The notes below the pieces were generated by a model, which saw only the letters and a list, made by a program, of their open reading frames with translations, searched no databases and had not been told where the DNA came from. Positions 1 to 64,000 of a stretch of 64,000 nt of DNA are shown in pieces. Source of the stretch: Candidatus Cetobacterium colombiensis (GTDB lineage Bacteria; Fusobacteriota; Fusobacteriia; Fusobacteriales; Fusobacteriaceae). Within the stretch, counting starts at the first letter, position 1; every line of letters begins with the position of its first letter. The DNA lies in assembly GCF_033962415.1 (NCBI RefSeq), contig NZ_JAVIKH010000006.1, forward strand, positions 62,001-126,000. The letters run 5' to 3'. The translations under genes were made by a program, and so were the position numbers.

Positions 1-2
1 AT

Positions 3-257
3 TTACCTGAATGTGTTTACACATGTATGAGTGGAGCTATGAGAAAAGATCACGAAACTGGATATGTTACTTACGATAAAAACAAATGTGCAAGTTGCTA
101 TATGTGTATAATGGCTTGTCCTTATGGAACTTTAAAAGAAGATAAGTTGACTAAAAAAGAGATTATGAAATGTAATATGTGTACTCATATTCCCGATGGG
201 CCACAATGTGTTGCAAAATGTCCTATGGCTGCCATTACTCTTGAGGAGGTAGAATAA
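3..257 (+). CDS. 4Fe-4S ferredoxin-type electron-transfer subunit (5' end outside window)
   Basis: The reading frame is open to the window edge, so an internal Met at 27 is unlikely to be the true start; 84 residues are visible. Cys residues fall in two CxxCxxC..CP-type groups (CASCYMCIMACP and CNMCTHIPDGPQC..KCP), the pattern of HycB/HydN/CooF-like proteins that carry several 4Fe-4S clusters. A further PECVYTC motif precedes them. The stop overlaps the next start (TAATG), so the two are translationally coupled. The likely role is passing electrons between the following flavoprotein and a catalytic subunit encoded upstream of the window. The catalytic partner cannot be seen. Confidence 0.85.
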   Translation, partial: LPECVYTCMSGAMRKDHETGYVTYDKNKCASCYMCIMACPYGTLKEDKLTKKEIMKCNMCTHIPDGPQCVAKCPMAAITLEEVE

Positions 258-1519
258 TGAAATATGTTATAATTGGAGCTTCTGCTGCTGGAATAAATGG
301 TGCTGAAAATTTAAGAGCTTTAGATAAAGACGGAGAAATCATTTTAATATCTAAAGATACTCATGTTTATTCTAGATGTATTCTTCATCACTACATTGGA
401 GAAATGAGAGATGTTGATGGTATTAACTTTGTAGATAAAGATTTTTTTGAAAAAAATAATATAAATTGGATTAAAGGTAGAGAAGTTATCTCTTTAGATG
501 AAAATAAAAAAATTATCACTCTTGATGATGGGGAAGTAATCTCTTATGACAAGGTTTTAATCGCTTCTGGTTCAAGACCATTTTTCCCACCAATTGAAAA
601 TATAAATGATAAAGAAAATGTTGTGGGACTAAAATCTTTAGACGATTGCAATAAAATTATTGAAATTTCAAAAAAAGCAAAAAATATTGTGGTAATTGGA
701 GCTGGATTAATTGGAATGGATGCCATAACAGGTTTACTTCACAATCCAAATGTACATGCTAATCTATCTCTAATAGAAATGTCCGATAGATTATTACCTT
801 TACAACTTGATAAAGAAGCATCTATTACTTATGAAAAAAAATTATTAGAAAAAGGTGTAAAACTATTTTTTAACTCTAAAGTTACAAAACTAAATGTAAA
901 TCCTAAAAATTCAAACTTAATTAATTGTTTAAGTTTAGTAGACGATGGTTGCGACATTGAACTTTTAGCAGATTTAGTTATTGTTTGTGCTGGAGTTAAA
1001 TCTAACACTGAATTTTTACAAAATACCTCTGTGGAATTTGATAAAATTGGACTTCTTTTCAATGAAAAAGGAGAAACTAATGTAAAAGATATTTATGGTG
1101 CTGGAGACGTTAGTGGTAGAGGAACTATCTGGTCTGTAGCAGTTAAAGATGGAATTGTAGCTACATCAAATATGGCTGGAGTTGAAAGAATTATGGATGA
1201 TTTCTTCTTCGCTAAATCAACTATGAACTTTTTTGATATTCCCACTTTATCTTTAGGATGTCAAAGTATATATGAAAAAAATCCAAGTATAATTGTAGAA
1301 TCTATTAGAGAAAGAAATGGTGTCTACAAGAAAATAGCTCATAGAGATGGAAAAATTTATGGAGCTATTATCCAAGGTGATCTTTCTTATACTGGTGTTT
1401 TAACTCAATTAATCAGATTAGGGATTGATTTTTCAAAAATTAAAAAATCTATTTTCAACATTGACTATTCTGATTTTTTCAATATAAATTCAGAACTAGA
1501 ATTTGAATACAAAAATTAA
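257..1519 (+). CDS. FAD/NAD(P)-dependent pyridine nucleotide-disulfide family oxidoreductase
   Basis: This 420-residue protein has the two-dinucleotide-fold layout of the rubredoxin reductase/NADH oxidase family. An N-terminal FAD fold has the glycine motif GASAAG near residue 7. A second NAD fold carries VVIGAGLIG near residue 150. The FAD-closing motif IYGAGDVSG lies near residue 280. A Cys sits in SRCILHHYIGE near residue 45, where this family often has a redox Cys. The strong ribosome site GAGGAGGT lies inside the end of the preceding Fe-S gene. It probably moves electrons between NAD(P)H and the Fe-S protein. The pair recalls the small subunits that accompany clostridial nitrate reductases, but the substrate is inferred, not shown. 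Confidence 0.85.
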   Translation: MKYVIIGASAAGINGAENLRALDKDGEIILISKDTHVYSRCILHHYIGEMRDVDGINFVDKDFFEKNNINWIKGREVISLDENKKIITLDDGEVISYDKVLIASGSRPFFPPIENINDKENVVGLKSLDDCNKIIEISKKAKNIVVIGAGLIGMDAITGLLHNPNVHANLSLIEMSDRLLPLQLDKEASITYEKKLLEKGVKLFFNSKVTKLNVNPKNSNLINCLSLVDDGCDIELLADLVIVCAGVKSNTEFLQNTSVEFDKIGLLFNEKGETNVKDIYGAGDVSGRGTIWSVAVKDGIVATSNMAGVERIMDDFFFAKSTMNFFDIPTLSLGCQSIYEKNPSIIVESIRERNGVYKKIAHRDGKIYGAIIQGDLSYTGVLTQLIRLGIDFSKIKKSIFNIDYSDFFNINSELEFEYKN

Positions 1520-1536
1520 AATAAAGGAGAATTATA

Positions 1537-2475
1537 ATGATTAAAGAGACAATTGATAGGTTGGAGCGTTTCCCTGTAGGAGCTATTGCTACAACTGTCG
1601 GGGCGGCTACTCTTGCCAATGCCTTTTTATTACTAAATTTTACATATCTTAGAAACATATTTATGATTATTGGAATAGTGGTTTTTATTTTAGCCACAAT
1701 TAAAATTTTTAGACACAAGGAAGCTTTTTTAGCAGAGTATAGTAATACTATTCCAGCTAGTTTATATGGAACATATTCAATGTTAGCAATGATTATTGGA
1801 GCATTTTTACTTCCATATAGTGCTTTTTTAGGAAAAAACCTTTGGTTATTTGGTGTGTTTTTTCATGCCTTTGCCATATGTATTTTTACCTATAGAAATG
1901 TTATCAAAAACTTTAAAATTGATACATTTGTACCTAGTTGGTTTGTAACTTATAATGGAATAATGGTTTCTATTGTTGTAGGAGGAGCTATGAATGAACC
2001 TACAATTTCAAAATATGTTTTAATTTATGGAATTTCAGTATTTTTCATTATAATTCCATTTATGATTAGAAGACTTATTATAAAACCTTTGCCTGATATG
2101 GTTTATCATACAAAAGCCATTTTACTTGCACCTTCTAGTCTTTGTTCTATTGGATATTTAAATGTTGTAAAAGAGCCTAATTTATACTTTGCTTTTTTCC
2201 TTTACGCTATTGTTTTTGTAACACTAATTTCAATACTTTTAAGTATCCCTAAATTTTTTAGTTTTGATTTCCACCCTGGTTTTGCAGGAACAACCTTCCC
2301 AATGGCCGTTGGAACAGTGGCATCATTTAGATTTAGTGCTTATTTAGCTAGTATAAATCTTCTAGAATATTCAAATATTATTAGAAATATTGCAGGTATT
2401 CAACTTTATGTTACAACAGGAATAATCATATTTGTATTTTATAATTTCTTAAAAAAAATTAAACCTACAGTTTAA
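1537..2475 (+). CDS. TDT-family (TehA/Mae1/Ssu1-like) membrane carrier
   Basis: This 312-residue, strongly hydrophobic protein has about ten predicted membrane segments. It starts with a short amphipathic stretch ending RFPVGAIATT, typical of the tellurite-resistance/dicarboxylate transporter family. The motif HPGFAGTTFPMAVGT near residue 248 fits the conserved HPG..TFP segment of these carriers. It follows the flavoprotein by 17 bases with AAGGAG as ribosome site, so it belongs to the same operon. Family members export C4-dicarboxylates, sulfite or similar anions. A paralogue lies at 24196-25119, again next to a redox enzyme. Substrate unknown. Confidence 0.8.
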   Translation: MIKETIDRLERFPVGAIATTVGAATLANAFLLLNFTYLRNIFMIIGIVVFILATIKIFRHKEAFLAEYSNTIPASLYGTYSMLAMIIGAFLLPYSAFLGKNLWLFGVFFHAFAICIFTYRNVIKNFKIDTFVPSWFVTYNGIMVSIVVGGAMNEPTISKYVLIYGISVFFIIIPFMIRRLIIKPLPDMVYHTKAILLAPSSLCSIGYLNVVKEPNLYFAFFLYAIVFVTLISILLSIPKFFSFDFHPGFAGTTFPMAVGTVASFRFSAYLASINLLEYSNIIRNIAGIQLYVTTGIIIFVFYNFLKKIKPTV

Positions 2476-2510
2476 AAAAAAGCTTGAGTCCAACGACTCA
2501 AGCTTTTTTA
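2474..2510. terminator. bidirectional intrinsic terminator
   Basis: A perfect hairpin with arms AAAAAAGCTTGAGTC and GACTCAAGCTTTTTT around a CAAC loop lies between two convergent genes. Both strands end in a T run, so it can stop transcription from either side. Confidence 0.9.
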
Positions 2511-3296
2511 AATCTCTATAGCTACTCCAAAATGATCTGAAATTATCTTTTTATTTTCTCCATTGAAAATTACTTCGCTTCTTTTTATTTCACACTTTTC
2601 ATTTGTAAAAATAAAATCTATTCTTTTGGGGTTAGTACACTTTCCTTCCCAGCCTGCGATAACTCCAGGTACAGTTACTCCACTGTCCTTTTCCAATGCA
2701 TCTAAATACGTATCTCTAAGATTTTTTCCCATTAAATAATCATACCCTTCCCCTTTTACATTGGCATCATTATTAAAATCTCCCATTAGAAAATATCTAT
2801 TTCCTCTTTTAGTTGCAAATTCAATTAACTCATCTAACTGATTTTCAAAAGGATTATCCAAATCTTTCCACCATCCCATATGGCAACAGTAAAAATCTAT
2901 TCTCTCTCCTGAAACTATCTTTGACACTAAAGTAAATTTTCTAGTTTTCCAAAAACTTGTATCTTTTGTTTTCCCTATAAACTCTCCCAAATCCTCTTCT
3001 GCTTCCCCTTTAAAAAGAATCCCTGTTCCTTCATGAAATATATCATATCCAACATGATGATAATCCCATCTATAATTATACTGAGCTCCTAAAGTTTTTA
3101 GCTCTTTACAAAGTAAATCAATAAAGTTTCCTTCTCTTATATCTCCATATAAAACTTTCTCTTCTATCAATTGATTCACTTCTTGTAGAGCTATAACTTC
3201 ATAGCCCTCTTCAGCTATTACTTTAGCCAAGTATTTCATCTTATTAATTTGATCCTTTTCCTGCCAAGAGTGACAGTTTAATGTCAGTAGTTTCAT
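2508..3296 (-). CDS. endonuclease/exonuclease/phosphatase (EEP) family hydrolase
   Basis: The 262-residue protein has the EEP metal-site motifs in order: LTLNCHSW (Asn ligand) at the N-terminus, IALQEVNQ (Glu ligand) near residue 37, FLMGDFNNDA near residue 170, and ISDHFGVAIEI at the C-terminus (catalytic Asp-His). No signal peptide is visible, so it acts in the cytoplasm. The family includes DNA repair nucleases, sphingomyelinases and inositol-phosphate phosphatases. It follows the PTS gene by 8 bases and is the last gene of the alpha-glucoside operon, which favours a small phosphorylated substrate over DNA, though this is only inference. Confidence 0.85.
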   Translation of the reverse strand: MKLLTLNCHSWQEKDQINKMKYLAKVIAEEGYEVIALQEVNQLIEEKVLYGDIREGNFIDLLCKELKTLGAQYNYRWDYHHVGYDIFHEGTGILFKGEAEEDLGEFIGKTKDTSFWKTRKFTLVSKIVSGERIDFYCCHMGWWKDLDNPFENQLDELIEFATKRGNRYFLMGDFNNDANVKGEGYDYLMGKNLRDTYLDALEKDSGVTVPGVIAGWEGKCTNPKRIDFIFTNEKCEIKRSEVIFNGENKKIISDHFGVAIEI

Positions 3297-3304
3297 TTTA
3301 AAAT

Positions 3305-4936
3305 TTATCTCCCTAATATATCAATTATTTTACATTTTAGTATATCTGCTTTAGGTCCATATATAGCTTGAACTCCACAGTCTTTTATTATTAAACCTAT
3401 AGAACCTGTTTTTTTCCATAAATTTTTATCTCCAACTACACCTGAGTCTTTTACTGTTACTCTAAGTCTTGTCATACACGCATCAACTTCAACAATATTT
3501 TCGCTACCACCTAAAAGTTCTATAATTCTAACTGGAATCTCTTCATGTTTTTCTGAAGATACTTTTTCGCTAACTTCCTCTTCTTCATCAATATAATTTC
3601 CTTTTCTACCAGGTGTTGGTAAATCATATTTTTTTATAATAACATTAAATAACCAGTAGTTTGCAAAGAAGAATCCTCCACTAACAACAACAAAGTTTAT
3701 TAAATCTTTATAAAGTCCAGCTTTCATCATTAAAGGAATACGTGATAGTAATTCTAAGAATCCAAAAGAGTGAACTCTTAAAGAGATAATATCTACAAGT
3801 GCAAAAGCCAGCCCTGTTAAAATTGCATAAGCCACATATAAAACTGGAGCTACGAACATAAACATAAATTCAATTGGCTCTGTTACCCCTGTTAAAAATA
3901 CTGCTAACATAGATGAAATGAATATTGTCTTATACTGAGCTTTTTTATCGCTATCAACATTATTTAACATAGCTAGTCCAATTCCTAAAAGTGAAGCTGT
4001 TGAAAGTATAACTTGACCAGCTTTAAATCTTGCTGGAACAACTGTTTCTAAAAGATTTTTGTATCCTTCTATGTTTCCAGCTGTTTTTAAATTGTTTAAA
4101 TCTGTTATCCAAGCTAACCATATTGGATCTTGTCCTGCTATTGTACTTCCCACTGCTGTTCCTGTTAAAACTTGATATGTTCCTCCAAGCTCTGTATAGT
4201 TCATTGGAATTGTTAACATATGATGTAATCCAAATGGAAGAAGTAATCTTTCCAATGCTCCATATATAAATGGTGCTATTACTGGTGCAGTATTTCTAGA
4301 TGTTGCAATCCACTCACCGAAACTATTTAATCCCCATTGAACAAAAGGCCATACTAAAGCTAAAACAGTCGCCATTACAAACGATCCAAATATAACTACA
4401 AATGGTACAAATCTTTTTCCATTGAAAAATGCTAAAGATTTTGGCAGTCTATCAAAGTTTTGATATTTATTAAATAATACCGCTCCTAAAAATCCTGAAA
4501 GAATCCCCACGAAAACTCCCATATTTAAAGCTGGAGCTCCCATAACCATAGTAAAGTAATTTTTTACTAATAGTTCCTGTCCAGTTAAAGATCTTATTAC
4601 TGTTTCTGAATTTCCAAGCATTGCAGCATTTACTCCAAATATAGCCCCTGTTATTCTATTTGTAAGTATAAATGCAATTACTCCTGCAAAAGCTCCACCA
4701 GCTTTTTCCTTTGCCCAAGATCCTCCAATTGCTGCAGCAAAAAGTATATTTAAGTTTACAATTACTCCCCAACCCATATCCTCTATAATTCTTCCAATCA
4801 TAGATAAACCACTTGTTCCAAGAAGTTTTCCAATAGAAACCATCAGTCCTGCTGCAGGCATTACTGCTATTACAACGATTAAAGCTTTTCCTAATTTTTG
4901 CCAAAAATCAAATGATACTAAACTTTTCTTTTTCAT
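3305..4936 (-). CDS. PTS glucose/maltose-type enzyme IICB
   Basis: This 543-residue protein has an N-terminal membrane IIC domain (about 1-420) and a C-terminal IIB domain with the phosphorylated Cys487 in EVDACMTRLRV. The IIC domain has the family segments NGKRFVPF, PFGLHHMLTIPMNYTELGG and TGVTEPIEFMFMF. A charged linker rich in Glu joins the domains. No IIA domain is present, so IIA-Glc must come from elsewhere. It is 23 bases downstream of the alpha-glucosidase gene in one operon. The closest functional match I recognise is MalP/MalB-like alpha-glucoside uptake with phosphorylation. Trehalose or another alpha-glucoside remains possible. Confidence 0.88.
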   Translation of the reverse strand: MKKKSLVSFDFWQKLGKALIVVIAVMPAAGLMVSIGKLLGTSGLSMIGRIIEDMGWGVIVNLNILFAAAIGGSWAKEKAGGAFAGVIAFILTNRITGAIFGVNAAMLGNSETVIRSLTGQELLVKNYFTMVMGAPALNMGVFVGILSGFLGAVLFNKYQNFDRLPKSLAFFNGKRFVPFVVIFGSFVMATVLALVWPFVQWGLNSFGEWIATSRNTAPVIAPFIYGALERLLLPFGLHHMLTIPMNYTELGGTYQVLTGTAVGSTIAGQDPIWLAWITDLNNLKTAGNIEGYKNLLETVVPARFKAGQVILSTASLLGIGLAMLNNVDSDKKAQYKTIFISSMLAVFLTGVTEPIEFMFMFVAPVLYVAYAILTGLAFALVDIISLRVHSFGFLELLSRIPLMMKAGLYKDLINFVVVSGGFFFANYWLFNVIIKKYDLPTPGRKGNYIDEEEEVSEKVSSEKHEEIPVRIIELLGGSENIVEVDACMTRLRVTVKDSGVVGDKNLWKKTGSIGLIIKDCGVQAIYGPKADILKCKIIDILGR

Positions 4937-4959
4937 TTTAACATCCCCTTATTATTTAA

Positions 4960-6609
4960 TTAAATTTTATAAACTACACTTTCATATGGTCTAATTACAA
5001 AATTTTCTAAATCTTTTTCCATTACCTTATAGTTTGAAATTATAATGTCTTCAGTTTTTATATTAAACTCTGTTAAATTTAATTTCTTTTCATTTTCGCT
5101 TAAATTAGATAACACTAAGTATCTTTCGTTGTCTAGCTCTCTTAAATATGCAAATACATGTTTATCCTCTTCTAAAACTAATTTGAATTTTCCATGAGTC
5201 AATGTTTTACTACCTTTTTTCAATGAAATTAGATTTTTGTAGTGATTATAGATAGAGTTTTTATCATTTAATTGTTTTTCTACATTTATCTCTTTATAGT
5301 TTTCATTTACTTTTAGCCAAGGTTTTCCATTTGTGAATCCTCCGTGAGGAGTATCATTCCATTGCATAGGTGTTCTAGAATTATCTCTAGAAGTATTTGA
5401 AAGTATTTCTAAAACCTCTTTTTCACACATTCCAGCTTCTAGCTTTTCTTTTCCTTCGTTTATACTTTTTACATCTTGGAATTCAAGAATTGAATTAAAC
5501 TGTGTATTTGTCATTCCAATCTCTTGTCCTTGATAAATAAATGGTGTCCCTTTTTGTAAAAAATATGTTGTTGCAAAAGCCTTTGCTGACTCTAACCAAT
5601 ATTTTCCATCATTTCCCCATGTTGATGTACTTCTTGGTATGTCATGATTCTCTATAAATAAAGCGTTCCATCCGTTTCCTTCAAGAGCTAGTTGCCATTT
5701 ATTTAAAACATCCTTATATGATTTTGGACAAAACTTTGTATCCCCTTCATAGTCCCATAGTTTTAAATGTTCAAATTGAAATATCATATTGAACTTTCCA
5801 TTTTCTGCTCCAACCCATTCATCTGAGTTTTCTGCATCCACTCCATTTGCTTCTCCAACTGTAACTATGTTGTATTTATCAAATGTTTCCTCTTTTAATT
5901 CTTTTAAATATTTTTGAATTCCATCAACATTCATATGCATGTCAAAAGAGTCTACATATTTTTTTCCATGTGGATTTGGCATATCTGGAAAATTATCAGC
6001 TTTTTTTATATGACTTATAGCATCTACTCTAAATCCATCTATCCCTTTATCTAGCCACCAATTCATCATATTATAGATCTCTTTTCTCATCTCTTCATTT
6101 TCCCAATTTAAATCAGGTTGTTTTTTAGAAAAAAGATGTAAATAGTACTCTTCAGTTTTTTCACATTTTTCCCAAGCAGATCCTTTAAAGATGCTCTCCC
6201 AGTTGTTTGGTTCTTCTCCATCTTTTCCCTCTTTCCAAATGTACCAATCACGCTTTGGACTATCTTTTGATTCTCTAGCTTCTATAAACCATGGATGCTC
6301 ATCACTTGTATGGTTTATAACTAAATCAATGATTAACTTCATATCTCTTTTATGAGTTTCAGCTAAAAGTTTATCAAAATCTTGCATAGTTCCAAACTCT
6401 TCTAAAATATCTCTATAGTCGCTTATATCATATCCATTGTCATCGTTAGGACTTTTAAAAAATGGTGAAACCCAAATAAGATCTATTCCTAACTCTTTTA
6501 AATAATCTAACTTTTCAATAATTCCATTTAAATCTCCAATACCGTCTCCATTAGAATCTTTAAAACTTCTTGGATAAATTTGATACCCCACTAATTCTTT
6601 CCACCACAT
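4960..6609 (-). CDS. malL: GH13 alpha-glucosidase (oligo-1,6-glucosidase/maltase/trehalose-6-P hydrolase group)
   Basis: With the start at 6609 (MWWKELVG, preceded by AGGAGA) the protein is 549 residues, normal for GH13 subfamily 31. A longer frame to 6648 would start inside the operator. Catalytic residues are visible: nucleophile Asp196 in GFRVDAISH, acid/base Glu253 in VGEANG and Asp323 in ENHDIPR. The residue after the nucleophile is Ala, reported for alpha-1,4-acting members, while alpha-1,6 enzymes usually have Val. It shares an operon with the PTS IICB, so its natural substrate may be the phosphorylated disaccharide made by the PTS. GH13_31 enzymes other than TreC usually act on free sugars, so specificity is uncertain. 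Confidence 0.88.
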   Translation of the reverse strand: MWWKELVGYQIYPRSFKDSNGDGIGDLNGIIEKLDYLKELGIDLIWVSPFFKSPNDDNGYDISDYRDILEEFGTMQDFDKLLAETHKRDMKLIIDLVINHTSDEHPWFIEARESKDSPKRDWYIWKEGKDGEEPNNWESIFKGSAWEKCEKTEEYYLHLFSKKQPDLNWENEEMRKEIYNMMNWWLDKGIDGFRVDAISHIKKADNFPDMPNPHGKKYVDSFDMHMNVDGIQKYLKELKEETFDKYNIVTVGEANGVDAENSDEWVGAENGKFNMIFQFEHLKLWDYEGDTKFCPKSYKDVLNKWQLALEGNGWNALFIENHDIPRSTSTWGNDGKYWLESAKAFATTYFLQKGTPFIYQGQEIGMTNTQFNSILEFQDVKSINEGKEKLEAGMCEKEVLEILSNTSRDNSRTPMQWNDTPHGGFTNGKPWLKVNENYKEINVEKQLNDKNSIYNHYKNLISLKKGSKTLTHGKFKLVLEEDKHVFAYLRELDNERYLVLSNLSENEKKLNLTEFNIKTEDIIISNYKVMEKDLENFVIRPYESVVYKI

Positions 6610-6632
6610 TTTAATCTTCTCCTTAAATCTTT

Positions 6633-6695
6633 TTGCACTATTGTGCAAACGTTTGCCTTTTTTTCTATTCTAACATTAAATTTTATTTTTGTCTA
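6633..6695 (-). promoter_or_regulatory. promoter and LacI-type operators of the alpha-glucoside operon
   Basis: On the minus strand a -35 TAGACA (6690-6695) and -10 TAGAAT (6667-6672) are 17 bases apart. Just downstream are two overlapping inverted repeats: the perfect 12-base palindrome GCAAACGTTTGC (6645-6656), which fits LacI-family and cre-like operators, and TTGCAC-N4-GTGCAA (6633-6648). They lie between the transcript start and the ribosome site of malL. The LacI-family gene next door is the likely repressor. Confidence 0.78.
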
Positions 6696-6703
6696 GATAT
6701 AAA

Positions 6704-6742
6704 ACAAAAAAGTTGTAAAAAAAATACTACAACCTTTTTTAC
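6704..6742 (-). terminator. terminator of the LacI-type regulator
   Basis: On the minus strand GGTTGTAGTA pairs with TACAAC across a T-rich loop and is followed by TTTTTTG. It lies just after the regulator stop codon and before the malL promoter. Confidence 0.6.
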
Positions 6743-6745
6743 AAC

Positions 6746-7717
6746 TTAATTAAGTTCTATATCTATTACTTTATTAGTAAATTTTGAATCTCCTAAAATG
6801 TTATCTATCAATAAATTAACTGCTTCTATTCCCAATTTTTCAGGTTTTATATCCAGTAAAAAAACTTTATTTTTCCAAATTCTTTTTAAATTAGTTCTAT
6901 TAAAACTACCTATATTTATATTTTTTATATTAAATTTTTCCACATATTCTAAAAATCCTTTTAAAAGATTGTCATCTGAAACTATAAAATTTTTATAGTT
7001 CTCTTTAGCAAAAATTATTTCTGCTAATCTAAATCCCTCTTCTCTTGAAAAATCTTTCCCTAAATGGACAACACTTTGTATATTTAACTCTTTGCAAGCT
7101 TTTTTAAATCCTTCAACTCTATTAGTTGTCACTGTTAAGTTTTTATCTCCCCCAATAAAAACTGCACTATTTTCCCCCTTAGAAATTACTTTTTTTACCA
7201 TATCATAAGTTGCCTTGAGATTGTTGTTATCTACCCATAAAACTTCATCTTTTTCCTCTGGCTCTCCTACAATTACAAATGGAAATTGAAGTTCTTTTAA
7301 ATACTTAATACTTTTATCCCCTTTTCTCGTAGACATTAAGCAAATCCCATCAACTAATCCACTCTCAACTAGTTTTTTCGTTCCTTCATACTCCTCTTTT
7401 TCATTTTTACAAAAGTCATACATTATATAGTAGTCTCTTTCTTTCCCCTTTAAACTTATCCCCTGCATAACTTCTATAAAAAATGGACTAGAAAAAAGTG
7501 TTATGGCTTCTTTAGGCATTATTACCCCTAGAATCCCTGTTCTTTTTTTTACTAATCCTCTTGCCATTATATTAGGTTTATAATTTAATCTTTCAATAGA
7601 TTCTCTTACTTTTTCTTTTGTACTTTCACTTATTTTTGGATTATTAGATATTACTCTTGAAACTGTTGAAACTGATACCCCCGCATCTGTTGCAATCTCT
7701 TTTATTGTTACTTTCAT
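6746..7717 (-). CDS. LacI-family transcriptional regulator
   Basis: The 323-residue protein has the standard N-terminal helix-turn-helix (VTIKEIATDAGVSVSTVSRV, residues 3-22) and hinge NYKPNIMARGL, followed by a periplasmic-binding-type sugar sensor domain starting near residue 60 (GILGVIMP). Start at 7717 is preceded by GGGAG. It lies upstream of, and in the same direction as, the malL-PTS operon but has its own promoter and terminator. It most likely represses that operon through the operators at 6633-6656. MalR-type naming is plausible; the effector is unknown. Confidence 0.9.
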   Translation of the reverse strand: MKVTIKEIATDAGVSVSTVSRVISNNPKISESTKEKVRESIERLNYKPNIMARGLVKKRTGILGVIMPKEAITLFSSPFFIEVMQGISLKGKERDYYIMYDFCKNEKEEYEGTKKLVESGLVDGICLMSTRKGDKSIKYLKELQFPFVIVGEPEEKDEVLWVDNNNLKATYDMVKKVISKGENSAVFIGGDKNLTVTTNRVEGFKKACKELNIQSVVHLGKDFSREEGFRLAEIIFAKENYKNFIVSDDNLLKGFLEYVEKFNIKNINIGSFNRTNLKRIWKNKVFLLDIKPEKLGIEAVNLLIDNILGDSKFTNKVIDIELN

Positions 7718-7751
7718 ACATTGACGCTCCCTTATCTTTTCTATTTTCTAT

Positions 7752-7780
7752 ATTATATCTAACTTTACTAGTATTTACAA
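7752..7780 (-). promoter_or_regulatory. promoter of the LacI-type regulator
   Basis: On the minus strand -35 TTGTAA (7775-7780) and -10 TATAAT (7752-7757) are separated by 17 bases, about 35 bases before the start codon. Confidence 0.65.
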
Positions 7781-7796
7781 AATTTTTTATAAATTA

Positions 7797-7824
7797 AAAG
7801 AGATAGATCTCTCTATCTCTTTTA
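7797..7824 (-). terminator. terminator after the second PTS gene
   Basis: A perfect 12-base-pair stem AAAAGAGATAGA / TCTATCTCTTTT with a 4-base loop follows the PTS stop codon on the minus strand. Confidence 0.75.
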
Positions 7825-7832
7825 AGAATTAA

Positions 7833-9452
7833 CTATTTTTTTGCGAATATATAATCATCTAAAAGGTTTCTCATTTTTATAACTCTTCCACCATAAACTA
7901 TGTGAATGTTATGAGCATCTGGAATAATTACTCCATTTGGTTTAGATTTTTTTATTAAATCTTGATTAACCTTTGAACTATCTTTTAATTCTATTCTAAG
8001 TCTTGAAATACAGTTATCAACTTCAACTATATTCTCTAATCCACCTAGTCCTTCTATCATAGTTTCAGCTAAACTATCCACTGGTGCATTATTTTTTGAA
8101 TCTGAAGAACTTTCACTCTCATCTTCAGAATCTTTAAAGTCATCCTTATTTCTTCCTATTGTTAAAACATTAAACTTTTTTATTATAAACACATAAGTGA
8201 AATAATAGATTAAGAAGAAAATTGGTCCAATTATTAAAAATACATACCATTTTGTATCTAATCCTTGTAAAGTTCCAAATACAAACCAGTCAATTATTCC
8301 ACCTTGGATATTACCAATTTTTACTCCTAATATAGCTGGCACTAAAGTTGATAGTCCTGCTAAAATTGCATTTGCAATCCATAGTATTGGAGATATAAAA
8401 ATATATGTAAACTCAATTGGCTCTGTAATTCCAGTTAAAACAACTGCTGTTAAACCAGGAATAAAGTATTTTAATAATTTTTCTCTTTGCTCTGGTAAAG
8501 CACATTTGTATAGTGCAAATACCACTGCTGGCATTCCAAATACCATGTGAAGTATTCTTCCTTGAGCTAGGTACTGAGTTGCCTTTGCTGAAAATGGTAA
8601 ATGATTTTCAAGTTGAGAGAAATATATATTTAACGCTCCCACTTGAGTATGTCCTGCTACACTTTCCACTCCCCCTAAAGCTGTAAATCTAAACGCTTGG
8701 TTTAAAATGTGGTGTAACCCTGTTGGATTAATAGCTTTTTCTAAGAATCCGTATAAAAATGCTCCTGCTATATTAAGCTTTGCAATTCCAGTTCCTAAAG
8801 TCATAATTAAACTATTTATATATGGCCATATATAAACTAAAGCCATTCCTACAAAAGGCATAATTAATGCACAAGCAATTGGAACAAATCTTTTTCCACT
8901 ATAAAAAGTAAGCGATGGATGTAGTTCAACTTGTCTAAATCTATTGTGAATAGCTATTGCAAATAGACCTGCTATCATTCCACCAATAACATTCATGTTA
9001 TATACAAAAACACCTAAAACATTTGTAAATTGAGAACTATAAAGGGTTGCATCAACTGCTGAATAGTTGTCATGCTCCATTAAATATTTTATTGATGTTG
9101 TTGTTGGAGTAAACCCTTGAACTCCTAGTATATAACTCATTCCAACTAACATAGCTATATAACCAACAACAGATGAATAAACTGCCACTTCTTTATCTCT
9201 TTTTACAATTCCTAATGGTATAGCCATTGCAAAAAGTAGTGGTAACTGAGCAAAAGGAATTCCAGCTAATCTTCTAATGAAACCTAAAAACCCTTGAATT
9301 CCTTCACCTTTTAGAAAAGGTAAAAACCCTATTATAACGGGATTTTGAAGGGCTGCTGACAGCCCCAAAAATATCGCCATAAATGATAATATTGAAATTG
9401 GAAACAGTAATGTTTTTCCAAAACTTTGTAGATCTTTTTTTAATTTTTCCAT
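7833..9452 (-). CDS. PTS glucose-superfamily enzyme IICB, probable mannosylglycerate or alpha-mannoside transporter
   Basis: This 539-residue protein has a IIC membrane domain with YSGKRFVPI, NPTGLHHILNQAFRFTALGG and TGITEPIEFTYIF, an acidic Ser/Asp/Glu-rich linker (about 430-452), and a C-terminal IIB domain with the phospho-Cys481 in EVDNCISRLRI. It has no IIA domain. The gene follows the GH38 gene by 22 bases and so is the last gene of that operon. In E. coli the matching transporter MngA is a fructose-type IIABC, so a glucose-type IICB here would be a replacement. The substrate is inferred from the neighbouring enzymes. Confidence 0.85.
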   Translation of the reverse strand: MEKLKKDLQSFGKTLLFPISILSFMAIFLGLSAALQNPVIIGFLPFLKGEGIQGFLGFIRRLAGIPFAQLPLLFAMAIPLGIVKRDKEVAVYSSVVGYIAMLVGMSYILGVQGFTPTTTSIKYLMEHDNYSAVDATLYSSQFTNVLGVFVYNMNVIGGMIAGLFAIAIHNRFRQVELHPSLTFYSGKRFVPIACALIMPFVGMALVYIWPYINSLIMTLGTGIAKLNIAGAFLYGFLEKAINPTGLHHILNQAFRFTALGGVESVAGHTQVGALNIYFSQLENHLPFSAKATQYLAQGRILHMVFGMPAVVFALYKCALPEQREKLLKYFIPGLTAVVLTGITEPIEFTYIFISPILWIANAILAGLSTLVPAILGVKIGNIQGGIIDWFVFGTLQGLDTKWYVFLIIGPIFFLIYYFTYVFIIKKFNVLTIGRNKDDFKDSEDESESSSDSKNNAPVDSLAETMIEGLGGLENIVEVDNCISRLRIELKDSSKVNQDLIKKSKPNGVIIPDAHNIHIVYGGRVIKMRNLLDDYIFAKK

Positions 9453-9474
9453 TATAATACCCCTTACTTCAATT

Positions 9475-12030
9475 TTAAACTAAAATATTTAAAATCTCTT
9501 GACCTTTTATTGTATATTTCTCTATTTTCTCTAATTTTTCCTCAAACATGTTACTCATATAAGTCTCTTTAGAGAAATCTAATTGAATTTCAGAATTTGT
9601 TGGGTTAAATAATCTTATAAAGATATTTTCTGATTGAGTACTCTCTTTTAATGTACTTACAACACACCCTTTTAAATCTAAACTTAACTCTGATTCAATT
9701 ATTGTTTTTACCTTTGGAACATTTATATTAAATCTATTGAACTCTTTTAATTGGTATCCAGCAATTGGTGTTAAAAACTCTTTTGCTTTTATGCTGTCAT
9801 TTTTGTTATTTTTTACAAATGATGCAGCTAAACTAAATTTGAATTTTTCTCCAATTAATTGGTTATCAGGAGTCTCTATCTCAATTCCAGATGGTCTTCC
9901 AGGTCTATTGATAAGTTCTCTTTTTCCTAAGTGAGAGAATGATCTAAATAGTGTAACAAATATTTTTTTATCTAGTACTTCGTACTCTTTTAATCCGTAG
10001 CTGAATATTGTCGCTCTTTTTTCATCTTTTTCTAGAGCTACATAAGAGTTAAATGTCTCAATAGATACTGGCTTTTCTGCCCATTTATCCTCTTCCCAAA
10101 TGCTTAACTCTTTTTCAAAGTACACTGGATTTTCAATTACAGATAAGTGAGAATCACATTCAACTGTTTCTGTTTTTATATTTGTATTTAAAACAGCTCT
10201 AAATCTTGTATCTTTTAAGCTATTTGTATGCTCTAAGTCAACTTTAATCATATCGCTATTATCTAAAGTTAATGTCACATCAAAGAATATTTCCTTATCT
10301 TGCTTTCCTAAATCTCTAGATGCTTGATCTTGAGGTAAGTTGTAAGAAACTCTATATTTTAAAATCTCTTGTGTATTACCTTTTAATGACTCTATATTTG
10401 TAATTGTAGAATCTTTTGAAGCGAATATTATATCTTTGTGAGGTGGTGAATAGTCATAACTATCTCCTGCATCTCCACTTGTTTCTATAGAGAATACATC
10501 CTCTACTACTTCTCCAGTTCCTTTTACTAAAAGTTTTATTCCATTGTTTTCGATTGTTACTTTATAGAAATCATTTTCAATTGAAGTATCTGCAGCAACA
10601 TTGTTTATTAACTCATAAGATACTCCCTCTTCAAATGTTAAGTATTCTACAGATAATCCTTTGATACTTTCTACATTAAGTACAGCTTTTGTTCTAAATA
10701 CTTTAATATCTAAAAGTCTTGCTGCTACTTGTCTATCAATTAATCCAGCATCCTCTACATTTTGAGATAATACTAAGTAATCAATCTCTTTTTCACCATT
10801 TAATACTTTAAAATCACTTGTTCTTGTTACAAATTCAACTTCTACAGTTTCATTTTTTCTTTCATAAGGTAAGTAGTTATATAAAGTTATTACATTTTTA
10901 CCTTTTTTCTCTGCTGATAAAGAAATAAGTCTCATATAAAGTTCAATTTGAGTGTCAACAATCTCTTTCACTTGGATTAAACGTTGCTTTATATCTTTAT
11001 TTACAAGGTCTGAGTTACATCCTCCAATACTGTCGTGAGCATGAGTTCCAAACATCTCTTTTAAACACTTTTCAAATATCTCATGTGGATAATCTATGTT
11101 TAAGTTCTTTCCAAGTAATGCTAGTGGCTCTAAAATATTATATATTTTATACTCTAACTCTGTATTTAAAAGTTTTATATCCATTCTTGTTGAAGTTATA
11201 GTTTTATGGATTCTTGCATGCTTACTATGATTTAAGTCTCCTTCAACTGTTTCTAAAGTTAAATCTTTAAGAGAATCTACATAACTTTCAAAATCTGCTA
11301 TTGATACTTCAGCATCTGGATAAAACTCTCTAATATTATCCATTACAGCGTGAATATCTTTTTGAATTGGCATTTGATCGTGACCATTCATTATAAGTCT
11401 TGAATCTCCTGCTGAGTATTTATCTAAAACTTTCATTATTTTTTCCATTCTAGATTTTAACTCATCTTTATCGCTCTCTAAGTATTTAGCTCCTTGGTAT
11501 CCTGTTGCTAAGTTTATTCCAAAAATAACGCTTCCATCTATTCCTTTCCATAAGAAGTCTGATTTATCAGCTTTTAATTCACTGAAACCTCTCCAGAAAA
11601 ATGTGCTCTCTATTCCAAATTGCTTATATATTTGTGGAATTTGTGCTGAGTGTCCGAAAGTATCTGGGGCATAACCTACTTTCATTACATCTCCATATTC
11701 CATAGCTTTTTTCATTCCGTAATATAAGTTTCTGATTATTGACTCTCCATGAACTAACATTAAATCTGTTTGTGTGTACCATGGTCCAACTCTTAAAGCT
11801 TTTCTCTCTACTAAAGCTTTAACTCTCTCTTTCCATTTAGGAGCAAACTCAATGAAGTCATCTAGCATTACGCTTTGTCCATCTAATATATAAATAACAT
11901 CAGTGTTTTCTTCTAAGAATTCAATTACCTCAAACATATGATTTCTTAAAAGTACCTGTGTTTCACTTTTTGTAAAATACCACTCTCTATCCCAGTGTGT
12001 ATGCATTAAAATTTTGATGTTTCTGTTCAT
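9475..12030 (-). CDS. mngB: GH38 alpha-mannosidase, MngB-like (mannosylglycerate hydrolase)
   Basis: This 851-residue cytoplasmic protein keeps the GH38 motifs: HTHWDREWY (residues 10-18, zinc ligands His12 and Asp14), GPWYTQTD near 82, the nucleophile Asp123 in YAPDTFGHSAQ, NGHDQMP near 215 and THAHDSIGG near 330. From memory, length and motif spacing follow E. coli MngB, including LIDRQ and GRPSGI, more closely than lysosomal or ManA-type enzymes. MngB cleaves 2-O-(6-phospho-mannosyl)-glycerate to mannose-6-phosphate and glycerate. The PTS gene downstream would supply the phosphorylated substrate, and the nearby glycerate kinase would use the glycerate. Confidence 0.85.
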   Translation of the reverse strand: MNRNIKILMHTHWDREWYFTKSETQVLLRNHMFEVIEFLEENTDVIYILDGQSVMLDDFIEFAPKWKERVKALVERKALRVGPWYTQTDLMLVHGESIIRNLYYGMKKAMEYGDVMKVGYAPDTFGHSAQIPQIYKQFGIESTFFWRGFSELKADKSDFLWKGIDGSVIFGINLATGYQGAKYLESDKDELKSRMEKIMKVLDKYSAGDSRLIMNGHDQMPIQKDIHAVMDNIREFYPDAEVSIADFESYVDSLKDLTLETVEGDLNHSKHARIHKTITSTRMDIKLLNTELEYKIYNILEPLALLGKNLNIDYPHEIFEKCLKEMFGTHAHDSIGGCNSDLVNKDIKQRLIQVKEIVDTQIELYMRLISLSAEKKGKNVITLYNYLPYERKNETVEVEFVTRTSDFKVLNGEKEIDYLVLSQNVEDAGLIDRQVAARLLDIKVFRTKAVLNVESIKGLSVEYLTFEEGVSYELINNVAADTSIENDFYKVTIENNGIKLLVKGTGEVVEDVFSIETSGDAGDSYDYSPPHKDIIFASKDSTITNIESLKGNTQEILKYRVSYNLPQDQASRDLGKQDKEIFFDVTLTLDNSDMIKVDLEHTNSLKDTRFRAVLNTNIKTETVECDSHLSVIENPVYFEKELSIWEEDKWAEKPVSIETFNSYVALEKDEKRATIFSYGLKEYEVLDKKIFVTLFRSFSHLGKRELINRPGRPSGIEIETPDNQLIGEKFKFSLAASFVKNNKNDSIKAKEFLTPIAGYQLKEFNRFNINVPKVKTIIESELSLDLKGCVVSTLKESTQSENIFIRLFNPTNSEIQLDFSKETYMSNMFEEKLEKIEKYTIKGQEILNILV

Positions 12031-12107
12031 TTTAACTCCTTTTATTTCACATTTAATATATAACTTATTATATATGAAAAGAGTTAATTTTTTTAATTCT
12101 ATTTGTT

Positions 12108-12119
12108 GGATAATTATCC
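12108..12119. promoter_or_regulatory. 12-base palindrome between rpiR-type gene and mngB
   Basis: GGATAATTATCC is a perfect palindrome overlapping the stop codon of the RpiR-type regulator, about 80 bases before mngB. It could be that regulator's operator. A short AT-rich palindrome can also occur by chance. Confidence 0.3.
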
Positions 12120-12830
12120 GAAATGCAATAAATTTACCAATTCATTGACCATTATTATCATATGTAGCTGTTGTTCACGAGTTATAACGTTTAATTTATC
12201 TATGGAAATATTGTGAGTAAAAGAACAATCTGAAAGTTTATCCAGATAACTTCCCCTTTTTGTTATTGATAATAATGTATTTCCTCTCTCTTTAAAACTT
12301 TTAGCTACATGTTTAATTCTCAAAGTTTCTCCTGAACTAGAGATAACAAGTAAAGTAAAATCATTGAAGTTTTCTAACATTTTTTCTTCACTTATAAATA
12401 TTACCTGAAATCCTAAATATAAAAGCTGCCTCTGTAAATACGTTGCTGTTATTTTAGAAGCTCCCAATCCATAGAGTAGTATTCTTGGAGTATCTTTTAA
12501 AACTTGGGATAATTTTTTCCCCTCTTTCATATTTATATTTTCAATAAAAAAAAGCGTGTTAGTTATAGATTCCTTTTTATATTTCTCCCTTTCTAATATA
12601 TCCTCTTTAATTGAAAATTTTAAATCACTAAAACCAGCAAATCCTAACTTTTTACAAAGTCTATTTATACTTCCCTGAGAAGTGTAAGCTTCTTTACATA
12701 TTTCTAAAACAGTTATATCTGGTATTCTAGAAAAATTTTTTTCTAGAAAATCTAAAATCTCCTCTTCTGCTTTTGTTAATTTTTCCCTTATTTCCCTAGT
12801 TTGAAGAAGTTCTAATACTTTATACGGCAT
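12114..12830 (-). CDS. MurR/RpiR-family transcriptional regulator
   Basis: The 238-residue protein has the N-terminal RpiR helix-turn-helix (LTKAEEEILDFLEKNF, then TSQGSINRLCKKLGFAGFSDLK near residues 50-71) and a C-terminal SIS sugar-phosphate isomerase-like domain (ILLYGLGASKITATYLQRQL, and VISSSGETLRIKHVAKSF). The SIS fold senses phosphosugars. It sits 83 bases upstream of mngB in the same direction and is the likely controller of the mngB-PTS genes. E. coli mng is controlled by the GntR-type MngR, so this would be a different regulator class for a similar pathway. Confidence 0.88.
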   Translation of the reverse strand: MPYKVLELLQTREIREKLTKAEEEILDFLEKNFSRIPDITVLEICKEAYTSQGSINRLCKKLGFAGFSDLKFSIKEDILEREKYKKESITNTLFFIENINMKEGKKLSQVLKDTPRILLYGLGASKITATYLQRQLLYLGFQVIFISEEKMLENFNDFTLLVISSSGETLRIKHVAKSFKERGNTLLSITKRGSYLDKLSDCSFTHNISIDKLNVITREQQLHMIIMVNELVNLLHFG

Positions 12831-12867
12831 CTTTTCCTCCTGTTTTTTCTAACATTTTACTATAAAT

Positions 12868-12901
12868 TGAAAAAATGCCCTAATTTAATTAGGACATTTT
12901 T
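12868..12901 (-). terminator. terminator after glycerate kinase
   Basis: The hairpin ATGTCCTAA / TTAGGGCAT on the minus strand (one G-U pair) is followed by TTTTTTC. The wobble pairs only on the minus strand, pointing to the garK transcript. Confidence 0.75.
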
Positions 12902-12907
12902 AATTCT

Positions 12908-14062
12908 TTATTTTTTAAATTTTCTTTCGCAAACTTTTATTAATCTGAAAATCTCTTCAGAATTTGCTTTTACAAATTTATAAGCCACTTCTTTTTTCAT
13001 AGCATCTTCTAAAGCTATTGGGTAATTTATTATTGAGAAGAAGCTATCTATACCCTTTTCATGAGTTTGAACTGCCTCATCTGTTAAACCACCTGCTAAA
13101 GCAATTACAGGAATATGGAACTTTTTAGCTATTTTTGCAACTCCCACAGGAGCTTTCCCCATAGCTGTTTGATGATCTAGTCTTCCTTCTCCCGTTATAA
13201 CAAAGTCAGCATCTTTTAATTCATTTTCTAAACCAACTTTTTCTAGAACCATATCTATTCCTGGGGCTAATTTAGCATCTAAAAAGGCTACTAAACCTCC
13301 TCCTAAACCTCCTGCCGCTCCTGCACCAGAAAGATTTGAAATATCTATATTCAATTCATTTTTTATAACTTTTGCTAAATCTTCTAGTCCTTTATCAAGC
13401 TCTTTTACCATATCCTCAGTGGCACCTTTTTGTCTTGAATATATTTCAGCTGCTCCTTTTGGACCATAAAAAGGATTGTCCACATCACAAGCTATTAAAA
13501 ATTTACACTCGTTTAATTCTGCTAGTTTTTCTTTTGAATCTATATATTTTACTTTAGATAAAATTTCTCCACCATATCCTAGTTCATTTTTATTTTCATC
13601 TAAAAATTTATATCCTAAAGCTTGTAGCATTCCAAGTCCAGCATCATTTGTTGCACTTCCACCTAATCCAATTATAAATTCACGACACCCTTTTAACACT
13701 GCATCTTTTATCAGTTCTCCCGTTCCATAAGTAGTAGTTTTCATAGGATTTCTTTTTTCCACTGGTATTAATGGTAATCCTGAAGCTTCAGCCATTTCTA
13801 TTACAGCAGTTTTTCCGTCTCCCATTATTCCATATTTAGCTTCAATTTTTTCCATTAAAGGATTATTTACTGTAACTTTTATGAATTCACCTTTTGTTCC
13901 TTCAACTAAAGAATCCACCGTACCTTCTCCACCATCAGCAATGGGAACTTTTATTACTTCTGCTTCTGGATATACAACTTTTACTCCAGCTTCTATACCT
14001 TGTCCAAGTTCATATGAACTTAAACTTCCCTTAAACGAATCTATAGCCACTACTATTTTCAT
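12908..14062 (-). CDS. garK: glycerate kinase (GarK/GlxK family)
   Basis: The start chosen is the ATG at 14062 (MKIVVAIDSFKGSLSS), which has GAAGGAGAAG just upstream. A TTG at 14077 overlaps that ribosome site. The 384-residue protein carries the family signatures VPIADGGEGT near 43, LGGSATNDAGLGM near 138, SGAGAAGGLGGG near 246 and VITGEGRLDHQT near 285. It phosphorylates D-glycerate with ATP, feeding glycolysis as phosphoglycerate. It has its own promoter and terminator next to the mngB cluster, so it probably uses the glycerate released there. Whether the product is 2- or 3-phosphoglycerate is not visible, although this family usually makes the 2-phosphate. Confidence 0.92.
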   Translation of the reverse strand: MKIVVAIDSFKGSLSSYELGQGIEAGVKVVYPEAEVIKVPIADGGEGTVDSLVEGTKGEFIKVTVNNPLMEKIEAKYGIMGDGKTAVIEMAEASGLPLIPVEKRNPMKTTTYGTGELIKDAVLKGCREFIIGLGGSATNDAGLGMLQALGYKFLDENKNELGYGGEILSKVKYIDSKEKLAELNECKFLIACDVDNPFYGPKGAAEIYSRQKGATEDMVKELDKGLEDLAKVIKNELNIDISNLSGAGAAGGLGGGLVAFLDAKLAPGIDMVLEKVGLENELKDADFVITGEGRLDHQTAMGKAPVGVAKIAKKFHIPVIALAGGLTDEAVQTHEKGIDSFFSIINYPIALEDAMKKEVAYKFVKANSEEIFRLIKVCERKFKK

Positions 14063-14116
14063 TAACTTCTCCTTCAAACTTTTTTCATAATTAAAATTTG
14101 CAATTACATCGTTAAA

Positions 14117-14145
14117 TTTATACTATTTTTTCATTTAATTGTCAA
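14117..14145 (-). promoter_or_regulatory. promoter of garK
   Basis: On the minus strand the consensus -35 TTGACA (14140-14145) and -10 TATAAA (14117-14122) are 17 bases apart, about 55 bases before the garK start. Confidence 0.7.
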
Positions 14146-14158
14146 TGTCTTACTTTTT

Positions 14159-15085
14159 TTAAAATTTTGATTTGATTTCTTCAATCATTTTGTTTGTTGA
14201 ATTTAAACCACCTGTTGCAGTATACCAAACCTCAGAATCTAAAAATACAATATTTCCATTTTGCCAAGCTTTTGTGGCTTTAACAATATCATTATCAAAA
14301 GCTTTATTTGCTGAAACATCTCCTCCAACAACTGCAGCTCTATCAACGATAAATATATAATCTGGATTTTTCTCTAAAATATATTCAAAATTAATTTTAC
14401 TTCCATGTGTAGAAGCTGTAATATTTTCAATTGATTTAAATCCAAAATAATCATATATTATTCCAAATCTTGATTTTAATCCATAAGCTGATAACTTTCC
14501 ATTATTTGAAAGAATTACCAATGCATTTAAGTTCTTTTCTTGAACTTTTTCTTTTATATTTTTTAAAGTTTCTTCAATTTTTTCCATTTGATTTCCTAAT
14601 ATCTCACTTTTATCAAATATATTTCCAACAGTTTCTAAATTAGTTTTCAGTGATTTAATATAGTCTTCACCATTTGTTTTTAAAGCTACTGTTGGTGCAA
14701 TTTTTGACAGTTGATCATAAAAAGGTTCTTGTCTTCCTGAGATTATTATTAAATCTGGTTTTATCTCATATAATTTTTCTAAATTTGGCTCTTTTAAACT
14801 TCCAACATTTACATATTTATTATCTGAATATTTTTCTAAATATTTTGGTAATGCCTCTTTAGGTAGCCCTGTTATTTCAACTCCTATATTGTCTAAAACA
14901 TCCACTATTCCATAATCAAAAACTACAACTTTTTTTGGATTTTCTACAACTTCTGCTTCACCCATATAATGCTCTATTTTTATCTTGTTTGTATCTATTT
15001 TTTCTGAATTTTTTGGTGATATATAATAAATAACTCCACATACAAAAGCTATAAATAAAACAAACACTTCTAATATTTTTTTCAT
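14159..15085 (-). CDS. iron-siderophore ABC transporter substrate-binding protein (YclQ/FatB/CeuE-like)
   Basis: Start at 15085 (MKKILEVFVLF) gives the best spacing from the AGGAGG at 15090-15095; longer frames overlap the ATPase gene. The 308-residue protein has an N-terminal hydrophobic export segment without a clear lipobox, then a class III binding-protein fold. Family features include VVVFDYGIVDVLDNIGVEI, KPDLIIISGRQ near 110 and a long helix linking the lobes. It would bind an Fe(III)-siderophore in the periplasm and deliver it to the permease pair encoded by the two genes that begin this operon. It is the last gene of a four-gene unit starting at 17757. Confidence 0.87.
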   Translation of the reverse strand: MKKILEVFVLFIAFVCGVIYYISPKNSEKIDTNKIKIEHYMGEAEVVENPKKVVVFDYGIVDVLDNIGVEITGLPKEALPKYLEKYSDNKYVNVGSLKEPNLEKLYEIKPDLIIISGRQEPFYDQLSKIAPTVALKTNGEDYIKSLKTNLETVGNIFDKSEILGNQMEKIEETLKNIKEKVQEKNLNALVILSNNGKLSAYGLKSRFGIIYDYFGFKSIENITASTHGSKINFEYILEKNPDYIFIVDRAAVVGGDVSANKAFDNDIVKATKAWQNGNIVFLDSEVWYTATGGLNSTNKMIEEIKSKF

Positions 15086-15093
15086 CATTCCTC

Positions 15094-15849
15094 CTAGAAA
15101 TATATACATATATTCTTATTATTAATTTCTTTTACTTCTATTGACATTTCATAAAGTTTTTCCAACTTCTCTTGTATAACTATATTTTTAGTTTTATCCA
15201 TATGTTTTAATTTTCCATTTTTCATAGCTAATATGTAATCTGAATAAACTGAAGTAAAGTTTATATCATGCATTACAATTACAATAGTTTTCTTTAACTC
15301 TTTAACTAATTTATGTAAAATTTTCATCATTTGAACAGCACTTTTCATATCTAAATTATTTAAAGGTTCATCTAGTAATATATATTTTGTATTTTGAGCT
15401 ATTGTCATAGCAATATATGCTCTTTGTCTTTGACCACCACTTAACTCATCTAAATACTTATCTCTAAACTCCTTTAAATTCATATATTCCATAGCTTCTT
15501 CTATTTTTTCTTTATCCTCTTTTGTCAACTTCCCATTACTGTGAGGAAATCTACCAAAAGAAATCAATTCGTAAACTGTTAGCTTTATATTTGTAGAGTT
15601 ATCTTGCTTTAACGTTGCTACTGTTTTAGCTAATTCTGTTTTATTCCAATCTTCAATATTTTTTCCATCTATTTTTATTTCACCAGAATCCCACGGTGTA
15701 AATCTACTTATCATATTTAATAATGTACTTTTTCCAGCTCCATTTGGACCTATTATACATGTTATTTTCTCTTCTGGTATCTCTGTAGTAACATCTTTTA
15801 CAACATAATTTTCTCTATATTTTTTGCTTATATTTTTTATCTCTATCAT
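15094..15849 (-). CDS. iron-siderophore ABC transporter ATP-binding protein (YclP/FatE-like)
   Basis: This 251-residue ATPase has Walker A GPNGAGKST near residue 34, signature LSGGQRQR near 137, Walker B YILLDEPL and the switch His in VIVMHDINF. The Q-loop region TLKQDNS matches the FepC/FecE group, which serves siderophores, heme and cobalamin. Its start overlaps the preceding permease stop by 4 bases, showing coupled translation. Confidence 0.9.
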   Translation of the reverse strand: MIEIKNISKKYRENYVVKDVTTEIPEEKITCIIGPNGAGKSTLLNMISRFTPWDSGEIKIDGKNIEDWNKTELAKTVATLKQDNSTNIKLTVYELISFGRFPHSNGKLTKEDKEKIEEAMEYMNLKEFRDKYLDELSGGQRQRAYIAMTIAQNTKYILLDEPLNNLDMKSAVQMMKILHKLVKELKKTIVIVMHDINFTSVYSDYILAMKNGKLKHMDKTKNIVIQEKLEKLYEMSIEVKEINNKNICIYF

Positions 15850-16814
15850 CTAACTTTCCTCTCTTTTAATAAAATACTCAATAAATAAATTCCACCTACA
15901 AAATTAATAATCGTTCCCACAGGAAAACTATTATTAAATATTTTCTCCACCAATAATTGTCCTGAAATTAAAAAAACTATACTTAGTAAAGTTGATGAAA
16001 GAATAAGATATCTGTGTTTATAAGTTTTTAAAATCTCTTTTGAAATATTTACTGTTAACAGGCCTAAAAACATCACTGGACCTACTAAAGCTGTTGAAAT
16101 TGAAACTAAAATTCCAACTAAAGTTAATTTTTTTCTCAATAGCTTTTTATAATCTAGTCCTAAATTAATTGATTGATTGTAACCTAAACTCATAACGTCT
16201 AGTTTTACAATATCATTTTTTAGCCAAAGTAATGAAACCCCTAAGATTCCATAAGCTATTGCCAATAAAGTTGTATTAACTTTACTATAACTAGCAAACA
16301 ACGAACTTTGAAGTATTAAGAACTCATCTGGATCCATAATCATTTGAATTCCATTGGATAAACTATCTAAAAATGTTCCAACTATCATTCCTATTAGAAT
16401 CATATACAAAAGTTTTCCTTTACTTTTATTCGTAAAAAATTTTTGTAAAAGAATACTTACTAAAATCATAAAAAATGTTGTTATCATAAATTTTGGCACA
16501 CTTTCTAATAATACTGGTAATTTTCTTTTAAATACAAAGATTAATAGTGTTTGTAAAAAAACATACATTGAATCTAATCCCATAACACTTGGCGTTAATA
16601 TTCTACTATCTGTTACTGTTTGGAATATCAATGTTGAAACAGCTATACATGTACCACTTAATATCATTGATAATAATTTTATTCCCCTTGTAGAGATTAA
16701 ATATTGGGCATTATTTTTATTTATACCTATAAACAGAAATATACTTATTGCAATAAGTAAAACTATTAGTAATAAAAATAGCCTATTTTCTATTTTTTTT
16801 TCTTTATGATTCAA
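15846..16814 (-). CDS. iron-siderophore ABC transporter permease (YclO/FatC-like)
   Basis: The 322-residue, roughly eight- to nine-span protein belongs to the FecCD/BtuC permease family. It carries SVMGLDSMY near 95, the cytoplasmic coupling stretch LDVMSLGYNQSINLGLDY near 205 and a final VGGIYLLSILLKERKVR. It overlaps the start of the ATPase gene and is itself overlapped by the first permease gene by 11 bases. The two permeases would form a heterodimer in the inner membrane. Confidence 0.88.
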   Translation of the reverse strand: MNHKEKKIENRLFLLLIVLLIAISIFLFIGINKNNAQYLISTRGIKLLSMILSGTCIAVSTLIFQTVTDSRILTPSVMGLDSMYVFLQTLLIFVFKRKLPVLLESVPKFMITTFFMILVSILLQKFFTNKSKGKLLYMILIGMIVGTFLDSLSNGIQMIMDPDEFLILQSSLFASYSKVNTTLLAIAYGILGVSLLWLKNDIVKLDVMSLGYNQSINLGLDYKKLLRKKLTLVGILVSISTALVGPVMFLGLLTVNISKEILKTYKHRYLILSSTLLSIVFLISGQLLVEKIFNNSFPVGTIINFVGGIYLLSILLKERKVR

Positions 16815-17757
16815 AATTTAACCTCCTAAATATCATTCCTAAAAATATTCCACTTCCTAAAATTCCTGTTATTAAACCAATTGGAATTTCATGAGGATAA
16901 ATAACCCATCTACCTAAAATATCACAAGCTAATAGAAAGAAACTTCCTAAAGCTCCTGTTGTATATATACTTTTTGATAGATTATCACCTCTATACATTG
17001 AAACAATATTAGGAATTATTAGACCTAAAAATGGAATTCCACCTATTGTTATCATAACTAAAGATGAAATTATACAAACTAATATCAAACCTAAATTTAC
17101 AATCATTTTATAGTTTAAACCTAAATTTACTGCAAATTCTTCTCCCATTCCAGAAATTGTAAAATGTTTTGAATATACAAATGCCAATATTACTAAAGGA
17201 ATTGTTAAATAAAGTAATTCATAATTCCCCTTTAAAACACCAGAAAAATCACCAAATAGCCAACTATTTATACTCTGGATTAAATCTCCTTTATACGCAA
17301 AAAACATTGTTAAAGAACTTAGAATTCCACTGATCATAATTCCTATTAACGGTACTAAGGCATTGTCTTTTACATTTATTTTTCTAACTATACCTAGAAA
17401 TAAAAATGTTCCTCCTATTGCAAAAATTGTTGCTATTAACATCTTAAAAATTATCGATTCTTTTGGAAAAAATAGTAACGCAACAAGAATTCCCAATTTT
17501 GAAGAATCTGCCGTTCCAGCTGTTGTTGGTGATACAAATTTATTCATTGTAAGTTGTTGCATTATTAATCCACATATACTCATTCCAAATCCAGCAGTTA
17601 CAATACTAATTGTTCTAGGTATTCTACTTAATAAAAAAATAGTATTACTGTTGCTTCCTTGAACAAATAAATCTTCTAAGCTCATAGTTGCAACTCCATA
17701 AAATATTGATATTATTGATAAAATTATAATTAAAATTGATATAATAACATTATTCAT
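16804..17757 (-). CDS. iron-siderophore ABC transporter permease (YclN/FatD-like)
   Basis: The 317-residue FecCD-type permease is the first gene of the four-gene transporter operon. Family features include SRIPRTISIVTAGFGMSICG near 43, SPTTAGTADSSKLGI near 76, SGMGEEFAVNLGLNY near 200 and GGIPFLGLIIPNIV near 245. Ribosome site AAGGAGAA precedes the start. The promoter region upstream carries two inverted repeats, one shared with the TonB receptor and esterase promoters. Confidence 0.88.
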   Translation of the reverse strand: MNNVIISILIIILSIISIFYGVATMSLEDLFVQGSNSNTIFLLSRIPRTISIVTAGFGMSICGLIMQQLTMNKFVSPTTAGTADSSKLGILVALLFFPKESIIFKMLIATIFAIGGTFLFLGIVRKINVKDNALVPLIGIMISGILSSLTMFFAYKGDLIQSINSWLFGDFSGVLKGNYELLYLTIPLVILAFVYSKHFTISGMGEEFAVNLGLNYKMIVNLGLILVCIISSLVMITIGGIPFLGLIIPNIVSMYRGDNLSKSIYTTGALGSFFLLACDILGRWVIYPHEIPIGLITGILGSGIFLGMIFRRLNFES

Positions 17758-17772
17758 TTATTCTCCTTGAAA

Positions 17773-17842
17773 ATATTTTGTTTAACAAAATATATTATAC
17801 CAATAATTTTCATATTGTCAATCAACAAGTTGTAATTGCAAC
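17773..17842 (-). promoter_or_regulatory. promoter and operators of the siderophore ABC operon
   Basis: On the minus strand -35 TTGACA (17816-17821) and -10 TATAAT (17794-17799) are 16 bases apart. A perfect 10-1-10 inverted repeat, ATATTTTGTT-T-AACAAAATAT (17773-17793), covers the likely transcript start. A second repeat, GTTGTAATTGCAAC (17829-17842), sits just upstream of the -35 and matches the GTTGCAAATGCAAC motif at 20489 with two changes. Confidence 0.75.
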
Positions 17843-17846
17843 TAAT

Positions 17847-17881
17847 TAAAAAAAGAGATTAGAATTAACCAATCTCTTTTT
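17847..17881 (-). terminator. terminator after the TonB receptor
   Basis: On the minus strand AAAGAGATT pairs with AATCTCTTT around a 10-base loop, followed by a T run, just past the receptor stop codon. Confidence 0.75.
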
Positions 17882-17886
17882 GTTTA

Positions 17887-19842
17887 TTAGAATGTAAGCT
17901 TAGCTCCCATAAAGAAATTTCTTCCTGGAGCTGGTCTTGCTACGTCTTTTTTCTCTACTAAATTATAATGCTCATCAAATATATTATTTATTCCAGCTTT
18001 TACTGTAAAATCTGGTGTCACTTTATATCTTAAAGCTAAATCAACAGTGTTGTAAGATTTATTTTTTATTCCTTGAGCAATCTTATCTCCCACATATAAA
18101 TATGTCACTGTTCCATCTAATTTAGTTGTGAATTTATAATTAGCACCTATATTTAATTTAACTCTTGGAACCTCTTCTAATCTATCTCCATCATTACTTT
18201 CACCATCTTGTACTGCATTAATATAAGTTATTCCCTCTGTTAATGTTAAGTTTCCAAAATAATTTTCTATATTTAGTTCAATTCCATCTCTAGTTGTTTT
18301 ATTAATATTATTCCATGTTATATTGTCATTATCTATTTTTGTTTTTGATATCTCTTTATCTTTATTTATTTTAAAGAAACTTAAAGAAGCAAAAGTGTTA
18401 TCTAAAATATAATCTTTTATTCCAATTTCAAAAGTATCAGATGTTTCTGCTTGAACATTATTAAAAGAAAGTAATCCATCAACTTTATCTGTCATCTGCC
18501 CTGGCGTTGGGGACATATATCCCTTTTCATATCTAAAAAATACATTTCCTGTATCTCTATATTTATAACTAATTACTCCTTCGTATGCTCTATTTCCATC
18601 ATCAATTTTACTTTGAGTACTTCCTTTGGAATCTTTTGTTTTTAAATCATATTTTGCCCATTCATATCTATAACCTAAAGTGAATTCTAATTTTTCTGTT
18701 AAGTTATATCTATTCAATACATAAGGTGATATTATATCTTTTTTATAATGGTTACTCGATTTTCCACTCTTTGCTGAAAGACTTTTTCCTTTGTAATCAC
18801 TTTCAATTGTATCTAATCCAACTATTAGACTTCCTTTTTCATAATTAACAACTGACTTTAAAAGCACTCCAGTTGTATTTTCTTTTATATCTTCTGTTGA
18901 AACTGTAGGCTTTGATTTAGAATAGTCTGTTGATACTCCATCATTTTCTATTTTATTATTATAAATCGTTGTAAATAAATTAAATGTTTTATTTGGAGTA
19001 AATTCATATTTACCTATGATACTTTCCCTTGTAAATTTTGTGTCTGAATACACTTTTCCAGGTGCTTTTCTATCTTCTTCTAAAATAATTTTTGAAGCTC
19101 CATCTGTATCTTTTTCATTTTCTACAAATCTTGATCCTTCTAATTTAAATTTATGAGCATCAGATAATTTATAAACTAAATTTCCATCTATAAAATCATT
19201 TGATAGTTTCTCCTCTTTTCTATATCCATGATTGTTTTGTCCAGAGTAATTCACTCCAAAACTTAATTTATCGTTTATATTATAGTTACCTCCAGCAGCA
19301 ACTCTTTTACTATTATATGAAGAATAATCACTTTCTACGTATCCTCCATTTTTCGTATTATCTTTCGTTATAATATTTACAACTCCACCAGAAACTCCAT
19401 TTCCATATAAAACAGCTCCTCCACCAGGTGCAATTTCTATTCTTTCAATGTTACTTACTGGAATAGAATTTATAGACAATGATTTATTAAAAGCATTCAG
19501 TGGATTTATAGCCACTCCGTCTAATAAAACTTTTACATTTGACAATGCTGCATCTCCACTACCTCTCATATCTATTACTGGTCCATTTTTTGAGTAAACT
19601 ATATTTACATTTGGATTATCTTTTAATATATCCTCAACATTTTTATAATTTTTTTCTTCTATTTGTTCTTTAGATATCAACGCCACATTTGTTGCTTCAT
19701 CTAACAGAGTCATTTCTGTTCCAGTTGTAGAAATAACTGATTCTCCCAAATGAACTCCCTCTGAAAAAAACTCATCCTCTTGTAGTGTTGCTGCCATTGC
19801 TGATGCACAAATTAAAAATGATAAAATAGTAATTCTTTTCAT
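17887..19842 (-). CDS. TonB-dependent outer-membrane siderophore receptor
   Basis: This 651-residue protein has a signal peptide (cleavage after about residue 17, ASAMA), a plug domain from about 40 to 160 with VEDILKDNPNVNIV, DMRGSGDAALSNVKVLLDGV and IERIEIAPGGGAVLYGNG, and a 22-strand barrel domain ending in FFMGAKLTF with the C-terminal Phe. A classical TonB box is not obvious, although EGVHLGESVISTTG lies in the right place. It would import a ferric siderophore, heme or cobalamin-like ligand; the adjacent FecCD-type transporter favours a siderophore. Its promoter carries two inverted repeats. Confidence 0.92.
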   Translation of the reverse strand: MKRITILSFLICASAMAATLQEDEFFSEGVHLGESVISTTGTEMTLLDEATNVALISKEQIEEKNYKNVEDILKDNPNVNIVYSKNGPVIDMRGSGDAALSNVKVLLDGVAINPLNAFNKSLSINSIPVSNIERIEIAPGGGAVLYGNGVSGGVVNIITKDNTKNGGYVESDYSSYNSKRVAAGGNYNINDKLSFGVNYSGQNNHGYRKEEKLSNDFIDGNLVYKLSDAHKFKLEGSRFVENEKDTDGASKIILEEDRKAPGKVYSDTKFTRESIIGKYEFTPNKTFNLFTTIYNNKIENDGVSTDYSKSKPTVSTEDIKENTTGVLLKSVVNYEKGSLIVGLDTIESDYKGKSLSAKSGKSSNHYKKDIISPYVLNRYNLTEKLEFTLGYRYEWAKYDLKTKDSKGSTQSKIDDGNRAYEGVISYKYRDTGNVFFRYEKGYMSPTPGQMTDKVDGLLSFNNVQAETSDTFEIGIKDYILDNTFASLSFFKINKDKEISKTKIDNDNITWNNINKTTRDGIELNIENYFGNLTLTEGITYINAVQDGESNDGDRLEEVPRVKLNIGANYKFTTKLDGTVTYLYVGDKIAQGIKNKSYNTVDLALRYKVTPDFTVKAGINNIFDEHYNLVEKKDVARPAPGRNFFMGAKLTF

Positions 19843-19859
19843 AACCCCTCCTTATTTAG

Positions 19860-19899
19860 TTGCAAATGCAATTATATACAACCAAACTTTGGTTGTCAA
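19860..19899 (-). promoter_or_regulatory. promoter with two operators upstream of the TonB receptor
   Basis: On the minus strand a perfect -35 TTGACA (19894-19899) and -10 TATAAT (19871-19876) have a 17-base spacer. A 9-1-9 inverted repeat, ACAACCAAA-C-TTTGGTTGT (19878-19896), fills that spacer and reaches into the -35. TTGCAAATGCAA (19860-19871) overlaps the -10 edge and the start site. Occupation of either would block RNA polymerase, so this strong promoter is built to be repressed. Confidence 0.8.
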
Positions 19900-19942
19900 A
19901 CTTTTTTATTTGATATACTTTGTATTGCAATGTAATTTATTT

Positions 19943-19970
19943 TTGGAATAACTTATTTTTGGTGTATAAT
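19943..19970 (+). promoter_or_regulatory. promoter of the MarR-type regulator
   Basis: A -10 TATAAT (19965-19970) with -35 TTGGAA (19943-19948) and 16-base spacer places the transcript start near 19977, so an ATG at 19976 cannot be the start and 20003 is preferred. Confidence 0.6.
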
Positions 19971-20002
19971 AGGGTATGAAAATTGTTTTGGAGGAAAATC
20001 TT

Positions 20003-20437
20003 ATGAAGGAAACTATAGAATATGAAAATATCGGTAGATATTTTTCTCAAATGTATAGAAAAGGGCGTATATTTTATGCTCATGAATTAAAAAAGTTTGG
20101 TTTAGGATCTGGACAATCTATTTTTTTATTTCAGTTATATAAAAAAGATGGAGTAACACAAGATGAACTTGCTAACACCTTATATATTGATAAAGGAACC
20201 ACAGCAAGATCTTTAAAAACTTTAGAAAATCAAGGCTTTATAAAAAAAGAAAATTTAATTACTGATAAACGTTCAAATATAATCTATTTAACACCAAAAG
20301 CTCTTAAATTAGAAAAGGAAATTACAAACATTTTAAGAAAATGGGATAGTATACTTAGTTCATCTTTAAGCGAAGAGGAAAAAAACACTCTTCTTGTTCT
20401 ATTAAAAAAAATTTCTGATAGTAATGGCTTAAAATAA
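20003..20437 (+). CDS. MarR-family transcriptional regulator
   Basis: Start at 20003 (MKETIEYENIGRYF) follows GGAGG at 19990-19994, giving 144 residues, the usual MarR length. The winged helix is clear: DGVTQDELANTLYIDKGTTA, then RSLKTLENQGFIKK, then the wing TDKRSNIIYLTPKAL. The gene lies between the TonB receptor (divergent) and the esterase (same direction). Copies of a TTGCAAATGCAA-type repeat occur at both neighbouring promoters and at the ABC operon promoter, the symmetry expected for a MarR dimer. It is the likely local repressor; its ligand or metal is unknown. Confidence 0.88.
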   Translation: MKETIEYENIGRYFSQMYRKGRIFYAHELKKFGLGSGQSIFLFQLYKKDGVTQDELANTLYIDKGTTARSLKTLENQGFIKKENLITDKRSNIIYLTPKALKLEKEITNILRKWDSILSSSLSEEEKNTLLVLLKKISDSNGLK

Positions 20438-20488
20438 AAAGTATATACTTTTTGTATTTTTTATGTTACAATAAGTTTTATTAAAATC

Positions 20489-20502
20489 GTTGCAAATGCA
20501 AC
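20489..20502 (+). promoter_or_regulatory. inverted repeat upstream of the esterase lipoprotein
   Basis: GTTGCAAATGCAAC is a perfect 6-2-6 inverted repeat, 24 bases before the start codon and downstream of a possible -10 TACAAT (20467-20472). It repeats the 12-base core found at the TonB receptor promoter (19860-19871). Confidence 0.75.
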
Positions 20503-20525
20503 AAAAATAAAAAGGAGATGATTGT

Positions 20526-21521
20526 ATGAAAAATAAATTTATTTTAACATGTGCATTAACTGGTTCTATATTAACTGGATGTTCAACAGCTGAAAAAACT
20601 AATGGTTATTATGCTAAAAATGGTTGTTTTATAGAAACTGATTCAAAACCTATAATTGCAAGTAAAACATCTTTAGATACAAGCTATATAAAAACTAAAT
20701 ATTTAAACATTCCATATGAATCTATCCCTAATAGTCAAAAATTAGATATCTATCTTCCCAATGAAGGAAAAGGTCCTTTTCCAGTTATAATTGGAGTTCA
20801 TGGAGGTGGATTTAAATTTGGAAATAAAGATGGTGCTATGAACCAATCTATGGTCAATGGAGTTAAAAAAGGTTATGCTGTCGTGATGATTAATTATAGA
20901 TTAAGTGGCGAAGCTAAATTCCCTGCTGCCATTGAAGATTTAAAAGCATCAATTAGATATATTAAAGCAAATGCTAAAAAATATAATTTAAATCCCAATA
21001 AAGTTGCTCTTTGGGGAGCTTCTTCAGGAGGAAATCTTGTATCTTTAGCAGGAACTACTGGCAATAGAGAGATTTTTAATAATCCAAAACTTGGAAATGC
21101 TGGTGTTTCAACTGAAGTTCAAGCAGTTGTAGACTGGTTTGGACCTATTAATTTCTTAACTATGGATGAAGAATTTGTAGCTGAAGGAATAAAAGGACAG
21201 AATCATAATTCAGCAGATTCTTTTGAGTCTCAATATCTTGGAGAACAAATTACCAAAGTTCCTAATTTAGTAAAAGAAACAAATCCTGAAACGTATATTT
21301 CTAAAAATACTCCACCATTTTTAATAGAACATGGTACTGCAGATGTTTTAATTCCATATACGCAATCTATTAATTTTGCTAAGTCTTTAGAAAAAGTCAT
21401 TGGTAAAGATAAAGTGGAGTTAGTTCTTTTAAAATGTGCTGGTCATGGACAAGCTTCAGCTTTTGATACTGAAGAAAATTTAAAAATTGTTTTTAATTTC
21501 TTAGATAAAACCCTTAAGTAA
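20526..21521 (+). CDS. alpha/beta-hydrolase fold esterase lipoprotein
   Basis: The 331-residue protein begins with a lipoprotein signal ending SILTGC, so it is anchored in a membrane outside the cytoplasm. It has the hormone-sensitive-lipase-type layout: oxyanion motif HGGG (VHGGGFKFG), nucleophile Ser in WGASSGG, Asp in GTADVLIP and His in CAGHGQ. It stands alone after AAGGAGATG. Shared operator sequence with the TonB receptor and ABC operon suggests it works with them, for example hydrolysing an ester siderophore to release iron as Fes/IroE do, though those are not this exact subfamily. A general carboxylesterase role cannot be excluded. Confidence 0.85.
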   Translation: MKNKFILTCALTGSILTGCSTAEKTNGYYAKNGCFIETDSKPIIASKTSLDTSYIKTKYLNIPYESIPNSQKLDIYLPNEGKGPFPVIIGVHGGGFKFGNKDGAMNQSMVNGVKKGYAVVMINYRLSGEAKFPAAIEDLKASIRYIKANAKKYNLNPNKVALWGASSGGNLVSLAGTTGNREIFNNPKLGNAGVSTEVQAVVDWFGPINFLTMDEEFVAEGIKGQNHNSADSFESQYLGEQITKVPNLVKETNPETYISKNTPPFLIEHGTADVLIPYTQSINFAKSLEKVIGKDKVELVLLKCAGHGQASAFDTEENLKIVFNFLDKTLK

Positions 21522-21889
21522 ATAAATTTGTATTACATTGTATTACACTGCCTAAAAAACAAGTTTTACAGCGTTACACAACGTTTTTTTGCATATTGTA
21601 CAATTGTAAAATAAATTGAATTTGAACGCCTTCAATTCAGTTTAAGAGAGTCATTTTTCTGGACTTTTGTACGTAAAATAGTAAAACGGAGTTTATATCC
21701 TTATTTTTTATAACTAATACAACTAAAGTATCTATCCAAGGAACAAAAATTTGGTTTTATTGAATTTTCTATGCCTTTAATCAAAGGGATTATACTGGAA
21801 AACACTTCAATTTATAGGGTACTTTTTTTGTATTGTATGGTATATTATAGAAAAAAGAATCTATCATACATAATAAAGAGGTGGTTGGC
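21522..21889 (+). other. 368-base non-coding stretch before moeA
   Basis: No convincing gene is seen. It holds a perfect 10-base tandem repeat, a CGTT-ACAC-AACG inverted repeat (21572-21583) followed by a T run, and a hairpin-capable segment, GTATG...CATAC with TAGA...TCTA (about 21835-21871), just before the moeA ribosome site AGAGGTGG. The last may be a leader structure. I could not match it to the known Moco riboswitch. Confidence 0.5.
21528..21547. repeat. 10-base tandem repeat
   Basis: Two perfect head-to-tail copies of TTGTATTACA lie just after the esterase stop codon. Each contains the inverted core TGTA-T-TACA, so it may be a protein-binding site. Confidence 0.5.
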
Positions 21890-23104
21890 ATGGAACAAAT
21901 CAATTTAGAAAATGCAATTGAAATTTTATTAGAAAATGTAAAACCTTTAAAAGAGATTGAAGAAAAATATATTTTAGATAGTTTAGGATTTGTCTTAGCT
22001 GAAGATATTATTTCTCCACTAAATAATCCACCATTTAATCGTTCGCCATTAGATGGATTTACTTTCAATAACTTAGATACTTTAGGAGCTACAAAAGAAA
22101 ATCCCATCACTTTTAAAGTTATATCTGAAGTTTTTGCTGGAGATTTTTCAAAAGAAACTCTTAATCCAAAAGAAGCCTTTAGAATAATGACTGGAGCTCC
22201 TATTCCAAATGGATGTAATTGTGTTATAAAACAAGAAGAAGTATCCTTTGATGAAAACACTAAAGTTCTAGAAATTTATAGAGAATTAAAACCTTTTGAA
22301 AACTTTTGTTTTTTAGGTGAAGATCTTAAAGTTGGAGAGATTGTTGTAAAAAAAGGAGAGGTTATCACATATAATCATATTGGTGTTTTTGCATCGCTTG
22401 GAATTAATTTAGTTAAAGTTTTCAAGAAACCTAAAGTTGGTATTTTAAGTTTAGGAAGTGAACTAACTATGCCAGGAGAGCCCTTAAAAGAGGGGAAAAT
22501 TTTTAACAGTAATCTCTTTACTTTAATTAGCAAACTTAAATATTTAGGTGTTGAAGGAATTATGTATCCTCCTATGAGTGATGACCCTCTAACTGTAACT
22601 AATTTTATTTCTAAAGAATTAAAAAATTTGGATATTTTAATAACTACTGGTGGAGTTTCTGTGGGAAAAAAAGATATCATGCATGATGTAATTAGAGAAC
22701 TAGAAGCCAAAAGATTATTTTGGAAAATTAATATCCAACCTGGAACTCCAGTTTTAGCTTCAGTTAAAGATGAAAAACTAATACTTTCTCTTTCAGGAAA
22801 TCCATTTGCATCTTTAGTTAACTTTGAACTTTTAGGAAGACCTGTTCTTTCTAAAATGAGTCTAAACTCTATAAAAGAAACTTCAACAATTGATGGTATT
22901 GTTAGAGGAGAATTTAGTAAAAGTTCATCTAAAAGACGTTTTATAAGAGGGTATTTTAAAAATGGTGAAATATTTTTAAACAATAATAAACATTCTTCAG
23001 GTACAATATCATCTCTTATTGGAAAAAATGCCATTGTAGAAATTGCTCCTGGAACTCCTCAGTTAAAAGATGGAGATAAAGTGAAGGTGATTTTAATTGA
23101 TTGA
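21890..23104 (+). CDS. moeA: molybdopterin molybdenumtransferase MoeA
   Basis: Start at the ATG 21890 (MEQINLENA) is supported by AGAGGTGG upstream; a GTG at 21881 lies in that site. The 404-residue protein has the MoeA order: N-terminal SPLNNPPFNRSPLDGF, FRIMTGAPIPNGCNCVIKQE near 99, then the molybdopterin-binding domain with GILSLGSEL, ITTGGVSVGKKD near 250 and the SLSGNPFASLVNF segment, and a C-terminal barrel. It inserts molybdate into molybdopterin. It overlaps the next gene by 8 bases and sits upstream of a molybdoenzyme. Confidence 0.93.
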   Translation: MEQINLENAIEILLENVKPLKEIEEKYILDSLGFVLAEDIISPLNNPPFNRSPLDGFTFNNLDTLGATKENPITFKVISEVFAGDFSKETLNPKEAFRIMTGAPIPNGCNCVIKQEEVSFDENTKVLEIYRELKPFENFCFLGEDLKVGEIVVKKGEVITYNHIGVFASLGINLVKVFKKPKVGILSLGSELTMPGEPLKEGKIFNSNLFTLISKLKYLGVEGIMYPPMSDDPLTVTNFISKELKNLDILITTGGVSVGKKDIMHDVIRELEAKRLFWKINIQPGTPVLASVKDEKLILSLSGNPFASLVNFELLGRPVLSKMSLNSIKETSTIDGIVRGEFSKSSSKRRFIRGYFKNGEIFLNNNKHSSGTISSLIGKNAIVEIAPGTPQLKDGDKVKVILID

Positions 23105-24185
23105 TATTAAGGATATTAACGTTTTAATTTTAGCAGGTGGAAAAGGTAGTCGAATGAACTATTGTAACAAAGCCCTTTTAAAATACAATAATACAACATT
23201 TTTAGGTCATTTATCTGAGCTTTTCTCAGACTTTAGTAAAATATATCTTTCTTTAAATAGTTCTCAAAATATTATTACAGATTCTTTTATTAGAGTTGAT
23301 GATGACTTTAAAGATATCGGACCTATATCAGGGCTTTATAAAGGAATTTTAGAAAGTGATTTAGAATATATTTTTACAGTTCCTTGTGATGTTCCTAATC
23401 TAAATAAAGAATTTATAAACTATATCTCTAGTTTTGTATCTCCTTATTATGACGCTTTTATAGTTCGAGATAAAAATGGATTTATACATCCTCTTCTTGG
23501 AGTTTATAATAAAAGTTGTTTAAGTATTATTAAAGAATCTATTAAAAATGAGGACTATAAAATTTTAAATATAATTAATAAGTTAAATGTTAGATTTATA
23601 GATTTAAAATATACTATTTTTGATGATAACTATATATTAAAAAATATAAATACTTTTGAAGATTACAATACTTTAAATAAAAAAACAAAATTCTTTGCAG
23701 TTTCAGGTATTAAAAACTCTGGAAAAACAACTTTAATAACTAAACTTTTAGAAAAATTTAAAGAAAACAACTATAAAGTTGGAACTATCAAACATGATGG
23801 TCATGATTTTCAAATGGACAATCTTGATTCTGATACTGATAGACATATAAAATCTGGTGCTCAAGGAACACTTATTTTTTCAAAAAGCAAATATATGTTT
23901 TTAGAAAATTCTCTAGAAAAAGATTTAGATTTTTATTTGGATTTTTTTAAAGATTATGACTTTATAATTTTAGAAGGATTTAAAGGCAGTTCTTTTCCTA
24001 AAATAGAAGTGATTCGAAAAGAGATTTCTAATATCAGTCAATGTAATAAAGAAAATCTCCTTTTCTATGTTAGTGATTTAAATTTTATTGAAAATAATGA
24101 AAATTTAGATATTTTAGACATTAATGATATTGATAGTATTTTAAAAAAAATAAAAAGCTTTCTAAAAAAAGATGACCTTGCTTAA
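23097..24185 (+). CDS. mobAB: MobA-MobB fusion for Mo-bis-MGD cofactor synthesis
   Basis: The start is a TTG at 23097 (IDIKDINVLILAGG), behind GAAGGTGA and overlapping the end of moeA. Residues 1-190 are a MobA nucleotidyltransferase with LILAGGKGSRMN and PCDVPNL near 100. Residues 200-362 are a MobB P-loop protein with GIKNSGKTTLITKL, VGTIKHDGHDF and a final LEGFKGSSFPKIEV. MobA attaches GMP to molybdopterin, and MobB assists with GTP. Fusions exist in other bacteria. A diverged second copy lies at 62200-63285. Confidence 0.9.
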   Translation: MIDIKDINVLILAGGKGSRMNYCNKALLKYNNTTFLGHLSELFSDFSKIYLSLNSSQNIITDSFIRVDDDFKDIGPISGLYKGILESDLEYIFTVPCDVPNLNKEFINYISSFVSPYYDAFIVRDKNGFIHPLLGVYNKSCLSIIKESIKNEDYKILNIINKLNVRFIDLKYTIFDDNYILKNINTFEDYNTLNKKTKFFAVSGIKNSGKTTLITKLLEKFKENNYKVGTIKHDGHDFQMDNLDSDTDRHIKSGAQGTLIFSKSKYMFLENSLEKDLDFYLDFFKDYDFIILEGFKGSSFPKIEVIRKEISNISQCNKENLLFYVSDLNFIENNENLDILDINDIDSILKKIKSFLKKDDLA

Positions 24186-24196
24186 GTCATCTTTTT
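24164..24196. terminator. bidirectional terminator between mobAB and the TDT carrier
   Basis: AAAAAAAGATGAC and GTCATCTTTTT pair around a 9-base loop, spanning the mobAB stop codon. T runs flank both ends. Confidence 0.85.
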
Positions 24197-25119
24197 CATT
24201 GCTCTTTTTTTAAAAAATAAAACTCTATAAATCTATAAAGTGTATAAATCACTGAAATTGTAGTTACAGCAATTTCGATCCAAGCTAAAAAACTAAAAGA
24301 TGGAAAAAGTTTTCCAAACCTTGTAGCTGCAGTTACACTTATTGTTAACGGGAAAGTAAATGCTGCAAAAGTTGGTGCAAAGGGTAGAGCTTTAGCTCTT
24401 AAAACTCCCAGCCATGCTGTAAAAGTCCCAGTAAAAGCTGCTATAGCCAATAAGCATGCCGCAGTTTGATTTACATTAAATATTCCACTTAAATAACCTG
24501 CTAATAAAAGATTTACCGGTGCCGCCACAACTGGAATAGTAATTCTATATTTATTTTCAAAACCTAGTCTAATACCTCTAACTATTATAACTGGTAATAA
24601 AGTTACTACAGAAATCAAACCAATCCACCAAAATGATTTTGCCCAAGGATCAAATCCCATATGTGTAGCAGTTACAGCAACAGTTATTATTCCTCCATAT
24701 GTTACAAACCATCCAAAATGAAATTCCAATAACTTTCCTAATTTTATTCTATAATAGGTAAATGTAAACCAAATAATCAAATGTACTAAAGAGGCTATAA
24801 ACCATACTGTTCTTCCTAACTCTGGATTATATCTATAGACATAGGTTGACATTATTAAAATTGCCATATCTAAAGATGTCACAACAGCTCCCTTCATCGT
24901 ATCTTTTATATCCTCTAAAAAAGATTGATAACAAAAGATTATTTTTAAAATATATGTTGTCACCAAAAGCAATGATAAACCTATCGTTAGAACAAAAATT
25001 TTTTCTCCGTATTTAAATCCAATCCCATCCCAAGCAGACCCCAATCCAACTATACCAAGTCCTAAAGCTGAGGCCCCTGAGGGATATTTTTTTAATTTGT
25101 CTATTAGACCATTTTCCAC
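24196..25119 (-). CDS. TDT-family (TehA/Mae1/Ssu1-like) membrane carrier, second copy
   Basis: The 307-residue protein has about ten membrane segments and the TDT pattern: an N-terminal KKYPSGASALGLG and a late FAPTFAAFTFPLTISVTA matching the HPG..TFP region of its paralogue at 1537-2475. It follows the molybdoenzyme gene by 15 bases, so the two share a transcript. A role in moving an anionic substrate or product of the enzyme (for example nitrite, sulfite or a carboxylate) is inferred from linkage alone. Confidence 0.8.
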   Translation of the reverse strand: MENGLIDKLKKYPSGASALGLGIVGLGSAWDGIGFKYGEKIFVLTIGLSLLLVTTYILKIIFCYQSFLEDIKDTMKGAVVTSLDMAILIMSTYVYRYNPELGRTVWFIASLVHLIIWFTFTYYRIKLGKLLEFHFGWFVTYGGIITVAVTATHMGFDPWAKSFWWIGLISVVTLLPVIIVRGIRLGFENKYRITIPVVAAPVNLLLAGYLSGIFNVNQTAACLLAIAAFTGTFTAWLGVLRAKALPFAPTFAAFTFPLTISVTAATRFGKLFPSFSFLAWIEIAVTTISVIYTLYRFIEFYFLKKEQ

Positions 25120-25134
25120 AAAATATCACTTCCT

Positions 25135-27210
25135 TTATATCTTTTTTATTGAAACAGTTGCGTATTTATAAGATGGTTCTTTTGAATAAGGATCATATAA
25201 AGCATCTGTTAATCTATTTGCTACTTCATAGTGCATAGATACAAATACTTGTCCTTTTAACATCTCATCACTAATTTTAACTTTTATATTACAACTTCCA
25301 TTTTTAGATGTAACTAAAACCATATCTTCATCTTTTAAATTTAATTTTTCTGCATCATCTTTATTTATCAATATATAATCTTCATTTGGATACGTATGTT
25401 GCACAATTGGAATATTTCTTGTTCTTGTTAGTGTATGCCAAAGTCCTATTGCTCCTCTTCCTGTTATAAGAGTAAATGGATATTTTTCATCTGGAATTTC
25501 TGGACACTCTTGAGGTTTTTCAAATATTAAATTTGCTTTTTTATTTTCTGTATAAAAATTGTAATCTTCAAATAAAATTCTATAATCATTTTCTAAAATT
25601 TCATCCTTTTTAAAAGGCCACTGAATTCCACTGCTGTTTTTTAATTTTTCATAATCTACCCCTGTTATATCACAAGGCATTCCTTCAGATATTTTCTTCA
25701 TCAAATTAAATGCATCTTCTGGAGTTTTCCAATTATCTAACTTTAATTTTTCATCTAATCCTAAAACTTTTCCTATCTCTAATATAATTTCATAATCTGA
25801 TTTTATCCCTTCTGGTGGTTCGACAACTTTTTGAACACTTCCTAATCTTCTTTCTGTATTTATAAATGTTCCCTCTTTTTCTAAAGAAGTTGCTGAAGGT
25901 AAAAATAAATCTGCCTCTTTTGCTGTTTCTGTATCTGAATATATATCTTGGACAACTAAAAAATCTATCTTTGAATTAAAATTTTCCATTGTTGTATTAT
26001 GTGGATAAGATACAACAGGGTTAGTGGCAATTACCCAAAGACCTCTAATATCTTTAGTTTCCACTTTTTCTATAATTTGATTAAATGCTAAAGTTGCCCT
26101 TTTAGGAATCAACTCTTTTTCTATTTCTAAAACATTACTAATAAACTCTCTATCTTTTTCAGAATCAAATTTTCTCCCTGCAAAAAGACAAGTTTCAGCA
26201 CTATAAAGTCTTGATCCCATTGCATTACATTGACCTGTTAAAGAATTTGGACCACACCCTTTTTTTCCTATTTTTTTCATTAAAAGACATATGTTTGTAA
26301 TAGCTTCTGCTGTTCTTGTAGCTTCAAAACTTTGATTTACTCCCATTGTCCACCAAAAAGAAACCTTATCTTTTTTATAAATCTCTTCTCCTAAATCTAT
26401 TAAAACTTTTTTATCAATACCACACTTCTCCCTTGATCCATCTAATGTATAATCTTTTACAAACTTTTTAAATTCATCAAAATTATTTAAGTTTTCTTTA
26501 GCAAATTTTTCATCTACATATTCTTCCTCTATTAGATAATTAGCCAATGCATATAAAAAATATAAATCTCCTTTTGGTTTTATTGAAATCCAAGTTTTAG
26601 CACAATTTGCCGTCTCTGTTTTCCTAGGATCAATTACAACTAATTCCACATTTTTATTTTCTTTTCTAAATCTCCACCAAGGAACTGGATGACTTATAGC
26701 TGGATTAGCTCCTATGAAAATAGCTAAATCAGTTGTCATTAAATCATCCCATGAATATGGTGGAGAATCAAATCCAAAAGATTGATTATAAGCTACTGCT
26801 GCTGTTGCCATGCAAAGTCTTGTATTTCCATCTCCTTCCATTCCCATTCCAAATCTTCCTACATATCCTAAAAGAGCCATCTCCTCTAATGGTATTTGTC
26901 CTGTACTTAAAAAAGCCAATGACCCTTCTCCATATTTTTCATTTATATCTTTAAATTTTTTTCCAATTATTTCATAAGCTTCTTCCCAAGATATTGGATT
27001 CATTTTCCCATTTTCATCTCTCAATAAGGGAGTTGTTACTCTATGTTCCATTGAATTTTGATAAGCTAAATTCTTCCCTTTTATACACGCTAACCCTTTA
27101 TTTACTGGATAATCAGCTACTGGCTTACATGATAATATTTTATTTTCATCCACTTCAAATTCTAAACTACATCCTGTAGCACAAAAACTACATGTTGTTT
27201 GTACCTTCAT
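25135..27210 (-). CDS. molybdopterin oxidoreductase, assimilatory nitrate reductase/formate dehydrogenase-like
   Basis: This 691-residue protein has the N-terminal 4Fe-4S motif (Cys7, Cys10, Cys14, Cys42) and bis-MGD binding segments. Cys133 in GNTRLCMATA is in the place of the molybdenum ligand; this wording resembles NasA/NarB/NapA nitrate reductases, whereas formate dehydrogenases usually read RVC/U-H. WVIATNPVVSYP, ATSLEKEGTFINTERR and the C-terminal TGRGAIGLWHTLTRT are family segments. No twin-arginine signal is present, so it is cytoplasmic. It lies with a TDT carrier and beside moeA-mobAB. Nitrate is the best guess; another oxyanion is possible. Confidence 0.85.
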   Translation of the reverse strand: MKVQTTCSFCATGCSLEFEVDENKILSCKPVADYPVNKGLACIKGKNLAYQNSMEHRVTTPLLRDENGKMNPISWEEAYEIIGKKFKDINEKYGEGSLAFLSTGQIPLEEMALLGYVGRFGMGMEGDGNTRLCMATAAVAYNQSFGFDSPPYSWDDLMTTDLAIFIGANPAISHPVPWWRFRKENKNVELVVIDPRKTETANCAKTWISIKPKGDLYFLYALANYLIEEEYVDEKFAKENLNNFDEFKKFVKDYTLDGSREKCGIDKKVLIDLGEEIYKKDKVSFWWTMGVNQSFEATRTAEAITNICLLMKKIGKKGCGPNSLTGQCNAMGSRLYSAETCLFAGRKFDSEKDREFISNVLEIEKELIPKRATLAFNQIIEKVETKDIRGLWVIATNPVVSYPHNTTMENFNSKIDFLVVQDIYSDTETAKEADLFLPSATSLEKEGTFINTERRLGSVQKVVEPPEGIKSDYEIILEIGKVLGLDEKLKLDNWKTPEDAFNLMKKISEGMPCDITGVDYEKLKNSSGIQWPFKKDEILENDYRILFEDYNFYTENKKANLIFEKPQECPEIPDEKYPFTLITGRGAIGLWHTLTRTRNIPIVQHTYPNEDYILINKDDAEKLNLKDEDMVLVTSKNGSCNIKVKISDEMLKGQVFVSMHYEVANRLTDALYDPYSKEPSYKYATVSIKKI

Positions 27211-27356
27211 AAATATCCTCCATTTGATTTTAAGTCTTTATAATTCTTATTCATATTTTTCTTTTTTTTCCTTTTATTTAAATTTAATAAAAAGGAGACT
27301 CGAATCTTTCTTGGTAAAATGTTTCAAAGATATTTTTATAGAGGATGTGATGTATT

Positions 27357-28289
27357 ATGTTTAAATTTTTCACTAGAAAAATGGTAATACCATTGTTTTT
27401 ATTAGCAGTGTCCTCTTTTTCTAAAGCAGCTATTATTGAAAAAGAGCTTTTGTACGATAAATATACTTTACCAGATACATATATTGTTAAAATTGGAGAT
27501 AATTATACCCAAAGAAGAGGATATGATTGGAATAGAATTTCTAATATATTAGATGGAATTGATGGGTTTTTATCTGATGGAACTTTAGTTGGTAGTTTAA
27601 AAAACTACAAAAATGTAAATGGAAAACCTGCTGCTGCTATGAACATGAAATCCTCTCCTGAATCAGATATATATGGAGTAAGAAGAACTCAAGGAATTCC
27701 ACTATATTCACAAGGTAATTTAAATAAACCTGAAAGATATGCTTGGGATGGTAGCTTAGTTAAAATTTTATCTAAAGAAGGAAGTTTTACCAAAGTGCAA
27801 GTTAAAGATATTGAAGGAACTTGGCTAATTCCAAATAGATATGTTGAAACTTTATCACCTCGTAAATTTAATAAAGTTGTAATTATAAATAGAAATTTTC
27901 AAAATGTAGTTACACTTGAAAGAGTTGGAGGAATTTGGAAAATTAGAAGTAAGAACCCTATTACTACAGGAAAAAATAAACTTCCATATAGTTATGCTAC
28001 ACCTTTAGGTACTTTCGTTGCTCAAAATAAATTGAGAAGAATGGACTATATGAAGTTTGGAAATGAAAATGAACCTGGTGGTTATGCTCCTTATGCAACA
28101 AGATTTTCTGGTGGTGGATATTTTCACGGTTTCCCAGTAGATTTACCTAGAAAAGATATTATAGAATACAGTAACTCTTTGGGTTCTTTACCTATTTCTC
28201 ATATGTGCGTTAGATCTTCTGCTTCTCATGCTCAATTTGTTTACAATTGGGGAGAAGTAGACAAAACTCTTTTCATTGTTATAGAATAA
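27357..28289 (+). CDS. L,D-transpeptidase (YkuD domain) with signal peptide
   Basis: The 310-residue protein has a signal peptide (MFKFFTRKM..SSFSKA), a central SH3-like stretch (about 100-165) and a C-terminal YkuD domain with a His in YFHGF and the catalytic Cys284 in SHMCVRSS, the usual SHGCVR motif with Met in place of Gly. It would form 3-3 peptide crosslinks, attach lipoproteins to peptidoglycan, or tailor wall peptides. It is a single-gene unit ending in a terminator. The ribosome site GAGG is 12 bases from the ATG, a long spacing, but a stop codon rules out an earlier ATG. Confidence 0.88.
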   Translation: MFKFFTRKMVIPLFLLAVSSFSKAAIIEKELLYDKYTLPDTYIVKIGDNYTQRRGYDWNRISNILDGIDGFLSDGTLVGSLKNYKNVNGKPAAAMNMKSSPESDIYGVRRTQGIPLYSQGNLNKPERYAWDGSLVKILSKEGSFTKVQVKDIEGTWLIPNRYVETLSPRKFNKVVIINRNFQNVVTLERVGGIWKIRSKNPITTGKNKLPYSYATPLGTFVAQNKLRRMDYMKFGNENEPGGYAPYATRFSGGGYFHGFPVDLPRKDIIEYSNSLGSLPISHMCVRSSASHAQFVYNWGEVDKTLFIVIE

Positions 28290-28290
28290 G

Positions 28291-28320
28291 AAAAAGGAAC
28301 CTTTTTTAAGGTTCCTTTTA
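28291..28320. terminator. bidirectional terminator
   Basis: AAAAAGGAACC pairs with GGTTCCTTTT around a T-rich loop between convergent genes. Confidence 0.85.
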
Positions 28321-30006
28321 TATCATACTTGAATAATAATCTACAAATGTGTACTCTTCCCACTTACCTTTTATAACATTTAAAACTCTTTTATTATTAT
28401 ACTGAACTAAAATTTCTCTATTTTTTATCAATTTTTCTATATCCTCTTTAAATTTATTATTTTGTTCATCTAAAGTATTTAAATTGAGATATTTAGAATA
28501 TCCTTTTAATTTATAAATTGTTTCATAGTTTTGAGTTCCACCGTAATTTTTTAAAATCCAATAGTTTTCTAACTCTTTATCTAAATTATAATCTAAAGTT
28601 ATATTTTTACTTAAAATAAGTTCACCTATTTTGTACTCTTCCTTATTTAAAATATTTTTTTCTATAAACTTTCTCATATCATCTTTTCCACCATACCTTG
28701 TATAATAAAGATAACTCTGACTAATTTTAAGATATTGTTTATCTAAATTTTTTTCAATTTCATTCTCTTGAAACACAACAAAAATAGGCAAGTAAATATC
28801 TAAAAGATAACTATATATAAGTTCTTTCACTGTCAAAAGTCTATTTTCTTTCTTACGATAATATCTTGAATATCTCACACAGTCTTCAACAATTTCATCT
28901 AAATTTAATTCTTTAAAAGATATGTTTAATTGTTCTGATTTTACTATAATTTCCTCTTTATAAAAATTATACACTTGTTCAAACCATCTTTGCATTCCAA
29001 CTATAAATCCAGGTATGTTATTATTTAAACTAAATAGGGCGATCTCTCCAATAACTAAAGTTTCTCTTCTAAACTGCTTTTTAGAATACTCTCTAATTGC
29101 TTTTATTTTTCCTTTTGTATCGTCATTATAAAAAAGTATTTTATCAATATAGTATAATTTTCTAAAATCATCTATTAAAAAACTATCCAAATTTATATCT
29201 GTTTCTAAATTTTTTATTAATAATATTTTATTTCTGTTAATATAATCTACTAAAGTATTTAAATAACCTCTTTCATATTTATTCCCCATTTTATAGCTAT
29301 TTTTATATTTTAAATATTCTACAAAAATATCGCCATTTTTTTCAGCTTCCATTTTTTTAAAGTTAGCTACTAATATATTTACTATTGGAATAAAAACTCT
29401 TTGATACCAAGTGATTGATCTTTCTAATCCCTCTTCACCTAATGAGTATAAGTCTAAAAATTTTCTAACTTCTTCTCTTAAATCTTTATAGGAATCAACT
29501 CTTGAGCACTCTATATTTTTCAATCCACTTTCTTTTTCAAAACTAAATCGTTCTCTTGAAAGCAAATCTAAATCCTCATTTTTCTCTGAGAAAAACTCAT
29601 ATACTTCCGCTTCAATAGAATGAAAATTTAAATTTTTCCCTACAGAAACTCTATGATTTCCATCATATACGTAGTATTCTTCTCTCACTTTATAAAGAAT
29701 TACAGGTGGTAAACTTCCTGTTTCTAAATATTTTAAATAAACTGCTGACCATCTACCTTTAGATTCATCTCTCAAAGGATTAAAATCTTTATCAAAATCT
29801 TGAGCTTTTTCAACTGTTCCTATAACTTTACTTAAAGGTACTTCTCTTACACCTAAATAAACTCTATTTGATAACTGATCCTCCTTCTCAACAGTTTTAA
29901 ACTCCTTTAATTTTTTATTATCTCTATCAAAAAAATTGAATCTGGTCTTTCTCAAAGCTTTTTTGAAAGCTAACTCTGCATCTTCTTTATCAATATTATA
30001 CTTCAT
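28318..30006 (-). CDS. ParB/Srx-like N-terminal domain protein of unknown function
   Basis: This 562-residue soluble protein has a ParB/sulfiredoxin-type fold near the N-terminus: LSKVIGTVEKAQDFDKDF, SLPPVILYKVREEYYVYDG and the hallmark DGNHRV at residues 115-120. The remaining 430 residues are charged, helical and not recognised. No chromosome-partition HTH is seen after the ParB fold, so it is not a standard ParB. The gene begins 12 bases downstream of a phosphoesterase gene. The ParB-like fold can act as a nucleotide-binding or hydrolysing module, which would fit the partner, but function is unknown. Confidence 0.65.
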   Translation of the reverse strand: MKYNIDKEDAELAFKKALRKTRFNFFDRDNKKLKEFKTVEKEDQLSNRVYLGVREVPLSKVIGTVEKAQDFDKDFNPLRDESKGRWSAVYLKYLETGSLPPVILYKVREEYYVYDGNHRVSVGKNLNFHSIEAEVYEFFSEKNEDLDLLSRERFSFEKESGLKNIECSRVDSYKDLREEVRKFLDLYSLGEEGLERSITWYQRVFIPIVNILVANFKKMEAEKNGDIFVEYLKYKNSYKMGNKYERGYLNTLVDYINRNKILLIKNLETDINLDSFLIDDFRKLYYIDKILFYNDDTKGKIKAIREYSKKQFRRETLVIGEIALFSLNNNIPGFIVGMQRWFEQVYNFYKEEIIVKSEQLNISFKELNLDEIVEDCVRYSRYYRKKENRLLTVKELIYSYLLDIYLPIFVVFQENEIEKNLDKQYLKISQSYLYYTRYGGKDDMRKFIEKNILNKEEYKIGELILSKNITLDYNLDKELENYWILKNYGGTQNYETIYKLKGYSKYLNLNTLDEQNNKFKEDIEKLIKNREILVQYNNKRVLNVIKGKWEEYTFVDYYSSMI

Positions 30007-30017
30007 TTATACTCCTC

Positions 30018-30614
30018 CTAAGAAAAATCCAAGTCCAAAACTTTATAACCAAAAACATTTATTATTTTGGTATTTTCTAGCTGACTCTCTTGAATTTCAT
30101 GGTGACTTTTTAAATGAATATGCCCATGTAGCCAATATTTCGGCTTTAATAGATCTATAGCTTTTCTATAACTATTAAATCCTTTATGAATTGGGTCATC
30201 CCCCTCGTTTATTCCTCCAACAGGAGAGTGACTAATAACTAAATCCACTGTTTTAAACATTGTTTTAACATAACTTTTCATCACCATAAAAAACACATCT
30301 TTTTCTCTATACTGATGTGGTCCCATGGAATATCTTTGACTTCCATCAAAACCAACTATTTTTATACCTTTTACAGTACAATTTTCTCCAGAGTCTAAAT
30401 TTTTACAAAAACTTATATCATGATCTCCAGCATAAATATGATTACCATTTACATAAACTAATTCCTTATTCAAAACTGTAAAAAGATAATCTAAATATCT
30501 ATTGCTTACATCCCCACAAGATACTATTAACTCTATATCTTTAAACATCTCTTTTAAAGTTTCAGGAGAATATTTTTCTAAAGTTGCTTCATCACTAACT
30601 GCTAATATTTTCAT
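30018..30614 (-). CDS. calcineurin-like metallophosphoesterase
   Basis: The 198-residue protein carries four of the five metallophosphoesterase motifs: CGDVSNRYL near 33, VNGNHIY near 55, ISHSPVGG near 127 and LHGHIHL near 160. The first motif is VSDEA where most members have D-x-H, so one metal ligand is changed; an SDE version is known in this superfamily. No signal peptide is visible. It is the first gene of a two-gene unit with the ParB-like protein. Substrate unknown. Confidence 0.85.
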   Translation of the reverse strand: MKILAVSDEATLEKYSPETLKEMFKDIELIVSCGDVSNRYLDYLFTVLNKELVYVNGNHIYAGDHDISFCKNLDSGENCTVKGIKIVGFDGSQRYSMGPHQYREKDVFFMVMKSYVKTMFKTVDLVISHSPVGGINEGDDPIHKGFNSYRKAIDLLKPKYWLHGHIHLKSHHEIQESQLENTKIINVFGYKVLDLDFS

Positions 30615-30636
30615 CTTCTACTCCTAGTTTTATAAC

Positions 30637-30670
30637 AACAAAAACTACCATAGCAAAATATGGTAGTTTT
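30637..30670 (-). terminator. terminator of the maltodextrin operon
   Basis: AAAACTACCATA pairs with TATGGTAGTTTT, followed on the minus strand by T-rich sequence, just past glgP. Confidence 0.85.
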
Positions 30671-30678
30671 CATATATT

Positions 30679-33060
30679 TTAGATTTTTTGAGAGGCAATT
30701 TTCCAAATTTCTTTAGCGTATTCTTCTATCGTTCTATCTGATGAGAATTTTCCACCATTTGATATATTTATCCAAGCTTTTTTAGCCCATACTTTTCTAT
30801 CTGCAAAATCTTTATTTATTTTCTCTTGTGTTTTTCTAAAATCTTCAAAATCCTCTAGCACAAAATATTGATCAGGTTTATGCCAAGAAGCTCCTTTTAA
30901 TAATGAATCATACAGTTCCTTATAAAGTCCTGTTCCTTCATCATTTAAAGTCCCATCAATTAAAGCGTCTACAACTCTTTTTAATCCTTTTGTTTTTTCA
31001 TAAGGAACATGTGGGTCGTAACCTTTTTTCTTTAACTCTTCAATATCTTCTACCTTTAATCCAAAAATATAGTTATTTTCTATTCCTGCTTCCTCTACAA
31101 TTTCCACATTAGCACCATCTAATGTACCAAATGTTAAAGCACCATTTATCATAAACTTCATATTTCCTGTTCCTGAGGCTTCTTTTCCTGCTGTTGATAT
31201 CTGTTCTGAAATATCAGCTGCTGGGAATAAAAGTGCTGCTGAAGATACATTATAGTTTTCTATAAATACAACTTTTATCATATCTTTTATCTCTGGATCA
31301 TTATTTATAATTTGAGCAACTTCATTTATCAATCTGATTGTTCCTTTTGCTCTCATATATCCAGGAGCAGATTTTGCACCAAATATATATGTTACTGGAT
31401 GAATCTCCATATTTGGATTCTCTTTTAATCTATAGTATAAGTCTAAAATATGTAAAATATTTAAAAGCTGTCTTTTATACTCGTGAAGTCTTTTAATTTG
31501 TATGTCAAATATAGAATCAGGATTTATCTTTATTCCCTGTGTCTTTTCTATAAACTGAGCTAACTGTTTTTTCTTTTCAGATTTTATTTCTAAAAATCTA
31601 TCTGTTACTTTTTCATCTGCTACATACTTCTCTAAGTTTTTCATTTGAGAGAAATCCGTAATCCATTTATCTCCAATAAGCTCTGTTATAAGTTTTGATA
31701 ACTCTGGATTTGCTTCTAACAACCATCTTCTTTGAGTAATTCCATTTGTTTTATTTAAAAATCTCTCTGGGAATAACTCGTACCACTCTTTTAATTCAAT
31801 GTGCTTTAATATATCTGTATGTAAAGCTGCAACTCCATTAGTTGCAAACGATCCATAGATTGCAAGCCATGCCATATGAATTAAATTTCCTTGAATTATT
31901 GACATTCTCTCTCTTCTTTCTTTATCTTTAGGGAATTTCTCCTCTAAAAGATCTAAAAATTGGAAGTGAATTCTCTGTGTTATTTGGAAAATTCTTGGAA
32001 CTACTTCTTCATATAGACCAATCCACCATTTTTCTAAAGCTTCTGATAATATTGTATGGTTTGTATAAGCAAATGTTTTTTGAGCAATAGCCCAAGCATC
32101 ATTCCATAAAAGACCTTCCACATCACATAAAATTCTCATAAGTTCAGGAATAGCAATTACAGGGTGTGTATCATTCAATTGAATTGATACAAATTCTGGT
32201 AATTTTTCAAAGTCTGTTCCGTGAATTTTTTTAAACTTTCTAATTATATCTTGTAATGAAGCCGATGTAAAAAAGTATTGTTGTTTTAATCTTAATTTTT
32301 TACCTTCATTTGTTGAATCGTTTGGATACAAAATTCTTGATATATCTTCTGCTGCATTCACATCTTTTAAAGCTTCATCATAGTCTTGATCATTAAAAGC
32401 TTTTAAATTTAACTCTTCCATCGCTTTAGCTTCCCAAAGTCTTAAAGTATTAACATTTTTTGTTCCATAACCAATAACTGGCATATCATAAGGAACTGCT
32501 CTAACTTTCCCATCTCCAAACTCTACAACAACTTCTTCACATGGTCTACATATAGTCCAAACATCACCATATCTTAACCATGTTTCTGGAGTTTCAACTT
32601 GAAATCCATCAACTATTTTTTGTTTGAAAATTCCATTTTTGTATTTTATTCCATACCCTTGTCCTGGCAAGTTTAAAGTTACAAGAGAGTCCATAAAGCA
32701 TGCTGCAAGTCTTCCCAATCCTCCATTTCCAAGACCTGCATCCTCTTCTGTAGCTTCAACAGAGTTTAAATCAAATCCTATCTCTTTTAATATTTCTTTT
32801 ACCTCTTTATCTAATCCTAAGTTTATTAGATTATTTCCTAAGGCTCTTCCCATTAAAAATTCTGCTGAGAAATAGAAAGCCTGCTTCCCTGTCTCATATT
32901 TTTTTCTAGTTTCTAACCAATTTTTTGATATAGTTTCAAGCAAAGCTTTACTTAATCCTTGGTAAATTTCAAACTCATTAGCTTCATCAATACTTTTATT
33001 GAATAAAACTCCCACTTGATTTTCTATTTTACTTTTTAAAAGACTTTTTTCAATTAGCAT
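30679..33060 (-). CDS. glgP: glycogen/maltodextrin phosphorylase
   Basis: The 793-residue protein has family signatures throughout: FSAEFLMGRALGNNL near 63, EEDAGLGNGGLGRLAACF near 103, VQLNDTHP-like SIQLNDTHP near 290, IKRLHEYKRQLLN near 510, and the PLP lysine in EASGTGNMKFMINGAL near 645. It releases glucose-1-phosphate from alpha-1,4-glucans in the cytoplasm. As the last gene of the malE-malF-malG-trmB operon, it most likely degrades imported maltodextrin (MalP role) as well as stored glycogen. Confidence 0.93.
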   Translation of the reverse strand: MLIEKSLLKSKIENQVGVLFNKSIDEANEFEIYQGLSKALLETISKNWLETRKKYETGKQAFYFSAEFLMGRALGNNLINLGLDKEVKEILKEIGFDLNSVEATEEDAGLGNGGLGRLAACFMDSLVTLNLPGQGYGIKYKNGIFKQKIVDGFQVETPETWLRYGDVWTICRPCEEVVVEFGDGKVRAVPYDMPVIGYGTKNVNTLRLWEAKAMEELNLKAFNDQDYDEALKDVNAAEDISRILYPNDSTNEGKKLRLKQQYFFTSASLQDIIRKFKKIHGTDFEKLPEFVSIQLNDTHPVIAIPELMRILCDVEGLLWNDAWAIAQKTFAYTNHTILSEALEKWWIGLYEEVVPRIFQITQRIHFQFLDLLEEKFPKDKERRERMSIIQGNLIHMAWLAIYGSFATNGVAALHTDILKHIELKEWYELFPERFLNKTNGITQRRWLLEANPELSKLITELIGDKWITDFSQMKNLEKYVADEKVTDRFLEIKSEKKKQLAQFIEKTQGIKINPDSIFDIQIKRLHEYKRQLLNILHILDLYYRLKENPNMEIHPVTYIFGAKSAPGYMRAKGTIRLINEVAQIINNDPEIKDMIKVVFIENYNVSSAALLFPAADISEQISTAGKEASGTGNMKFMINGALTFGTLDGANVEIVEEAGIENNYIFGLKVEDIEELKKKGYDPHVPYEKTKGLKRVVDALIDGTLNDEGTGLYKELYDSLLKGASWHKPDQYFVLEDFEDFRKTQEKINKDFADRKVWAKKAWINISNGGKFSSDRTIEEYAKEIWKIASQKI

Positions 33061-33079
33061 ATTTCATTCTCCCTATTTA

Positions 33080-33916
33080 TTAATTTTCATTTAATTTTTT
33101 CATAAGTTCTTGAATCTCTAATTCCTTTTTCTCTAATTCTGCTTTTAATCTAGCTTTTTCTTTTAATTGTCTGATTATTTCATCTTTGCTATTTATCTCA
33201 TTAGTTAATTTATTATTCTCAGCTTTTATATTTTTTAGCTCTTTTGTTTCTTGAGTGTTAGTTTTAACTACTTTTTTATTTGCTTTAACTTGTAATAGTT
33301 GTTGTACTTCTTTTGAATTTGTATTATTTCCAAAGTATATATTTGGTGTTATAATTGGTCCTTTTTTAGAATCTAAATTTATAGGAATAATCATCCTTGC
33401 ATAATCTTTTGCTGAACCTTCCCCTTCAAATAAAGATTTGTTTATAAATATATCTTGAGAATTTGTTGAAGTTCCAAATAAAACTTTTAAATTATCTACT
33501 GGAACTAACTTAGCTGAAGTTGATTCTCCAGGTCTTAATCCAAAGTCTAAAGCTTTATTATAAAATCCTTTAGATTTTTCATTCATATCAAAAAGTCTTT
33601 GCTCTTTCCCATTGAAACCGATATATTTAGCATCTGACCAATTTATAAATATAACCTCTTTTGATGTATTCTTTACTAAAACATCTATACTATCTTTATT
33701 AAAAGTAATATCCATAAAGAATCTATCTGTAGATATTTGATTGTTTTTTAAAATTAACGGATAATCTCTTAATGTGGTATCCCTTACACCATAAATTTTT
33801 ACACCTTGCTCTTTTACTATGGAATTTTCTCCCTTTACAGCTGTTGTAGATGTTGATGTACATCCTGTTATTACAAGTGTTGATAATAAAGCTCCTAAAA
33901 AAAATAGATTTTTCAT
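33080..33916 (-). CDS. lipoprotein with C-terminal coiled coil, unknown function
   Basis: The signal ends LVITGC, with Cys19 the lipid-modified residue. Residues 40-200 look like a beta-rich extracytoplasmic domain, and residues 205-278 form a charged coiled coil (LKNIKAENNKLTNEINSK, LKEKARLKAELEKKELE). It is embedded between glgP and the TrmB-type gene in the maltodextrin operon, so it may be a surface or periplasmic accessory, but no family is recognised and no carbohydrate-binding motif is visible. Confidence 0.7.
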   Translation of the reverse strand: MKNLFFLGALLSTLVITGCTSTSTTAVKGENSIVKEQGVKIYGVRDTTLRDYPLILKNNQISTDRFFMDITFNKDSIDVLVKNTSKEVIFINWSDAKYIGFNGKEQRLFDMNEKSKGFYNKALDFGLRPGESTSAKLVPVDNLKVLFGTSTNSQDIFINKSLFEGEGSAKDYARMIIPINLDSKKGPIITPNIYFGNNTNSKEVQQLLQVKANKKVVKTNTQETKELKNIKAENNKLTNEINSKDEIIRQLKEKARLKAELEKKELEIQELMKKLNEN

Positions 33917-33937
33917 CTAACTCCCCTCTCTCTTCTC

Positions 33938-34711
33938 TTAAAAATCTAATGTCATTATTTTATTAATACCCTTACCGAAAGTATCTTCTAACTTCATTAA
34001 ATGGATATCATTTTTTATATGCTCTGTTACTATATTTACCAAAAGTTTATTTTCTGAATAAGTTCCACAAAATTCACCTTCGTAATTACTAGCTATTATT
34101 GCTGTTGATAAATCAACTGCCATCATTATTCTTTTTTCAGAATCAGTTACATTAGAATTAAAACTATCTCTTATATATGTTTCCAATCCTAGGCTCATAT
34201 AATCAATTGAATTAAAACTAAATAGTATTACTCTAACTCCTTTTTCTTTTAATTTTTTAAACTCTTTTTCAAATTCGAAAAGATCTAAATTAGTATTTAT
34301 ATAAACAATTTTTTCTGCTTTTTTTAATATATTTCTAATTTTTTCTTTTACATCTTCAAAAGAGTTTAAGTTATAAAATTGTTTTTGTTTACCACTTATC
34401 TCTACTTTATTTAACTCATCTTTTAAAAATCTTGTGGCTGTATTTACATCTTTTTTATAACTTTCAAAAAGTTCATTTAAATCTATAGTTTCATATAAAG
34501 TTATCTCTTTATCTAAATAAGAATTTATATAACCTTTCTTTTGTAAAATATCTAAATTTTGGTAAACTGTCGTTCTTGGATATCCAAGAGCCTTAGCGAC
34601 TTGAGAACCGTTAGCTCCTGGATTTTTTATTAATTCTAAAAATACCTCTGCTTCTTTTCTACCAAAACCTATTTTTTCTAAATTTTCTAAAATTCTTTCG
34701 TTTTCTATCAA
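33938..34711 (-). CDS. TrmB-family transcriptional regulator of maltodextrin genes
   Basis: The 257-residue protein has the TrmB winged helix at the N-terminus (LENLEKIGFGRKEAEVFLEL, then GANGSQVAKALGYPRTTVYQ, NLDILQKKGYI), a coiled-coil linker near 85-105 and a C-terminal domain resembling the phospholipase-D-like TrmB regulatory module (KAEKIVYINTNLDLF, VRVILFSFN). TrmB proteins control sugar genes, best known from archaea. It follows malG by 9 bases in the operon it probably controls; the shared operators at 37785 and 37948 are the likely targets. Confidence 0.85.
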   Translation of the reverse strand: MIENERILENLEKIGFGRKEAEVFLELIKNPGANGSQVAKALGYPRTTVYQNLDILQKKGYINSYLDKEITLYETIDLNELFESYKKDVNTATRFLKDELNKVEISGKQKQFYNLNSFEDVKEKIRNILKKAEKIVYINTNLDLFEFEKEFKKLKEKGVRVILFSFNSIDYMSLGLETYIRDSFNSNVTDSEKRIMMAVDLSTAIIASNYEGEFCGTYSENKLLVNIVTEHIKNDIHLMKLEDTFGKGINKIMTLDF

Positions 34712-34720
34712 AACTTCCTC

Positions 34721-35578
34721 CTACTCTTTAACTCCTCCAACAGTTAAACCTCCTACAAGATATCTCGATAGACTAATGAATAGTATTATTACTGGTACAC
34801 TTGTTATCAATGCCGCTGCTGAATATGTTCCCCATTCTGCACTAAATGATCCTTGAAGGTTAACTAATCCAACTGGTAAAGTCAATTTTTCTGCTGATGT
34901 TAATATTATTCTTGCTATTACAAACTCCGACCATGCTGTCATAAAAGAAAATAGCCCTGTTATTGCTAAAGCTGGAGTTGAAACTGGTAACACTATTTTA
35001 TACATAACTTGCCATACTTTGCAACCATCAATATATGCACTTTCTTCTAGAGATTTTGGAATAGTGTCAAAATAACCTTTTAACATCCACACAGAGAAAG
35101 GAACTGATACTGCCACATAAGGAATTAATAATCCTAAAAAACTATTCATTAATTTTAATTTAACTAAAATTATAAACATTGGTAGTAAAAGCATTGGTGC
35201 TGGGAACATCTGTGTTACTAAAAATGTCATCATTCCAACTTTTCTTCCCCAGAAAGAGAATCTAGAAAAAGCATACCCTGCTGTTATTGATATAAAAACA
35301 CCTATTATAGCTGTTAAACTAGAAACAATTAATGAATTTTTTAACCAAATCAATAAATCTGTTTCAAATAGAGCTTTTCTAAAATTGTCTAAAGTTGCAT
35401 CTGCTGGAATTATTCTTAAACTTGTTGAAAACAGTTGATCTCCAGGTCTAAGTGCTACAGATAAAACATTTAGTAAAGGATATAAAGTTATCGCACAAAA
35501 TATTATTAATATTACGTATATTCCAATTATTTTCTTCCAACTATCATTTTTTTCAAAATGAATATTTTTTTCTATCAT
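34721..35578 (-). CDS. malG: maltose/maltodextrin ABC permease MalG
   Basis: The 285-residue protein has six membrane segments and the ABC-sugar permease coupling motif EESAYIDGCKVWQVMYKIVLP near residue 185. LVTQMFPAPMLLLPMFIILV and a final AALITSVPVIILFISLSRYLVGGLTVGGVKE-type ending (shown only in part here: VGGLTVGGVKE) are typical of MalG. Its start overlaps malF by 4 bases. It pairs with MalF in the inner membrane. No ATPase gene is in the cluster. Confidence 0.9.
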   Translation of the reverse strand: MIEKNIHFEKNDSWKKIIGIYVILIIFCAITLYPLLNVLSVALRPGDQLFSTSLRIIPADATLDNFRKALFETDLLIWLKNSLIVSSLTAIIGVFISITAGYAFSRFSFWGRKVGMMTFLVTQMFPAPMLLLPMFIILVKLKLMNSFLGLLIPYVAVSVPFSVWMLKGYFDTIPKSLEESAYIDGCKVWQVMYKIVLPVSTPALAITGLFSFMTAWSEFVIARIILTSAEKLTLPVGLVNLQGSFSAEWGTYSAAALITSVPVIILFISLSRYLVGGLTVGGVKE

Positions 35579-36465
35579 ATTGACTCCTCCTTAAAAATAT
35601 TACTTTTCTTTACGTAAATTATAGAGAAAATCAATAAGAAAGCAAATATAAGTACTGAATATGCTGCTGCAAATCCATATCTATAGAAATTAAACGCCAA
35701 TCTATAAACATCTGTTACCAATATTTGAGTTTCTTTATTTCCATATCCTCCAGCTAAGATAATTATGATATTTAACATATTGAATGTCCAAATTGTTCCT
35801 AAAATTATTGCTGGTGTCAATGTTGGCTTTAAAAGAGGTAATGTTATATCCTTAAATTTTCTCCAAGGACTTGCACCATCAATATCTGCTGCTTCATACA
35901 AATCAGCTGATATTGATTGTAATCCACCTAAAGAGATCATCATCATAAAAGGAAATCCAAGCCAAATATTTGTTATAATTGCTGCATAGAATGTTAATTG
36001 AGGATCACTTAACCAAGGAAGATTTTCTATTCCAAACCATCCTAACATTAAATTGATAGCTCCAAAATTTTGATTAAACATACCTTTCCAAGTAAGGGCT
36101 GCTATATATTGAGGCATCGCCCAAGGAATTATAAGAAAAACTCTTAAAATTGACTTTCCTGGAAGTTTTCTATTTAATAATATAGCTAAAAATAATCCAA
36201 TCGTCACATGAAAAAATACGTTTACAAAAGTCCAAATTATAGTTCTTATAAATGTTGATAAAACCTCTGGATCTTGAAATACTCTAATATAGTTTTGTAA
36301 ACCTACAAAACCAGGATTTTTAAATGTTCTTAAACTCATATTTGTAAGAGATAACCAAAACCCATATCCTAGAGGATAAAAAACCATTATAGCCATAACT
36401 ATAAATGCTGGTGCTATGAATAAATACGGGGTATTTTTACCTACTAGTCTTCCTTTTCCACTCAT
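35575..36465 (-). CDS. malF: maltose/maltodextrin ABC permease MalF
   Basis: Start at 36465 (MSGKGRLVGKNTPYLF) has GAAAGGAGAAAG upstream; a longer frame to 36507 runs into a hairpin. The 296-residue protein has six membrane segments and the coupling motif YEAADIDGASPWRKFKDITLP near 198. It lacks the large periplasmic P2 loop of enterobacterial MalF and is the short form, as in many anaerobes and Gram-positives. An 11-base-pair stem-loop lies just upstream, between malE and malF. Confidence 0.9.
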   Translation of the reverse strand: MSGKGRLVGKNTPYLFIAPAFIVMAIMVFYPLGYGFWLSLTNMSLRTFKNPGFVGLQNYIRVFQDPEVLSTFIRTIIWTFVNVFFHVTIGLFLAILLNRKLPGKSILRVFLIIPWAMPQYIAALTWKGMFNQNFGAINLMLGWFGIENLPWLSDPQLTFYAAIITNIWLGFPFMMMISLGGLQSISADLYEAADIDGASPWRKFKDITLPLLKPTLTPAIILGTIWTFNMLNIIIILAGGYGNKETQILVTDVYRLAFNFYRYGFAAAYSVLIFAFLLIFSIIYVKKSNIFKEESI

Positions 36466-36486
36466 AATCTTTCTCCTTTCAATTTT

Positions 36487-36512
36487 AGAGGTTGGATTTT
36501 TATCCAACCTCT
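36487..36512 (-). other. stem-loop between malE and malF without a U tract
   Basis: AGAGGTTGGAT and ATCCAACCTCT form a perfect 11-base-pair stem with a 4-base loop, 13 bases after the malE stop. On the minus strand it is followed by AAAATTG and the malF ribosome site, not a T run, so it looks like an mRNA 3'-end protector rather than a full terminator. It may keep malE mRNA more abundant than malF-malG. Confidence 0.65.
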
Positions 36513-36524
36513 TTTTTATTTTAA

Positions 36525-37763
36525 TTACTCACCTTTTATTATTTTGATTCCTTCTTCAGCATCTTTTTGCATCTTTTTAGCTGCATCTTCTGGAGTCATA
36601 TTTCCATTTAAAACAGCTTCTAAGTTTGGTCTTACAGCATCCCAAATTGCTCTCATTTCTGGTACAACTGGCATTGGTACTGTATATTTTATTGTTTCAA
36701 TTGAATCTTGCATTAATTTATCATTTTTAACTTGAGGTAACTCTCTTGCAGCTTCTATTCCTGGAGCTTGCGATTGATTTAAAGAGATCTCTGCATTAAT
36801 TTCTGGAGAGAAAATATAATCAAAGAATTTATTTAAAGCTTCTGTTTTCTTATCTGATGTATTTTCTGATAATGAATATCCCTTAGATGCATTTGTAAAT
36901 AGTGCATAACCATTTTTTGATGGAATAGGCATTGGAGCAACTCCTAAGTTTATTCCTGCATCCTCATATTCTTTCCAAGACCAAGCACCATTTAATATCA
37001 TAGCTGCTTTCTTTTGTTTAAATAATTGAGAAGCGATATCATAATCCATTCCAGCTTCTCCTAATTCATACTTAGTTCTTATATCTTTTACAAAAGTTAA
37101 AGCGTCTACCATAGCTTTATTATCTAAAGTAGGATTATTTTTAGCATCAAAAATTTCTCCTCCAAATCCACTATAGAATCCTACGAACCAGAATGGTTCT
37201 TTTTCATTATATAAGAATCCATATTTAGAATCTGCTTTATCTTTTGGATTTACTGATCTATTTGCTTTTGCAACTTCTACAAACTCTTCCCAAGTTTTAG
37301 GTGCAGTTTTTACTAAATCTTTATTATATAAAAGAGCAATTTGATTTCCTAAGAATTCAGGTAATAAATATAATTGATTATCATACATACCACTTTTTAA
37401 AGCCCCTTCATTAAATTTCTTAATTAAATCTTTCGATACAACTTTATCAATAGGTTTAATTAAGTCAGAAACCATAAATATACCTATATTGTCATTTGGA
37501 CCATAAACTACATCTGGACCTTGTCCTGCTAGCGATGCATTTTGAAACTGTGTTCTTAAATCTTCATTTGAATAGTGAACTACATTTACTTTTACATCTG
37601 GATTTTTTTTCATAAACTCATCTACTATTTTTATATAAGTAGGTCTTACTGCTGGCTCCATTTGTTCCCACAGTGTTATTTCAGTGGCTTTTCCTAAAGC
37701 TATTGTTGAAAATAATGTTCCTGCCGCTAGCATTAATAGCGGTTTTTTTAAAGTGTTTCTCAT
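36525..37763 (-). CDS. malE: periplasmic maltose/maltodextrin-binding protein MalE
   Basis: The 412-residue protein has a signal peptide (MRNTLKKPLLMLAAGTLFST..ALG) and a type-I sugar-binding fold with ITLWEQMEPAV, AGQGPDVVYGPNDNIGIF near 80, MILNGAWSW near 255 and LFTNASKGYSLSENT near 290. It would deliver maltodextrins to MalFG. It is the first gene of the minus-strand operon; GGAGGGG precedes the start. A perfect 7-7-7 inverted repeat sits at its promoter. Confidence 0.92.
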   Translation of the reverse strand: MRNTLKKPLLMLAAGTLFSTIALGKATEITLWEQMEPAVRPTYIKIVDEFMKKNPDVKVNVVHYSNEDLRTQFQNASLAGQGPDVVYGPNDNIGIFMVSDLIKPIDKVVSKDLIKKFNEGALKSGMYDNQLYLLPEFLGNQIALLYNKDLVKTAPKTWEEFVEVAKANRSVNPKDKADSKYGFLYNEKEPFWFVGFYSGFGGEIFDAKNNPTLDNKAMVDALTFVKDIRTKYELGEAGMDYDIASQLFKQKKAAMILNGAWSWKEYEDAGINLGVAPMPIPSKNGYALFTNASKGYSLSENTSDKKTEALNKFFDYIFSPEINAEISLNQSQAPGIEAARELPQVKNDKLMQDSIETIKYTVPMPVVPEMRAIWDAVRPNLEAVLNGNMTPEDAAKKMQKDAEEGIKIIKGE

Positions 37764-37784
37764 ATTTTACCCCTCCTTGATTTT

Positions 37785-37837
37785 TGTTGTACTTTAAATA
37801 CAACAATATTATTACCTCATTTTCTTTCTTAAGTCAA
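37785..37837 (-). promoter_or_regulatory. malE promoter with TGTTGTA-N7-TACAACA operator
   Basis: On the minus strand -35 TTGACT (37832-37837) and -10 TAATAA (37809-37814) are 17 bases apart. The operator TGTTGTA-N7-TACAACA (37785-37805) lies at the transcript start, well placed for repression. The same half-sites and spacing recur at lamB. Confidence 0.78.
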
Positions 37838-37906
37838 TACATTTTTAATAAAAAAGTGTATTTTTTTTATTTTTTATGTTTTTTTTAAGAAATTTTAGTT
37901 TTATTA

Positions 37907-37968
37907 TTGACAAATTTAAAAAAATGTTATAAATATATTAGTGTGAATGTTGTAAGTAATTTACAACA
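37907..37968 (+). promoter_or_regulatory. lamB promoter with TGTTGTA-N7-TACAACA operator
   Basis: A -35 TTGACA (37907-37912) is followed by an AT-rich -10 region (TATAAATA, 37928-37935). The operator TGTTGTA-N7-TACAACA (37948-37968; arms extend by one base pair) sits just downstream, before the ribosome site AGGGGGAG. It matches the malE operator in both half-sites and spacer length, though not spacer sequence. Confidence 0.78.
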
Positions 37969-38000
37969 AATAAAAAATAAATACAGGGGGAGTCAAAATT

Positions 38001-39452
38001 ATGAAAATTAACAAAGTTCTTACACTTTTATCTTGTATCATCCTTGCAGGAACAGTTGGGGAAAAAACTTTCGCCAAAGAGGTAGTTCAAGCTCCTGAAG
38101 TTATCGAAACTTCTCACGACGTTACAACTCTAGAAGATAGAATCGCTAAGTTAGAGTATAATCAAGAGCACCCTAGCTTTGAATTCCACGGTTATGGAAG
38201 ATCAGGTTTACTTTTAAATGCTAATAACGATTTAAAAAAAGGAAAAGTTTTCAATAAGAATGGTGTAGGAAGACTTGGTAACGAAAGTGATACTTATATA
38301 GAAGCTGAATTAGTTAAAAACTTCTATCTTGATAATGGTTCTTGGGCTAAGTGGCATATTATGTTTGCTAAAGGAACTGATGATTACAATGATTGGAATG
38401 ACGGTGTTGCTTTAAGACAAGCTTATGCTGAAATGGGAAATCTTCCAATTTTTTCTGGAGCTTTCAAAGAATCTGTAATTTGGGCTGGTAAAAGATTCTA
38501 TAATAGAAGAGATATTCATATCACAGACTATTACTTCACAGATTATTCAGGAACTGGAGCTGGAATAGATAATATTAAAGTTGGAGAAGGAATGTTAGAT
38601 TTAGGAGTTATAGCTAGAGATTACAATAGTTATGATACTGCTGGTTTAATTGATAATTCTTCTACTGAAGACGGTTTAAATGTTGTAAACTTACTTGCTA
38701 GATATGACATTGGATCTTGGGAGATTGATTTAGGTGCTGCTTTCTCTAGCGATAATAAAAATAGAACAGTTGATAACGAACACGGAGAATACACTAAATA
38801 CGACGCTGCAGACTATGGAGTTCAATTGGGAGTATTCTATAATACACCTGGATACTACTGGAGCGGAAAAGGATTCTCGAAAATTTTTGGACAAGTTGGA
38901 TATGGACTTAATGCAGGAGATGGTTTAGGTACTGCTGGTAGAGGAGCTGAAAACAATTTAGATGATGCTTTATCTGCTAGATTAGGAACTTTTGGAGTTT
39001 ATCCTATCAATGAAAAGTGGGATTTATTCACAACAGTTGTTGCTCAACATAATAAAAATAGTAAATTTAATTACAACCCTACATTATTAGATCCTGAATT
39101 AGATACTTACTCTGTAGAAGTAAATGGATTAAAATCAACTTGGGTTAGTGCTGTTGCAAGACCAGTTTATAAAATTAACGAAAACTTTGAGCTTCAATTT
39201 GAAGCTGGTTACTATTATGTAACTGAAGAAAAAGATAATGGACATAAAGCTAATGGAAACCTTTACAAACTTACATTTGCACCAACATTTAAGTTAAACT
39301 CAAATGATTTCTGGGCTAGACCTGAAATAAGAACATTTGTTACTTGGGCAGGATGGGATAACGATTATAAAAAATCTTTCCAACCTGAGTTAAATTCTTA
39401 CAGCAGTAAAAATGGTGTAAACGTTGGAGTTCAAGCTGAAGTTTGGTTCTAA
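38001..39452 (+). CDS. lamB: maltoporin-like outer-membrane porin (LamB)
   Basis: The 483-residue protein has a signal peptide (to about residue 25, EKTFA), then a short coiled-coil-like stretch (TTLEDRIAKLEYNQEH) and a beta barrel beginning FEFHGYGRSGLLLNA and ending GVNVGVQAEVWF with C-terminal Phe. WAGKRFYNRRDIHITDYYF near 160 is very close to the LamB signature. It would let maltodextrins cross the outer membrane. The N-terminal coiled coil is common in fusobacterial porins, perhaps binding peptidoglycan. It diverges from malE and precedes malQ. Confidence 0.9.
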   Translation: MKINKVLTLLSCIILAGTVGEKTFAKEVVQAPEVIETSHDVTTLEDRIAKLEYNQEHPSFEFHGYGRSGLLLNANNDLKKGKVFNKNGVGRLGNESDTYIEAELVKNFYLDNGSWAKWHIMFAKGTDDYNDWNDGVALRQAYAEMGNLPIFSGAFKESVIWAGKRFYNRRDIHITDYYFTDYSGTGAGIDNIKVGEGMLDLGVIARDYNSYDTAGLIDNSSTEDGLNVVNLLARYDIGSWEIDLGAAFSSDNKNRTVDNEHGEYTKYDAADYGVQLGVFYNTPGYYWSGKGFSKIFGQVGYGLNAGDGLGTAGRGAENNLDDALSARLGTFGVYPINEKWDLFTTVVAQHNKNSKFNYNPTLLDPELDTYSVEVNGLKSTWVSAVARPVYKINENFELQFEAGYYYVTEEKDNGHKANGNLYKLTFAPTFKLNSNDFWARPEIRTFVTWAGWDNDYKKSFQPELNSYSSKNGVNVGVQAEVWF

Positions 39453-39497
39453 TAATAATATTCTAATAAAGTGATTTTCAAAATATAAATTCTCTTT

Positions 39498-39524
39498 GAG
39501 GCACCTTCCTCCCGTTGGTGCCTC
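39498..39524 (+). other. stem-loop between lamB and malQ
   Basis: GAGGCACC and GGTGCCTC pair around an 11-base loop and are followed by ATAATAAATTT rather than a T run. As between malE and malF, it may protect the upstream mRNA end or only partly stop transcription. Confidence 0.55.
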
Positions 39525-39551
39525 ATAATAAATTTAAAGTGAGGTATTTTT

Positions 39552-41051
39552 ATGAAAGATAGATCAAGCGGTATTCTTTTACACATAACATCACTACCTG
39601 GAAAATATGGAATTGGTGACTTTGGAAAATGTGCCTATGAGTTTGTTGATTTTTTAAAAGAAAGTCATCAAAAATATTGGCAAATTCTTCCAATGGGAGT
39701 AACTGGTTACGGTGATTCTCCTTATCAATCCTTTTCAGCTTTTGCAGGAAATCCATATTTTATAGATTTAGATTCTTTAGTTAAAATGAATCTTTTAACT
39801 GAAGCTGACCTTAAACCTTTAATAGATTTAAATCTTATATCTAATATTCAATATGATAAATTATATATTGAAAGATATAAAGTTTTAAAAAAAGCTTTCA
39901 CAAACTTTAAAGAAAATTCTTCATTAAATATCTTAACAAATTTTAAAAATAAAAATATTTGGTGGCTAGATAATTATGCCCTTTATATGGCTATAAAAAA
40001 TAAATTTAATGGAAAATCTTGGCTCGAATGGCCTAAAAATTATAAATTTAGAGATAAAGAAACTTTGAGAAAAGCTAGAATTGAACTTCAAGAAGAGATT
40101 GAATATCATATTTTTTTACAATATCTTTTTGATAAACAATGGAAAGATTTAAAACAATATGCAAATGAGAATAATATAAAAATTATTGGAGATATTCCTA
40201 TTTTTATAGCTACAGATAGTGCTGATACTTGGGAAAATCCTAAAATGTTTTATTTTGATAAAAAACTTCAACCGAAAAAAGTTGCTGGTTGTCCTCCAGA
40301 TGCTTTTAGTGCCGATGGTCAACTTTGGGGAAATGTTCTTTACAATTGGAAAAATATTGAAAATGATAACTTTAAATGGTGGATTAAAAGAGTTAAAAGT
40401 TGTTTTAAGCTTTATGATACAGTTAGAATTGATCATTTTAGAGGATTTGAATCTTTTTGGGCTATTCCCGCTAAAGCTAAAACTGCACGATTTGGTAAAT
40501 GGGAAAAAGGTCCTGGTATGAAACTTTTTTATGCTATTAAAAAATCTCTAGGTGATTTAGATATTATTGCTGAAGATTTAGGTTTTTTAACTTCTAAAGT
40601 TCACAAACTTTTAAAAGATTCAGGTTATCCTGGAATGAAAATTCTTGAGTTTGCATTTGATTCTAGAGAAGAAAGTGACTACCTACCTCATAAATATCCT
40701 AAAAAAAGTGTAGCCTACACTGGAACTCATGACAATCAAACTGTTGTTGGTTGGTATAAAACTGTAAATGACAAAGATAAAAAATTTTGTGATGAGTATT
40801 TAGACGACTTTTTAAAAAATATCAATTCTAAAACAGAAACTATTAACTGGAAATTTATTGAAGCTCTTTGGAGCTCAAATTCTAATTTAGTTATCGCTCC
40901 TATGCAAGATTTTTTAGGTTTAGATGATTCTAGTAGAATGAACACCCCTTCAACTTTAGGTGGAAACTGGATTTGGAGATTCGATTCTAACCTATTAAAT
41001 AAAGAACTTTCTAAAAAAATATCCTCAATTACAACTCAATATAAACGTTAA
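39552..41051 (+). CDS. malQ: 4-alpha-glucanotransferase (amylomaltase, GH77)
   Basis: The 499-residue protein shows GH77 signatures: RSSGILLHITSLPGKYGIGDFG at the start (written here only as the LHITSLPGKYGIG core), QILPMGVTGYGDSPYQSFSA near 53, nucleophile region VRIDHFRGFESFW near 295, acid/base in IIAEDLGFLT near 340 and TGTHDNQT near 395. It rearranges maltodextrins into longer glucans plus glucose, supplying glgP. It lies 99 bases after lamB, probably on the same transcript, behind GTGAGG. Confidence 0.93.
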   Translation: MKDRSSGILLHITSLPGKYGIGDFGKCAYEFVDFLKESHQKYWQILPMGVTGYGDSPYQSFSAFAGNPYFIDLDSLVKMNLLTEADLKPLIDLNLISNIQYDKLYIERYKVLKKAFTNFKENSSLNILTNFKNKNIWWLDNYALYMAIKNKFNGKSWLEWPKNYKFRDKETLRKARIELQEEIEYHIFLQYLFDKQWKDLKQYANENNIKIIGDIPIFIATDSADTWENPKMFYFDKKLQPKKVAGCPPDAFSADGQLWGNVLYNWKNIENDNFKWWIKRVKSCFKLYDTVRIDHFRGFESFWAIPAKAKTARFGKWEKGPGMKLFYAIKKSLGDLDIIAEDLGFLTSKVHKLLKDSGYPGMKILEFAFDSREESDYLPHKYPKKSVAYTGTHDNQTVVGWYKTVNDKDKKFCDEYLDDFLKNINSKTETINWKFIEALWSSNSNLVIAPMQDFLGLDDSSRMNTPSTLGGNWIWRFDSNLLNKELSKKISSITTQYKR

Positions 41052-41079
41052 AAAAAGTGAGAGTAACTCTCACTTTTTT
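41051..41079. terminator. bidirectional terminator after malQ
   Basis: AAAAAAGTGAGAGT and ACTCTCACTTTTTT form a perfect hairpin between convergent genes. Confidence 0.9.
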
Positions 41080-41576
41080 AATATCACATTTATATATTCT
41101 TCTTTATTTTCTATATCTAAAATATTAAATTCAGTAAATGCAACTAAATCTACCAGTTCCTTTTCTGTAAAACAAGTATGCCATTCTCCATCTTTAAAAT
41201 AGTCATTTTCTCCAAATCTAAAACTAAGGTATAGTAATCCTCTTTCTATTAAAACTTCATAAAATTTATTTAAAACACAGTACAAATCTAAACGATCAAG
41301 GTGTAAAAGATTATCTATTGCCCAAATTCCAATAAATCTCTCTCTATCTTTTAATCCTCTAGCTAATTTTACTATATTCTCTTTAGACTTAGTTTCATAA
41401 ATCTCAGTTTCACTATAAGAATCTAACTTTAGATGTTCTATACTATGACCTCTTTGTAAAAAGAAATCATTTACTACATCTCCTCTAGGTTCTAATGTTA
41501 AAACCTTTCCACGCTTTAATAATTTTTTTTCAAAATTATTAACTTCTTTTAATTTATTACTCGTCCCATGGTACAC
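41070..41576 (-). CDS. class I SAM-dependent methyltransferase-like protein, degenerate SAM motif
   Basis: The 168-residue protein resembles TehB-like small methyltransferases in its second half: GIWAIDNLLHLDRLDLYCVL near 84 and LLYLSFRFGE..CFTEKELVDLV. The SAM-binding glycine motif, normally like D-x-G-x-G-x-G, reads LTLEPRGDVVNDFF near 27, so binding may be lost or altered. The start is uncertain: GTG at 41576 lies only 2-3 bases from GGAGG, and an ATG at 41569 is out of frame. The gene could be a decayed methyltransferase or one specialised by motif change. Confidence 0.65.
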   Translation of the reverse strand: MYHGTSNKLKEVNNFEKKLLKRGKVLTLEPRGDVVNDFFLQRGHSIEHLKLDSYSETEIYETKSKENIVKLARGLKDRERFIGIWAIDNLLHLDRLDLYCVLNKFYEVLIERGLLYLSFRFGENDYFKDGEWHTCFTEKELVDLVAFTEFNILDIENKEEYINVILKK

Positions 41577-41681
41577 AACCTCCTTATTTTTTAAACTCTC
41601 CCTTATATTTATATACTATTTTTTGATAGTTTTTCCTTGCCATTTATGTTAAAATCCATATAAAGTTTTAGGGAGGATTAT

Positions 41682-42293
41682 ATGATTATATTTAAAAATA
41701 TTGATTTAAAATTTAATGATAAAACTGTTTTAAAAAATTTTAATTTAACTATTGAAGAGGGTGAAAAAGTTTTAATAGCTGGTGTTTCAGGAAAAGGAAA
41801 AACAACACTTTTAAAAATACTTCTTGGATTTACACTTCCTAGTTCTGGAAGCGTTTTTGTTGATGATTTAGAAATAAATGAAAAAAATATAGATAAAATA
41901 AGAAGTAAAATTGGTTACATGCCACAATCAACTCCTTTTTTTAATATGAACGTGGAGAAACTAATCCACACAATTTTAAACTACAAGCAAAATTCAAATA
42001 TTACTTTAGATACCAATAAACTTATAAACACCTTAAAGGAATTTAATCTAGATGTCGGTATTTTATCTAAAGATATAAGTCAATTATCTGGAGGAGAAAA
42101 GCAACGTTTAGCTTTCGTCATTACTATTTTATTAGATAGAAAAATATGGGTTTTAGATGAAATAACTTCATCTTTAGATCAAGATATGAAAGAAAAAGTA
42201 ACTGAATATATTTTAAATAGCAATAAAACTATAATTTTAGTATCTCACGATAATACTGATGCACTTAATAAATTCAGGAGAGTGATTTTATAA
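41682..42293 (+). CDS. fetA: ABC transporter ATPase, FetA/YbbL-like
   Basis: This compact 203-residue ATPase has Walker A GVSGKGKTT near 34, signature LSGGEKQR near 133, Walker B IWVLDEIT and switch ILVSHDNTDAL. The stop overlaps the next start (TAATG), so it pairs with the FetB-type permease. E. coli FetAB has been linked to iron export and peroxide resistance. A possible promoter, TTGCCA-N16-TATAAA, lies at 41637-41664. Confidence 0.82.
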   Translation: MIIFKNIDLKFNDKTVLKNFNLTIEEGEKVLIAGVSGKGKTTLLKILLGFTLPSSGSVFVDDLEINEKNIDKIRSKIGYMPQSTPFFNMNVEKLIHTILNYKQNSNITLDTNKLINTLKEFNLDVGILSKDISQLSGGEKQRLAFVITILLDRKIWVLDEITSSLDQDMKEKVTEYILNSNKTIILVSHDNTDALNKFRRVIL

Positions 42294-43075
42294 TGGCCCA
42301 AGACATTTTTTTACCTAATTTACTTTATTTTGGTATTTTTTTAATTCCAATTTTTTATATTATGAACTATTTAGAAATTAGAATGATTTCAAATGTAATT
42401 AAATCTATTTTTAGAATGTTTATTCAACTTATGCTAGTAGGAGTTTATCTACACTATATTCTTTCTATAAATAACACATGGATAAATTTAGCCTACTTAT
42501 GTCTTATGACGTTTGCCTGTACTTTTACAGTTGTTAGAGATGTTAAAATTAATCATTTTAAATTTTATATCATCGTTACTTTTGCTACAGCAATTCCCCT
42601 TGTTCTTAATATGTTAATTTTTTCAGAACTTCTTTTAAATTTAAAAGATCCTTTTGATGCAATATATTTAATTCCAATCTCTGGAATGATTTTAGGAAAT
42701 ACTTTAAATGGAATGATTGTTACTATAAATGATTTTTTAAATAACTTAAACTTACATGAAGATAGTTATCTTTTATCTTTATCTTTTGGAGCAACTAAAC
42801 TAGAAGCTTTAAAACCATTTATTGCCAGTGCAATAACACTTGCATTTAAACCTTCTGTTGCCACTATGGCAAATGTTGGATTAGTTTCTCTTCCAGGGAT
42901 GATGACAGGACAAATTTTAGGTGGTTCCCTTCCCACTGTTGCAATTAAGTATCAAATTGCTATAATGATTGCCCTTTTCATCTGTAGATTTTTATCTTCA
43001 TTTATTCTTCTTTATTTTTGCACTATAAACTTTTTTGATAAATATTCTATTTTTACTCTCAGAAATAGAAATTAG
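42293..43075 (+). CDS. fetB: ABC permease, FetB/YbbM (UPF0014) family
   Basis: The 260-residue membrane protein has about seven spans and the FetB signatures LIPISGMILGNTLNGMIV near 125, LSLSFGATKLEALKPFI near 160 and GLVSLPGMMTGQILGG near 197. It is coupled to the ATPase gene by a one-base overlap of stop and start. Together they form an inner-membrane exporter, likely for iron; the substrate in this organism is inferred from the family. Confidence 0.87.
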   Translation: MAQDIFLPNLLYFGIFLIPIFYIMNYLEIRMISNVIKSIFRMFIQLMLVGVYLHYILSINNTWINLAYLCLMTFACTFTVVRDVKINHFKFYIIVTFATAIPLVLNMLIFSELLLNLKDPFDAIYLIPISGMILGNTLNGMIVTINDFLNNLNLHEDSYLLSLSFGATKLEALKPFIASAITLAFKPSVATMANVGLVSLPGMMTGQILGGSLPTVAIKYQIAIMIALFICRFLSSFILLYFCTINFFDKYSIFTLRNRN

Positions 43076-43084
43076 GAGGATTTT

Positions 43085-44386
43085 ATGCTTGAAAAAAAAG
43101 AGTTTGGACTACTTGGACTTGTTGGAGTCGTTATAGGATCTGTTATTGGAGGAGGTATTTTCAATGTTTCTAAAGAAATCGCTAAAACCTCCTCTATTGG
43201 TGCTGCTCTTATTGGTTGGCTTATTTCTGCAACTGGAGTTTTTTTTATAATTAAAGTTTATCAAAGACTTCTGTTAAAAAGAAGCGATTTAAACAATGGT
43301 ATTTATGAATATGCTCGTGTTGGTTTTGGACCTCTTGCTGGTTTTTTTTCAGCTTGGGGATATTGGTTAGCCTGTGTCGTTAGTAATGCTAGTTATCCTG
43401 TTCTAATAGTACAAACTCTTAGTTATTTTTTTCCATCTATAGTGGGTGTTAAAACTCCTCAAGGTTTTATTTTAGGAACTATTCTTCTTTGGTTAATCTC
43501 TTATATTATAATGAAAGGGATTAAAACATATAACTTTTTCAATTTTTTAGCAACTTTAGGAAAAATTTCCGCCATTATAATGTCCATATGTTTTATGATT
43601 TTTTTCTTTAAGTATAATATTTTTAAAATGGATTTTTGGGGAAGTTTAACTTATAAGGGAGATGTTTTCACACAAATTAAAGGATGTATGCTTCAAACTC
43701 TTTGGGCTTTAATAGGAGTTGAAGGAGCTGTTGTAATTTCTGGAAGAGCAAAAAATAAAAAAGATGTTAGTTTAGCTACATTTATTGGTTATTTTATAGC
43801 TTTATTTCTGTATATTTTAATAGTCATTCTTAGCTATGGAATTTTACCAGCTGAAACTTTATCAACTTTAAATGATCCTGCTTTAGCTTATATTCTTGAA
43901 AGCGTCATTGGAAAATGGGGAGCTATTTTTATAAATATTTCTGTTTTAATATCAATTTTTGGAGCTTGGATTACTTGGACTATAATTGCCGCAGAAATAC
44001 CATATAATATATCTAACGATAATCTATTTCCTAGTTTTTTAAAAAACTTAAACTCTTCAGGAGCTGCAGGGAATGCTTTAATATTTAATGCTGTTATTAA
44101 ACAAATAGCATTTATTCTTTCTCTTTTTTCATCAAATGTTTATCTTATAATAACAAACTCTGCTGCTGCATTGATGTTATTGCCTTATATTTTTTCTACG
44201 TTTTTTTTACTTAAAATTTCAACGCTAAAAAATGAATTAAAGTATATTATTTATGGTTCTCTCGCACTTTTATATTGTTTTTGGATGGTTTATGCCGCTG
44301 GAAAAGAGTATATGATTCAAACTTTTTTAATCTATTTAGCTGGACTTCCATTCTATTTTTATAAAAAAAAATCCCCTACTAAATAG
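43085..44386 (+). CDS. APC-superfamily amino acid permease/antiporter (ArcD/basic amino acid type)
   Basis: The 433-residue protein has about twelve membrane segments and the APC N-terminal motif GLVGVVIGSVIGGGIFNVSK. GIYEYARVGFGPLAGFFSAWGYWL near 82 and ALIGVEGAVVISGRAKNKKD near 215 fit the basic amino acid/polyamine antiporter family (arginine:ornithine or lysine:cadaverine exchange). It follows fetB by 9 bases and may share its transcript, with no obvious functional link. Specific substrate cannot be read from sequence. Confidence 0.82.
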   Translation: MLEKKEFGLLGLVGVVIGSVIGGGIFNVSKEIAKTSSIGAALIGWLISATGVFFIIKVYQRLLLKRSDLNNGIYEYARVGFGPLAGFFSAWGYWLACVVSNASYPVLIVQTLSYFFPSIVGVKTPQGFILGTILLWLISYIIMKGIKTYNFFNFLATLGKISAIIMSICFMIFFFKYNIFKMDFWGSLTYKGDVFTQIKGCMLQTLWALIGVEGAVVISGRAKNKKDVSLATFIGYFIALFLYILIVILSYGILPAETLSTLNDPALAYILESVIGKWGAIFINISVLISIFGAWITWTIIAAEIPYNISNDNLFPSFLKNLNSSGAAGNALIFNAVIKQIAFILSLFSSNVYLIITNSAAALMLLPYIFSTFFLLKISTLKNELKYIIYGSLALLYCFWMVYAAGKEYMIQTFLIYLAGLPFYFYKKKSPTK

Positions 44387-44400
44387 TAGGGGTTATTTTT
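44363..44400. terminator. bidirectional terminator
   Basis: CCCCTACT-AAAT-AGTAGGGG with A and T runs on either side overlaps the stop codons of two convergent genes. Confidence 0.9.
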
Positions 44401-45215
44401 TCATTTAACCTAATTATATCATTATTTAATTTGGATATGTTATCTATAATATTAACCTTTAAACTACCTGTTCCTATAAAATCTTTTTCTGATAATTCCC
44501 CCGCTATTCCCATAGCTAAAACTCCAGCCACTGAACTTATAAGAGAACTATTATCTCCACCTAAAAATGATCCAATTAAAGAACTTATCATACATCCTGT
44601 TCCTGTAACAAGACCCATTTTCTTATGACCATTTCTTATCTCTACTACCATCTCTTCATTTCCAACATAATCAATTTTTCCTGTAATTGCAATAGTAGTC
44701 TTTAATTTCTTTGCTGCTAACTTCACTATTTCTATTCCACTTGATTCATTGTCTAAAGAATCTACTCCTCTACTTTGAGATTCTATATTTAAAATAGATT
44801 TTATTTCAGCCATATTTCCTTTTATTACAGAAACTTTAACTTCTTTTAAAATTCTTTCAATCAATTCTTTTCTTGCTTTTGTAGCTCCTACTCCCACTGG
44901 ATCTAAAACAATTGGCTTTTTTAATCTATTAGCTATTTTTCCAACTTCTACAATCATATCTCTCATACTTTTGTCCATAGTTCCTATATTTAAAACTACA
45001 CTTGAAGAAAATCCTATTATCTCTTCTAACTCTTCAATACAAAACGACATTAATGGAGAAGCACCAATTGCTAAGGTTATATTGGCACAATCATTTATAG
45101 TTACTGTATTTGTTAAATGATAAACTAATGGAGTTATCTCTTTTACTTTTTCTAAAGCTATCTCTATATCATTTAAAAGTTCTTTTTTTAAAAGTTCTCT
45201 ATTCAAAATCAACAC
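44379..45215 (-). CDS. thiM: hydroxyethylthiazole kinase ThiM
   Basis: The 278-residue protein carries VYHLTNTVTINDCANITLAI near 32, PIVLDPVGVGATKAR near 104, VIKGNMAEI near 134 and MGLVTGTGCMISSLIGSFL near 205, all ThiM features including the catalytic Cys in TGTGCM. It phosphorylates the thiazole alcohol for thiamine salvage. It overlaps thiD by 17 bases and lies under the TPP riboswitch. Confidence 0.94.
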   Translation of the reverse strand: MLILNRELLKKELLNDIEIALEKVKEITPLVYHLTNTVTINDCANITLAIGASPLMSFCIEELEEIIGFSSSVVLNIGTMDKSMRDMIVEVGKIANRLKKPIVLDPVGVGATKARKELIERILKEVKVSVIKGNMAEIKSILNIESQSRGVDSLDNESSGIEIVKLAAKKLKTTIAITGKIDYVGNEEMVVEIRNGHKKMGLVTGTGCMISSLIGSFLGGDNSSLISSVAGVLAMGIAGELSEKDFIGTGSLKVNIIDNISKLNNDIIRLNEKITPTI

Positions 45216-46005
45216 CTGCCTTCTTATAAAGATTTATAAAATGCCCCACTGGTCCCACACCGCTTCCAATAGAGAAAGAGTTTTTTATGGCTTCTGTTAT
45301 GTACTCTTTTCCTAGTTTTACAGATTCCTCTACTGAATAACCTTTTCCTAAATAAGAAGCAATTGTAGAAGATAAAGTACACCCCGTTCCATGAGTATTT
45401 TTCGTTTCAAATCTTTCTCCTAAAAATTTCTTTACTATACCTTCAGATGTTAAAAGAATATCTGTACAATTATCTTCTCTATGTCCACCCTTTATTAAAA
45501 TATTTTTAGCTCCTAAACGCTGTATCTTTTCAGCTGCTAAAATCATATCTTTTTCATTTTTAATTTCCATATTAGCTAAAACTTCTGCTTCTGGAATATT
45601 AGGAGTAATCAATGTTCCAATCTCTAAAAATTCTTTTAAAGCATCCACCGCATCCTCTTTTAAAAGAAAATATCCACTTTTAGAAATCATTACAGGATCG
45701 ATTACAATATTTTTTGCATTAATCTTTTTTAAAGTTTTATGAACTGTATTTATAATATCACAACTTGACAACATTCCAATTTTTACTGAACTTATATCTA
45801 TATCTTCATATAAAACATCTATTTGTTTTTGGATAATTTCTAAATCTATTTCTTGAACAGCAAAAACCCCTTGAGTATTCTGTGCAGTAATAGCTGTAAT
45901 AACACTCATACCATAGACACCTTGTGCACTCATTGCTTTTAAATCTGCCTGAATTCCAGCTCCACCACACGAATCAGACCCCGCTATTGTCAATACATTC
46001 TTCAT
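45199..46005 (-). CDS. thiD: hydroxymethylpyrimidine (phosphate) kinase ThiD
   Basis: The 268-residue ribokinase-fold protein begins LTIAGSDSCGGAGIQADLKA and has MSVITAITAQNTQGV near 33, DPVMISKSGYFLL near 107, LIKGGH near 170 and NTHGTGCTLSSTIASYL near 210. It phosphorylates HMP and HMP-P for thiamine synthesis or salvage. First gene of the thiD-thiM operon. No thiE or thiC is in this window, so these genes are enough only for salvage here. Confidence 0.94.
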   Translation of the reverse strand: MKNVLTIAGSDSCGGAGIQADLKAMSAQGVYGMSVITAITAQNTQGVFAVQEIDLEIIQKQIDVLYEDIDISSVKIGMLSSCDIINTVHKTLKKINAKNIVIDPVMISKSGYFLLKEDAVDALKEFLEIGTLITPNIPEAEVLANMEIKNEKDMILAAEKIQRLGAKNILIKGGHREDNCTDILLTSEGIVKKFLGERFETKNTHGTGCTLSSTIASYLGKGYSVEESVKLGKEYITEAIKNSFSIGSGVGPVGHFINLYKKAGVDFE

Positions 46006-46025
46006 TTCTTCCTCCTAGAACTTTT

Positions 46026-46060
46026 ATATAAAAAAAGCTACCTCCTGATAGAGGTAGCTT
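46026..46060 (-). terminator. riboswitch-controlled terminator before thiD
   Basis: On the minus strand GCTACCTC-TATCAG-GAGGTAGC is followed by TTTTTTT. GAAGTAGC at the 3' side of the TPP aptamer could pair with the GCTACCTC arm as an antiterminator, so ligand binding would favour termination. Confidence 0.85.
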
Positions 46061-46103
46061 AAATATAAATTACATTTTAAATAAAGTAATAGTATATCTT
46101 GTT

Positions 46104-46192
46104 TTCGCTACTTCCCTACGCTGGTTTTAACCAGATCAGGTTCAAAGGGTCAGTTTTTCACTTCTCAGCCATAAGGCTCCCCTAGTAAACTT
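46104..46192 (-). ncRNA. TPP riboswitch (THI element)
   Basis: The minus strand holds the conserved blocks in order: GGGGAGCC, GGCTGAGA, TGACCCTTTGAACCTGAT and CTGGTTAAAACCAGCGTAGGGAAG. These are the P2, J2-4, P4/P5 core and 3' P1 of the TPP aptamer. It leads the thiD-thiM operon and acts through the terminator at 46026-46060. Confidence 0.96.
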
Positions 46193-46210
46193 TTTTATTC
46201 TTTTAAACAC

Positions 46211-46239
46211 AATATACTATATTCTATTACCGTTGTCAA
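46211..46239 (-). promoter_or_regulatory. promoter of the TPP riboswitch-thiDM transcript
   Basis: On the minus strand -35 TTGACA (46234-46239) and -10 TATATT (46211-46216) are exactly 17 bases apart. The -35 lies inside the last codons of the upstream muramidase gene, so that gene's end doubles as promoter. Confidence 0.75.
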
Positions 46240-46831
46240 CTATAGCCATTTCTTTTAATTTAGTTCTATAAGTTAAGATTCTTTTTTTCCAACCTTTACC
46301 ATATAAACTCCAACTATTTAAACTTTTATAGTAATTAATTCTTTCTTCTGTCATTAAATCAATAAACTTTTCATGATCTTGCACTGAGTTTATAACTGCA
46401 ATTGTCTTGCTACCCAATACTCCATCTACTTCAATATTTTCTGAAGGTTTATAACGTTTTAAGGCTCTTTGAGTTACAACAGCTCCTGCATTATAGCCTC
46501 CGTTAAAAAATATATCAAATATCATCATTTGAGAATATGAATGTTTTATTTCATTTAGTCTATATTTTACAAGTAGATGTTCAGCTATCTCTCTAGCCTG
46601 AGTTTCTGTAAGAGACTTTATCTCATAATTTTTATTAAATTTTTTGTTATACTCAAGTAAAATAAAATTTCTTATTCCATATTTTGAAAATTCTTTTTGT
46701 GTTTTCACAAGTTTGTCCCCTTCATGTGATAACACTTCACTTATTATTATCTCTCTAACCTTTGATTCTTCAACTCCGAAAATAGCTGTTGAGTATAATA
46801 AAGTGATTATAATTACAAATTTTTCTAGCAT
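46217..46831 (-). CDS. secreted GH108-type muramidase/endolysin-like protein
   Basis: The 204-residue protein has a signal peptide (MLEKFVIIITLLYSTAIFG) followed by a GH108-like domain: Glu in SEVLSHEGDKL near 35, probable catalytic acid (usual wording EGG), and YGIRNFIL. A C-terminal peptidoglycan-binding type-3 segment shows DIFFNGGYNAGAVVTQRAL, VDGVLGSKTIAVIN and GWKKRILTYR. Related phage endolysins lack a cleaved signal; here no phage genes surround it, so it looks like a domesticated wall hydrolase. The changed Glu motif leaves activity unproven. Confidence 0.75.
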   Translation of the reverse strand: MLEKFVIIITLLYSTAIFGVEESKVREIIISEVLSHEGDKLVKTQKEFSKYGIRNFILLEYNKKFNKNYEIKSLTETQAREIAEHLLVKYRLNEIKHSYSQMMIFDIFFNGGYNAGAVVTQRALKRYKPSENIEVDGVLGSKTIAVINSVQDHEKFIDLMTEERINYYKSLNSWSLYGKGWKKRILTYRTKLKEMAIVDNGNRI

Positions 46832-46917
46832 ACTTTAATCAGTTTCCTCCCTGTATATTTAAATAGTTTAATAACTTTTTAAAAACAGGGTATATTATAC
46901 CATAAATTTGACTATTT

Positions 46918-48312
46918 TTATAGAGTTTCTGCAACTTTTTGAACTTTTTCCTTAAATTCAGTTATATCTTTTATAACTTTTTTAGAATCTACAGTTTTTA
47001 TTTTTTTATCTTCTACTATAAGTTTTCCATTTACAATAACTGTATCAACATTACTTGCATTAGCTGAATATACTAAAGCTGAGTATGGATCATAAATCGG
47101 ATTCATGTTAACTGACTTTGTTTCAACAATTACAACGTCAGCCAATTTTCCAACCTCTAAACTTCCCAATTCTTTTTCTCTATGTATAGCTTTAGCTCCA
47201 CCGATAGTTGCCATCTCTACAGCTTTTTTCGGAGGTAATGCAGATCTATCTTTTGAATCTAATTTATGTAACTTTGCAACGTATCCCATTTGACCAATTA
47301 TATCTAAAGTATTTCCACTCATTGGACCATCTGTTCCAAGACCTACTCTCATTCCCATATCATGCATTTTTAAAGCAGGAGAAATTCCCTTTGCAGACTT
47401 TATATTTGCTACCATATTATGTGCTATACCTATATCTCTTTTTTTCATTAACTCTATATCACTATCAGTTACAAAGATATTATGTGCAGCTATAAATCTT
47501 TCATTTAAAAGTCCCAAAGAATCTAAATATTCTACAGGAGTCATTTTATAATCTTTTTTTATCTTATTAAACTCTACATCTGTTTCTGCTACGTGCATTG
47601 AAACAGGCACATTATATTTTTTTGAAAGTTCTTTTATTTTTAAAAGCTCCTCTTTCGTTACTGTATGAGGGCCATGAGGACCAAATCCAGGAGTTATTAA
47701 TTCATCATTTTTATATTTTTCAACAAAAGCTACTGCTCTATTTAAAGTTTCTCCCTTTTCTTTTCCATCTGCAGTTGGATATTTTATTATATTTTGAGTC
47801 ATAACTCCTCTTAGTCCAACCTCTTTAACTGCTTCTGCTGAATTCTCTTCAAATAAGTACATATCTACCATAGTTGTTACTCCACCTAATGCCATTTCCA
47901 TAGCTCCATGTTTTGCACCAAGATAAGACATTTCAGGACTTACCATTTGATTTTCTAAAGGAAATATATATCTATTTAATCTATCAGGTACATCATCTGC
48001 TAAAGATCTAAATACTGACATTGAAGCATGAGTATGAGTGTTTATCATTCCAGGCATAATTATACCATCCTCAGCATCTATAACTTTATTTGCAGTATAT
48101 TTGTTTAATAAATCTTCATTTCCTATTGAAATTATTTTATTATTTTTTATAACAATAACTCCATTTTCTATTATCTCTCTTTTGTCGTTCATTGTTAAAA
48201 GAGTTCCATTTTTTATTATTATATTAGCTTGCTCTTTTTTCTCCACTAAAGAACTGCACCCCACAATAAACAAACTTCCCAACAGCAATGCACCTTTTAA
48301 ATAGTTTTTCAT
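46918..48312 (-). CDS. amidohydrolase-superfamily deaminase, predicted lipoprotein (MtaD/SsnA/SAH-deaminase-like)
   Basis: The 464-residue protein begins with a lipoprotein signal ending FIVGC (Cys19). The metal-site motifs are PGMINTHTHASM near 89, VSMHVAETD near 240, AAHNIFVTD near 275 and GLGTDGPMSGN near 330, with the wording of the MTA/SAH deaminase and SsnA group. LADVVIVETKS near 410 is typical. Cytoplasmic relatives deaminate purine nucleosides or related amines. A guanine-class riboswitch in its leader supports a purine-related substrate, here apparently outside the cytoplasm. Confidence 0.85.
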   Translation of the reverse strand: MKNYLKGALLLGSLFIVGCSSLVEKKEQANIIIKNGTLLTMNDKREIIENGVIVIKNNKIISIGNEDLLNKYTANKVIDAEDGIIMPGMINTHTHASMSVFRSLADDVPDRLNRYIFPLENQMVSPEMSYLGAKHGAMEMALGGVTTMVDMYLFEENSAEAVKEVGLRGVMTQNIIKYPTADGKEKGETLNRAVAFVEKYKNDELITPGFGPHGPHTVTKEELLKIKELSKKYNVPVSMHVAETDVEFNKIKKDYKMTPVEYLDSLGLLNERFIAAHNIFVTDSDIELMKKRDIGIAHNMVANIKSAKGISPALKMHDMGMRVGLGTDGPMSGNTLDIIGQMGYVAKLHKLDSKDRSALPPKKAVEMATIGGAKAIHREKELGSLEVGKLADVVIVETKSVNMNPIYDPYSALVYSANASNVDTVIVNGKLIVEDKKIKTVDSKKVIKDITEFKEKVQKVAETL

Positions 48313-48330
48313 TAAATAATCCTCCCAAAT

Positions 48331-48362
48331 AAAAAAATCCCAGCAAGCAAAAGCCTACTGGG
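48331..48362 (-). terminator. terminator of the purine riboswitch
   Basis: On the minus strand CCCAGTAGGC and GCTTGCTGGG pair (two G-U pairs), followed by ATTTTTTT, 19 bases before the amidohydrolase start codon. Ligand-bound riboswitch would favour this hairpin and switch the gene off. Confidence 0.8.
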
Positions 48363-48379
48363 TTTAACAATCCCAATTT

Positions 48380-48452
48380 ACTCTTACTTATAGTACCAAA
48401 TTTACGGTTTGGTGTAGAAACTTTTGGCCATATTCCAAATTTATATAAGATT
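48380..48452 (-). ncRNA. purine riboswitch, guanine class
   Basis: On the minus strand the aptamer reads TCTTATATAA, then ATATGGCC, the conserved GTTTCTAC, CCGTAAA and ACTATAAG. Loops L2 and L3 and the P1 arms (CTTAT/ATAAG) follow the xpt-type consensus. The nucleotide equal to C74 of the xpt aptamer is C (in ACTAT) rather than the U of adenine riboswitches, so guanine or hypoxanthine is predicted. Confidence 0.9.
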
Positions 48453-48474
48453 TAAATAAATATTTCACGAGATA

Positions 48475-48502
48475 ATTCTATCATATTTAAATTTAAAGTC
48501 AA
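48475..48502 (-). promoter_or_regulatory. promoter of the purine riboswitch-amidohydrolase transcript
   Basis: On the minus strand -35 TTGACT (48497-48502) and -10 TAGAAT (48475-48480) are 16 bases apart, just ahead of the aptamer. Confidence 0.65.
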
Positions 48503-48584
48503 AGTTTTTATTAATTATCTCTAGAATTATATACACTTATAGTATATAATACCCTTATGTTACTATATAATCTAGGAGGTAGTT

Positions 48585-49829
48585 ATGTTACAATTTTTAA
48601 AAGATACAGACATTGATGTTTACAATGCTATTGAAAATGAATTAGATAGACAAGAAAATGGTTTAGAACTTATCGCCTCAGAAAATTTTGTTTCAAAAAG
48701 TGTTATGGAAGCCGCTGGTTCAATTATGACAAATAAATATGCCGAGGGATATCCTGGTAAACGTTATTACGGAGGGTGTGAATTTGTTGATGTTGTTGAA
48801 AATTTAGCAATTGAAAGAGCAAAAGAATTATTTGGTGCTAACTTTGCTAATGTACAACCTCATTCTGGTTCACAAGCTAATATGGCTGCTTATAGAAGTT
48901 TAATAGACTTAGGAGATTGTATCTTAGGTATGAGACTTGATCATGGGGGACATTTAACTCATGGAAAAAATGTTAATTTTTCTGGAAACGATTATAAAGT
49001 AATATCATATAGTGTTAAAAAAGATGATGAATTTATCGATTATGATGAAGTTAGAAAATTAGCTTTGGAAAATAAACCGAAACTAATTATTGCTGGTGCA
49101 AGCGCTTATCCGAGAACTATTGATTTTAAAAAGTTTAGAGAGATTGCAGATGAAGTAAATGCCTATTTAGTTGTAGATATGGCTCATATTGCTGGTCTTG
49201 TGGCAACTGGTTTACATCCATCACCAATACCATATGCTCACGTAACTACAAGTACTACACACAAAACTCTTCGTGGACCAAGAGGTGGTTTAATTTTAAC
49301 AAATGATGAAGAGATTGCTAAAAAAATAGATAAAACAATATTCCCTGGAATTCAAGGTGGACCTTTAATGCATGTGATTGCTGGAAAAGCTGTTGCTTTT
49401 AAAGAAGCTTTATCTCCAGAGTTTAAAAATTATCAAACACAAGTAGTAAAAAATGCTAAAGTTTTAGCTGAAACTCTTATGAAAAATAATGTTAGAGTTG
49501 TTAGTGGTGGAACTGACAATCATCTTATTCTCTTAGATTTAACTAATTTAAATATAAATGGAAAAGATGCTGAGAAAATTTTAGAAAAAGTTAATATAAC
49601 TGTTAATAAAAACGGTATTCCGTACGATACTCAAAGTCCATTTATAACTAGCGGAATCAGAATTGGAACTCCTGCGTTAACAACAAGAGGAATGAAAGAT
49701 GTAGAGATGGAAATCATTGGAAATTTAATTGTTAAGGCCCTTAAAAATAAAGATAATGACGAAGTTCTAAACGATATCAAAAAAGAAGTAAAAACTCTTT
49801 GTAAAAGTTTTCCTTTATACAAAAACTAG
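48585..49829 (+). CDS. glyA: serine hydroxymethyltransferase
   Basis: The 414-residue protein has [12 protein letters not shown] near 27, [16 protein letters not shown] near 55, [14 protein letters not shown] near 92 and the PLP lysine in [15 protein letters not shown] near 225. It interconverts serine and glycine with tetrahydrofolate. A -10 TATAAT (48545-48550) and the ribosome site AGGAGGT precede it. It is divergent from the riboswitch-controlled amidohydrolase and has no operon partner. Confidence 0.95.
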
Positions 49830-49911
49830 TACATGTAATTTTGTTTTCTTGAATTTTTCTTAATTTTGTATTATAATATAACTAATATTATATAGAATGG
49901 AGAAAAATATT

Positions 49912-50253
49912 ATGACAAATTTACCTAATTGCCCAAAGTGTAATTCTGAGTACACTTATGAGGATGGAAATCTATTTGTTTGCCCTGAGTGTGCTTACGA
50001 ATGGTCAATGGAAGCTACAGAAGAGGATTCTGATGACGGTCTAGTTGTTAAGGATGCAAACGGAACTCTTTTAAACGATGGAGATACAGTTACTGTTATT
50101 AAAGATTTAAAAATAAAAGGTAGTTCTTCTGTTGTTAAAATAGGAACTAAAGTAAAAAATATCAGATTAGTTGATGGAGATCACAATATTGATTGTAGAA
50201 TCGATGGTATTGGAGCTATGAAATTAAAATCTGAGTTCGTTAAAAAAATCTAA
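49912..50253 (+). CDS. PhnA/YjdM-like zinc-ribbon protein
   Basis: Start at 49912 ([10 protein letters not shown]) uses GGAGAA, which includes the earlier ATG at 49897. The 113-residue protein has an N-terminal zinc ribbon, CPKC...CPEC at about residues 7-27, and a PhnA C-terminal domain ([40 protein letters not shown]). Despite the historic name, the family is not a proven phosphonate enzyme. It has its own -10 TATAAT (49872-49877) and a terminator. Function unknown. Confidence 0.88.
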
Positions 50254-50268
50254 GTTTTCTAATGAGAG

Positions 50269-50299
50269 AGCGGAGTCCACTTGACTCTGCTTTTCTTTT
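50269..50299 (+). terminator. terminator after the PhnA-like gene
   Basis: AGCGGAGTC and GACTCTGCT pair (one G-U pair), followed by TTTTCTTTT. Confidence 0.8.
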
Positions 50300-50335
50300 G
50301 ATATAGTAATTTTATATAGTATGGAGGGATTTTTT

Positions 50336-51199
50336 ATGAATGATCGATTAAAAGGAACCCTTTGGATGTGTGTATCAGCCTTAGGAATGGCTTTAATGGG
50401 AGCCACTGTAAAATTTATTGGTAGTGAAATTTCAACTTTTGAAAAACTTTTTTTTAGAAATTTAGTTGGAGTTATTATGTTGTTTTTTACAATGAGAGGT
50501 CAAAATATAAATATTTGGGGAAGTAGTAATAAAAGTAGATTTTTTATGTTTCTTAGATGTACAATCGGATTAACTGGAGCTGTTTTATATTTTTATTGTA
50601 TCAATAAACTTTATTTAGCTGATTCTGCTTTATTAAATAAACTTTCTCCATTTTTTGTGACTATATTTGCTACCTTATTTTTAAAAGAAAAATTAAAAAG
50701 TCATCAAATCCCAATTTTAATAGTTGTTTTATTTGGTGCACTTCTTGTTATAAAGCCTAAGTTTAGTTTTGAAATGTTACCAGCTCTTGCAGGATTTTTA
50801 TCTGCCATTTTTGCTGGTGGTGCTTACACACTAGTTCGATATTTAAGAACAATGGAGCATCCTTCAACTTTAGTTCTTTGGTTTTCAGCTTTTTCAATGT
50901 TTGGAATGATTCCTCCAATGTTAATTCAAGGATTTGTTGTTCCTAATAGTGTTCAACTATTTTATCTTATTTTAACTGGAATTTTTGCTACTATAGGTCA
51001 AATTGGTTTAGCTTATGCCTATAAGTATGCTCTTGCAAGTGAAGTGTCTATATATCAATATTTAAGCATTATTTTTTCAGCTATTATAGGATTTATGGTA
51101 TGGCAAGAAATTCCTGATATATTTAGTTTAATTGGTGGAGCTATTATTATGGGTGCTGCTATTTTAAATTATAAACTATCAAAAAAAGTGATTGACTAG
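50336..51199 (+). CDS. EamA-domain DMT-superfamily transporter
   Basis: Start at 50336 (MNDRLKGTLWMCVSALG) uses GGAGGG at 50323-50328. The 287-residue protein has ten predicted spans in two EamA repeats, with FEKLFFRNLVGVIML near 36, ADSALLNKLSPFFVTIFATL near 95 and the second repeat starting near 145. FRN followed by a long loop is typical of the S-adenosylmethionine/aromatic-like DMT exporters, but the cargo cannot be assigned. Single-gene unit. Confidence 0.85.
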   Translation: MNDRLKGTLWMCVSALGMALMGATVKFIGSEISTFEKLFFRNLVGVIMLFFTMRGQNINIWGSSNKSRFFMFLRCTIGLTGAVLYFYCINKLYLADSALLNKLSPFFVTIFATLFLKEKLKSHQIPILIVVLFGALLVIKPKFSFEMLPALAGFLSAIFAGGAYTLVRYLRTMEHPSTLVLWFSAFSMFGMIPPMLIQGFVVPNSVQLFYLILTGIFATIGQIGLAYAYKYALASEVSIYQYLSIIFSAIIGFMVWQEIPDIFSLIGGAIIMGAAILNYKLSKKVID

Positions 51200-51212
51200 C
51201 AATCACTTTTTA
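51183..51212. terminator. bidirectional terminator
   Basis: AAAAAAGTGATTG pairs with CAATCACTTTTT around ACTAG, spanning the end of the DMT gene and the end of the NlpC/P60 gene. Confidence 0.85.
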
Positions 51213-51680
51213 TAATACTTTTCTAACTTGCCAAAAATGATCATTCCAATATTCATCAATATTAGAAATAATAACTCCTTTAGATGTAGATGCATGTAAA
51301 AATTTATTTTTACCTAAATAAACTCCCACATGATGAGTTTTTCTCCAACCTATCTTGAAGAAAACTAAATCTCCAACTTCCCAGTTATTACGTTTTTTTA
51401 CTTTTTCACCTTTTTCAGCCATAGTTTTAGTCGTTCTTGGTAACGCAGTTGCAAATTTATCTCTATATAGATGTTGCATTAAGGCTGAACAATCTACTCC
51501 ACTCTTTGTTGTTCCTCCAAGTCTGTATCTTGTTCCTTTCCACTCTTTATAGAATTTTGTTATTTTTGCAGTTCTTTGACTTCTTTCTCTTTCACTAATT
51601 TTGGCTGATGAACACCCTACAAACAAAAACAATATAGATACAAATAAAATCTTTAAAAAAATTTTATTATTTTTTAACAA
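51210..51680 (-). CDS. NlpC/P60 peptidase lipoprotein (Spr-like)
   Basis: The 156-residue protein has a lipoprotein signal ending FLFVGC (Cys23) and an NlpC/P60 domain with catalytic Cys in SGVDCSALMQHLY near 67, His in THHVGVYLG near 115 and a third polar His in FLHASTSKGV. It would cut peptidoglycan stem peptides, like E. coli MepS/Spr. It overlaps the end of the META-domain gene by 14 bases, so both are in one operon. Confidence 0.9.
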   Translation of the reverse strand: MLKNNKIFLKILFVSILFLFVGCSSAKISERERSQRTAKITKFYKEWKGTRYRLGGTTKSGVDCSALMQHLYRDKFATALPRTTKTMAEKGEKVKKRNNWEVGDLVFFKIGWRKTHHVGVYLGKNKFLHASTSKGVIISNIDEYWNDHFWQVRKVL

Positions 51681-52053
51681 AATTTAATTTTACTCCTGAA
51701 TTTGTAACTATTGAAATTCCATTCTCTGTAAGTTCTAACTCTTTTGCATCAACTAAATTTTTTAAATAGTCTTGTTCTTGTTTCATTAAGTTTTCAGGTC
51801 CCATCATTCTTGTTGTTCCAGGATTTTGTATTGAAATCTTATTTCCATCTAACGTATAGTTTGCAAAATATCTATTAACTCCTGAACTTCCCACTATTTT
51901 ATCTTTTTCAAAGTTAATGTCAACTTCACTTTCTGGTAAAACATTTTGAAGAATATACGTATTCCCTAAAACTTTAGCTCCTATATCCTCTTTTTTTCCA
52001 AAACATCCTACAAATAAAACAGCAGTTAATAAAAATAATACTAATTTTTTCAT
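51667..52053 (-). CDS. META-domain (HslJ-like) lipoprotein
   Basis: Start at 52053 (MKKLVLFLL) behind GAGGTGAAGG; a GTG at 52062 lies in that site. The 128-residue protein has a lipoprotein signal ending LFVGC and a META domain with LGNTYILQNVLPESEVDINF, VGSSGVNRYFANYTLDG and a TTRMMGPENLMKQEQDYLKNL stretch (shown in full only in part: TTRMMGPE). HslJ relatives influence heat and novobiocin tolerance in E. coli. Precise role unknown; operon with an NlpC/P60 lipoprotein suggests an envelope role. Confidence 0.85.
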   Translation of the reverse strand: MKKLVLFLLTAVLFVGCFGKKEDIGAKVLGNTYILQNVLPESEVDINFEKDKIVGSSGVNRYFANYTLDGNKISIQNPGTTRMMGPENLMKQEQDYLKNLVDAKELELTENGISIVTNSGVKLNFVKK

Positions 52054-52141
52054 TTCCTTCACCTCTTGCTTGTAATTTTATAATGACATTTTAGCATGTT
52101 ATAATCTAATTCTCTATATAAAATTTAAATTTTATATAAAT

Positions 52142-52169
52142 AAAAAAAAAACTCCTAATTAAAGGAGTT
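52142..52169 (-). terminator. terminator of the first tRNA cluster
   Basis: On the minus strand AACTCCT-TTAATT-AGGAGTT is followed by a run of T. Confidence 0.8.
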
Positions 52170-52183
52170 AAAGTCTTTTTATA

Positions 52184-52259
<76 letters not shown>

Positions 52260-52269
52260 TTATAAAAAA

Positions 52270-52354
52270 TGGTGGTGAGAGAAGGATTCGAACCTTCGAA
52301 GGCAGAGCCGTCAGATTTACAGTCTGATCCCTTTGGCCGCTCGGGAACCTCACC
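52270..52354 (-). tRNA. tRNA-Tyr(GUA)
   Basis: An 85-base tRNA with a long variable arm, anticodon GTA in ACTGTAAAT, acceptor GGTGAGG../..CTCACC and encoded CCA. Confidence 0.96.
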
Positions 52355-52361
52355 ACTTGTA

Positions 52362-52449
52362 TGGTGCCTGGGGCCGGAATCGAACCGGCACGCTATCAGA
52401 TAGCTCAGGATTTTAAGTCCTGTGCGTCTACCTATTCCGCCACCCAGGC
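52362..52449 (-). tRNA. tRNA-Leu(UAA)
   Basis: An 88-base tRNA with long variable arm, anticodon TAA in CTTAAAA, acceptor GCCTGGG../..CCAGGC and encoded CCA. It is the first tRNA of the cluster. Confidence 0.96.
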
Positions 52450-52475
52450 TGATTGCTTTCGCTTTCAACAAGATA

Positions 52476-52504
52476 ATAATACCATAATTTAAATTTTATG
52501 TCAA
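52476..52504 (-). promoter_or_regulatory. promoter of the Leu-Tyr-Thr tRNA cluster
   Basis: On the minus strand -35 TTGACA (52499-52504) and -10 TATTAT (52476-52481) are 17 bases apart. The spacer end ATTATGG matches the second tRNA promoter. Confidence 0.8.
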
Positions 52505-52605
52505 CAACTTTTTTTATTTTTTTTAAAGTATGTCTCTGTTGATTTTTCTAAACTTTAATGTTACTATTAATTATGTTTTAAATTTTATTAAATATAGGAG
52601 ATTTT

Positions 52606-53379
52606 ATGCCAAAAAAACAACTAATTTCTGAACATCACGTTCTTCAATTGGCGACTTTCGCTGGAAAAATTGTATTGACTAGTGGAGGTGAAGTCTATAG
52701 AGTTGAAGATATCATCTCAAGAATTGGTCAAAATTTTAATTTAAAAATTGATTGCTTCGCTACTTTAACATGTATCATTGTTTCTGGTAAAAATGCTAAT
52801 GATGAGGTTGTTTCTTTAGTTGAAAGAATAAATTCTAGATCCACTAATCTTGATAAAATTCACCAAGTCCATAAGTTAATTGGTGATATTGAAAAATACT
52901 CATTTTCTGAATTAAAAAAAGCTTTAGAAGATCTTAACAAAGTCCCTTCATACGGTTTTGGAATGAACTTAATTGCGTCAGCACTTGGAGCTGCAAGCTT
53001 CGTCGTTCCATTTAAAGGAGGAGCCAATGATTTCGCTGCTGCATTTATTGCAGGAGTAGGAGTTTCTCTTTTCTCATATATGGTTTCGGGACTACATCTA
53101 AATAGTTTTTTTATAAACCTTATTTCTGGAGCAATTTGTGCTTTTGTTTCTAACCTATTTTATGTAAGTGGTATAATTACTAATCCATCTATTAGTATCA
53201 TTTCATCTTTAATGTTACTTGTTCCTGGAGTAGCCTTTATAAATTCAATTAGAGACATTATAGCTGGAGATTTAGTATCTGGAACATCCAGAGCTATGGA
53301 AGTTCTTATGATTGGATGTGCCATTGCTATTGGAGCAGGTTTAGTTACAAAATTATTTTTTAACTTTGGAGGATTTTAA
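52606..53379 (+). CDS. threonine/serine exporter, ThrE/YjjP large half
   Basis: The 257-residue protein has a soluble N-terminal domain (VYRVEDIISRIGQNF near 35) and about five membrane segments. LLVPGVAFINSIRDIIAGDLVSG near 204 is the ThrE signature. In Corynebacterium ThrE is one chain; here and in enterobacteria the function is split, and the small half follows with a one-base stop-start overlap. Role: export of threonine, serine or a related small acid (YjjPB exports succinate). Confidence 0.88.
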   Translation: MPKKQLISEHHVLQLATFAGKIVLTSGGEVYRVEDIISRIGQNFNLKIDCFATLTCIIVSGKNANDEVVSLVERINSRSTNLDKIHQVHKLIGDIEKYSFSELKKALEDLNKVPSYGFGMNLIASALGAASFVVPFKGGANDFAAAFIAGVGVSLFSYMVSGLHLNSFFINLISGAICAFVSNLFYVSGIITNPSISIISSLMLLVPGVAFINSIRDIIAGDLVSGTSRAMEVLMIGCAIAIGAGLVTKLFFNFGGF

Positions 53380-53807
53380 TGTTCATCATAGAGGTAATTT
53401 TTGCTTTTTTTATTACTATTAGTTTTGCCGTTCTTTTTAATGTTAGAGGAAAACTTGTTTTTTACTCTGGTATTGGAGGAGCTATAAGTTGGCTATTTTA
53501 TCTTTTTTTCACTGAAAAAGGATATTCATATTCTACATGTTATCTTTTAGCCACTGCTATAACAGCTTTTTATTCTGAAATTATGGCAAAAAAATTAAAA
53601 ACAACTGTTCCTACACTACTTATAGCTGCACTTATCCCCATGGCTCCAGGTGGTGGTGTTTATTATACAATGTTATATTTAATCCAAGATAAATATCAGG
53701 ACTCTATATTAAAAGGAATGGAAACGTCAATAATAGCTGGTTCTATGGCTTTAGGAATTATTCTAGTCACTACTATTTTTAGACTTTTCCATCATACAAA
53801 AAAATAA
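53379..53807 (+). CDS. threonine/serine exporter, YjjB (ThrE_2) small half
   Basis: The 142-residue protein has about five membrane segments and the family segment PTLLIAALIPMAPGGGVYYTM near 82 (shown by its core LIPMAPGGGVYY). It is coupled to the preceding ThrE half by an overlapping start, so both make one transporter. Confidence 0.88.
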   Translation: MFIIEVIFAFFITISFAVLFNVRGKLVFYSGIGGAISWLFYLFFTEKGYSYSTCYLLATAITAFYSEIMAKKLKTTVPTLLIAALIPMAPGGGVYYTMLYLIQDKYQDSILKGMETSIIAGSMALGIILVTTIFRLFHHTKK

Positions 53808-53818
53808 TATTTTTTCTA

Positions 53819-53860
53819 ATATCTCCAATCTTTTTTTATTTCTTCTAGGATTGGAGATAT
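53819..53860. other. stem-loop after the ThrE pair
   Basis: ATATCTCCAATC and GATTGGAGATAT form a perfect 12-base-pair stem with an 18-base loop, followed on the + strand by AAAATT. The loop is long and U tracts are weak, so it may be a poor terminator or mRNA end. The next ~200 bases hold no gene that I can support. Confidence 0.55.
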
Positions 53861-54075
53861 AAAATTCAATCTAAATTTAAAAACAACTTCTATTTTCTAC
53901 TTAAACTCTTTTCTTTTTTATTTTACCTGATAAAATTTACATATATAGAATATATAATACATCTCTTTTTTACTGAATTCCAATCACTTATTTATATGGT
54001 AAACAAAATTGATTTTCTTAAATTTTTAAGCTATAATTAGGGAATATATTATCTTAAAATAAAATGGGGGAATGC

Positions 54076-55485
54076 ATGAAAGAAAAACACAAAGAAATGG
54101 GCGAGCAACCCATCGGAAAATTGCTTTTAAAATTTTCGGTTCCAGCTATTATTGGAATGTTCGTTAACGCTCTATATAACATAGTAGATCGAATTTATAT
54201 TGGAAATATTCCAGAGATTGGTCCTGTTGCAATTGCTGGAGTTGGGGTAGTTTTTCCTGTTATGATTATATCGTTAGCATTTTGTCTTTTAATTGGGCTT
54301 GGTGGTGCTACTAATATTTCTATTTCACTAGGTAAAAAACGTAAAGATTTAGCTGAAAAATTTTTAGGAAATGCCACTGCTTTAGCTGTTCTTTTCGGTA
54401 TAATTTTAACGCTAATTACTATCTTTTCAATGGATCTTTATATTGGTAAATTAGGAACAAGTCCAATTTCAGAGCCTTTTGCTAGAGATTATTTGACTAT
54501 TGTTGCTCTTGGCTTTCCTTTTTTAACTGTAGGATATGCTACCAATGCCGCTGTTAGATCTGATGGAAATCCAAAAATATCTATGATTACTCTTTTACTA
54601 GGAGCCATCACAAATATCATATTAGATCCTATTTTTATTTTTGGGCTAAATATGGGAGTAAAAGGAGCTGCACTAGCTACAATTATTTCACAAATTATCT
54701 CTGCCATTTGGACTGTTAGCTATTTTACATCTAAATTTAGTGGTATAAAACTTCACTTTAAGAATTTACTTTTAGAATGGGAAAAAGTTAAAGAAATTTT
54801 TGTAATTGGAGCTGGACCATTTGTTTTACAATTAGGTTCTAGTGCTGTTAACTTTATTTTAAATAGTAGTCTTATGAAATACGGTGGTGATACTGCTGTT
54901 GGAGCTATGACTATTGTTAATGCTGTTAATACGTTTATTTTTATGCCTATTTTTGGTATTAATCAAGGAGTTCAACCTATACTTGGATTTAATTATGGAG
55001 CTAGATTATTTCACAGAGTAAAAAAAGCTTTTATTTTAGCAGTTAAAGGTGCTGTAACTATATCTACTATTGGATTTTTAGCCATACAGCTTTTATCTAA
55101 ATATTTTATTGTAATTTTTACAAGCAATCCTGAACTTTTAGAGACTGCTTCAAAAGGTCTAAAAATATTTACACTAATGTTTCCTTTCATTGGTTTTCAA
55201 ATTATAGCCTCTGTTTATTTCCAAGCTATTGGAAAACCAAAGATTACTATGTTTTTAAGCCTATCTAGGCAAGTATTATTTTTAATCCCAATTGTTTTAA
55301 TTTTTTCAAAAATTTGGGGTGTTCTTGGAATTTGGATGGCCGTACCATCTGCAGATATCTTATCTGTTATTGTTACTTTAATTATGACTAAAAAAGAGAT
55401 GAAAAATCTTAAACTTTTAGAAGAAGAAGAGGACTTGAGAAAAAATGTCAACAACGATGAATCAACTAGAAAATCAACCAATTAG
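54076..55485 (+). CDS. MATE-family efflux transporter (MepA-like), first copy
   Basis: Start at 54076 (MKEKHKEMGEQP) uses the GGGGG at 54066-54070; an earlier ATG at 54064 overlaps it. The 469-residue protein has twelve membrane segments in two MATE repeats, with SVPAIIGMFVNALYNIVDRIYIG near 23 and FGINQGVQPILGFNYGAR near 297 (cores IGMFVNALYNIVDRI and GVQPILGFNYGA). It would export cationic drugs or dyes against Na+ or H+. The gene overlaps the second MATE gene by 41 bases, so both are co-expressed. Confidence 0.9.
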   Translation: MKEKHKEMGEQPIGKLLLKFSVPAIIGMFVNALYNIVDRIYIGNIPEIGPVAIAGVGVVFPVMIISLAFCLLIGLGGATNISISLGKKRKDLAEKFLGNATALAVLFGIILTLITIFSMDLYIGKLGTSPISEPFARDYLTIVALGFPFLTVGYATNAAVRSDGNPKISMITLLLGAITNIILDPIFIFGLNMGVKGAALATIISQIISAIWTVSYFTSKFSGIKLHFKNLLLEWEKVKEIFVIGAGPFVLQLGSSAVNFILNSSLMKYGGDTAVGAMTIVNAVNTFIFMPIFGINQGVQPILGFNYGARLFHRVKKAFILAVKGAVTISTIGFLAIQLLSKYFIVIFTSNPELLETASKGLKIFTLMFPFIGFQIIASVYFQAIGKPKITMFLSLSRQVLFLIPIVLIFSKIWGVLGIWMAVPSADILSVIVTLIMTKKEMKNLKLLEEEEDLRKNVNNDESTRKSTN

Positions 55486-56785
55486 TAAACTATTTTATAA
55501 ATTTGCCATTCCAGCTTCAATTGGAATGCTTGTTAACTCGCTTTATGTTGTAGCCGATGGAGTCTTTATCTCTAGAGGTATTGGAAGTGTAGGAATTGCT
55601 GCTGTTAATATTGGATATCCTATTATTAATTTAACTGCGGCTCTAAGTCTTATGTTTGGTGCTGGTGGAGCTACTTTAATCTCATTAAAAAGTGATGATC
55701 AAGATTATAAAAATAAAAGTTTTACTTACACAATTATTTTGAATTTATTTTTTTATATTTTAATAGCTTCAATTGTTTTTATGTTTCCTAATCAAATCAT
55801 GAAATCTTTAGGTGCTACTGAACTTTTACTTCCTATGGTAAAAGGATATATGTATCCTTGTATTGTAGCTGCATTTTTTCTAATGCTTTCAGTATCTTTA
55901 AATGCAATAGTTAGAAATGATAATGCTCCTAAAAAGGCTATGACCTCTCTTTTCATTGGAGCTATTACCAATATTGTTCTAGATTATATATTTATCTTTG
56001 TTTTTAAAATGGGAATTGAAGGAGGAGCTTACGCCACTGCCATTGGACAAATTTTATCAGCAGTTTATCTTTGTATGCATTTTCCAAATTCTAGTTTTAG
56101 GTTAACTTTTGATATAAGAGATATCCAATGGAAATTAATGGGAAGAATATGCTCATTAGGATTTTCATCGTTTATTTTAGAATTTGCAGTTATGGTTATC
56201 ACAATTTTACTAAACATAACTCTTTCTAGAACAGAAGGACAAATTGGAGTTGCTGCCTACGGAATTATTTCGTATTCTTTTGTTATCTATAGAATGCTAT
56301 TTACTGGACTAGCTCAAGGAATACAGCCACTTGTTAGTTTTAACTACGGAAGAAGAAATTATAGAAGAGTTTTAGCTATTTTTAGATTTTCTCATAAGTT
56401 TTGCTTTATAGCATCTACAATTGCTTTAATTTTAGCTAAAGTTTTCGCTTTAGATGTTGTAAAAGTTTTTACTCATGAATCACATCTCTTTGAATATACA
56501 GCTAAAGGATTATTCTTATATTCTAGTGCTATTATCTTTGTCGGTGCAAATTTCATGAATATATCTTATTTACAAGCTATGGATAAAGCTATGCTAGCTA
56601 ATATTATATCAATTTGTAGAGGAATTTTATTTATGGGAATTGGAATAATATTTCTTCCTAAACTACTTGGAGTTGACGGCATTTGGTTAACATTACCTTT
56701 TGCTGATGTGTTGACTTTTATACTAACTTTTGTTATTTTTAAAGTTTTAGGTATAAATAAAAATTTAAAAACATCTAGTATCTAA
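55445..56785 (+). CDS. MATE-family efflux transporter, second copy
   Basis: The 446-residue protein is a second MATE exporter: FAIPASIGMLVNSLYVVADG near 20 and LAQGIQPLVSFNYGRRNYRR near 293. It starts inside the end of the first copy behind GAGGAC; an in-frame ATG at 55457 is an alternative start. The N-terminal QLENQPISKLFYKFAIP parallels EQPIGKLLLKFSVP of the first copy, so the pair arose by duplication and diverged. A cooperative pair is possible, though MATE pumps act as single chains. Confidence 0.9.
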   Translation: MSTTMNQLENQPISKLFYKFAIPASIGMLVNSLYVVADGVFISRGIGSVGIAAVNIGYPIINLTAALSLMFGAGGATLISLKSDDQDYKNKSFTYTIILNLFFYILIASIVFMFPNQIMKSLGATELLLPMVKGYMYPCIVAAFFLMLSVSLNAIVRNDNAPKKAMTSLFIGAITNIVLDYIFIFVFKMGIEGGAYATAIGQILSAVYLCMHFPNSSFRLTFDIRDIQWKLMGRICSLGFSSFILEFAVMVITILLNITLSRTEGQIGVAAYGIISYSFVIYRMLFTGLAQGIQPLVSFNYGRRNYRRVLAIFRFSHKFCFIASTIALILAKVFALDVVKVFTHESHLFEYTAKGLFLYSSAIIFVGANFMNISYLQAMDKAMLANIISICRGILFMGIGIIFLPKLLGVDGIWLTLPFADVLTFILTFVIFKVLGINKNLKTSSI

Positions 56786-56788
56786 AAT

Positions 56789-56825
56789 AAAGAGCTACTA
56801 ATTCAAAAGTGATTAGTAGCTCTTT
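56789..56825. terminator. bidirectional terminator
   Basis: AAAGAGCTACTAAT and ATTAGTAGCTCTTT form a perfect 14-base-pair stem between convergent genes. Confidence 0.9.
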
Positions 56826-56828
56826 TTA

Positions 56829-57578
56829 TTAACCTATAAATATAGGACTTTTAGCCTTTTCTATTATTTCTATACCCATTCTTTTTGTTATTTTTTCAAA
56901 GAAAAAAGATTTACTTAAATTTCCCATTACGATTAAATCAAACTCATTCATTCTTTCTATAAATTCATCTTTGGTATTAAACTGTTGTGTATACATCTCT
57001 ACTTTTGCCTCTATCCCTTTCCTTTCTAAAAAATCCAACAAATGATTTTCTTCAGACTTATAATTCCAAGTCAAAAGGGTCACATTTTTTATTTGAGGAA
57101 AATCTCTTATGAAATTATTTACACTTTTATTAATTTTTATTCCATCATCTGATACAATTGCCACATCTTTAAATTTTGATACACTTTTATTTATAACAAT
57201 AATTGGTTTATATGCAACTTTTAAAATAGCTAAAAATTCTTCATCTAAAAATCCAGTTTCTTCTACCATTAAACAATCTACCTTTTTTAAATACTCTTGA
57301 ACTATCTCTTTCGTTACACCTATTTCTAAATTTAAAGTTTCAGTTATCCCCTCTTTCAATAAAAGTTTCTTTAAATCCTCAATATATTCATCTTCATATT
57401 CTTTTAAAATATCCATAGTCATACTCGGACTTAAAAATGTTACTCCTGTAGGAGCTTTTAATTCTTTTATATACAGAGGTAAAATTTCAAAATTAAAATT
57501 TTTTTTCAAAGATTTATAATTCTCTATGGCTAATTTAGAATCATTATAGTATTTAAATAATATTAATATTTTTTCCAT
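56829..57578 (-). CDS. universal stress protein-like (tandem Usp) protein
   Basis: The 249-residue protein shows two Usp-like halves: KILILFKYYNDSKLAIENYK at the start and KDVAIVSDDGIKINKSVNNF near 135, each ending in a hydrophobic strand; the second ends FDLIVMGNLSKSFFFEKITK with the family-type MG..S and a final KSPIFIG. The G-x2-G-x9-G(S/T) ATP motif is incomplete, so ATP binding is unsure. Single-gene unit with AGGAGG upstream. Confidence 0.8.
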   Translation of the reverse strand: MEKILILFKYYNDSKLAIENYKSLKKNFNFEILPLYIKELKAPTGVTFLSPSMTMDILKEYEDEYIEDLKKLLLKEGITETLNLEIGVTKEIVQEYLKKVDCLMVEETGFLDEEFLAILKVAYKPIIVINKSVSKFKDVAIVSDDGIKINKSVNNFIRDFPQIKNVTLLTWNYKSEENHLLDFLERKGIEAKVEMYTQQFNTKDEFIERMNEFDLIVMGNLSKSFFFEKITKRMGIEIIEKAKSPIFIG

Positions 57579-57719
57579 AATCTCCTCCTTGTATTTATAT
57601 TTTAACTTAGTTTACTTTATTTATATAATCCATCCTTTATTTAATTGTCTATTTTAAAGGAAATTTTATTCTTTTCATGTATTTATTTATTAAAATATTA
57701 TTCACAGGTGGTGATTTAA

Positions 57720-58454
57720 TTGTTATTTAATATTATTTCTAAAATTTTTATTGTTATTGGAATTCTTTCTGCTTTAAGTATCACTATTGATATTTTAAAA
57801 AATCCTCAAAAAGAGATGCCTATTATGAATTGGGTTTGGCCAATAAATGGTTTATGGGCTGGAGTTTTTGGAGTTTGGGCATATTTTACTATTGGAAAAC
57901 ATAGAAAAATGGATATGAGTAATATGGATATGGGCGATATGAACATGAATATGGATATGAGTAATATGGATATGAGTAGTATGAATATGAAAGACTCAAA
58001 AGAAAAATACTCTAGTTTCTGGCAAGGGGTTGTTGCTGATACTTTACACTGCGGTGCTGGATGTTCTTTAGCAGATTTAATTGGACCATGGATATTTTTA
58101 GTTTTTCCTTTTACTTTATTTAATAATCTTACTTTTGGTGAATGGACATTAGATTATTTTCTTGCTTTACTTACTGGAGTTACTTTTCAATATGCTGCAA
58201 TTTCTCCAATGATGAAAGAAAAAGGTCCTAAAATTTGGCTAAGAGCATTGAAAATTGACTTTCTTTCTCTTACTTCATGGCAAATTGGAATGTATGGTTG
58301 GATGGCTCTTGTTATCTTTGTTTGGTTTGGGCGTTTATCTCCTTTTACACCAGAATTTTGGTTTATGATGCAAATTGCAATGTGTTGTGGTTTTGTGACT
58401 GCTTATCCTGTTAACTGGTGGTTAGTTAAAGCTGGCATTAAAATGGGAATGTAA
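57720..58454 (+). CDS. DUF4396-like membrane protein with Met-rich segment
   Basis: The start is a TTG at 57720 (LFNIISKIFIV) behind AGGTGGTGA. The 244-residue protein has two N-terminal membrane segments, a short segment with about 14 Met in 31 residues (MDMSNMDMGDMNM..., residues 64-94), then a DUF4396-like core with ADTLHCGAGCSLADLIGPWI near 110 and three to four more spans. The HCGAGC motif and Met-x-Met repeats suggest Cu/Ag or another soft metal, as in CusF/PcoE-type Met-rich regions. This role is inferred. Confidence 0.78.
   Translation: MLFNIISKIFIVIGILSALSITIDILKNPQKEMPIMNWVWPINGLWAGVFGVWAYFTIGKHRKMDMSNMDMGDMNMNMDMSNMDMSSMNMKDSKEKYSSFWQGVVADTLHCGAGCSLADLIGPWIFLVFPFTLFNNLTFGEWTLDYFLALLTGVTFQYAAISPMMKEKGPKIWLRALKIDFLSLTSWQIGMYGWMALVIFVWFGRLSPFTPEFWFMMQIAMCCGFVTAYPVNWWLVKAGIKMGM
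57909..57974 (+). repeat. 24-base direct repeat in the Met-rich coding segment
   Basis: Two perfect 24-base copies (57909-57932 and 57951-57974), each encoding MDMSNMDM, lie within the Met-rich coding segment, separated by a related 18-base stretch. They may expand or shrink by slippage, changing the number of Met motifs. Confidence 0.85.
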
Positions 58455-58460
58455 AAATAA

Positions 58461-58492
58461 TAATGCCTCTAAGTATTATTTTAGAGGCATTA
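58461..58492 (-). terminator. terminator of mscS
   Basis: TAATGCCTCTAA pairs with TTAGAGGCATTA; on the minus strand it runs into TTATTTTTAC. The stem overlaps the end of the mscS-like gene and may also block read-through from the + strand. Confidence 0.6.
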
Positions 58493-59303
58493 CATTTACT
58501 TCATATGATTGATATGGTATTTTTATATTTTCTAAATCAAATCTATTTTTTACTTCTTCTTGAATATCTGCATTTAAATCTCTAAAATTTTCCTTTAAGG
58601 TCCAAACTCTAACAATAAACTCTAATGCTGTTGGAGTTTCTTTTGCAAATCTTACAAAAATATCTCTTTCTTTCAATACAGATGGATGATTATTTACAAC
58701 ATCATAAAGTACACCTTTTACTTTATCTATATTTGTGCTTTTATCTACAAAAAATAAAAAGTCTGCTCTTCTTTCTGGGTTAGCTGTTACAGTAGTAACA
58801 ATAGCTGAAGAAAGCTTTCCATTAGGAACTATTATCTTTTTATTATCCACACTATTTAAAACTGTGTATAAAAAAGTTATTTTTTGAACTGCACCTTCTG
58901 CACCTGAAGATATTATAAAATCCCCCTTTTTAAAAGGCTTTGAAATTAATATCTGAATTCCTCCTGCCACATCTGATAAACTGCCTTTTAATGCAAGTCC
59001 TATACCAATACCAACTGATCCAACTAAGGTTAATATAGAAGCTGTTTTAAACCCTATTAATTCTAATATATTAAAAAAATAAAAAATTAAAATTAAAACT
59101 TCCGTTGTAGTTAGTAAAAAATTAGATAAAAGCTCTTCTAACGGTTTTTTCCTCAAAACTCTTCTTAATGCCCCCATAAAAAATTCCTTTATAGGTTTAT
59201 AAGTTAAATAAAGTATTGATAAGTATATAACTTTTTTTAACACTATTGGAAAATATTTTGCCGTATACAAAACCAATTCATCTAGCATATTTCCTAGTAA
59301 CAT
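58476..59303 (-). CDS. mscS: MscS-family mechanosensitive channel
   Basis: The 275-residue protein has three N-terminal membrane segments; the pore helix region reads LVGSVGIGIGLALKGSLSDVAGGIQILI near 100 (core GLALKGSLSDVAGG). The beta domain has FKKGDFI and VPNGKLSSAIVT, with a C-terminal alpha/beta vestibule. It opens under osmotic down-shock. Single gene with AGGAGGAG upstream. Confidence 0.92.
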   Translation of the reverse strand: MLLGNMLDELVLYTAKYFPIVLKKVIYLSILYLTYKPIKEFFMGALRRVLRKKPLEELLSNFLLTTTEVLILIFYFFNILELIGFKTASILTLVGSVGIGIGLALKGSLSDVAGGIQILISKPFKKGDFIISSGAEGAVQKITFLYTVLNSVDNKKIIVPNGKLSSAIVTTVTANPERRADFLFFVDKSTNIDKVKGVLYDVVNNHPSVLKERDIFVRFAKETPTALEFIVRVWTLKENFRDLNADIQEEVKNRFDLENIKIPYQSYEVNVMPLK

Positions 59304-59448
59304 TCTTTTGATCTCCTCCTAAAATTATCTATTAAGGTACTTATTATACTACATTTTTTTTATTTTTTCTATAATTCATAATAATTATTAATCTTTCTAA
59401 ATAAAATCACATGTGCTATACTTTATGAAAAAGGAAGGGAGACGTAAT

Positions 59449-60828
59449 ATGATAGATAAAATTTTAGTTGAAAACATCTTAAATGAAGCACTTTCTACTG
59501 GAGGAGATTTCGCTGAAATCTTTGTAGAAAATAAAACGGGAGATTCTTTTTATCTTGTTGATGGAAAAGTTGAAGGAGCTATCTCTGGAAAAGATTTTGG
59601 AATAGGAATTAGAATTTTCAAAAATCTATTTTCTGTATATGCTTATACAAATAACATGAGTAAAGAAAACCTTCTAAAAACAGCCAAAAAAGCTGCTGAA
59701 GCTATTAAGGGTACAAAAGAAGATATAACTATTAACTTAATAAAAAAAGAGATTGAAAATAAACATAAAATAATTTTAGCTCCTGGAAGTGTACTAAAAG
59801 ATGATAAAATTTCACTTATGAAAGAAGCTTATATTGCAGCTAAAGAGTATGACGAATGTATTAGTCAAGTTAGAATAAATTATGGTGATTCTACACAAAA
59901 TATTTTAGTTGCTAACTCAGAGGGAGTTTGGGCTGAAGATACAAGAGTACGTAGTAGAATTAGTATCGAAAGTATCGCATCAAATATGAATGATATGCAA
60001 ACTGGGTCATATAGACCTGGAGCAGCTAAAGGTTTTGAATTTTTTAAAGAGATTGATGTTAAAGAATATGCAAAAGAAGCTTCAAGAATAGCAAAAACTA
60101 TGCTTGGTGCTAAATATGCTCCTAGCGGAAAAATGCCTGTTATTATTGAAAATGAATTTGGTGGAGTTATATTCCACGAAGCTTGTGGTCACGGACTTGA
60201 AGCTACTAGTGTCGCAAAAGGACTTTCTGTTTTTGCTGGAAAAATTGGACAAAAAGTTGCTAGTGATATTGTTTCAGCTGTTGATGATGGAACTTTAAAA
60301 AATGAATGGGGATCTTCTAATATTGATGACGAAGGAACACCAACGCAAAGAAATTTATTAATTGAAAACGGTATCCTTAAAGGTTATATGATTGATAAAT
60401 TAAATGGAAAAAGAATGGGACTTGAAAGTACTGGAAGTGCTAGAAGAGAATCTTATAAATATGCTCCTACATCTAGAATGACAAATACATTTATTCTAAA
60501 TGGAACATCTTCTTTAGACGATATGTTACAAGGCGTTGAAAATGGTATTTATGCTAAATATATGGGTGGTGGATCTGTTAACCCTAGTACAGGTGATTTT
60601 AACTTCTCTGTTATGGAGGGATATTTAATTGAAAATGGTAAAATTACAGAACCTGTTAGAGGAGCCACATTAATCGGAAATGGTCCTGAAGTTTTACACA
60701 AAATAGATATGATTGGAGACAATTTAGCTCACGGACAAGGAATGTGTGGTTCTGTTTCTGGTAGTATCCCAGCCAATGTAGGACAACCTAGATTACGTTT
60801 AAAAGATATTGTTGTTGGAGGTAGATAG
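59449..60828 (+). CDS. tldD: metalloprotease TldD
   Basis: Start at 59449 (MIDKILVENIL) follows GGAAGGGAG; an upstream Met at 59413 lies at an extended -10 (TGCTATACT, 59414-59422) and is not used. The 459-residue protein has the TldD metal motif HEACGHGLE near 244 and GGSVNPSTGDFNFSV near 378. With TldE it forms a heterodimeric protease that cuts unfolded or small peptides, such as microcin and leader peptides. TldE follows with a 3-base gap. Confidence 0.93.
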   Translation: MIDKILVENILNEALSTGGDFAEIFVENKTGDSFYLVDGKVEGAISGKDFGIGIRIFKNLFSVYAYTNNMSKENLLKTAKKAAEAIKGTKEDITINLIKKEIENKHKIILAPGSVLKDDKISLMKEAYIAAKEYDECISQVRINYGDSTQNILVANSEGVWAEDTRVRSRISIESIASNMNDMQTGSYRPGAAKGFEFFKEIDVKEYAKEASRIAKTMLGAKYAPSGKMPVIIENEFGGVIFHEACGHGLEATSVAKGLSVFAGKIGQKVASDIVSAVDDGTLKNEWGSSNIDDEGTPTQRNLLIENGILKGYMIDKLNGKRMGLESTGSARRESYKYAPTSRMTNTFILNGTSSLDDMLQGVENGIYAKYMGGGSVNPSTGDFNFSVMEGYLIENGKITEPVRGATLIGNGPEVLHKIDMIGDNLAHGQGMCGSVSGSIPANVGQPRLRLKDIVVGGR

Positions 60829-60831
60829 AAG

Positions 60832-62172
60832 ATGGAAACTAAATTATTTATAAATAAAGTTTTTGAAGTTGCTAAAAATATGAATTTAGAAGAATTTGAA
60901 ATATATTTTGTAGCTTCTGAAAATGAAACAATTAAAGTTTTTAAAGGTGATGTTGATACTTATAGTAGCTCTCAAAATATGGGTATATCTTTTAGAACTA
61001 AAGTTGATGGTAAAATGGGGTATTCATATACTGAATCTTTAGAAGAAGAGGATATTTTACCTTTAATTGAAAGAGCTTTATCAAATGGAAAAGTTATTGA
61101 AAATTTAGATGTTATTGAAACTTATGGTGACAAAAGTGAATATAAAAAAATTGATTCTTTTAATCCTAATCTAGATCAAATTTCTGTGGAAGATAAAATA
61201 AATTTTCTTCTAAAATTAGAGAAAACAGCTTTTGAGCTTGATTCTAGAGTTAAAAGTGTAAACTACTGTATGTTAGGTAGTGGAGCTGGTGAAAACATCA
61301 TTAAAAATTCTAAAGGACTTGACCTTTATCACAAAGGAAATTCTATATATGCCTACATTGCTGTTGTTGTTCAAGACGGAGAATCTATAAAAAATGATTC
61401 TGCTTATATTGTAACTAGAAACTTTTCTCACATGGACCCTGTGAAACTTGCTACTGATGCTGTTAATAAAGCACTAAATAAATTAAACTCTATATCCATT
61501 GAAAGCAAAACTTACAATGTTATTATTCAAAATGATACTTTTGCCGATTTATTAGGATCTATGAGTGGAATTTTTTCTGCTGAAGCTGTTCAAAAAGGAG
61601 TTTCAAAATTAAAAGGAAAAATTAATGAACTAATTGCAAATCCTTTAGTTACAATTGTTGATAATCCTCATTTAAAAGATGGATATGGAAGCTCACCTTT
61701 TGATGCTGAGGGTGTTCCAACTCAATGTAAAAATTTAATTGAAAATGGAATTTTAAAAACATATATTCACAATTTAAAAACTGCAAAAAAAGATAATGTA
61801 AAAACAACAGGAAATGCATCTAAAGGTGGGTATAAAGGAACGATGGGAATTTCAACTTTTAATCTTTATCTTGAAAATGGAAAAACTTCTTTTGAAGATC
61901 TTCTAGGTAAACTAGACAATGGTATTTTAATTACTGGTTTTTCTGGTTTACACTCTGGATTGAATTCAATATCTGGAGATTTCTCTTTAGCTACTGAAGG
62001 ATTTTTAGTTGAAAATGGAAAAATTACAAAATCTTTAAATCAAATAACTGCTGCTGGAAATTTCTTTGAGCTTTTAAAAGATATTGAATGTATTGGAAAT
62101 GATTTAAAATTTAATTTATCTAGCGTTGGTTCTCCTTCAATATTAGTTAAAAATATAAGTGTTTCATCTTAA
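60832..62172 (+). CDS. tldE: TldE/PmbA protease partner
   Basis: The 446-residue protein belongs to the PmbA half of the family; it lacks the HExxxH motif, as expected for TldE, and keeps SSPFDAEGVPTQCKNLIENG near 288 and NSISGDFSLATEGFLVENGK near 383 (cores PFDAEGVPT and ISGDFSLATEGF). It begins 3 bases after tldD, so both are co-translated. No peptide antibiotic precursor gene is visible nearby. Confidence 0.92.
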   Translation: METKLFINKVFEVAKNMNLEEFEIYFVASENETIKVFKGDVDTYSSSQNMGISFRTKVDGKMGYSYTESLEEEDILPLIERALSNGKVIENLDVIETYGDKSEYKKIDSFNPNLDQISVEDKINFLLKLEKTAFELDSRVKSVNYCMLGSGAGENIIKNSKGLDLYHKGNSIYAYIAVVVQDGESIKNDSAYIVTRNFSHMDPVKLATDAVNKALNKLNSISIESKTYNVIIQNDTFADLLGSMSGIFSAEAVQKGVSKLKGKINELIANPLVTIVDNPHLKDGYGSSPFDAEGVPTQCKNLIENGILKTYIHNLKTAKKDNVKTTGNASKGGYKGTMGISTFNLYLENGKTSFEDLLGKLDNGILITGFSGLHSGLNSISGDFSLATEGFLVENGKITKSLNQITAAGNFFELLKDIECIGNDLKFNLSSVGSPSILVKNISVSS

Positions 62173-62199
62173 ATATATAACTCACAGGAGGTAACATAT

Positions 62200-63285
62200 A
62201 TGGAAAATTTTAAAAATATCGATGCTTTAATTCTGGCTGGAGGTAAAAGTACTAGAATGAACTTTCTAGACAAAGCTTTACTTAAATATGACAAAAATAC
62301 AACTTTTTTGGAAAAAATATCTAACGAATTAAATGAGTTTGAAAACTTAATGGTTTCCATCAATAAAAATCAAAATTTTCTTGTTCCTAGAGGGGATATT
62401 GTTACAGATTCAATTGACAATGCAGGTCCAATTGAAGGTATCTACCAAGGTCTTTTAAATTGTAAATCAGACTTTATCTTTGTTACAACTTGTGATATGC
62501 CTAATATAACAAAAGAGTTTATTAATTTTTTATTACAGTTTAAATCTCATGATTATGATGCTGTTATAATTAAAGATAGTAAGGGAAAAACTTATCCATT
62601 ATTTGGTATTTATAGTAAAAGTTCACTTAGTACAATTGAAGGATTTATCATGGATAAAAACTATAGACTTCAAGATGTTTTATCTGAATTAAACGTATTG
62701 TATATATCTTTAAAAAACACAACATTTGATTGTGCTAAGCTTTTAAAAAGTATAGATACAGAACAAGAGTTAAAATTTAATTCTATTTTCACTACTCACA
62801 AACCTTTTGTTGCCATATGTGGAGCAAAAAATAGTGGAAAGACTCTTTTAATTGAAGAATTAATTAAACATTTTAATGAAGCTGGACTCAAAGCAGCAAC
62901 TATAAAATTTGATTCTGAATATAATTTAAATAATTTAGATGAAGAAGTTAATAGATATGTTAAAGCCGGTGCAAAAGGAAGTTTAGTTCTTTCAAAAAAT
63001 AATTATATTTTATTAAAAGACAAAGTTCATGATAATTTTTTTCAGTTTTTAGATTTTTTTAAAGATTTTGATATTGTTTTATTAGAAGATTTTAAACACG
63101 AACCTTTTCCTAAAATTGAGATTCTTAAGGAAAGTATATCTTTAACACCTTCTTGTAACCCTACTAATCTTTTATTCTATGTAAGTGATTCTAAAAATAT
63201 TTTAGAAGACAAATCAATTAGGTCTATAAACTTAAAAGATACGGTTTCAATATTTAAAGAGATTTTAAAAGTTACTAATTTATAA
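62200..63285 (+). CDS. second MobA-MobB fusion, diverged
   Basis: This 361-residue paralogue of the 23097-24185 gene has the same layout: MobA part with LILAGGKSTRMN and TCDMPNI near 98, MobB part with P-loop GAKNSGKTLLIEEL near 205 and FKHEPFPKIEIL. The MobB motif TIKHDGHDF is changed to TIKFDSEYNL, losing both His residues, so the MobB half may have altered or lost activity. It follows tldE by 27 bases with AGGAGG, perhaps in the same transcript. Confidence 0.85.
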   Translation: MENFKNIDALILAGGKSTRMNFLDKALLKYDKNTTFLEKISNELNEFENLMVSINKNQNFLVPRGDIVTDSIDNAGPIEGIYQGLLNCKSDFIFVTTCDMPNITKEFINFLLQFKSHDYDAVIIKDSKGKTYPLFGIYSKSSLSTIEGFIMDKNYRLQDVLSELNVLYISLKNTTFDCAKLLKSIDTEQELKFNSIFTTHKPFVAICGAKNSGKTLLIEELIKHFNEAGLKAATIKFDSEYNLNNLDEEVNRYVKAGAKGSLVLSKNNYILLKDKVHDNFFQFLDFFKDFDIVLLEDFKHEPFPKIEILKESISLTPSCNPTNLLFYVSDSKNILEDKSIRSINLKDTVSIFKEILKVTNL

Positions 63286-63289
63286 ACTT

Positions 63290-63332
63290 AAAGAGCAATT
63301 ATTGAGTAATTATGTAATAGTTGCTCTTTTTT
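63290..63332 (+). terminator. terminator after the second mobAB-like gene
   Basis: AAAGAGCAATTATT and AATAGTTGCTCTTT pair (one G-U pair), followed by TTT. It ends the + strand unit. Confidence 0.85.
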
Positions 63333-63367
63333 ATTTAACTAATATTTTAAAACTTTATACAAAAAAT

Positions 63368-63390
63368 AAAAAAAAAGCACTTAAGTGCTT
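63368..63390 (-). terminator. terminator of the second tRNA cluster
   Basis: On the minus strand AAGCAC-TTAA-GTGCTT is followed by a long T run. Confidence 0.85.
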
Positions 63391-63401
63391 ATGTCTCTAA
63401 G

Positions 63402-63477
<76 letters not shown>

Positions 63478-63490
63478 ATTATAATTTAAA

Positions 63491-63567
<77 letters not shown>

Positions 63568-63586
63568 ATTTGAAAAATATTTATTT

Positions 63587-63662
63587 TGGAGCGGGAGACG
63601 AGGGTCGAACTCGCGACATTCAGCTTGGAAGGCTGACGCTCTACCAACTGAGCTACTCCCGC
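63587..63662 (-). tRNA. tRNA-Gly(UCC)
   Basis: A 76-base tRNA with anticodon TCC in CTTCCAA, acceptor GCGGGAG../..CTCCCGC and encoded CCA. First of the cluster. Confidence 0.96.
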
Positions 63663-63695
63663 TAACGTCTTGAAGGAATCCCTCAAGACAAAATA

Positions 63696-63724
63696 ATTGT
63701 ACCATAATTTTTATATTATGTCAA
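63696..63724 (-). promoter_or_regulatory. promoter of the Gly-Arg-Thr tRNA cluster
   Basis: On the minus strand -35 TTGACA (63719-63724) and -10 TACAAT (63696-63701) are 17 bases apart, with ATTATGG before the -10 as at the other tRNA cluster. Confidence 0.8.
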
Positions 63725-63732
63725 CATTTTTA

Positions 63733-64000
63733 TTAATTTTTTACTCTAAATCTATTGTCACGAATATCATAAGTTACAAAACTAATTCTTCTCATTAGTA
63801 CTTTATCATGACTTACTAAAATAACTGCTCCTGGATAATCTAATAACATATTTGCTATCGCTGTTCTAGAATAATCATCCATATAAGTTGATGGCTCATC
63901 TATTATCAGTAGATCTGTTTCCATTAGAGTATTTGTAAATATCTCTAATCTCTTTTTCTCTCCTCCTGATAGCATAAATATTCTTTTATCTCTAAACTCT
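63733..64000 (-). CDS. ABC-F type ATPase, C-terminal fragment (5' part outside window)
   Basis: The frame continues past the window end, so the Met at 63975 is internal; 88 residues are visible. It has the signature MLSGGEKKRLEIF, Walker B LLIIDEPSTYMD and switch VILVSHDKVLMRRI, and no membrane domain follows. This is the end of the second ATPase cassette of an ABC-F protein (translation factor or antibiotic-resistance type). Subfamily cannot be judged from the fragment. Confidence 0.82.
   Translation of the reverse strand, partial: EFRDKRIFMLSGGEKKRLEIFTNTLMETDLLIIDEPSTYMDDYSRTAIANMLLDYPGAVILVSHDKVLMRRISFVTYDIRDNRFRVKN

Follow-up and report, generated by a model that had tools for sequence, protein, structure and literature searches.

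A palindromic word shared by the promoters of a TonB-dependent receptor, an ABC importer and two esterases in Candidatus Cetobacterium colombiensis, and its predicted recognition by a MarR-family protein

Genes at the locus

The window, a stretch of 64,000 nucleotides of Candidatus Cetobacterium colombiensis (contig NZ_JAVIKH010000006.1, positions 62,001 to 126,000), carries adjacent genes for an ABC importer, a TonB-dependent receptor, a MarR-family regulator and an esterase (Table 1). Profile matches and matches to the sequences of solved structures confirm these identities, which had been assigned in a preliminary description of the same DNA.

Table 1. Genes, promoters and palindromes of the cluster, by position in the window
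Feature	Position	Strand	Basis or remark
Substrate-binding protein, CeuE/YclQ type	14159..15109	-	profile, structure matches, alignment
ABC ATPase	15094..15849	-	profile match
FecCD permease 2	15846..16814	-	profile match
FecCD permease 1	16804..17757	-	profile match
Second palindrome ATTTTGTTTAACAAAAT	17775..17791		just behind -10 of ABC promoter
ABC promoter TTGACA-16-TATAAT	17794..17821	-	12/12 consensus
Putative operator GTTGTAATTGCAAC	17829..17842		7 nt upstream of -35 of ABC operon; one arm base off palindrome
TonB-dependent receptor, 651 aa	17887..19842	-	best solved matches PqqU/YncD, CirA, PirA, FepA and other ferric enterobactin receptors
Putative operator GTTGCAAATGCAAT	19859..19872 (core 19860-19871)		overlaps last two bases of receptor -10 box
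Receptor promoter TTGACA-17-TATAAT	19871..19899	-	12/12 consensus
MarR-family regulator, 144 aa	20003..20437	+	start behind GGAGG, from ribosome site and ortholog; longer ORF from 19976
Putative operator GTTGCAAATGCAAC	20489..20502		upstream of esterase 1 gene, before ribosome site; perfect arms
Esterase 1, BD-FAE family (PF20434)	20526..21521	+	lipobox LTGC (by eye); triad S166/D273/H307

The receptor scores almost equally as a haem type (173 bits) and as a siderophore type (168 bits), and for none of the 25 NCBIfam families listed does it reach the cut-off. The substrate-binding protein of the importer is more informative, matching 8bf6 (E 7e-86) and CeuE (E 2e-61); it scores 217 bits against SstD (NF047879), below the 450-bit cut-off. 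A published account of CeuE (PMC5382913) assigns iron coordination to His227 and Tyr288 and also describes roles for Arg118, Arg205 and Arg249. All five residues are kept in the alignment, with the numbering fitted by residue spacing, while Lys121 and Gln98 of CeuE are not. These features suggest that the system takes up a ferric catecholate whose ester is cleaved outside the cytoplasm.

Esterase 1 matches PF20434 with 229.3 bits (cut-off 26.8), and its triad was assigned from the GxSxG motif and from the invariance of S166, D273 and H307 in six proteins. Visual inspection identified a lipobox and a signal sequence, which bear out the earlier proposal that the enzyme acts outside the cytoplasm. 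A second exported esterase of the same family, encoded at a locus unlinked to the cluster, has a putative operator of its own upstream. The best solved matches are to a lipase-named enzyme and to carbohydrate or acetyl xylan esterases, the latter making up three of the four best chains. The profile matches (8 Pfam, 15 NCBIfam) include no enterobactin-esterase family, which places esterase 1 outside the sequence family of Fes, IroE, Cee and PfeE. A relative of the esterase with 55% identity is found in Paenibacillus.

Between 14.1 and 21.5 kb, marR is the only gene for a regulator. Its product exceeds the curated cut-offs for the MarR domain (PF12802, 41.9 bits against 27; PF01047, 40.3 against 24.6), matches the solved structure 3s2w (E 5e-27) and has no conserved cysteine. 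The best-scoring named MarR family for this protein is BilQ (NF045593), at 90.1 bits and thus below the 125-bit cut-off; the neighbours of BilQ presumably differ from those of this marR.

A palindromic word at four promoters

The preliminary description reported related strings before the ABC operon, the receptor gene and the esterase 1 gene, and all three are present at the positions given in Table 1. The shared word is a palindrome with two 6-base arms around two free bases, GTTGCA-NN-TGCAAC, and its 5-2-5 core matches the shape of the SlyA consensus TTAGCAAGCTAA. The single arm departure in GTTGCAAATGCAAT falls on a base that also belongs to the TATAAT of the receptor promoter. In the sister species (G004) both arms of the ABC site are perfect, GTTGCAATTGCAAC.

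If a single mismatch is allowed, the word occurs at 18 places in the genome that contains the window (G000). Fourteen lie inside reading frames, and the four intergenic ones are the ABC, receptor and esterase 1 sites together with the unlinked site before the second BD-FAE esterase. The sister genome has 20 such places, 16 in frames and four intergenic, and the latter precede the same four genes. Across 12 genomes of the genus there are 13 perfect sites in seven genomes; eight are coding and the five intergenic ones all belong to this set. The suggestion that a shared operator joins receptor, importer and esterase is upheld: the operator is conserved in the related cluster, and in both genomes the only further intergenic place is the one before the second esterase. 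Within the genome the word is not equally common at unrelated loci: intergenic copies are limited to this set, and the recurrences elsewhere are in coding frames. A further exact core in the window, TTGCAAATGCAA (8366-8377, minus strand), lies inside a PTS-type ORF (7833-9452) and was set aside as a coding chance match.

For the three intergenic stretches, 377 bp in total, an order-1 Markov model built on their own composition gives an expectation of 0.0009 places within one mismatch, against three found. This background is too kind: it predicts 1.75 places for the whole genome against 18 seen, with the excess in coding sequence. In coding DNA the word is about ten times commoner than expected from a Markov model of the window. 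If the density seen across the genome is used instead (18 places in 2.8 Mb), the expectation for 377 bp is still only about 0.0024. A reversed-pattern control (2 against 18 in G000 and 0 against 20 in G004) is biased by coding sequence and was not used. The looser pattern GTTGYAAWTGCAAC with three mismatches has 65 matches in the window against 22 expected, a count in which coding and non-coding matches are unsorted and which says little on function. Since the word was chosen from the three sites, the sister genome serves as an independent test, and all three positions carry it there. Between the two genomes the arms are kept at 11/12, 12/12, 12/12 and 12/12 bases, while identity outside them is 77, 65, 50 and 37%, with gaps counted as differences. 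At both esterases the arms are intact amid surrounding DNA that is merely 37-50% alike; the footprint of the ABC site is weak because conservation is high throughout that region. Chance does not account for the three sites, which are real.

The receptor site runs into the -10 box of a promoter that matches the consensus in full, as expected of a repressor site. The ABC site fits repression less well, as it lies upstream of the -35 box. Its centre is about 50 bases ahead of the presumed start, and the 7-nt gap between site and -35 is identical in the two genomes. A common role as an RNA element was rejected, given that the ABC word is upstream of the -35 and the receptor word is on the -10, so that the word is not wholly transcribed from these promoters. 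The promoter of marR itself has no copy of the word, although self-control is frequent among MarR genes; the nearest copy, that of the receptor, is 70 bp away on the upstream side of the marR -35.

The earlier account of the sites was correct for three of them and incomplete in two respects, as it lacked the unlinked site before the second BD-FAE esterase and the palindrome ATTTTGTTTAACAAAAT at the ABC promoter. The latter is also present in the sister genome and, with its central bases changed, in Cetobacterium somerae; neither G000 nor G004 has another exact copy. This older palindrome is a candidate site for another regulator or a candidate hairpin. Its presence implies that further control, possibly by Fur, may act at the ABC promoter. 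As for a Fur box, no palindrome common to these promoters and the DNA ahead of five other receptor genes of G000 was seen by eye; one of those genes sits within an operon and one follows a cobalamin riboswitch. The spacer of the receptor promoter contains a perfect 19-base palindrome that is not kept in the sister genome.

Distribution in other genomes

A MarR protein with at least 80% identity is encoded in two of 98 genomes of the phylum, G000 and G004, where it is 83% identical, and these are the same two that have the full operator set. Intergenic copies of the word are confined to genomes with this MarR. As the full set is found in two genomes only, the co-occurrence counts as one evolutionary event.

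Three genomes of another genus (G023, G045 and G046) have orthologous receptor-ABC operons, with neither an ortholog of this MarR alongside, nor the esterase, nor the word. G045 encodes an HxlR regulator (PF01638, another family) about 1.5 kb behind its operon, and the word was not found there. A 54% identical esterase that adjoins a different MarR gene in G046 is far from the receptor operon and lacks the word, and was not counted as the same cluster. Two further candidates, MarR relatives of 45% (G042) and 43% (G067), are unlinked, and the stretches of 17.8 and 19.5 kb inspected there lack the word. For five relatives of 31-35% in named genomes, inspection by eye within 4.5 kb showed neither a receptor gene nor a BD-FAE-like one, and GTTGYAAWTGCAAC did not occur there even with one mismatch allowed. 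Other MarR genes in G004, G006 and G008 adjoin BD-FAE esterases of lower identity (about 36%), likewise without the word; one exact match in L186 is inside a coding frame. C. somerae has a 66% identical binding protein within an ABC operon, and in the 20.9 kb inspected there neither a receptor, a MarR gene, a BD-FAE esterase nor the word occurs.

Proposed mechanism and alternatives

The sequences establish the operator word, the four places where it stands, its conservation and its association with the lineage bearing this MarR. It is probable that they reflect a small dedicated regulon, in which the MarR protein represses the receptor, the ABC importer and both esterases, a ferric catecholate ester is taken up, and an aromatic product releases the repressor. 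Place, shape and co-occurrence of the word suggest that a MarR dimer binds GTTGCA-NN-TGCAAC at the four promoters, presumably as a repressor rather than an activator of the TonB receptor, the CeuBCDE-type importer, the lipoprotein esterase and the unlinked exported esterase. The receptor would take in a foreign enterobactin-type siderophore or another ferric catechol ester, the esterases would cleave the ester outside the cytoplasm to bis- or mono-catecholates, and the CeuE-like protein and permeases would bring in the iron-loaded product. An aromatic product in the cytoplasm would then release MarR, so that expression would follow the presence of the substrate.

The same regulon could instead serve a catechol ester from plants or diet, such as chlorogenate, with the esterases freeing caffeate-like acids that also act as inducer. 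We consider this rather unlikely, though the BD-FAE family is named for feruloyl esterases, and the carbohydrate and acetyl xylan esterases among the best solved chains point the same way. A published account describes transport of Fe(III)-chlorogenate by the TonB receptors PiuA and PirA and growth of Pseudomonas aeruginosa on it. The binding protein, however, belongs to the CeuE/YclQ siderophore type and has the bis-catecholate pocket, chlorogenate has one catechol, and family names do not fix substrates.

Other alternatives retain the sites and change the role of MarR. The word might be the operator of another regulator, such as Fur, which commonly controls iron genes, or a global factor, with marR a bystander; the absence of a copy from the marR promoter would agree with this, and binding by MarR is itself a prediction. 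A global factor is hard to reconcile with four intergenic copies in each genome, every one at this set, however, and the five other receptor genes read in G000 have no copy ahead of them. Together with the restriction of intergenic copies to genomes with this MarR, this makes a bystander improbable. Slightly less credible still is a MarR that represses at the receptor and esterases and activates the ABC operon from its upstream site. The location of that site and its constant gap to the -35 would suit an activator, but a 12/12 consensus promoter should need no help, and we take the spacing to be unusual for activation. That the sites are functionless repeats, arising by chance or from coding sequence, is extremely improbable: the word does recur in coding DNA, yet the intergenic excess, the arms kept amid diverged flanks and the same four promoters in two species speak against it, and the sister genome practically refutes it.

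Relation to known systems

The proposed repression by the MarR protein of a ferric catecholate uptake system has partial precedents. The enterobactin route of Campylobacter jejuni consists of CfrA/CfrB, Cee and CeuBCDE. It resembles the cluster in having a TonB receptor, an esterase outside the cytoplasm, an importer of two permeases, an ATPase and a binding protein, and CeuE-type iron ligands, and differs in that the present system has two esterases, both of the BD-FAE family, and a MarR-type operator. In P. aeruginosa, expression of the PfeA/PirA-PfeE system responds to the substrate, as proposed here, but is under two-component control, and the esterase belongs to another family. That system is also like the proposed one in that a foreign catecholate siderophore is cleaved by a periplasmic esterase (PMC8001512).

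Local MarR control of iron uptake is unusual, yet of a known kind. CatR senses by cysteine, unlike the present protein with its lack of a conserved one. SlyA, a MarR-family protein, has a 12-base 5-2-5 operator like the word described here. To our knowledge, neither SlyA nor CatR runs a set of receptor, esterase and importer. Published work on these proteins describes inhibition of SlyA by 2,3-dihydroxybenzoate and a response of CatR, from the MarR/DUF24 branch, to bacillibactin catechols. The sensing of 2,3-dihydroxybenzoate by SlyA is the source of the idea that a MarR protein may run xenosiderophore uptake by way of the aromatic fragment of the carrier. The four sites, with the three operons that lack the regulator as a natural control, make this idea directly testable.

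In the open-access literature searched, siderophore uptake in Fusobacterium receives little attention, and no paper that also mentions TonB-dependent receptors was on this subject by its title. A broader reading, which we regard as possible but doubtful, is that in one lineage of the Fusobacteriota a Ceu-type importer left an old single operon, was split, joined BD-FAE esterases at two loci and gained a MarR sensor of the ester's hydrolysis product. Iron-only control would thereby have been replaced by a substrate-induced, self-reinforcing iron-scavenging circuit, and the BD-FAE proteins would represent a new family of esterases for siderophores or ferric catechol esters. If the proposed regulon is true, BD-FAE esterases, which are usually read as plant-polymer enzymes, gain a possible role in iron acquisition.

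A conserved palindrome upstream of four genes

The preliminary description had claimed three palindromic strings around the receptor, importer and esterase genes, and all three are present, their common form consisting of six-base arms around two free bases, GTTGCA-NN-TGCAAC. The receptor site overlaps the -10 box by two bases, one of which is its sole departure from the palindrome, while 7 nt separate the ABC site from the -35 downstream of it and the esterase 1 site precedes the ribosome site. An exact TTGCAAATGCAA at 8366-8377 on the minus strand lies inside a PTS-type ORF and was taken as coding chance. For the MarR gene, a start at 20003 is more likely than the ORF start at 19976 since GGAGG precedes 20003 and the ortholog starts there too.

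Features of the locus (14.1-21.5 kb of the window) and of the unlinked esterase 2
Feature	Location	Strand	Remarks
TonB-dependent receptor	17887-19842	minus
Two FecCD permeases, ATPase, periplasmic binding protein (ABC)	17757 down to 14159	minus	behind receptor
MarR gene		plus	followed by esterase 1
Esterase 1	20526-21521	plus	lipobox (by eye)
Receptor promoter			TTGACA-17-TATAAT; 12/12 consensus
ABC promoter			TTGACA-16-TATAAT; 12/12 consensus
marR promoter	19943-19970		TTGGAA-16-TATAAT
ABC site	17829-17842
Receptor site	19859-19872
Esterase 1 site	20489-20502
Second palindrome, ATTTTGTTTAACAAAAT	17775-17791 (core)		perfect over 17773-17793; just behind ABC -10
Esterase 2 (BD-FAE, unlinked)	L061:8384-9382 (G000:C20)		perfect operator upstream, L061:8347-8360

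A Markov model predicts 0.0009 sites in the 377 bp of intergenic DNA that hold the three. Because the word had been picked from these sites, it was tested in other DNA. Across the window genome (G000), 18 places match with at most one mismatch against 1.75 predicted; the model underrates the background for this word, and at the rate seen genome-wide 377 bp would be expected to hold about 0.0024 sites. When sorted with an in-house ORF caller rather than by an annotation, 14 of these places lie inside ORFs, and the four between genes are the three window sites and C20:21346, before a second BD-FAE (PF20434) esterase that is 47% identical to esterase 1 (228.5 bits to the family). In the genome of a sister species (G004) the count is 20, with 16 inside ORFs, and the four intergenic places precede the same four genes, esterase 2 having the same arrangement there (L190:6084). 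Perfect sites in 12 genomes of the genus number 13, spread over seven genomes; the five that are intergenic all belong to this set in G000 and G004, and the other eight are coding.

Between the two species 11, 12, 12 and 12 of the twelve arm bases are kept at the four sites, as compared with identities, gaps counted as differences, of 77% (ABC), 65% (receptor), 50% (esterase 1) and 37% (esterase 2) over the remaining intergenic stretches. The apparent footprint is strong at both esterases and weak at the ABC operon, where the entire stretch is well conserved. At the free centre, AA becomes TT before esterase 1 and TT becomes AA before esterase 2, which would be expected of a symmetric site. 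The recurrence of the sites before the same genes in G004 upholds the proposal of a shared operator in one regulon, which we regard as almost certain. No report of this regulon was found among the titles and abstracts listed in searches of an open-access library, which is not proof of absence.

Two further features of the window were noted. A perfect 19-base palindrome, ACAACCAAACTTTGGTTGT (19878-19896), lies within the receptor promoter spacer and is not kept in G004, and 21881-24185 holds a MoeA gene followed by a single 362-aa ORF fusing MobA-like and MobB domains.

Candidate regulator and evolution of the locus

The MarR gene is the sole regulator gene within the locus. Proteins at least 80% identical to its product occur in two of 98 genomes of the phylum, the same two that have the sites, while relatives at E 1e-16 occur in nine and the receptor at E <1e-140 in five. 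The MarR protein is very likely the reader of the palindrome, a prediction made from sequence. The marR promoter has no copy of the word, and therefore the loop need not include marR.

Outside the genus, three genomes (G023, G045 and G046) carry receptor and importer in one tight operon with a gap of 28-31 bp, and the 18 to 20 kb examined around each contain no ortholog of this MarR, no recognised esterase and, at one mismatch, no copy of the word. An HxlR-family regulator (L199:15456-15806) lies about 1.5 kb behind the operon in G045, and G046 has a 54% identical esterase and another MarR at a locus distant from its receptor operon; the word is absent from both loci. Since these operons are tight and lack the MarR, and the close MarR occurs only with the sites, the window lineage appears to have broken the operon up and to have combined the word with the MarR gene and the esterase. 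The main weakness is that this co-occurrence is a single event seen in two species.

MarR genes adjoining BD-FAE esterases seem to recur. In G046 (L177:8060-10299) the 54% esterase stands in a row with a MarR gene and a DUF6198 membrane-type protein. In L184 (G008), L185 (G006) and L186 (G004) a recurrent cluster that lacks the word combines a different MarR gene with a metallo-beta-lactamase-fold protein and a BD-FAE esterase, these last two families having been scanned in L186 only. A different TonB receptor in G000 lies behind a cobalamin riboswitch (RF00174, 93.6 bits; L180:2854-3021 on contig C9) and is probably a B12 receptor.

Proposed control

MarR would repress the four units, a reading adopted because the receptor site overlaps the -10 box of a promoter with full consensus and is difficult to explain in another way. 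Cysteines are absent from the window protein and number two in the G004 ortholog, so that none is conserved, which speaks against the thiol sensing by which OhrR and CatR operate. The 5-2-5 core of the word resembles the SlyA operator consensus TTAGCAAGCTAA, as quoted in an excerpt of PMC5797941. Excerpted accounts also describe inhibition of SlyA by 2,3-dihydroxybenzoate (PMC12506092) and of CatR, which is of the MarR/DUF24 type, by catechols derived from bacillibactin (PMC6212828), and on these precedents an aromatic product would release MarR.

The second palindrome counts against control by MarR only. It also occurs in G004, where one base differs, and Cetobacterium somerae has a form with different central bases at the same place, where the MarR word is absent; neither G000 nor G004 holds a further exact copy of the 17-base core. 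It may be an older operator, possibly for Fur, or a leader hairpin. A block, AAATAATAATTTTT, upstream of the -35 is common to the three MarR-less operons (L199, L200 and L147, upstream of the receptor) and was not seen by eye at the window promoters; it could be an iron box.

Possible function

In a plasmid collection, the best matches of the receptor are Cetobacterium and Fusobacterium records at about 30% identity and that of the binding protein is from Cetobacterium (66%), which suggests that the window belongs to the Fusobacteriota. The binding protein best matches 8bf6 and 8b7x, which we take to be CeuE homologues, and YclQ, followed by CeuE. Both esterases retain Ser-Asp-His, but the solved structures that match best are those of an enzyme named a lipase and of carbohydrate or acetyl xylan esterases. 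Campylobacter Cee cleaves enterobactin outside the cytoplasm and, like Pseudomonas PfeE, belongs to an esterase family other than BD-FAE. Cleavage of enterobactin by PfeE is likewise placed outside the cytoplasm in an extract of PMC8001512.

The main rival to a microbial siderophore as the substrate is a dietary catechol ester, because P. aeruginosa is described, in an extract of PMC9426570, as importing ferric chlorogenate, a catechol ester, via TonB receptors. In CeuE, Fe(III) is bound by His227 and Tyr288 and the catechols are held by Arg118, Arg205 and Arg249, according to part of PMC5382913. When the numbering is matched by the distances between residues, the binding protein carries the same residue at each of these five positions, while Lys121 and Gln98 are not matched. 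The kept residues speak for ferric bis-catecholates, which are the kind yielded by ester cleavage of a tri-catecholate lactone. The genes of this regulon thus probably serve catecholate iron uptake.

Follow-up and report, generated by a model that had tools for sequence, protein, structure and literature searches.

Why should a riboswitch that responds to purines inside the cell stand ahead of a gene whose product appears to leave the cytoplasm? This question is raised by a transcription unit of Candidatus Cetobacterium colombiensis within the analysed 64-kb window (the whole stretch of DNA under study, 64,000 nucleotides), in which a purine aptamer precedes an amidohydrolase with a lipoprotein signal. 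The coordinates given in the first-pass annotation, 46918–48502, coincide exactly with a unit extending from promoter to stop codon, which is composed of the following features, listed in the order of transcription:

48475..48502 (−): promoter-like match, TTGACT-16-TAGAAT with extended −10 TG
48371..48468 (−): purine riboswitch aptamer of the guanine class (RF00167, C at the position equivalent to xpt-74)
48339..48392 (−): predicted expression platform with antiterminator (MFE of the truncated transcript, 12 of 12 leaders)
48339..48362 (−): intrinsic terminator, 10 bp stem, UUUU loop and T run (hairpin of −16.9 kcal/mol)
46918..48312 (−): predicted exported amidohydrolase (subfamily A), a lipoprotein of 464 aa (ORF, Pfam, lipobox, model)

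Architecture of the riboswitch leader

The RF00167 match at 48468–48371 (−) covers the full model length and reaches 67.1 bits (E 1.3e-9 for the whole 64-kb window), compared with a curated gathering score of 37 bits. The core segments UAUAA, AAUAUGG, GUUUCUAC, CCGUAAA and ACUA correspond to the consensus, UAUAA forming J1/2, GUUUCUAC J2/3 and ACUA J3/1. As J3/1 reads ACUA, the equivalent of xpt C74 is a C, which places the aptamer in the guanine class and agrees with the previous description of a clear purine aptamer. Conservation of J2/3 and J3/1 extends to 15 leaders of the two subfamilies A and B. We infer from the sequence a guanine-class purine riboswitch, the predicted ligand of which is guanine or hypoxanthine. 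The promoter attributed to this leader corresponds to the promoter-like element at 48502–48475 (−); such matches are overall no commoner than expected by chance in this A+T-rich stretch, and most orthologous leaders carry a similar element in the same place.

Downstream of the aptamer, the claimed terminator was recovered as a stem of 10 pairs followed by a T run (48362–48339 (−)), one terminator being found versus 0.4 expected in shuffles. An antiterminator can be formed by pairing of AAGUAAGAG with CUUUUGCUU, complemented by UUGGG with CCCAG; AAGUAAGAG starts within the 3′ strand of P1, and the antiterminator overlaps P1 and competes with the terminator. With the transcript truncated at the terminator loop, MFE folding yields the antiterminator, and with the full leader it yields P1 and the terminator. 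After trimming of the 5′ flank of the window sequence and removal of everything beyond the stem, the antiterminator was favoured despite the complete terminator, suggesting that the two states are near in energy, as a switch requires. The terminator/antiterminator arrangement is retained in all 12 leaders compared (orthologues and the in-genome paralogue), in which only 0–4% of shuffles form an equally strong antiterminator duplex. In two of them (L031 and L036) the terminator sequence differs and the antiterminator strand is changed too, so that both strands are altered. Judged by this architecture, the leader is predicted to be a canonical transcriptional OFF switch. It resembles the Bacillus subtilis xpt-pbuX leader (RF00167) in its three-way junction, consensus core, C74, terminator and an antiterminator using the 3′ strand of P1. 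In contrast to xpt-pbuX, however, it does not precede a cytoplasmic salvage enzyme or permease but a predicted exported deaminase.

The amidohydrolase and its export signal

The open reading frame at 48312–46918 (−), headed by the ribosome-binding site GGGAGG, encodes a protein matching Pfam Amidohydro_1 with 254.9 bits. Its best NCBIfam matches belong to the MTA/SAH/5′-deoxyadenosine deaminase group, although none of the equivalog cut-offs is reached (best score 399.8 bits versus 609; PRK07228, 313.1 of 522 bits; PRK15493, 247.8 of 779 bits). The protein is therefore not filed as a named equivalog, and its substrate is not fixed by homology. Its earlier placement in the MTA/SAH deaminase group agrees with the best matches and with the fold. 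The AlphaFold model (mean pLDDT 92.5) finds its nearest solved structures in 3lnp and the adenosine/MTA deaminases 4dzh, 4f0r/4f0s, 4dyk and 4gbd (1.3–1.7 Å). Atrazine chlorohydrolase and an isocytosine/8-oxoguanine deaminase (7ww2) rank next, and guanine deaminases appear later, at 2.9 Å or worse and ca. 20% identity. Superposition with 4f0r, 4dzh and 4gbd gave TM values of 0.90–0.97 at 1.3–1.5 Å. In fold (TM 0.90–0.97) and in metal-binding and catalytic residues, the protein is thus akin to the enzymes of Chromobacterium violaceum (4f0r/4f0s), Pseudomonas aeruginosa (4dyk/4gbd) and Xanthomonas (4dzh) and, with TM 0.81–0.93, to Thermotoga TM0936, an enzyme that uses adenosine and MTA as substrates and to which SAH deaminase function was assigned (PMC4372640).

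Six residues (H93, H95, H240, E243, H277 and D328) are invariant in 27 homologous sequences and compose the set of HxH, His and Asp metal ligands together with the HxxE and His motifs, with roles taken from the superfamily. The Glu of the FPLE motif aligns with that of WPTE in 4f0r. Compared to the characterised MTA, SAH and adenosine deaminases, to which it is ca. 30% identical, the window protein differs by its N-terminal lipoprotein or secretion signal and by altered pocket motifs, namely GPHGPH for xPHAPY, HNMVAN for HNPASN and GTDGPMSGN for GTDGAASNN. Based on the fold ranking and the invariant catalytic residues, an adenosine-type nucleoside (adenosine, deoxyadenosine, MTA or 5′-deoxyadenosine) is the most likely substrate. 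The fold similarity favours a substrate of the adenosine/MTA type over one of the guanine type. The first-pass annotation had expected the switch to narrow the substrate range, which holds as far as "purine-related" and no further. An identity as guanine deaminase was set aside in view of the low fold rank and a TIGR02967 score of 154 bits against a cut-off of 375.4.

The N-terminus (MKNYLKGALLLGSLFIVGC, followed by SS) contains a plain lipobox, IVGC, with Cys19. The lipoprotein assignment, made by a pattern check, is based on a positively charged N-terminus, a hydrophobic stretch and a lipobox with Cys, all of which are present. A lipobox or signal peptide was found in 15 of 17 aligned close Fusobacteriota homologues. 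The lipobox is retained in the Cetobacterium orthologues, the in-genome paralogue and a homologue of another genus (L031); among the farther orthologues, one (L033) has another lipobox and five (L032, L034–L037) have a signal-peptide-like N-terminus. Only two homologues of genus g14 (L038, L039) exhibit a cytoplasmic-type start. On the tree, the exported Fusobacteriota proteins require a single state change, with weak support (55/91). The export signal proposed earlier is supported, being kept in orthologues as lipobox or signal peptide, and the window protein is predicted to be exported and held in the cell envelope by a lipid anchor.

Purine riboswitches in the genome and in relatives

The genome contains 11 purine riboswitches, three of which precede amidohydrolase genes of this group. 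Besides the window gene, these encode a lipoprotein paralogue and a cytoplasmic enzyme (34% identical), the latter gene standing ahead of an NCS2 permease. The paralogue (C7:76055-77434; L017, G000:C7:73500-78500) is a 52% identical lipoprotein deaminase with its own guanine riboswitch and a near-identical leader. The window gene is not a lone oddity, as the same genome harbours two more riboswitch-controlled deaminases of this kind, one likewise a lipoprotein and the other cytoplasmic. The other genes of the regulon encode adenine deaminase, a BMP-family lipoprotein, PurE-PurK and further Pur proteins, adenosine deaminase, GuaA, an NCS2-type permease followed by xanthine-dehydrogenase-type genes, and two further NCS2 permeases. 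Several of these gene names were read from the sequence, family models having been run on the amidohydrolases and adenine deaminase only. At one locus (L013, 2551–2840), two divergent purine riboswitches lie ca. 100 bp apart, one serving adenine deaminase and the other the BMP-family nucleoside-binding lipoprotein. Elsewhere the genome encodes a lipoprotein of the 5′-nucleotidase family, which could supply nucleosides.

Two of the 11 aptamers, those of add and of one NCS2 permease, carry U at position 74. The aptamer ahead of add (L020, 633–732 (+)) has GUAUCUAC instead of GUUUCUAC as J2/3 and a terminator-like hairpin downstream; in view of its U74 it is probably adenine-sensing. In the permease leader (L019, 4303–4206 (−)), the 3′ strand of P1 runs into the Shine-Dalgarno sequence, which looks like translational control by adenine. 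In Vibrio vulnificus, add is a cytoplasmic adenosine deaminase controlled by an adenine riboswitch with U74. The window locus shares with that system a purine aptamer governing an adenosine-type deaminase, and the present genome likewise has add under a U74 aptamer; however, the window gene combines a C74 aptamer with a predicted exported enzyme, whereas the add enzyme is cytoplasmic, belongs to another family and is governed by U74.

Among 61 related genomes, a purine riboswitch was found at subfamily A genes in 11, at subfamily B genes (C7 type) in four and at genes of the cytoplasmic type in 12. It is present at 11 of the 16 subfamily A genes examined, including one whose product has a signal peptide instead of a lipobox, and absent at the other five (G014, G022, G033, G036, G054); the subfamily B gene of G036 also lacks it. 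In two g14 genomes, a cytoplasmic homologue (55%) lies ca. 25 bp behind a gene called adenine deaminase by its motifs and its similarity to ade of this genome, and no purine riboswitch is found within the stretch examined (L066, L067). Exported amidohydrolases with a signal peptide or lipobox and 46–54% identity also occur in Photobacterium (54%), Proteus (51%) and Vibrio (46%) (L099, L100 and L101, respectively). Unlike for the window gene, no purine riboswitch was seen in their upstream regions, which were read by eye. By its HNHLPM motif, the Vibrio homologue, a lipoprotein, belongs to the paralogue type. As the riboswitch is absent at five subfamily A genes and none was seen by eye at the gammaproteobacterial homologues, the tie between riboswitch and gene is not universal.

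Of the neighbours thiD-thiM (with their own TPP riboswitch), the divergent glyA and a muramidase-like gene, none is a purine gene. The TPP riboswitch (46193–46096 (−), RF00059, 78.8 bits) ahead of thiD-thiM (46005–44379) is ordinary and kept in relatives. Between the deaminase gene and thiD, a gene at 46217–46831 (−) encodes a small exported protein in which a peptidoglycan domain is weakly predicted (PG_binding_3), and it adjoins the deaminase in C. somerae too. The same gene order recurs in C. somerae; its window-gene counterpart resides on a 705-kb replicon listed as plasmid and its paralogue on a 128-kb plasmid.

Proposed function and competing explanations

On these data we propose, with good though not full confidence, that the locus specifies an envelope-located adenosine-type deaminase of a purine-salvage regulon which is switched off by guanine or hypoxanthine. 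At low intracellular levels of guanine and hypoxanthine the aptamer would be empty, the antiterminator would form and the gene would be transcribed. The product would then be exported and lipid-anchored in the cell envelope, where it might deaminate periplasmic adenosine, deoxyadenosine, MTA or 5′-deoxyadenosine to inosine-type products. These would be imported by transporters that belong to this regulon, such as the BMP-type binding lipoprotein and the NCS2 permeases, and converted in the cytoplasm to hypoxanthine and guanine, which would turn off the switch and thereby establish a product feedback across the membrane.

The same switch and location are also conceivable for an enzyme acting on another aminated heterocycle, e.g. 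guanine, 8-oxoguanine, isocytosine or a modified purine, with recovery of nitrogen or bases as the gain. The superfamily is known for its wide substrate range, the pocket motifs of the window protein are unusual, and TIGR02967 (guanine deaminase) as well as PRK08203 (8-oxoguanine deaminase, 242.6 bits) also match. Nevertheless we consider this explanation unlikely, since the former score is far under its cut-off and the fold search is headed by adenosine/MTA deaminases, with 7ww2 lower and the guanine deaminases at 2.9 Å or more. The best NCBIfam matches, the models for MTA/SAH and 5′-deoxyadenosine deaminases, would also suit an enzyme whose true substrates are the SAM by-products MTA, SAH or 5′-deoxyadenosine, the switch merely coupling their recycling to the purine status. 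However, these compounds arise in the cytoplasm, yet export is conserved, and the rest of the regulon is concerned with purine uptake, salvage and synthesis, which renders this possibility quite improbable.

Two further explanations concern the ligand and the location. Variants of the guanine riboswitch with altered specificity and atypical gene associations are documented (PMC9295807), and the aptamer might accordingly recognise 2′-deoxyguanosine or xanthine rather than guanine or hypoxanthine. We set this very improbable option aside because the core is that of the consensus, every core and junction nucleotide being present together with C74; in addition, no related Rfam family scored above RF00167, and aptamers of this type also stand ahead of guaA, pur and permease genes of the genome. 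That the hydrophobic N-terminus is no export signal and the enzyme remains in the cytoplasm would fit the homologues of G024 and G035, which are plainly cytoplasmic and without hydrophobic segment, but the probability appears almost negligible in light of the lipobox retained in Cetobacterium orthologues and paralogue and of the signal-peptide-like segments or other lipoboxes in other genera, including Photobacterium, Proteus and Vibrio.

Predicted synthesis under guanine/hypoxanthine scarcity, predicted export and membership in a regulon devoted to the uptake and salvage of purines together make envelope-located purine scavenging the best explanation. The earlier suggestion of purine scavenging outside the cell membrane thereby receives in silico support from the conserved export signal and the regulon membership. 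Riboswitch and enzyme superfamily are each well known, but their conserved combination appears to be undescribed; no paper on a guanine riboswitch ahead of an exported deaminase was found in the open-licence literature, which is weak evidence of absence. As a more general and tentative proposal, the chances of which we place slightly below even, Cetobacterium and its relatives might possess an envelope branch of purine salvage. Two distinct exported deaminases, both with a guanine riboswitch of their own, would convert adenosine-type nucleosides outside the cell before these are imported, and the purines eventually obtained would shut off both enzymes. If true, guanine riboswitches would also govern an enzyme that works beyond the inner membrane, and a family annotated just as "amidohydrolase" would obtain a concrete function. 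Moreover, a gut bacterium would turn extracellular adenosine of its host into inosine depending on the bacterium's own supply of guanine. Since both nucleosides serve the host as signals, such a regulated external deamination of adenosine would matter to fields other than riboswitch research.
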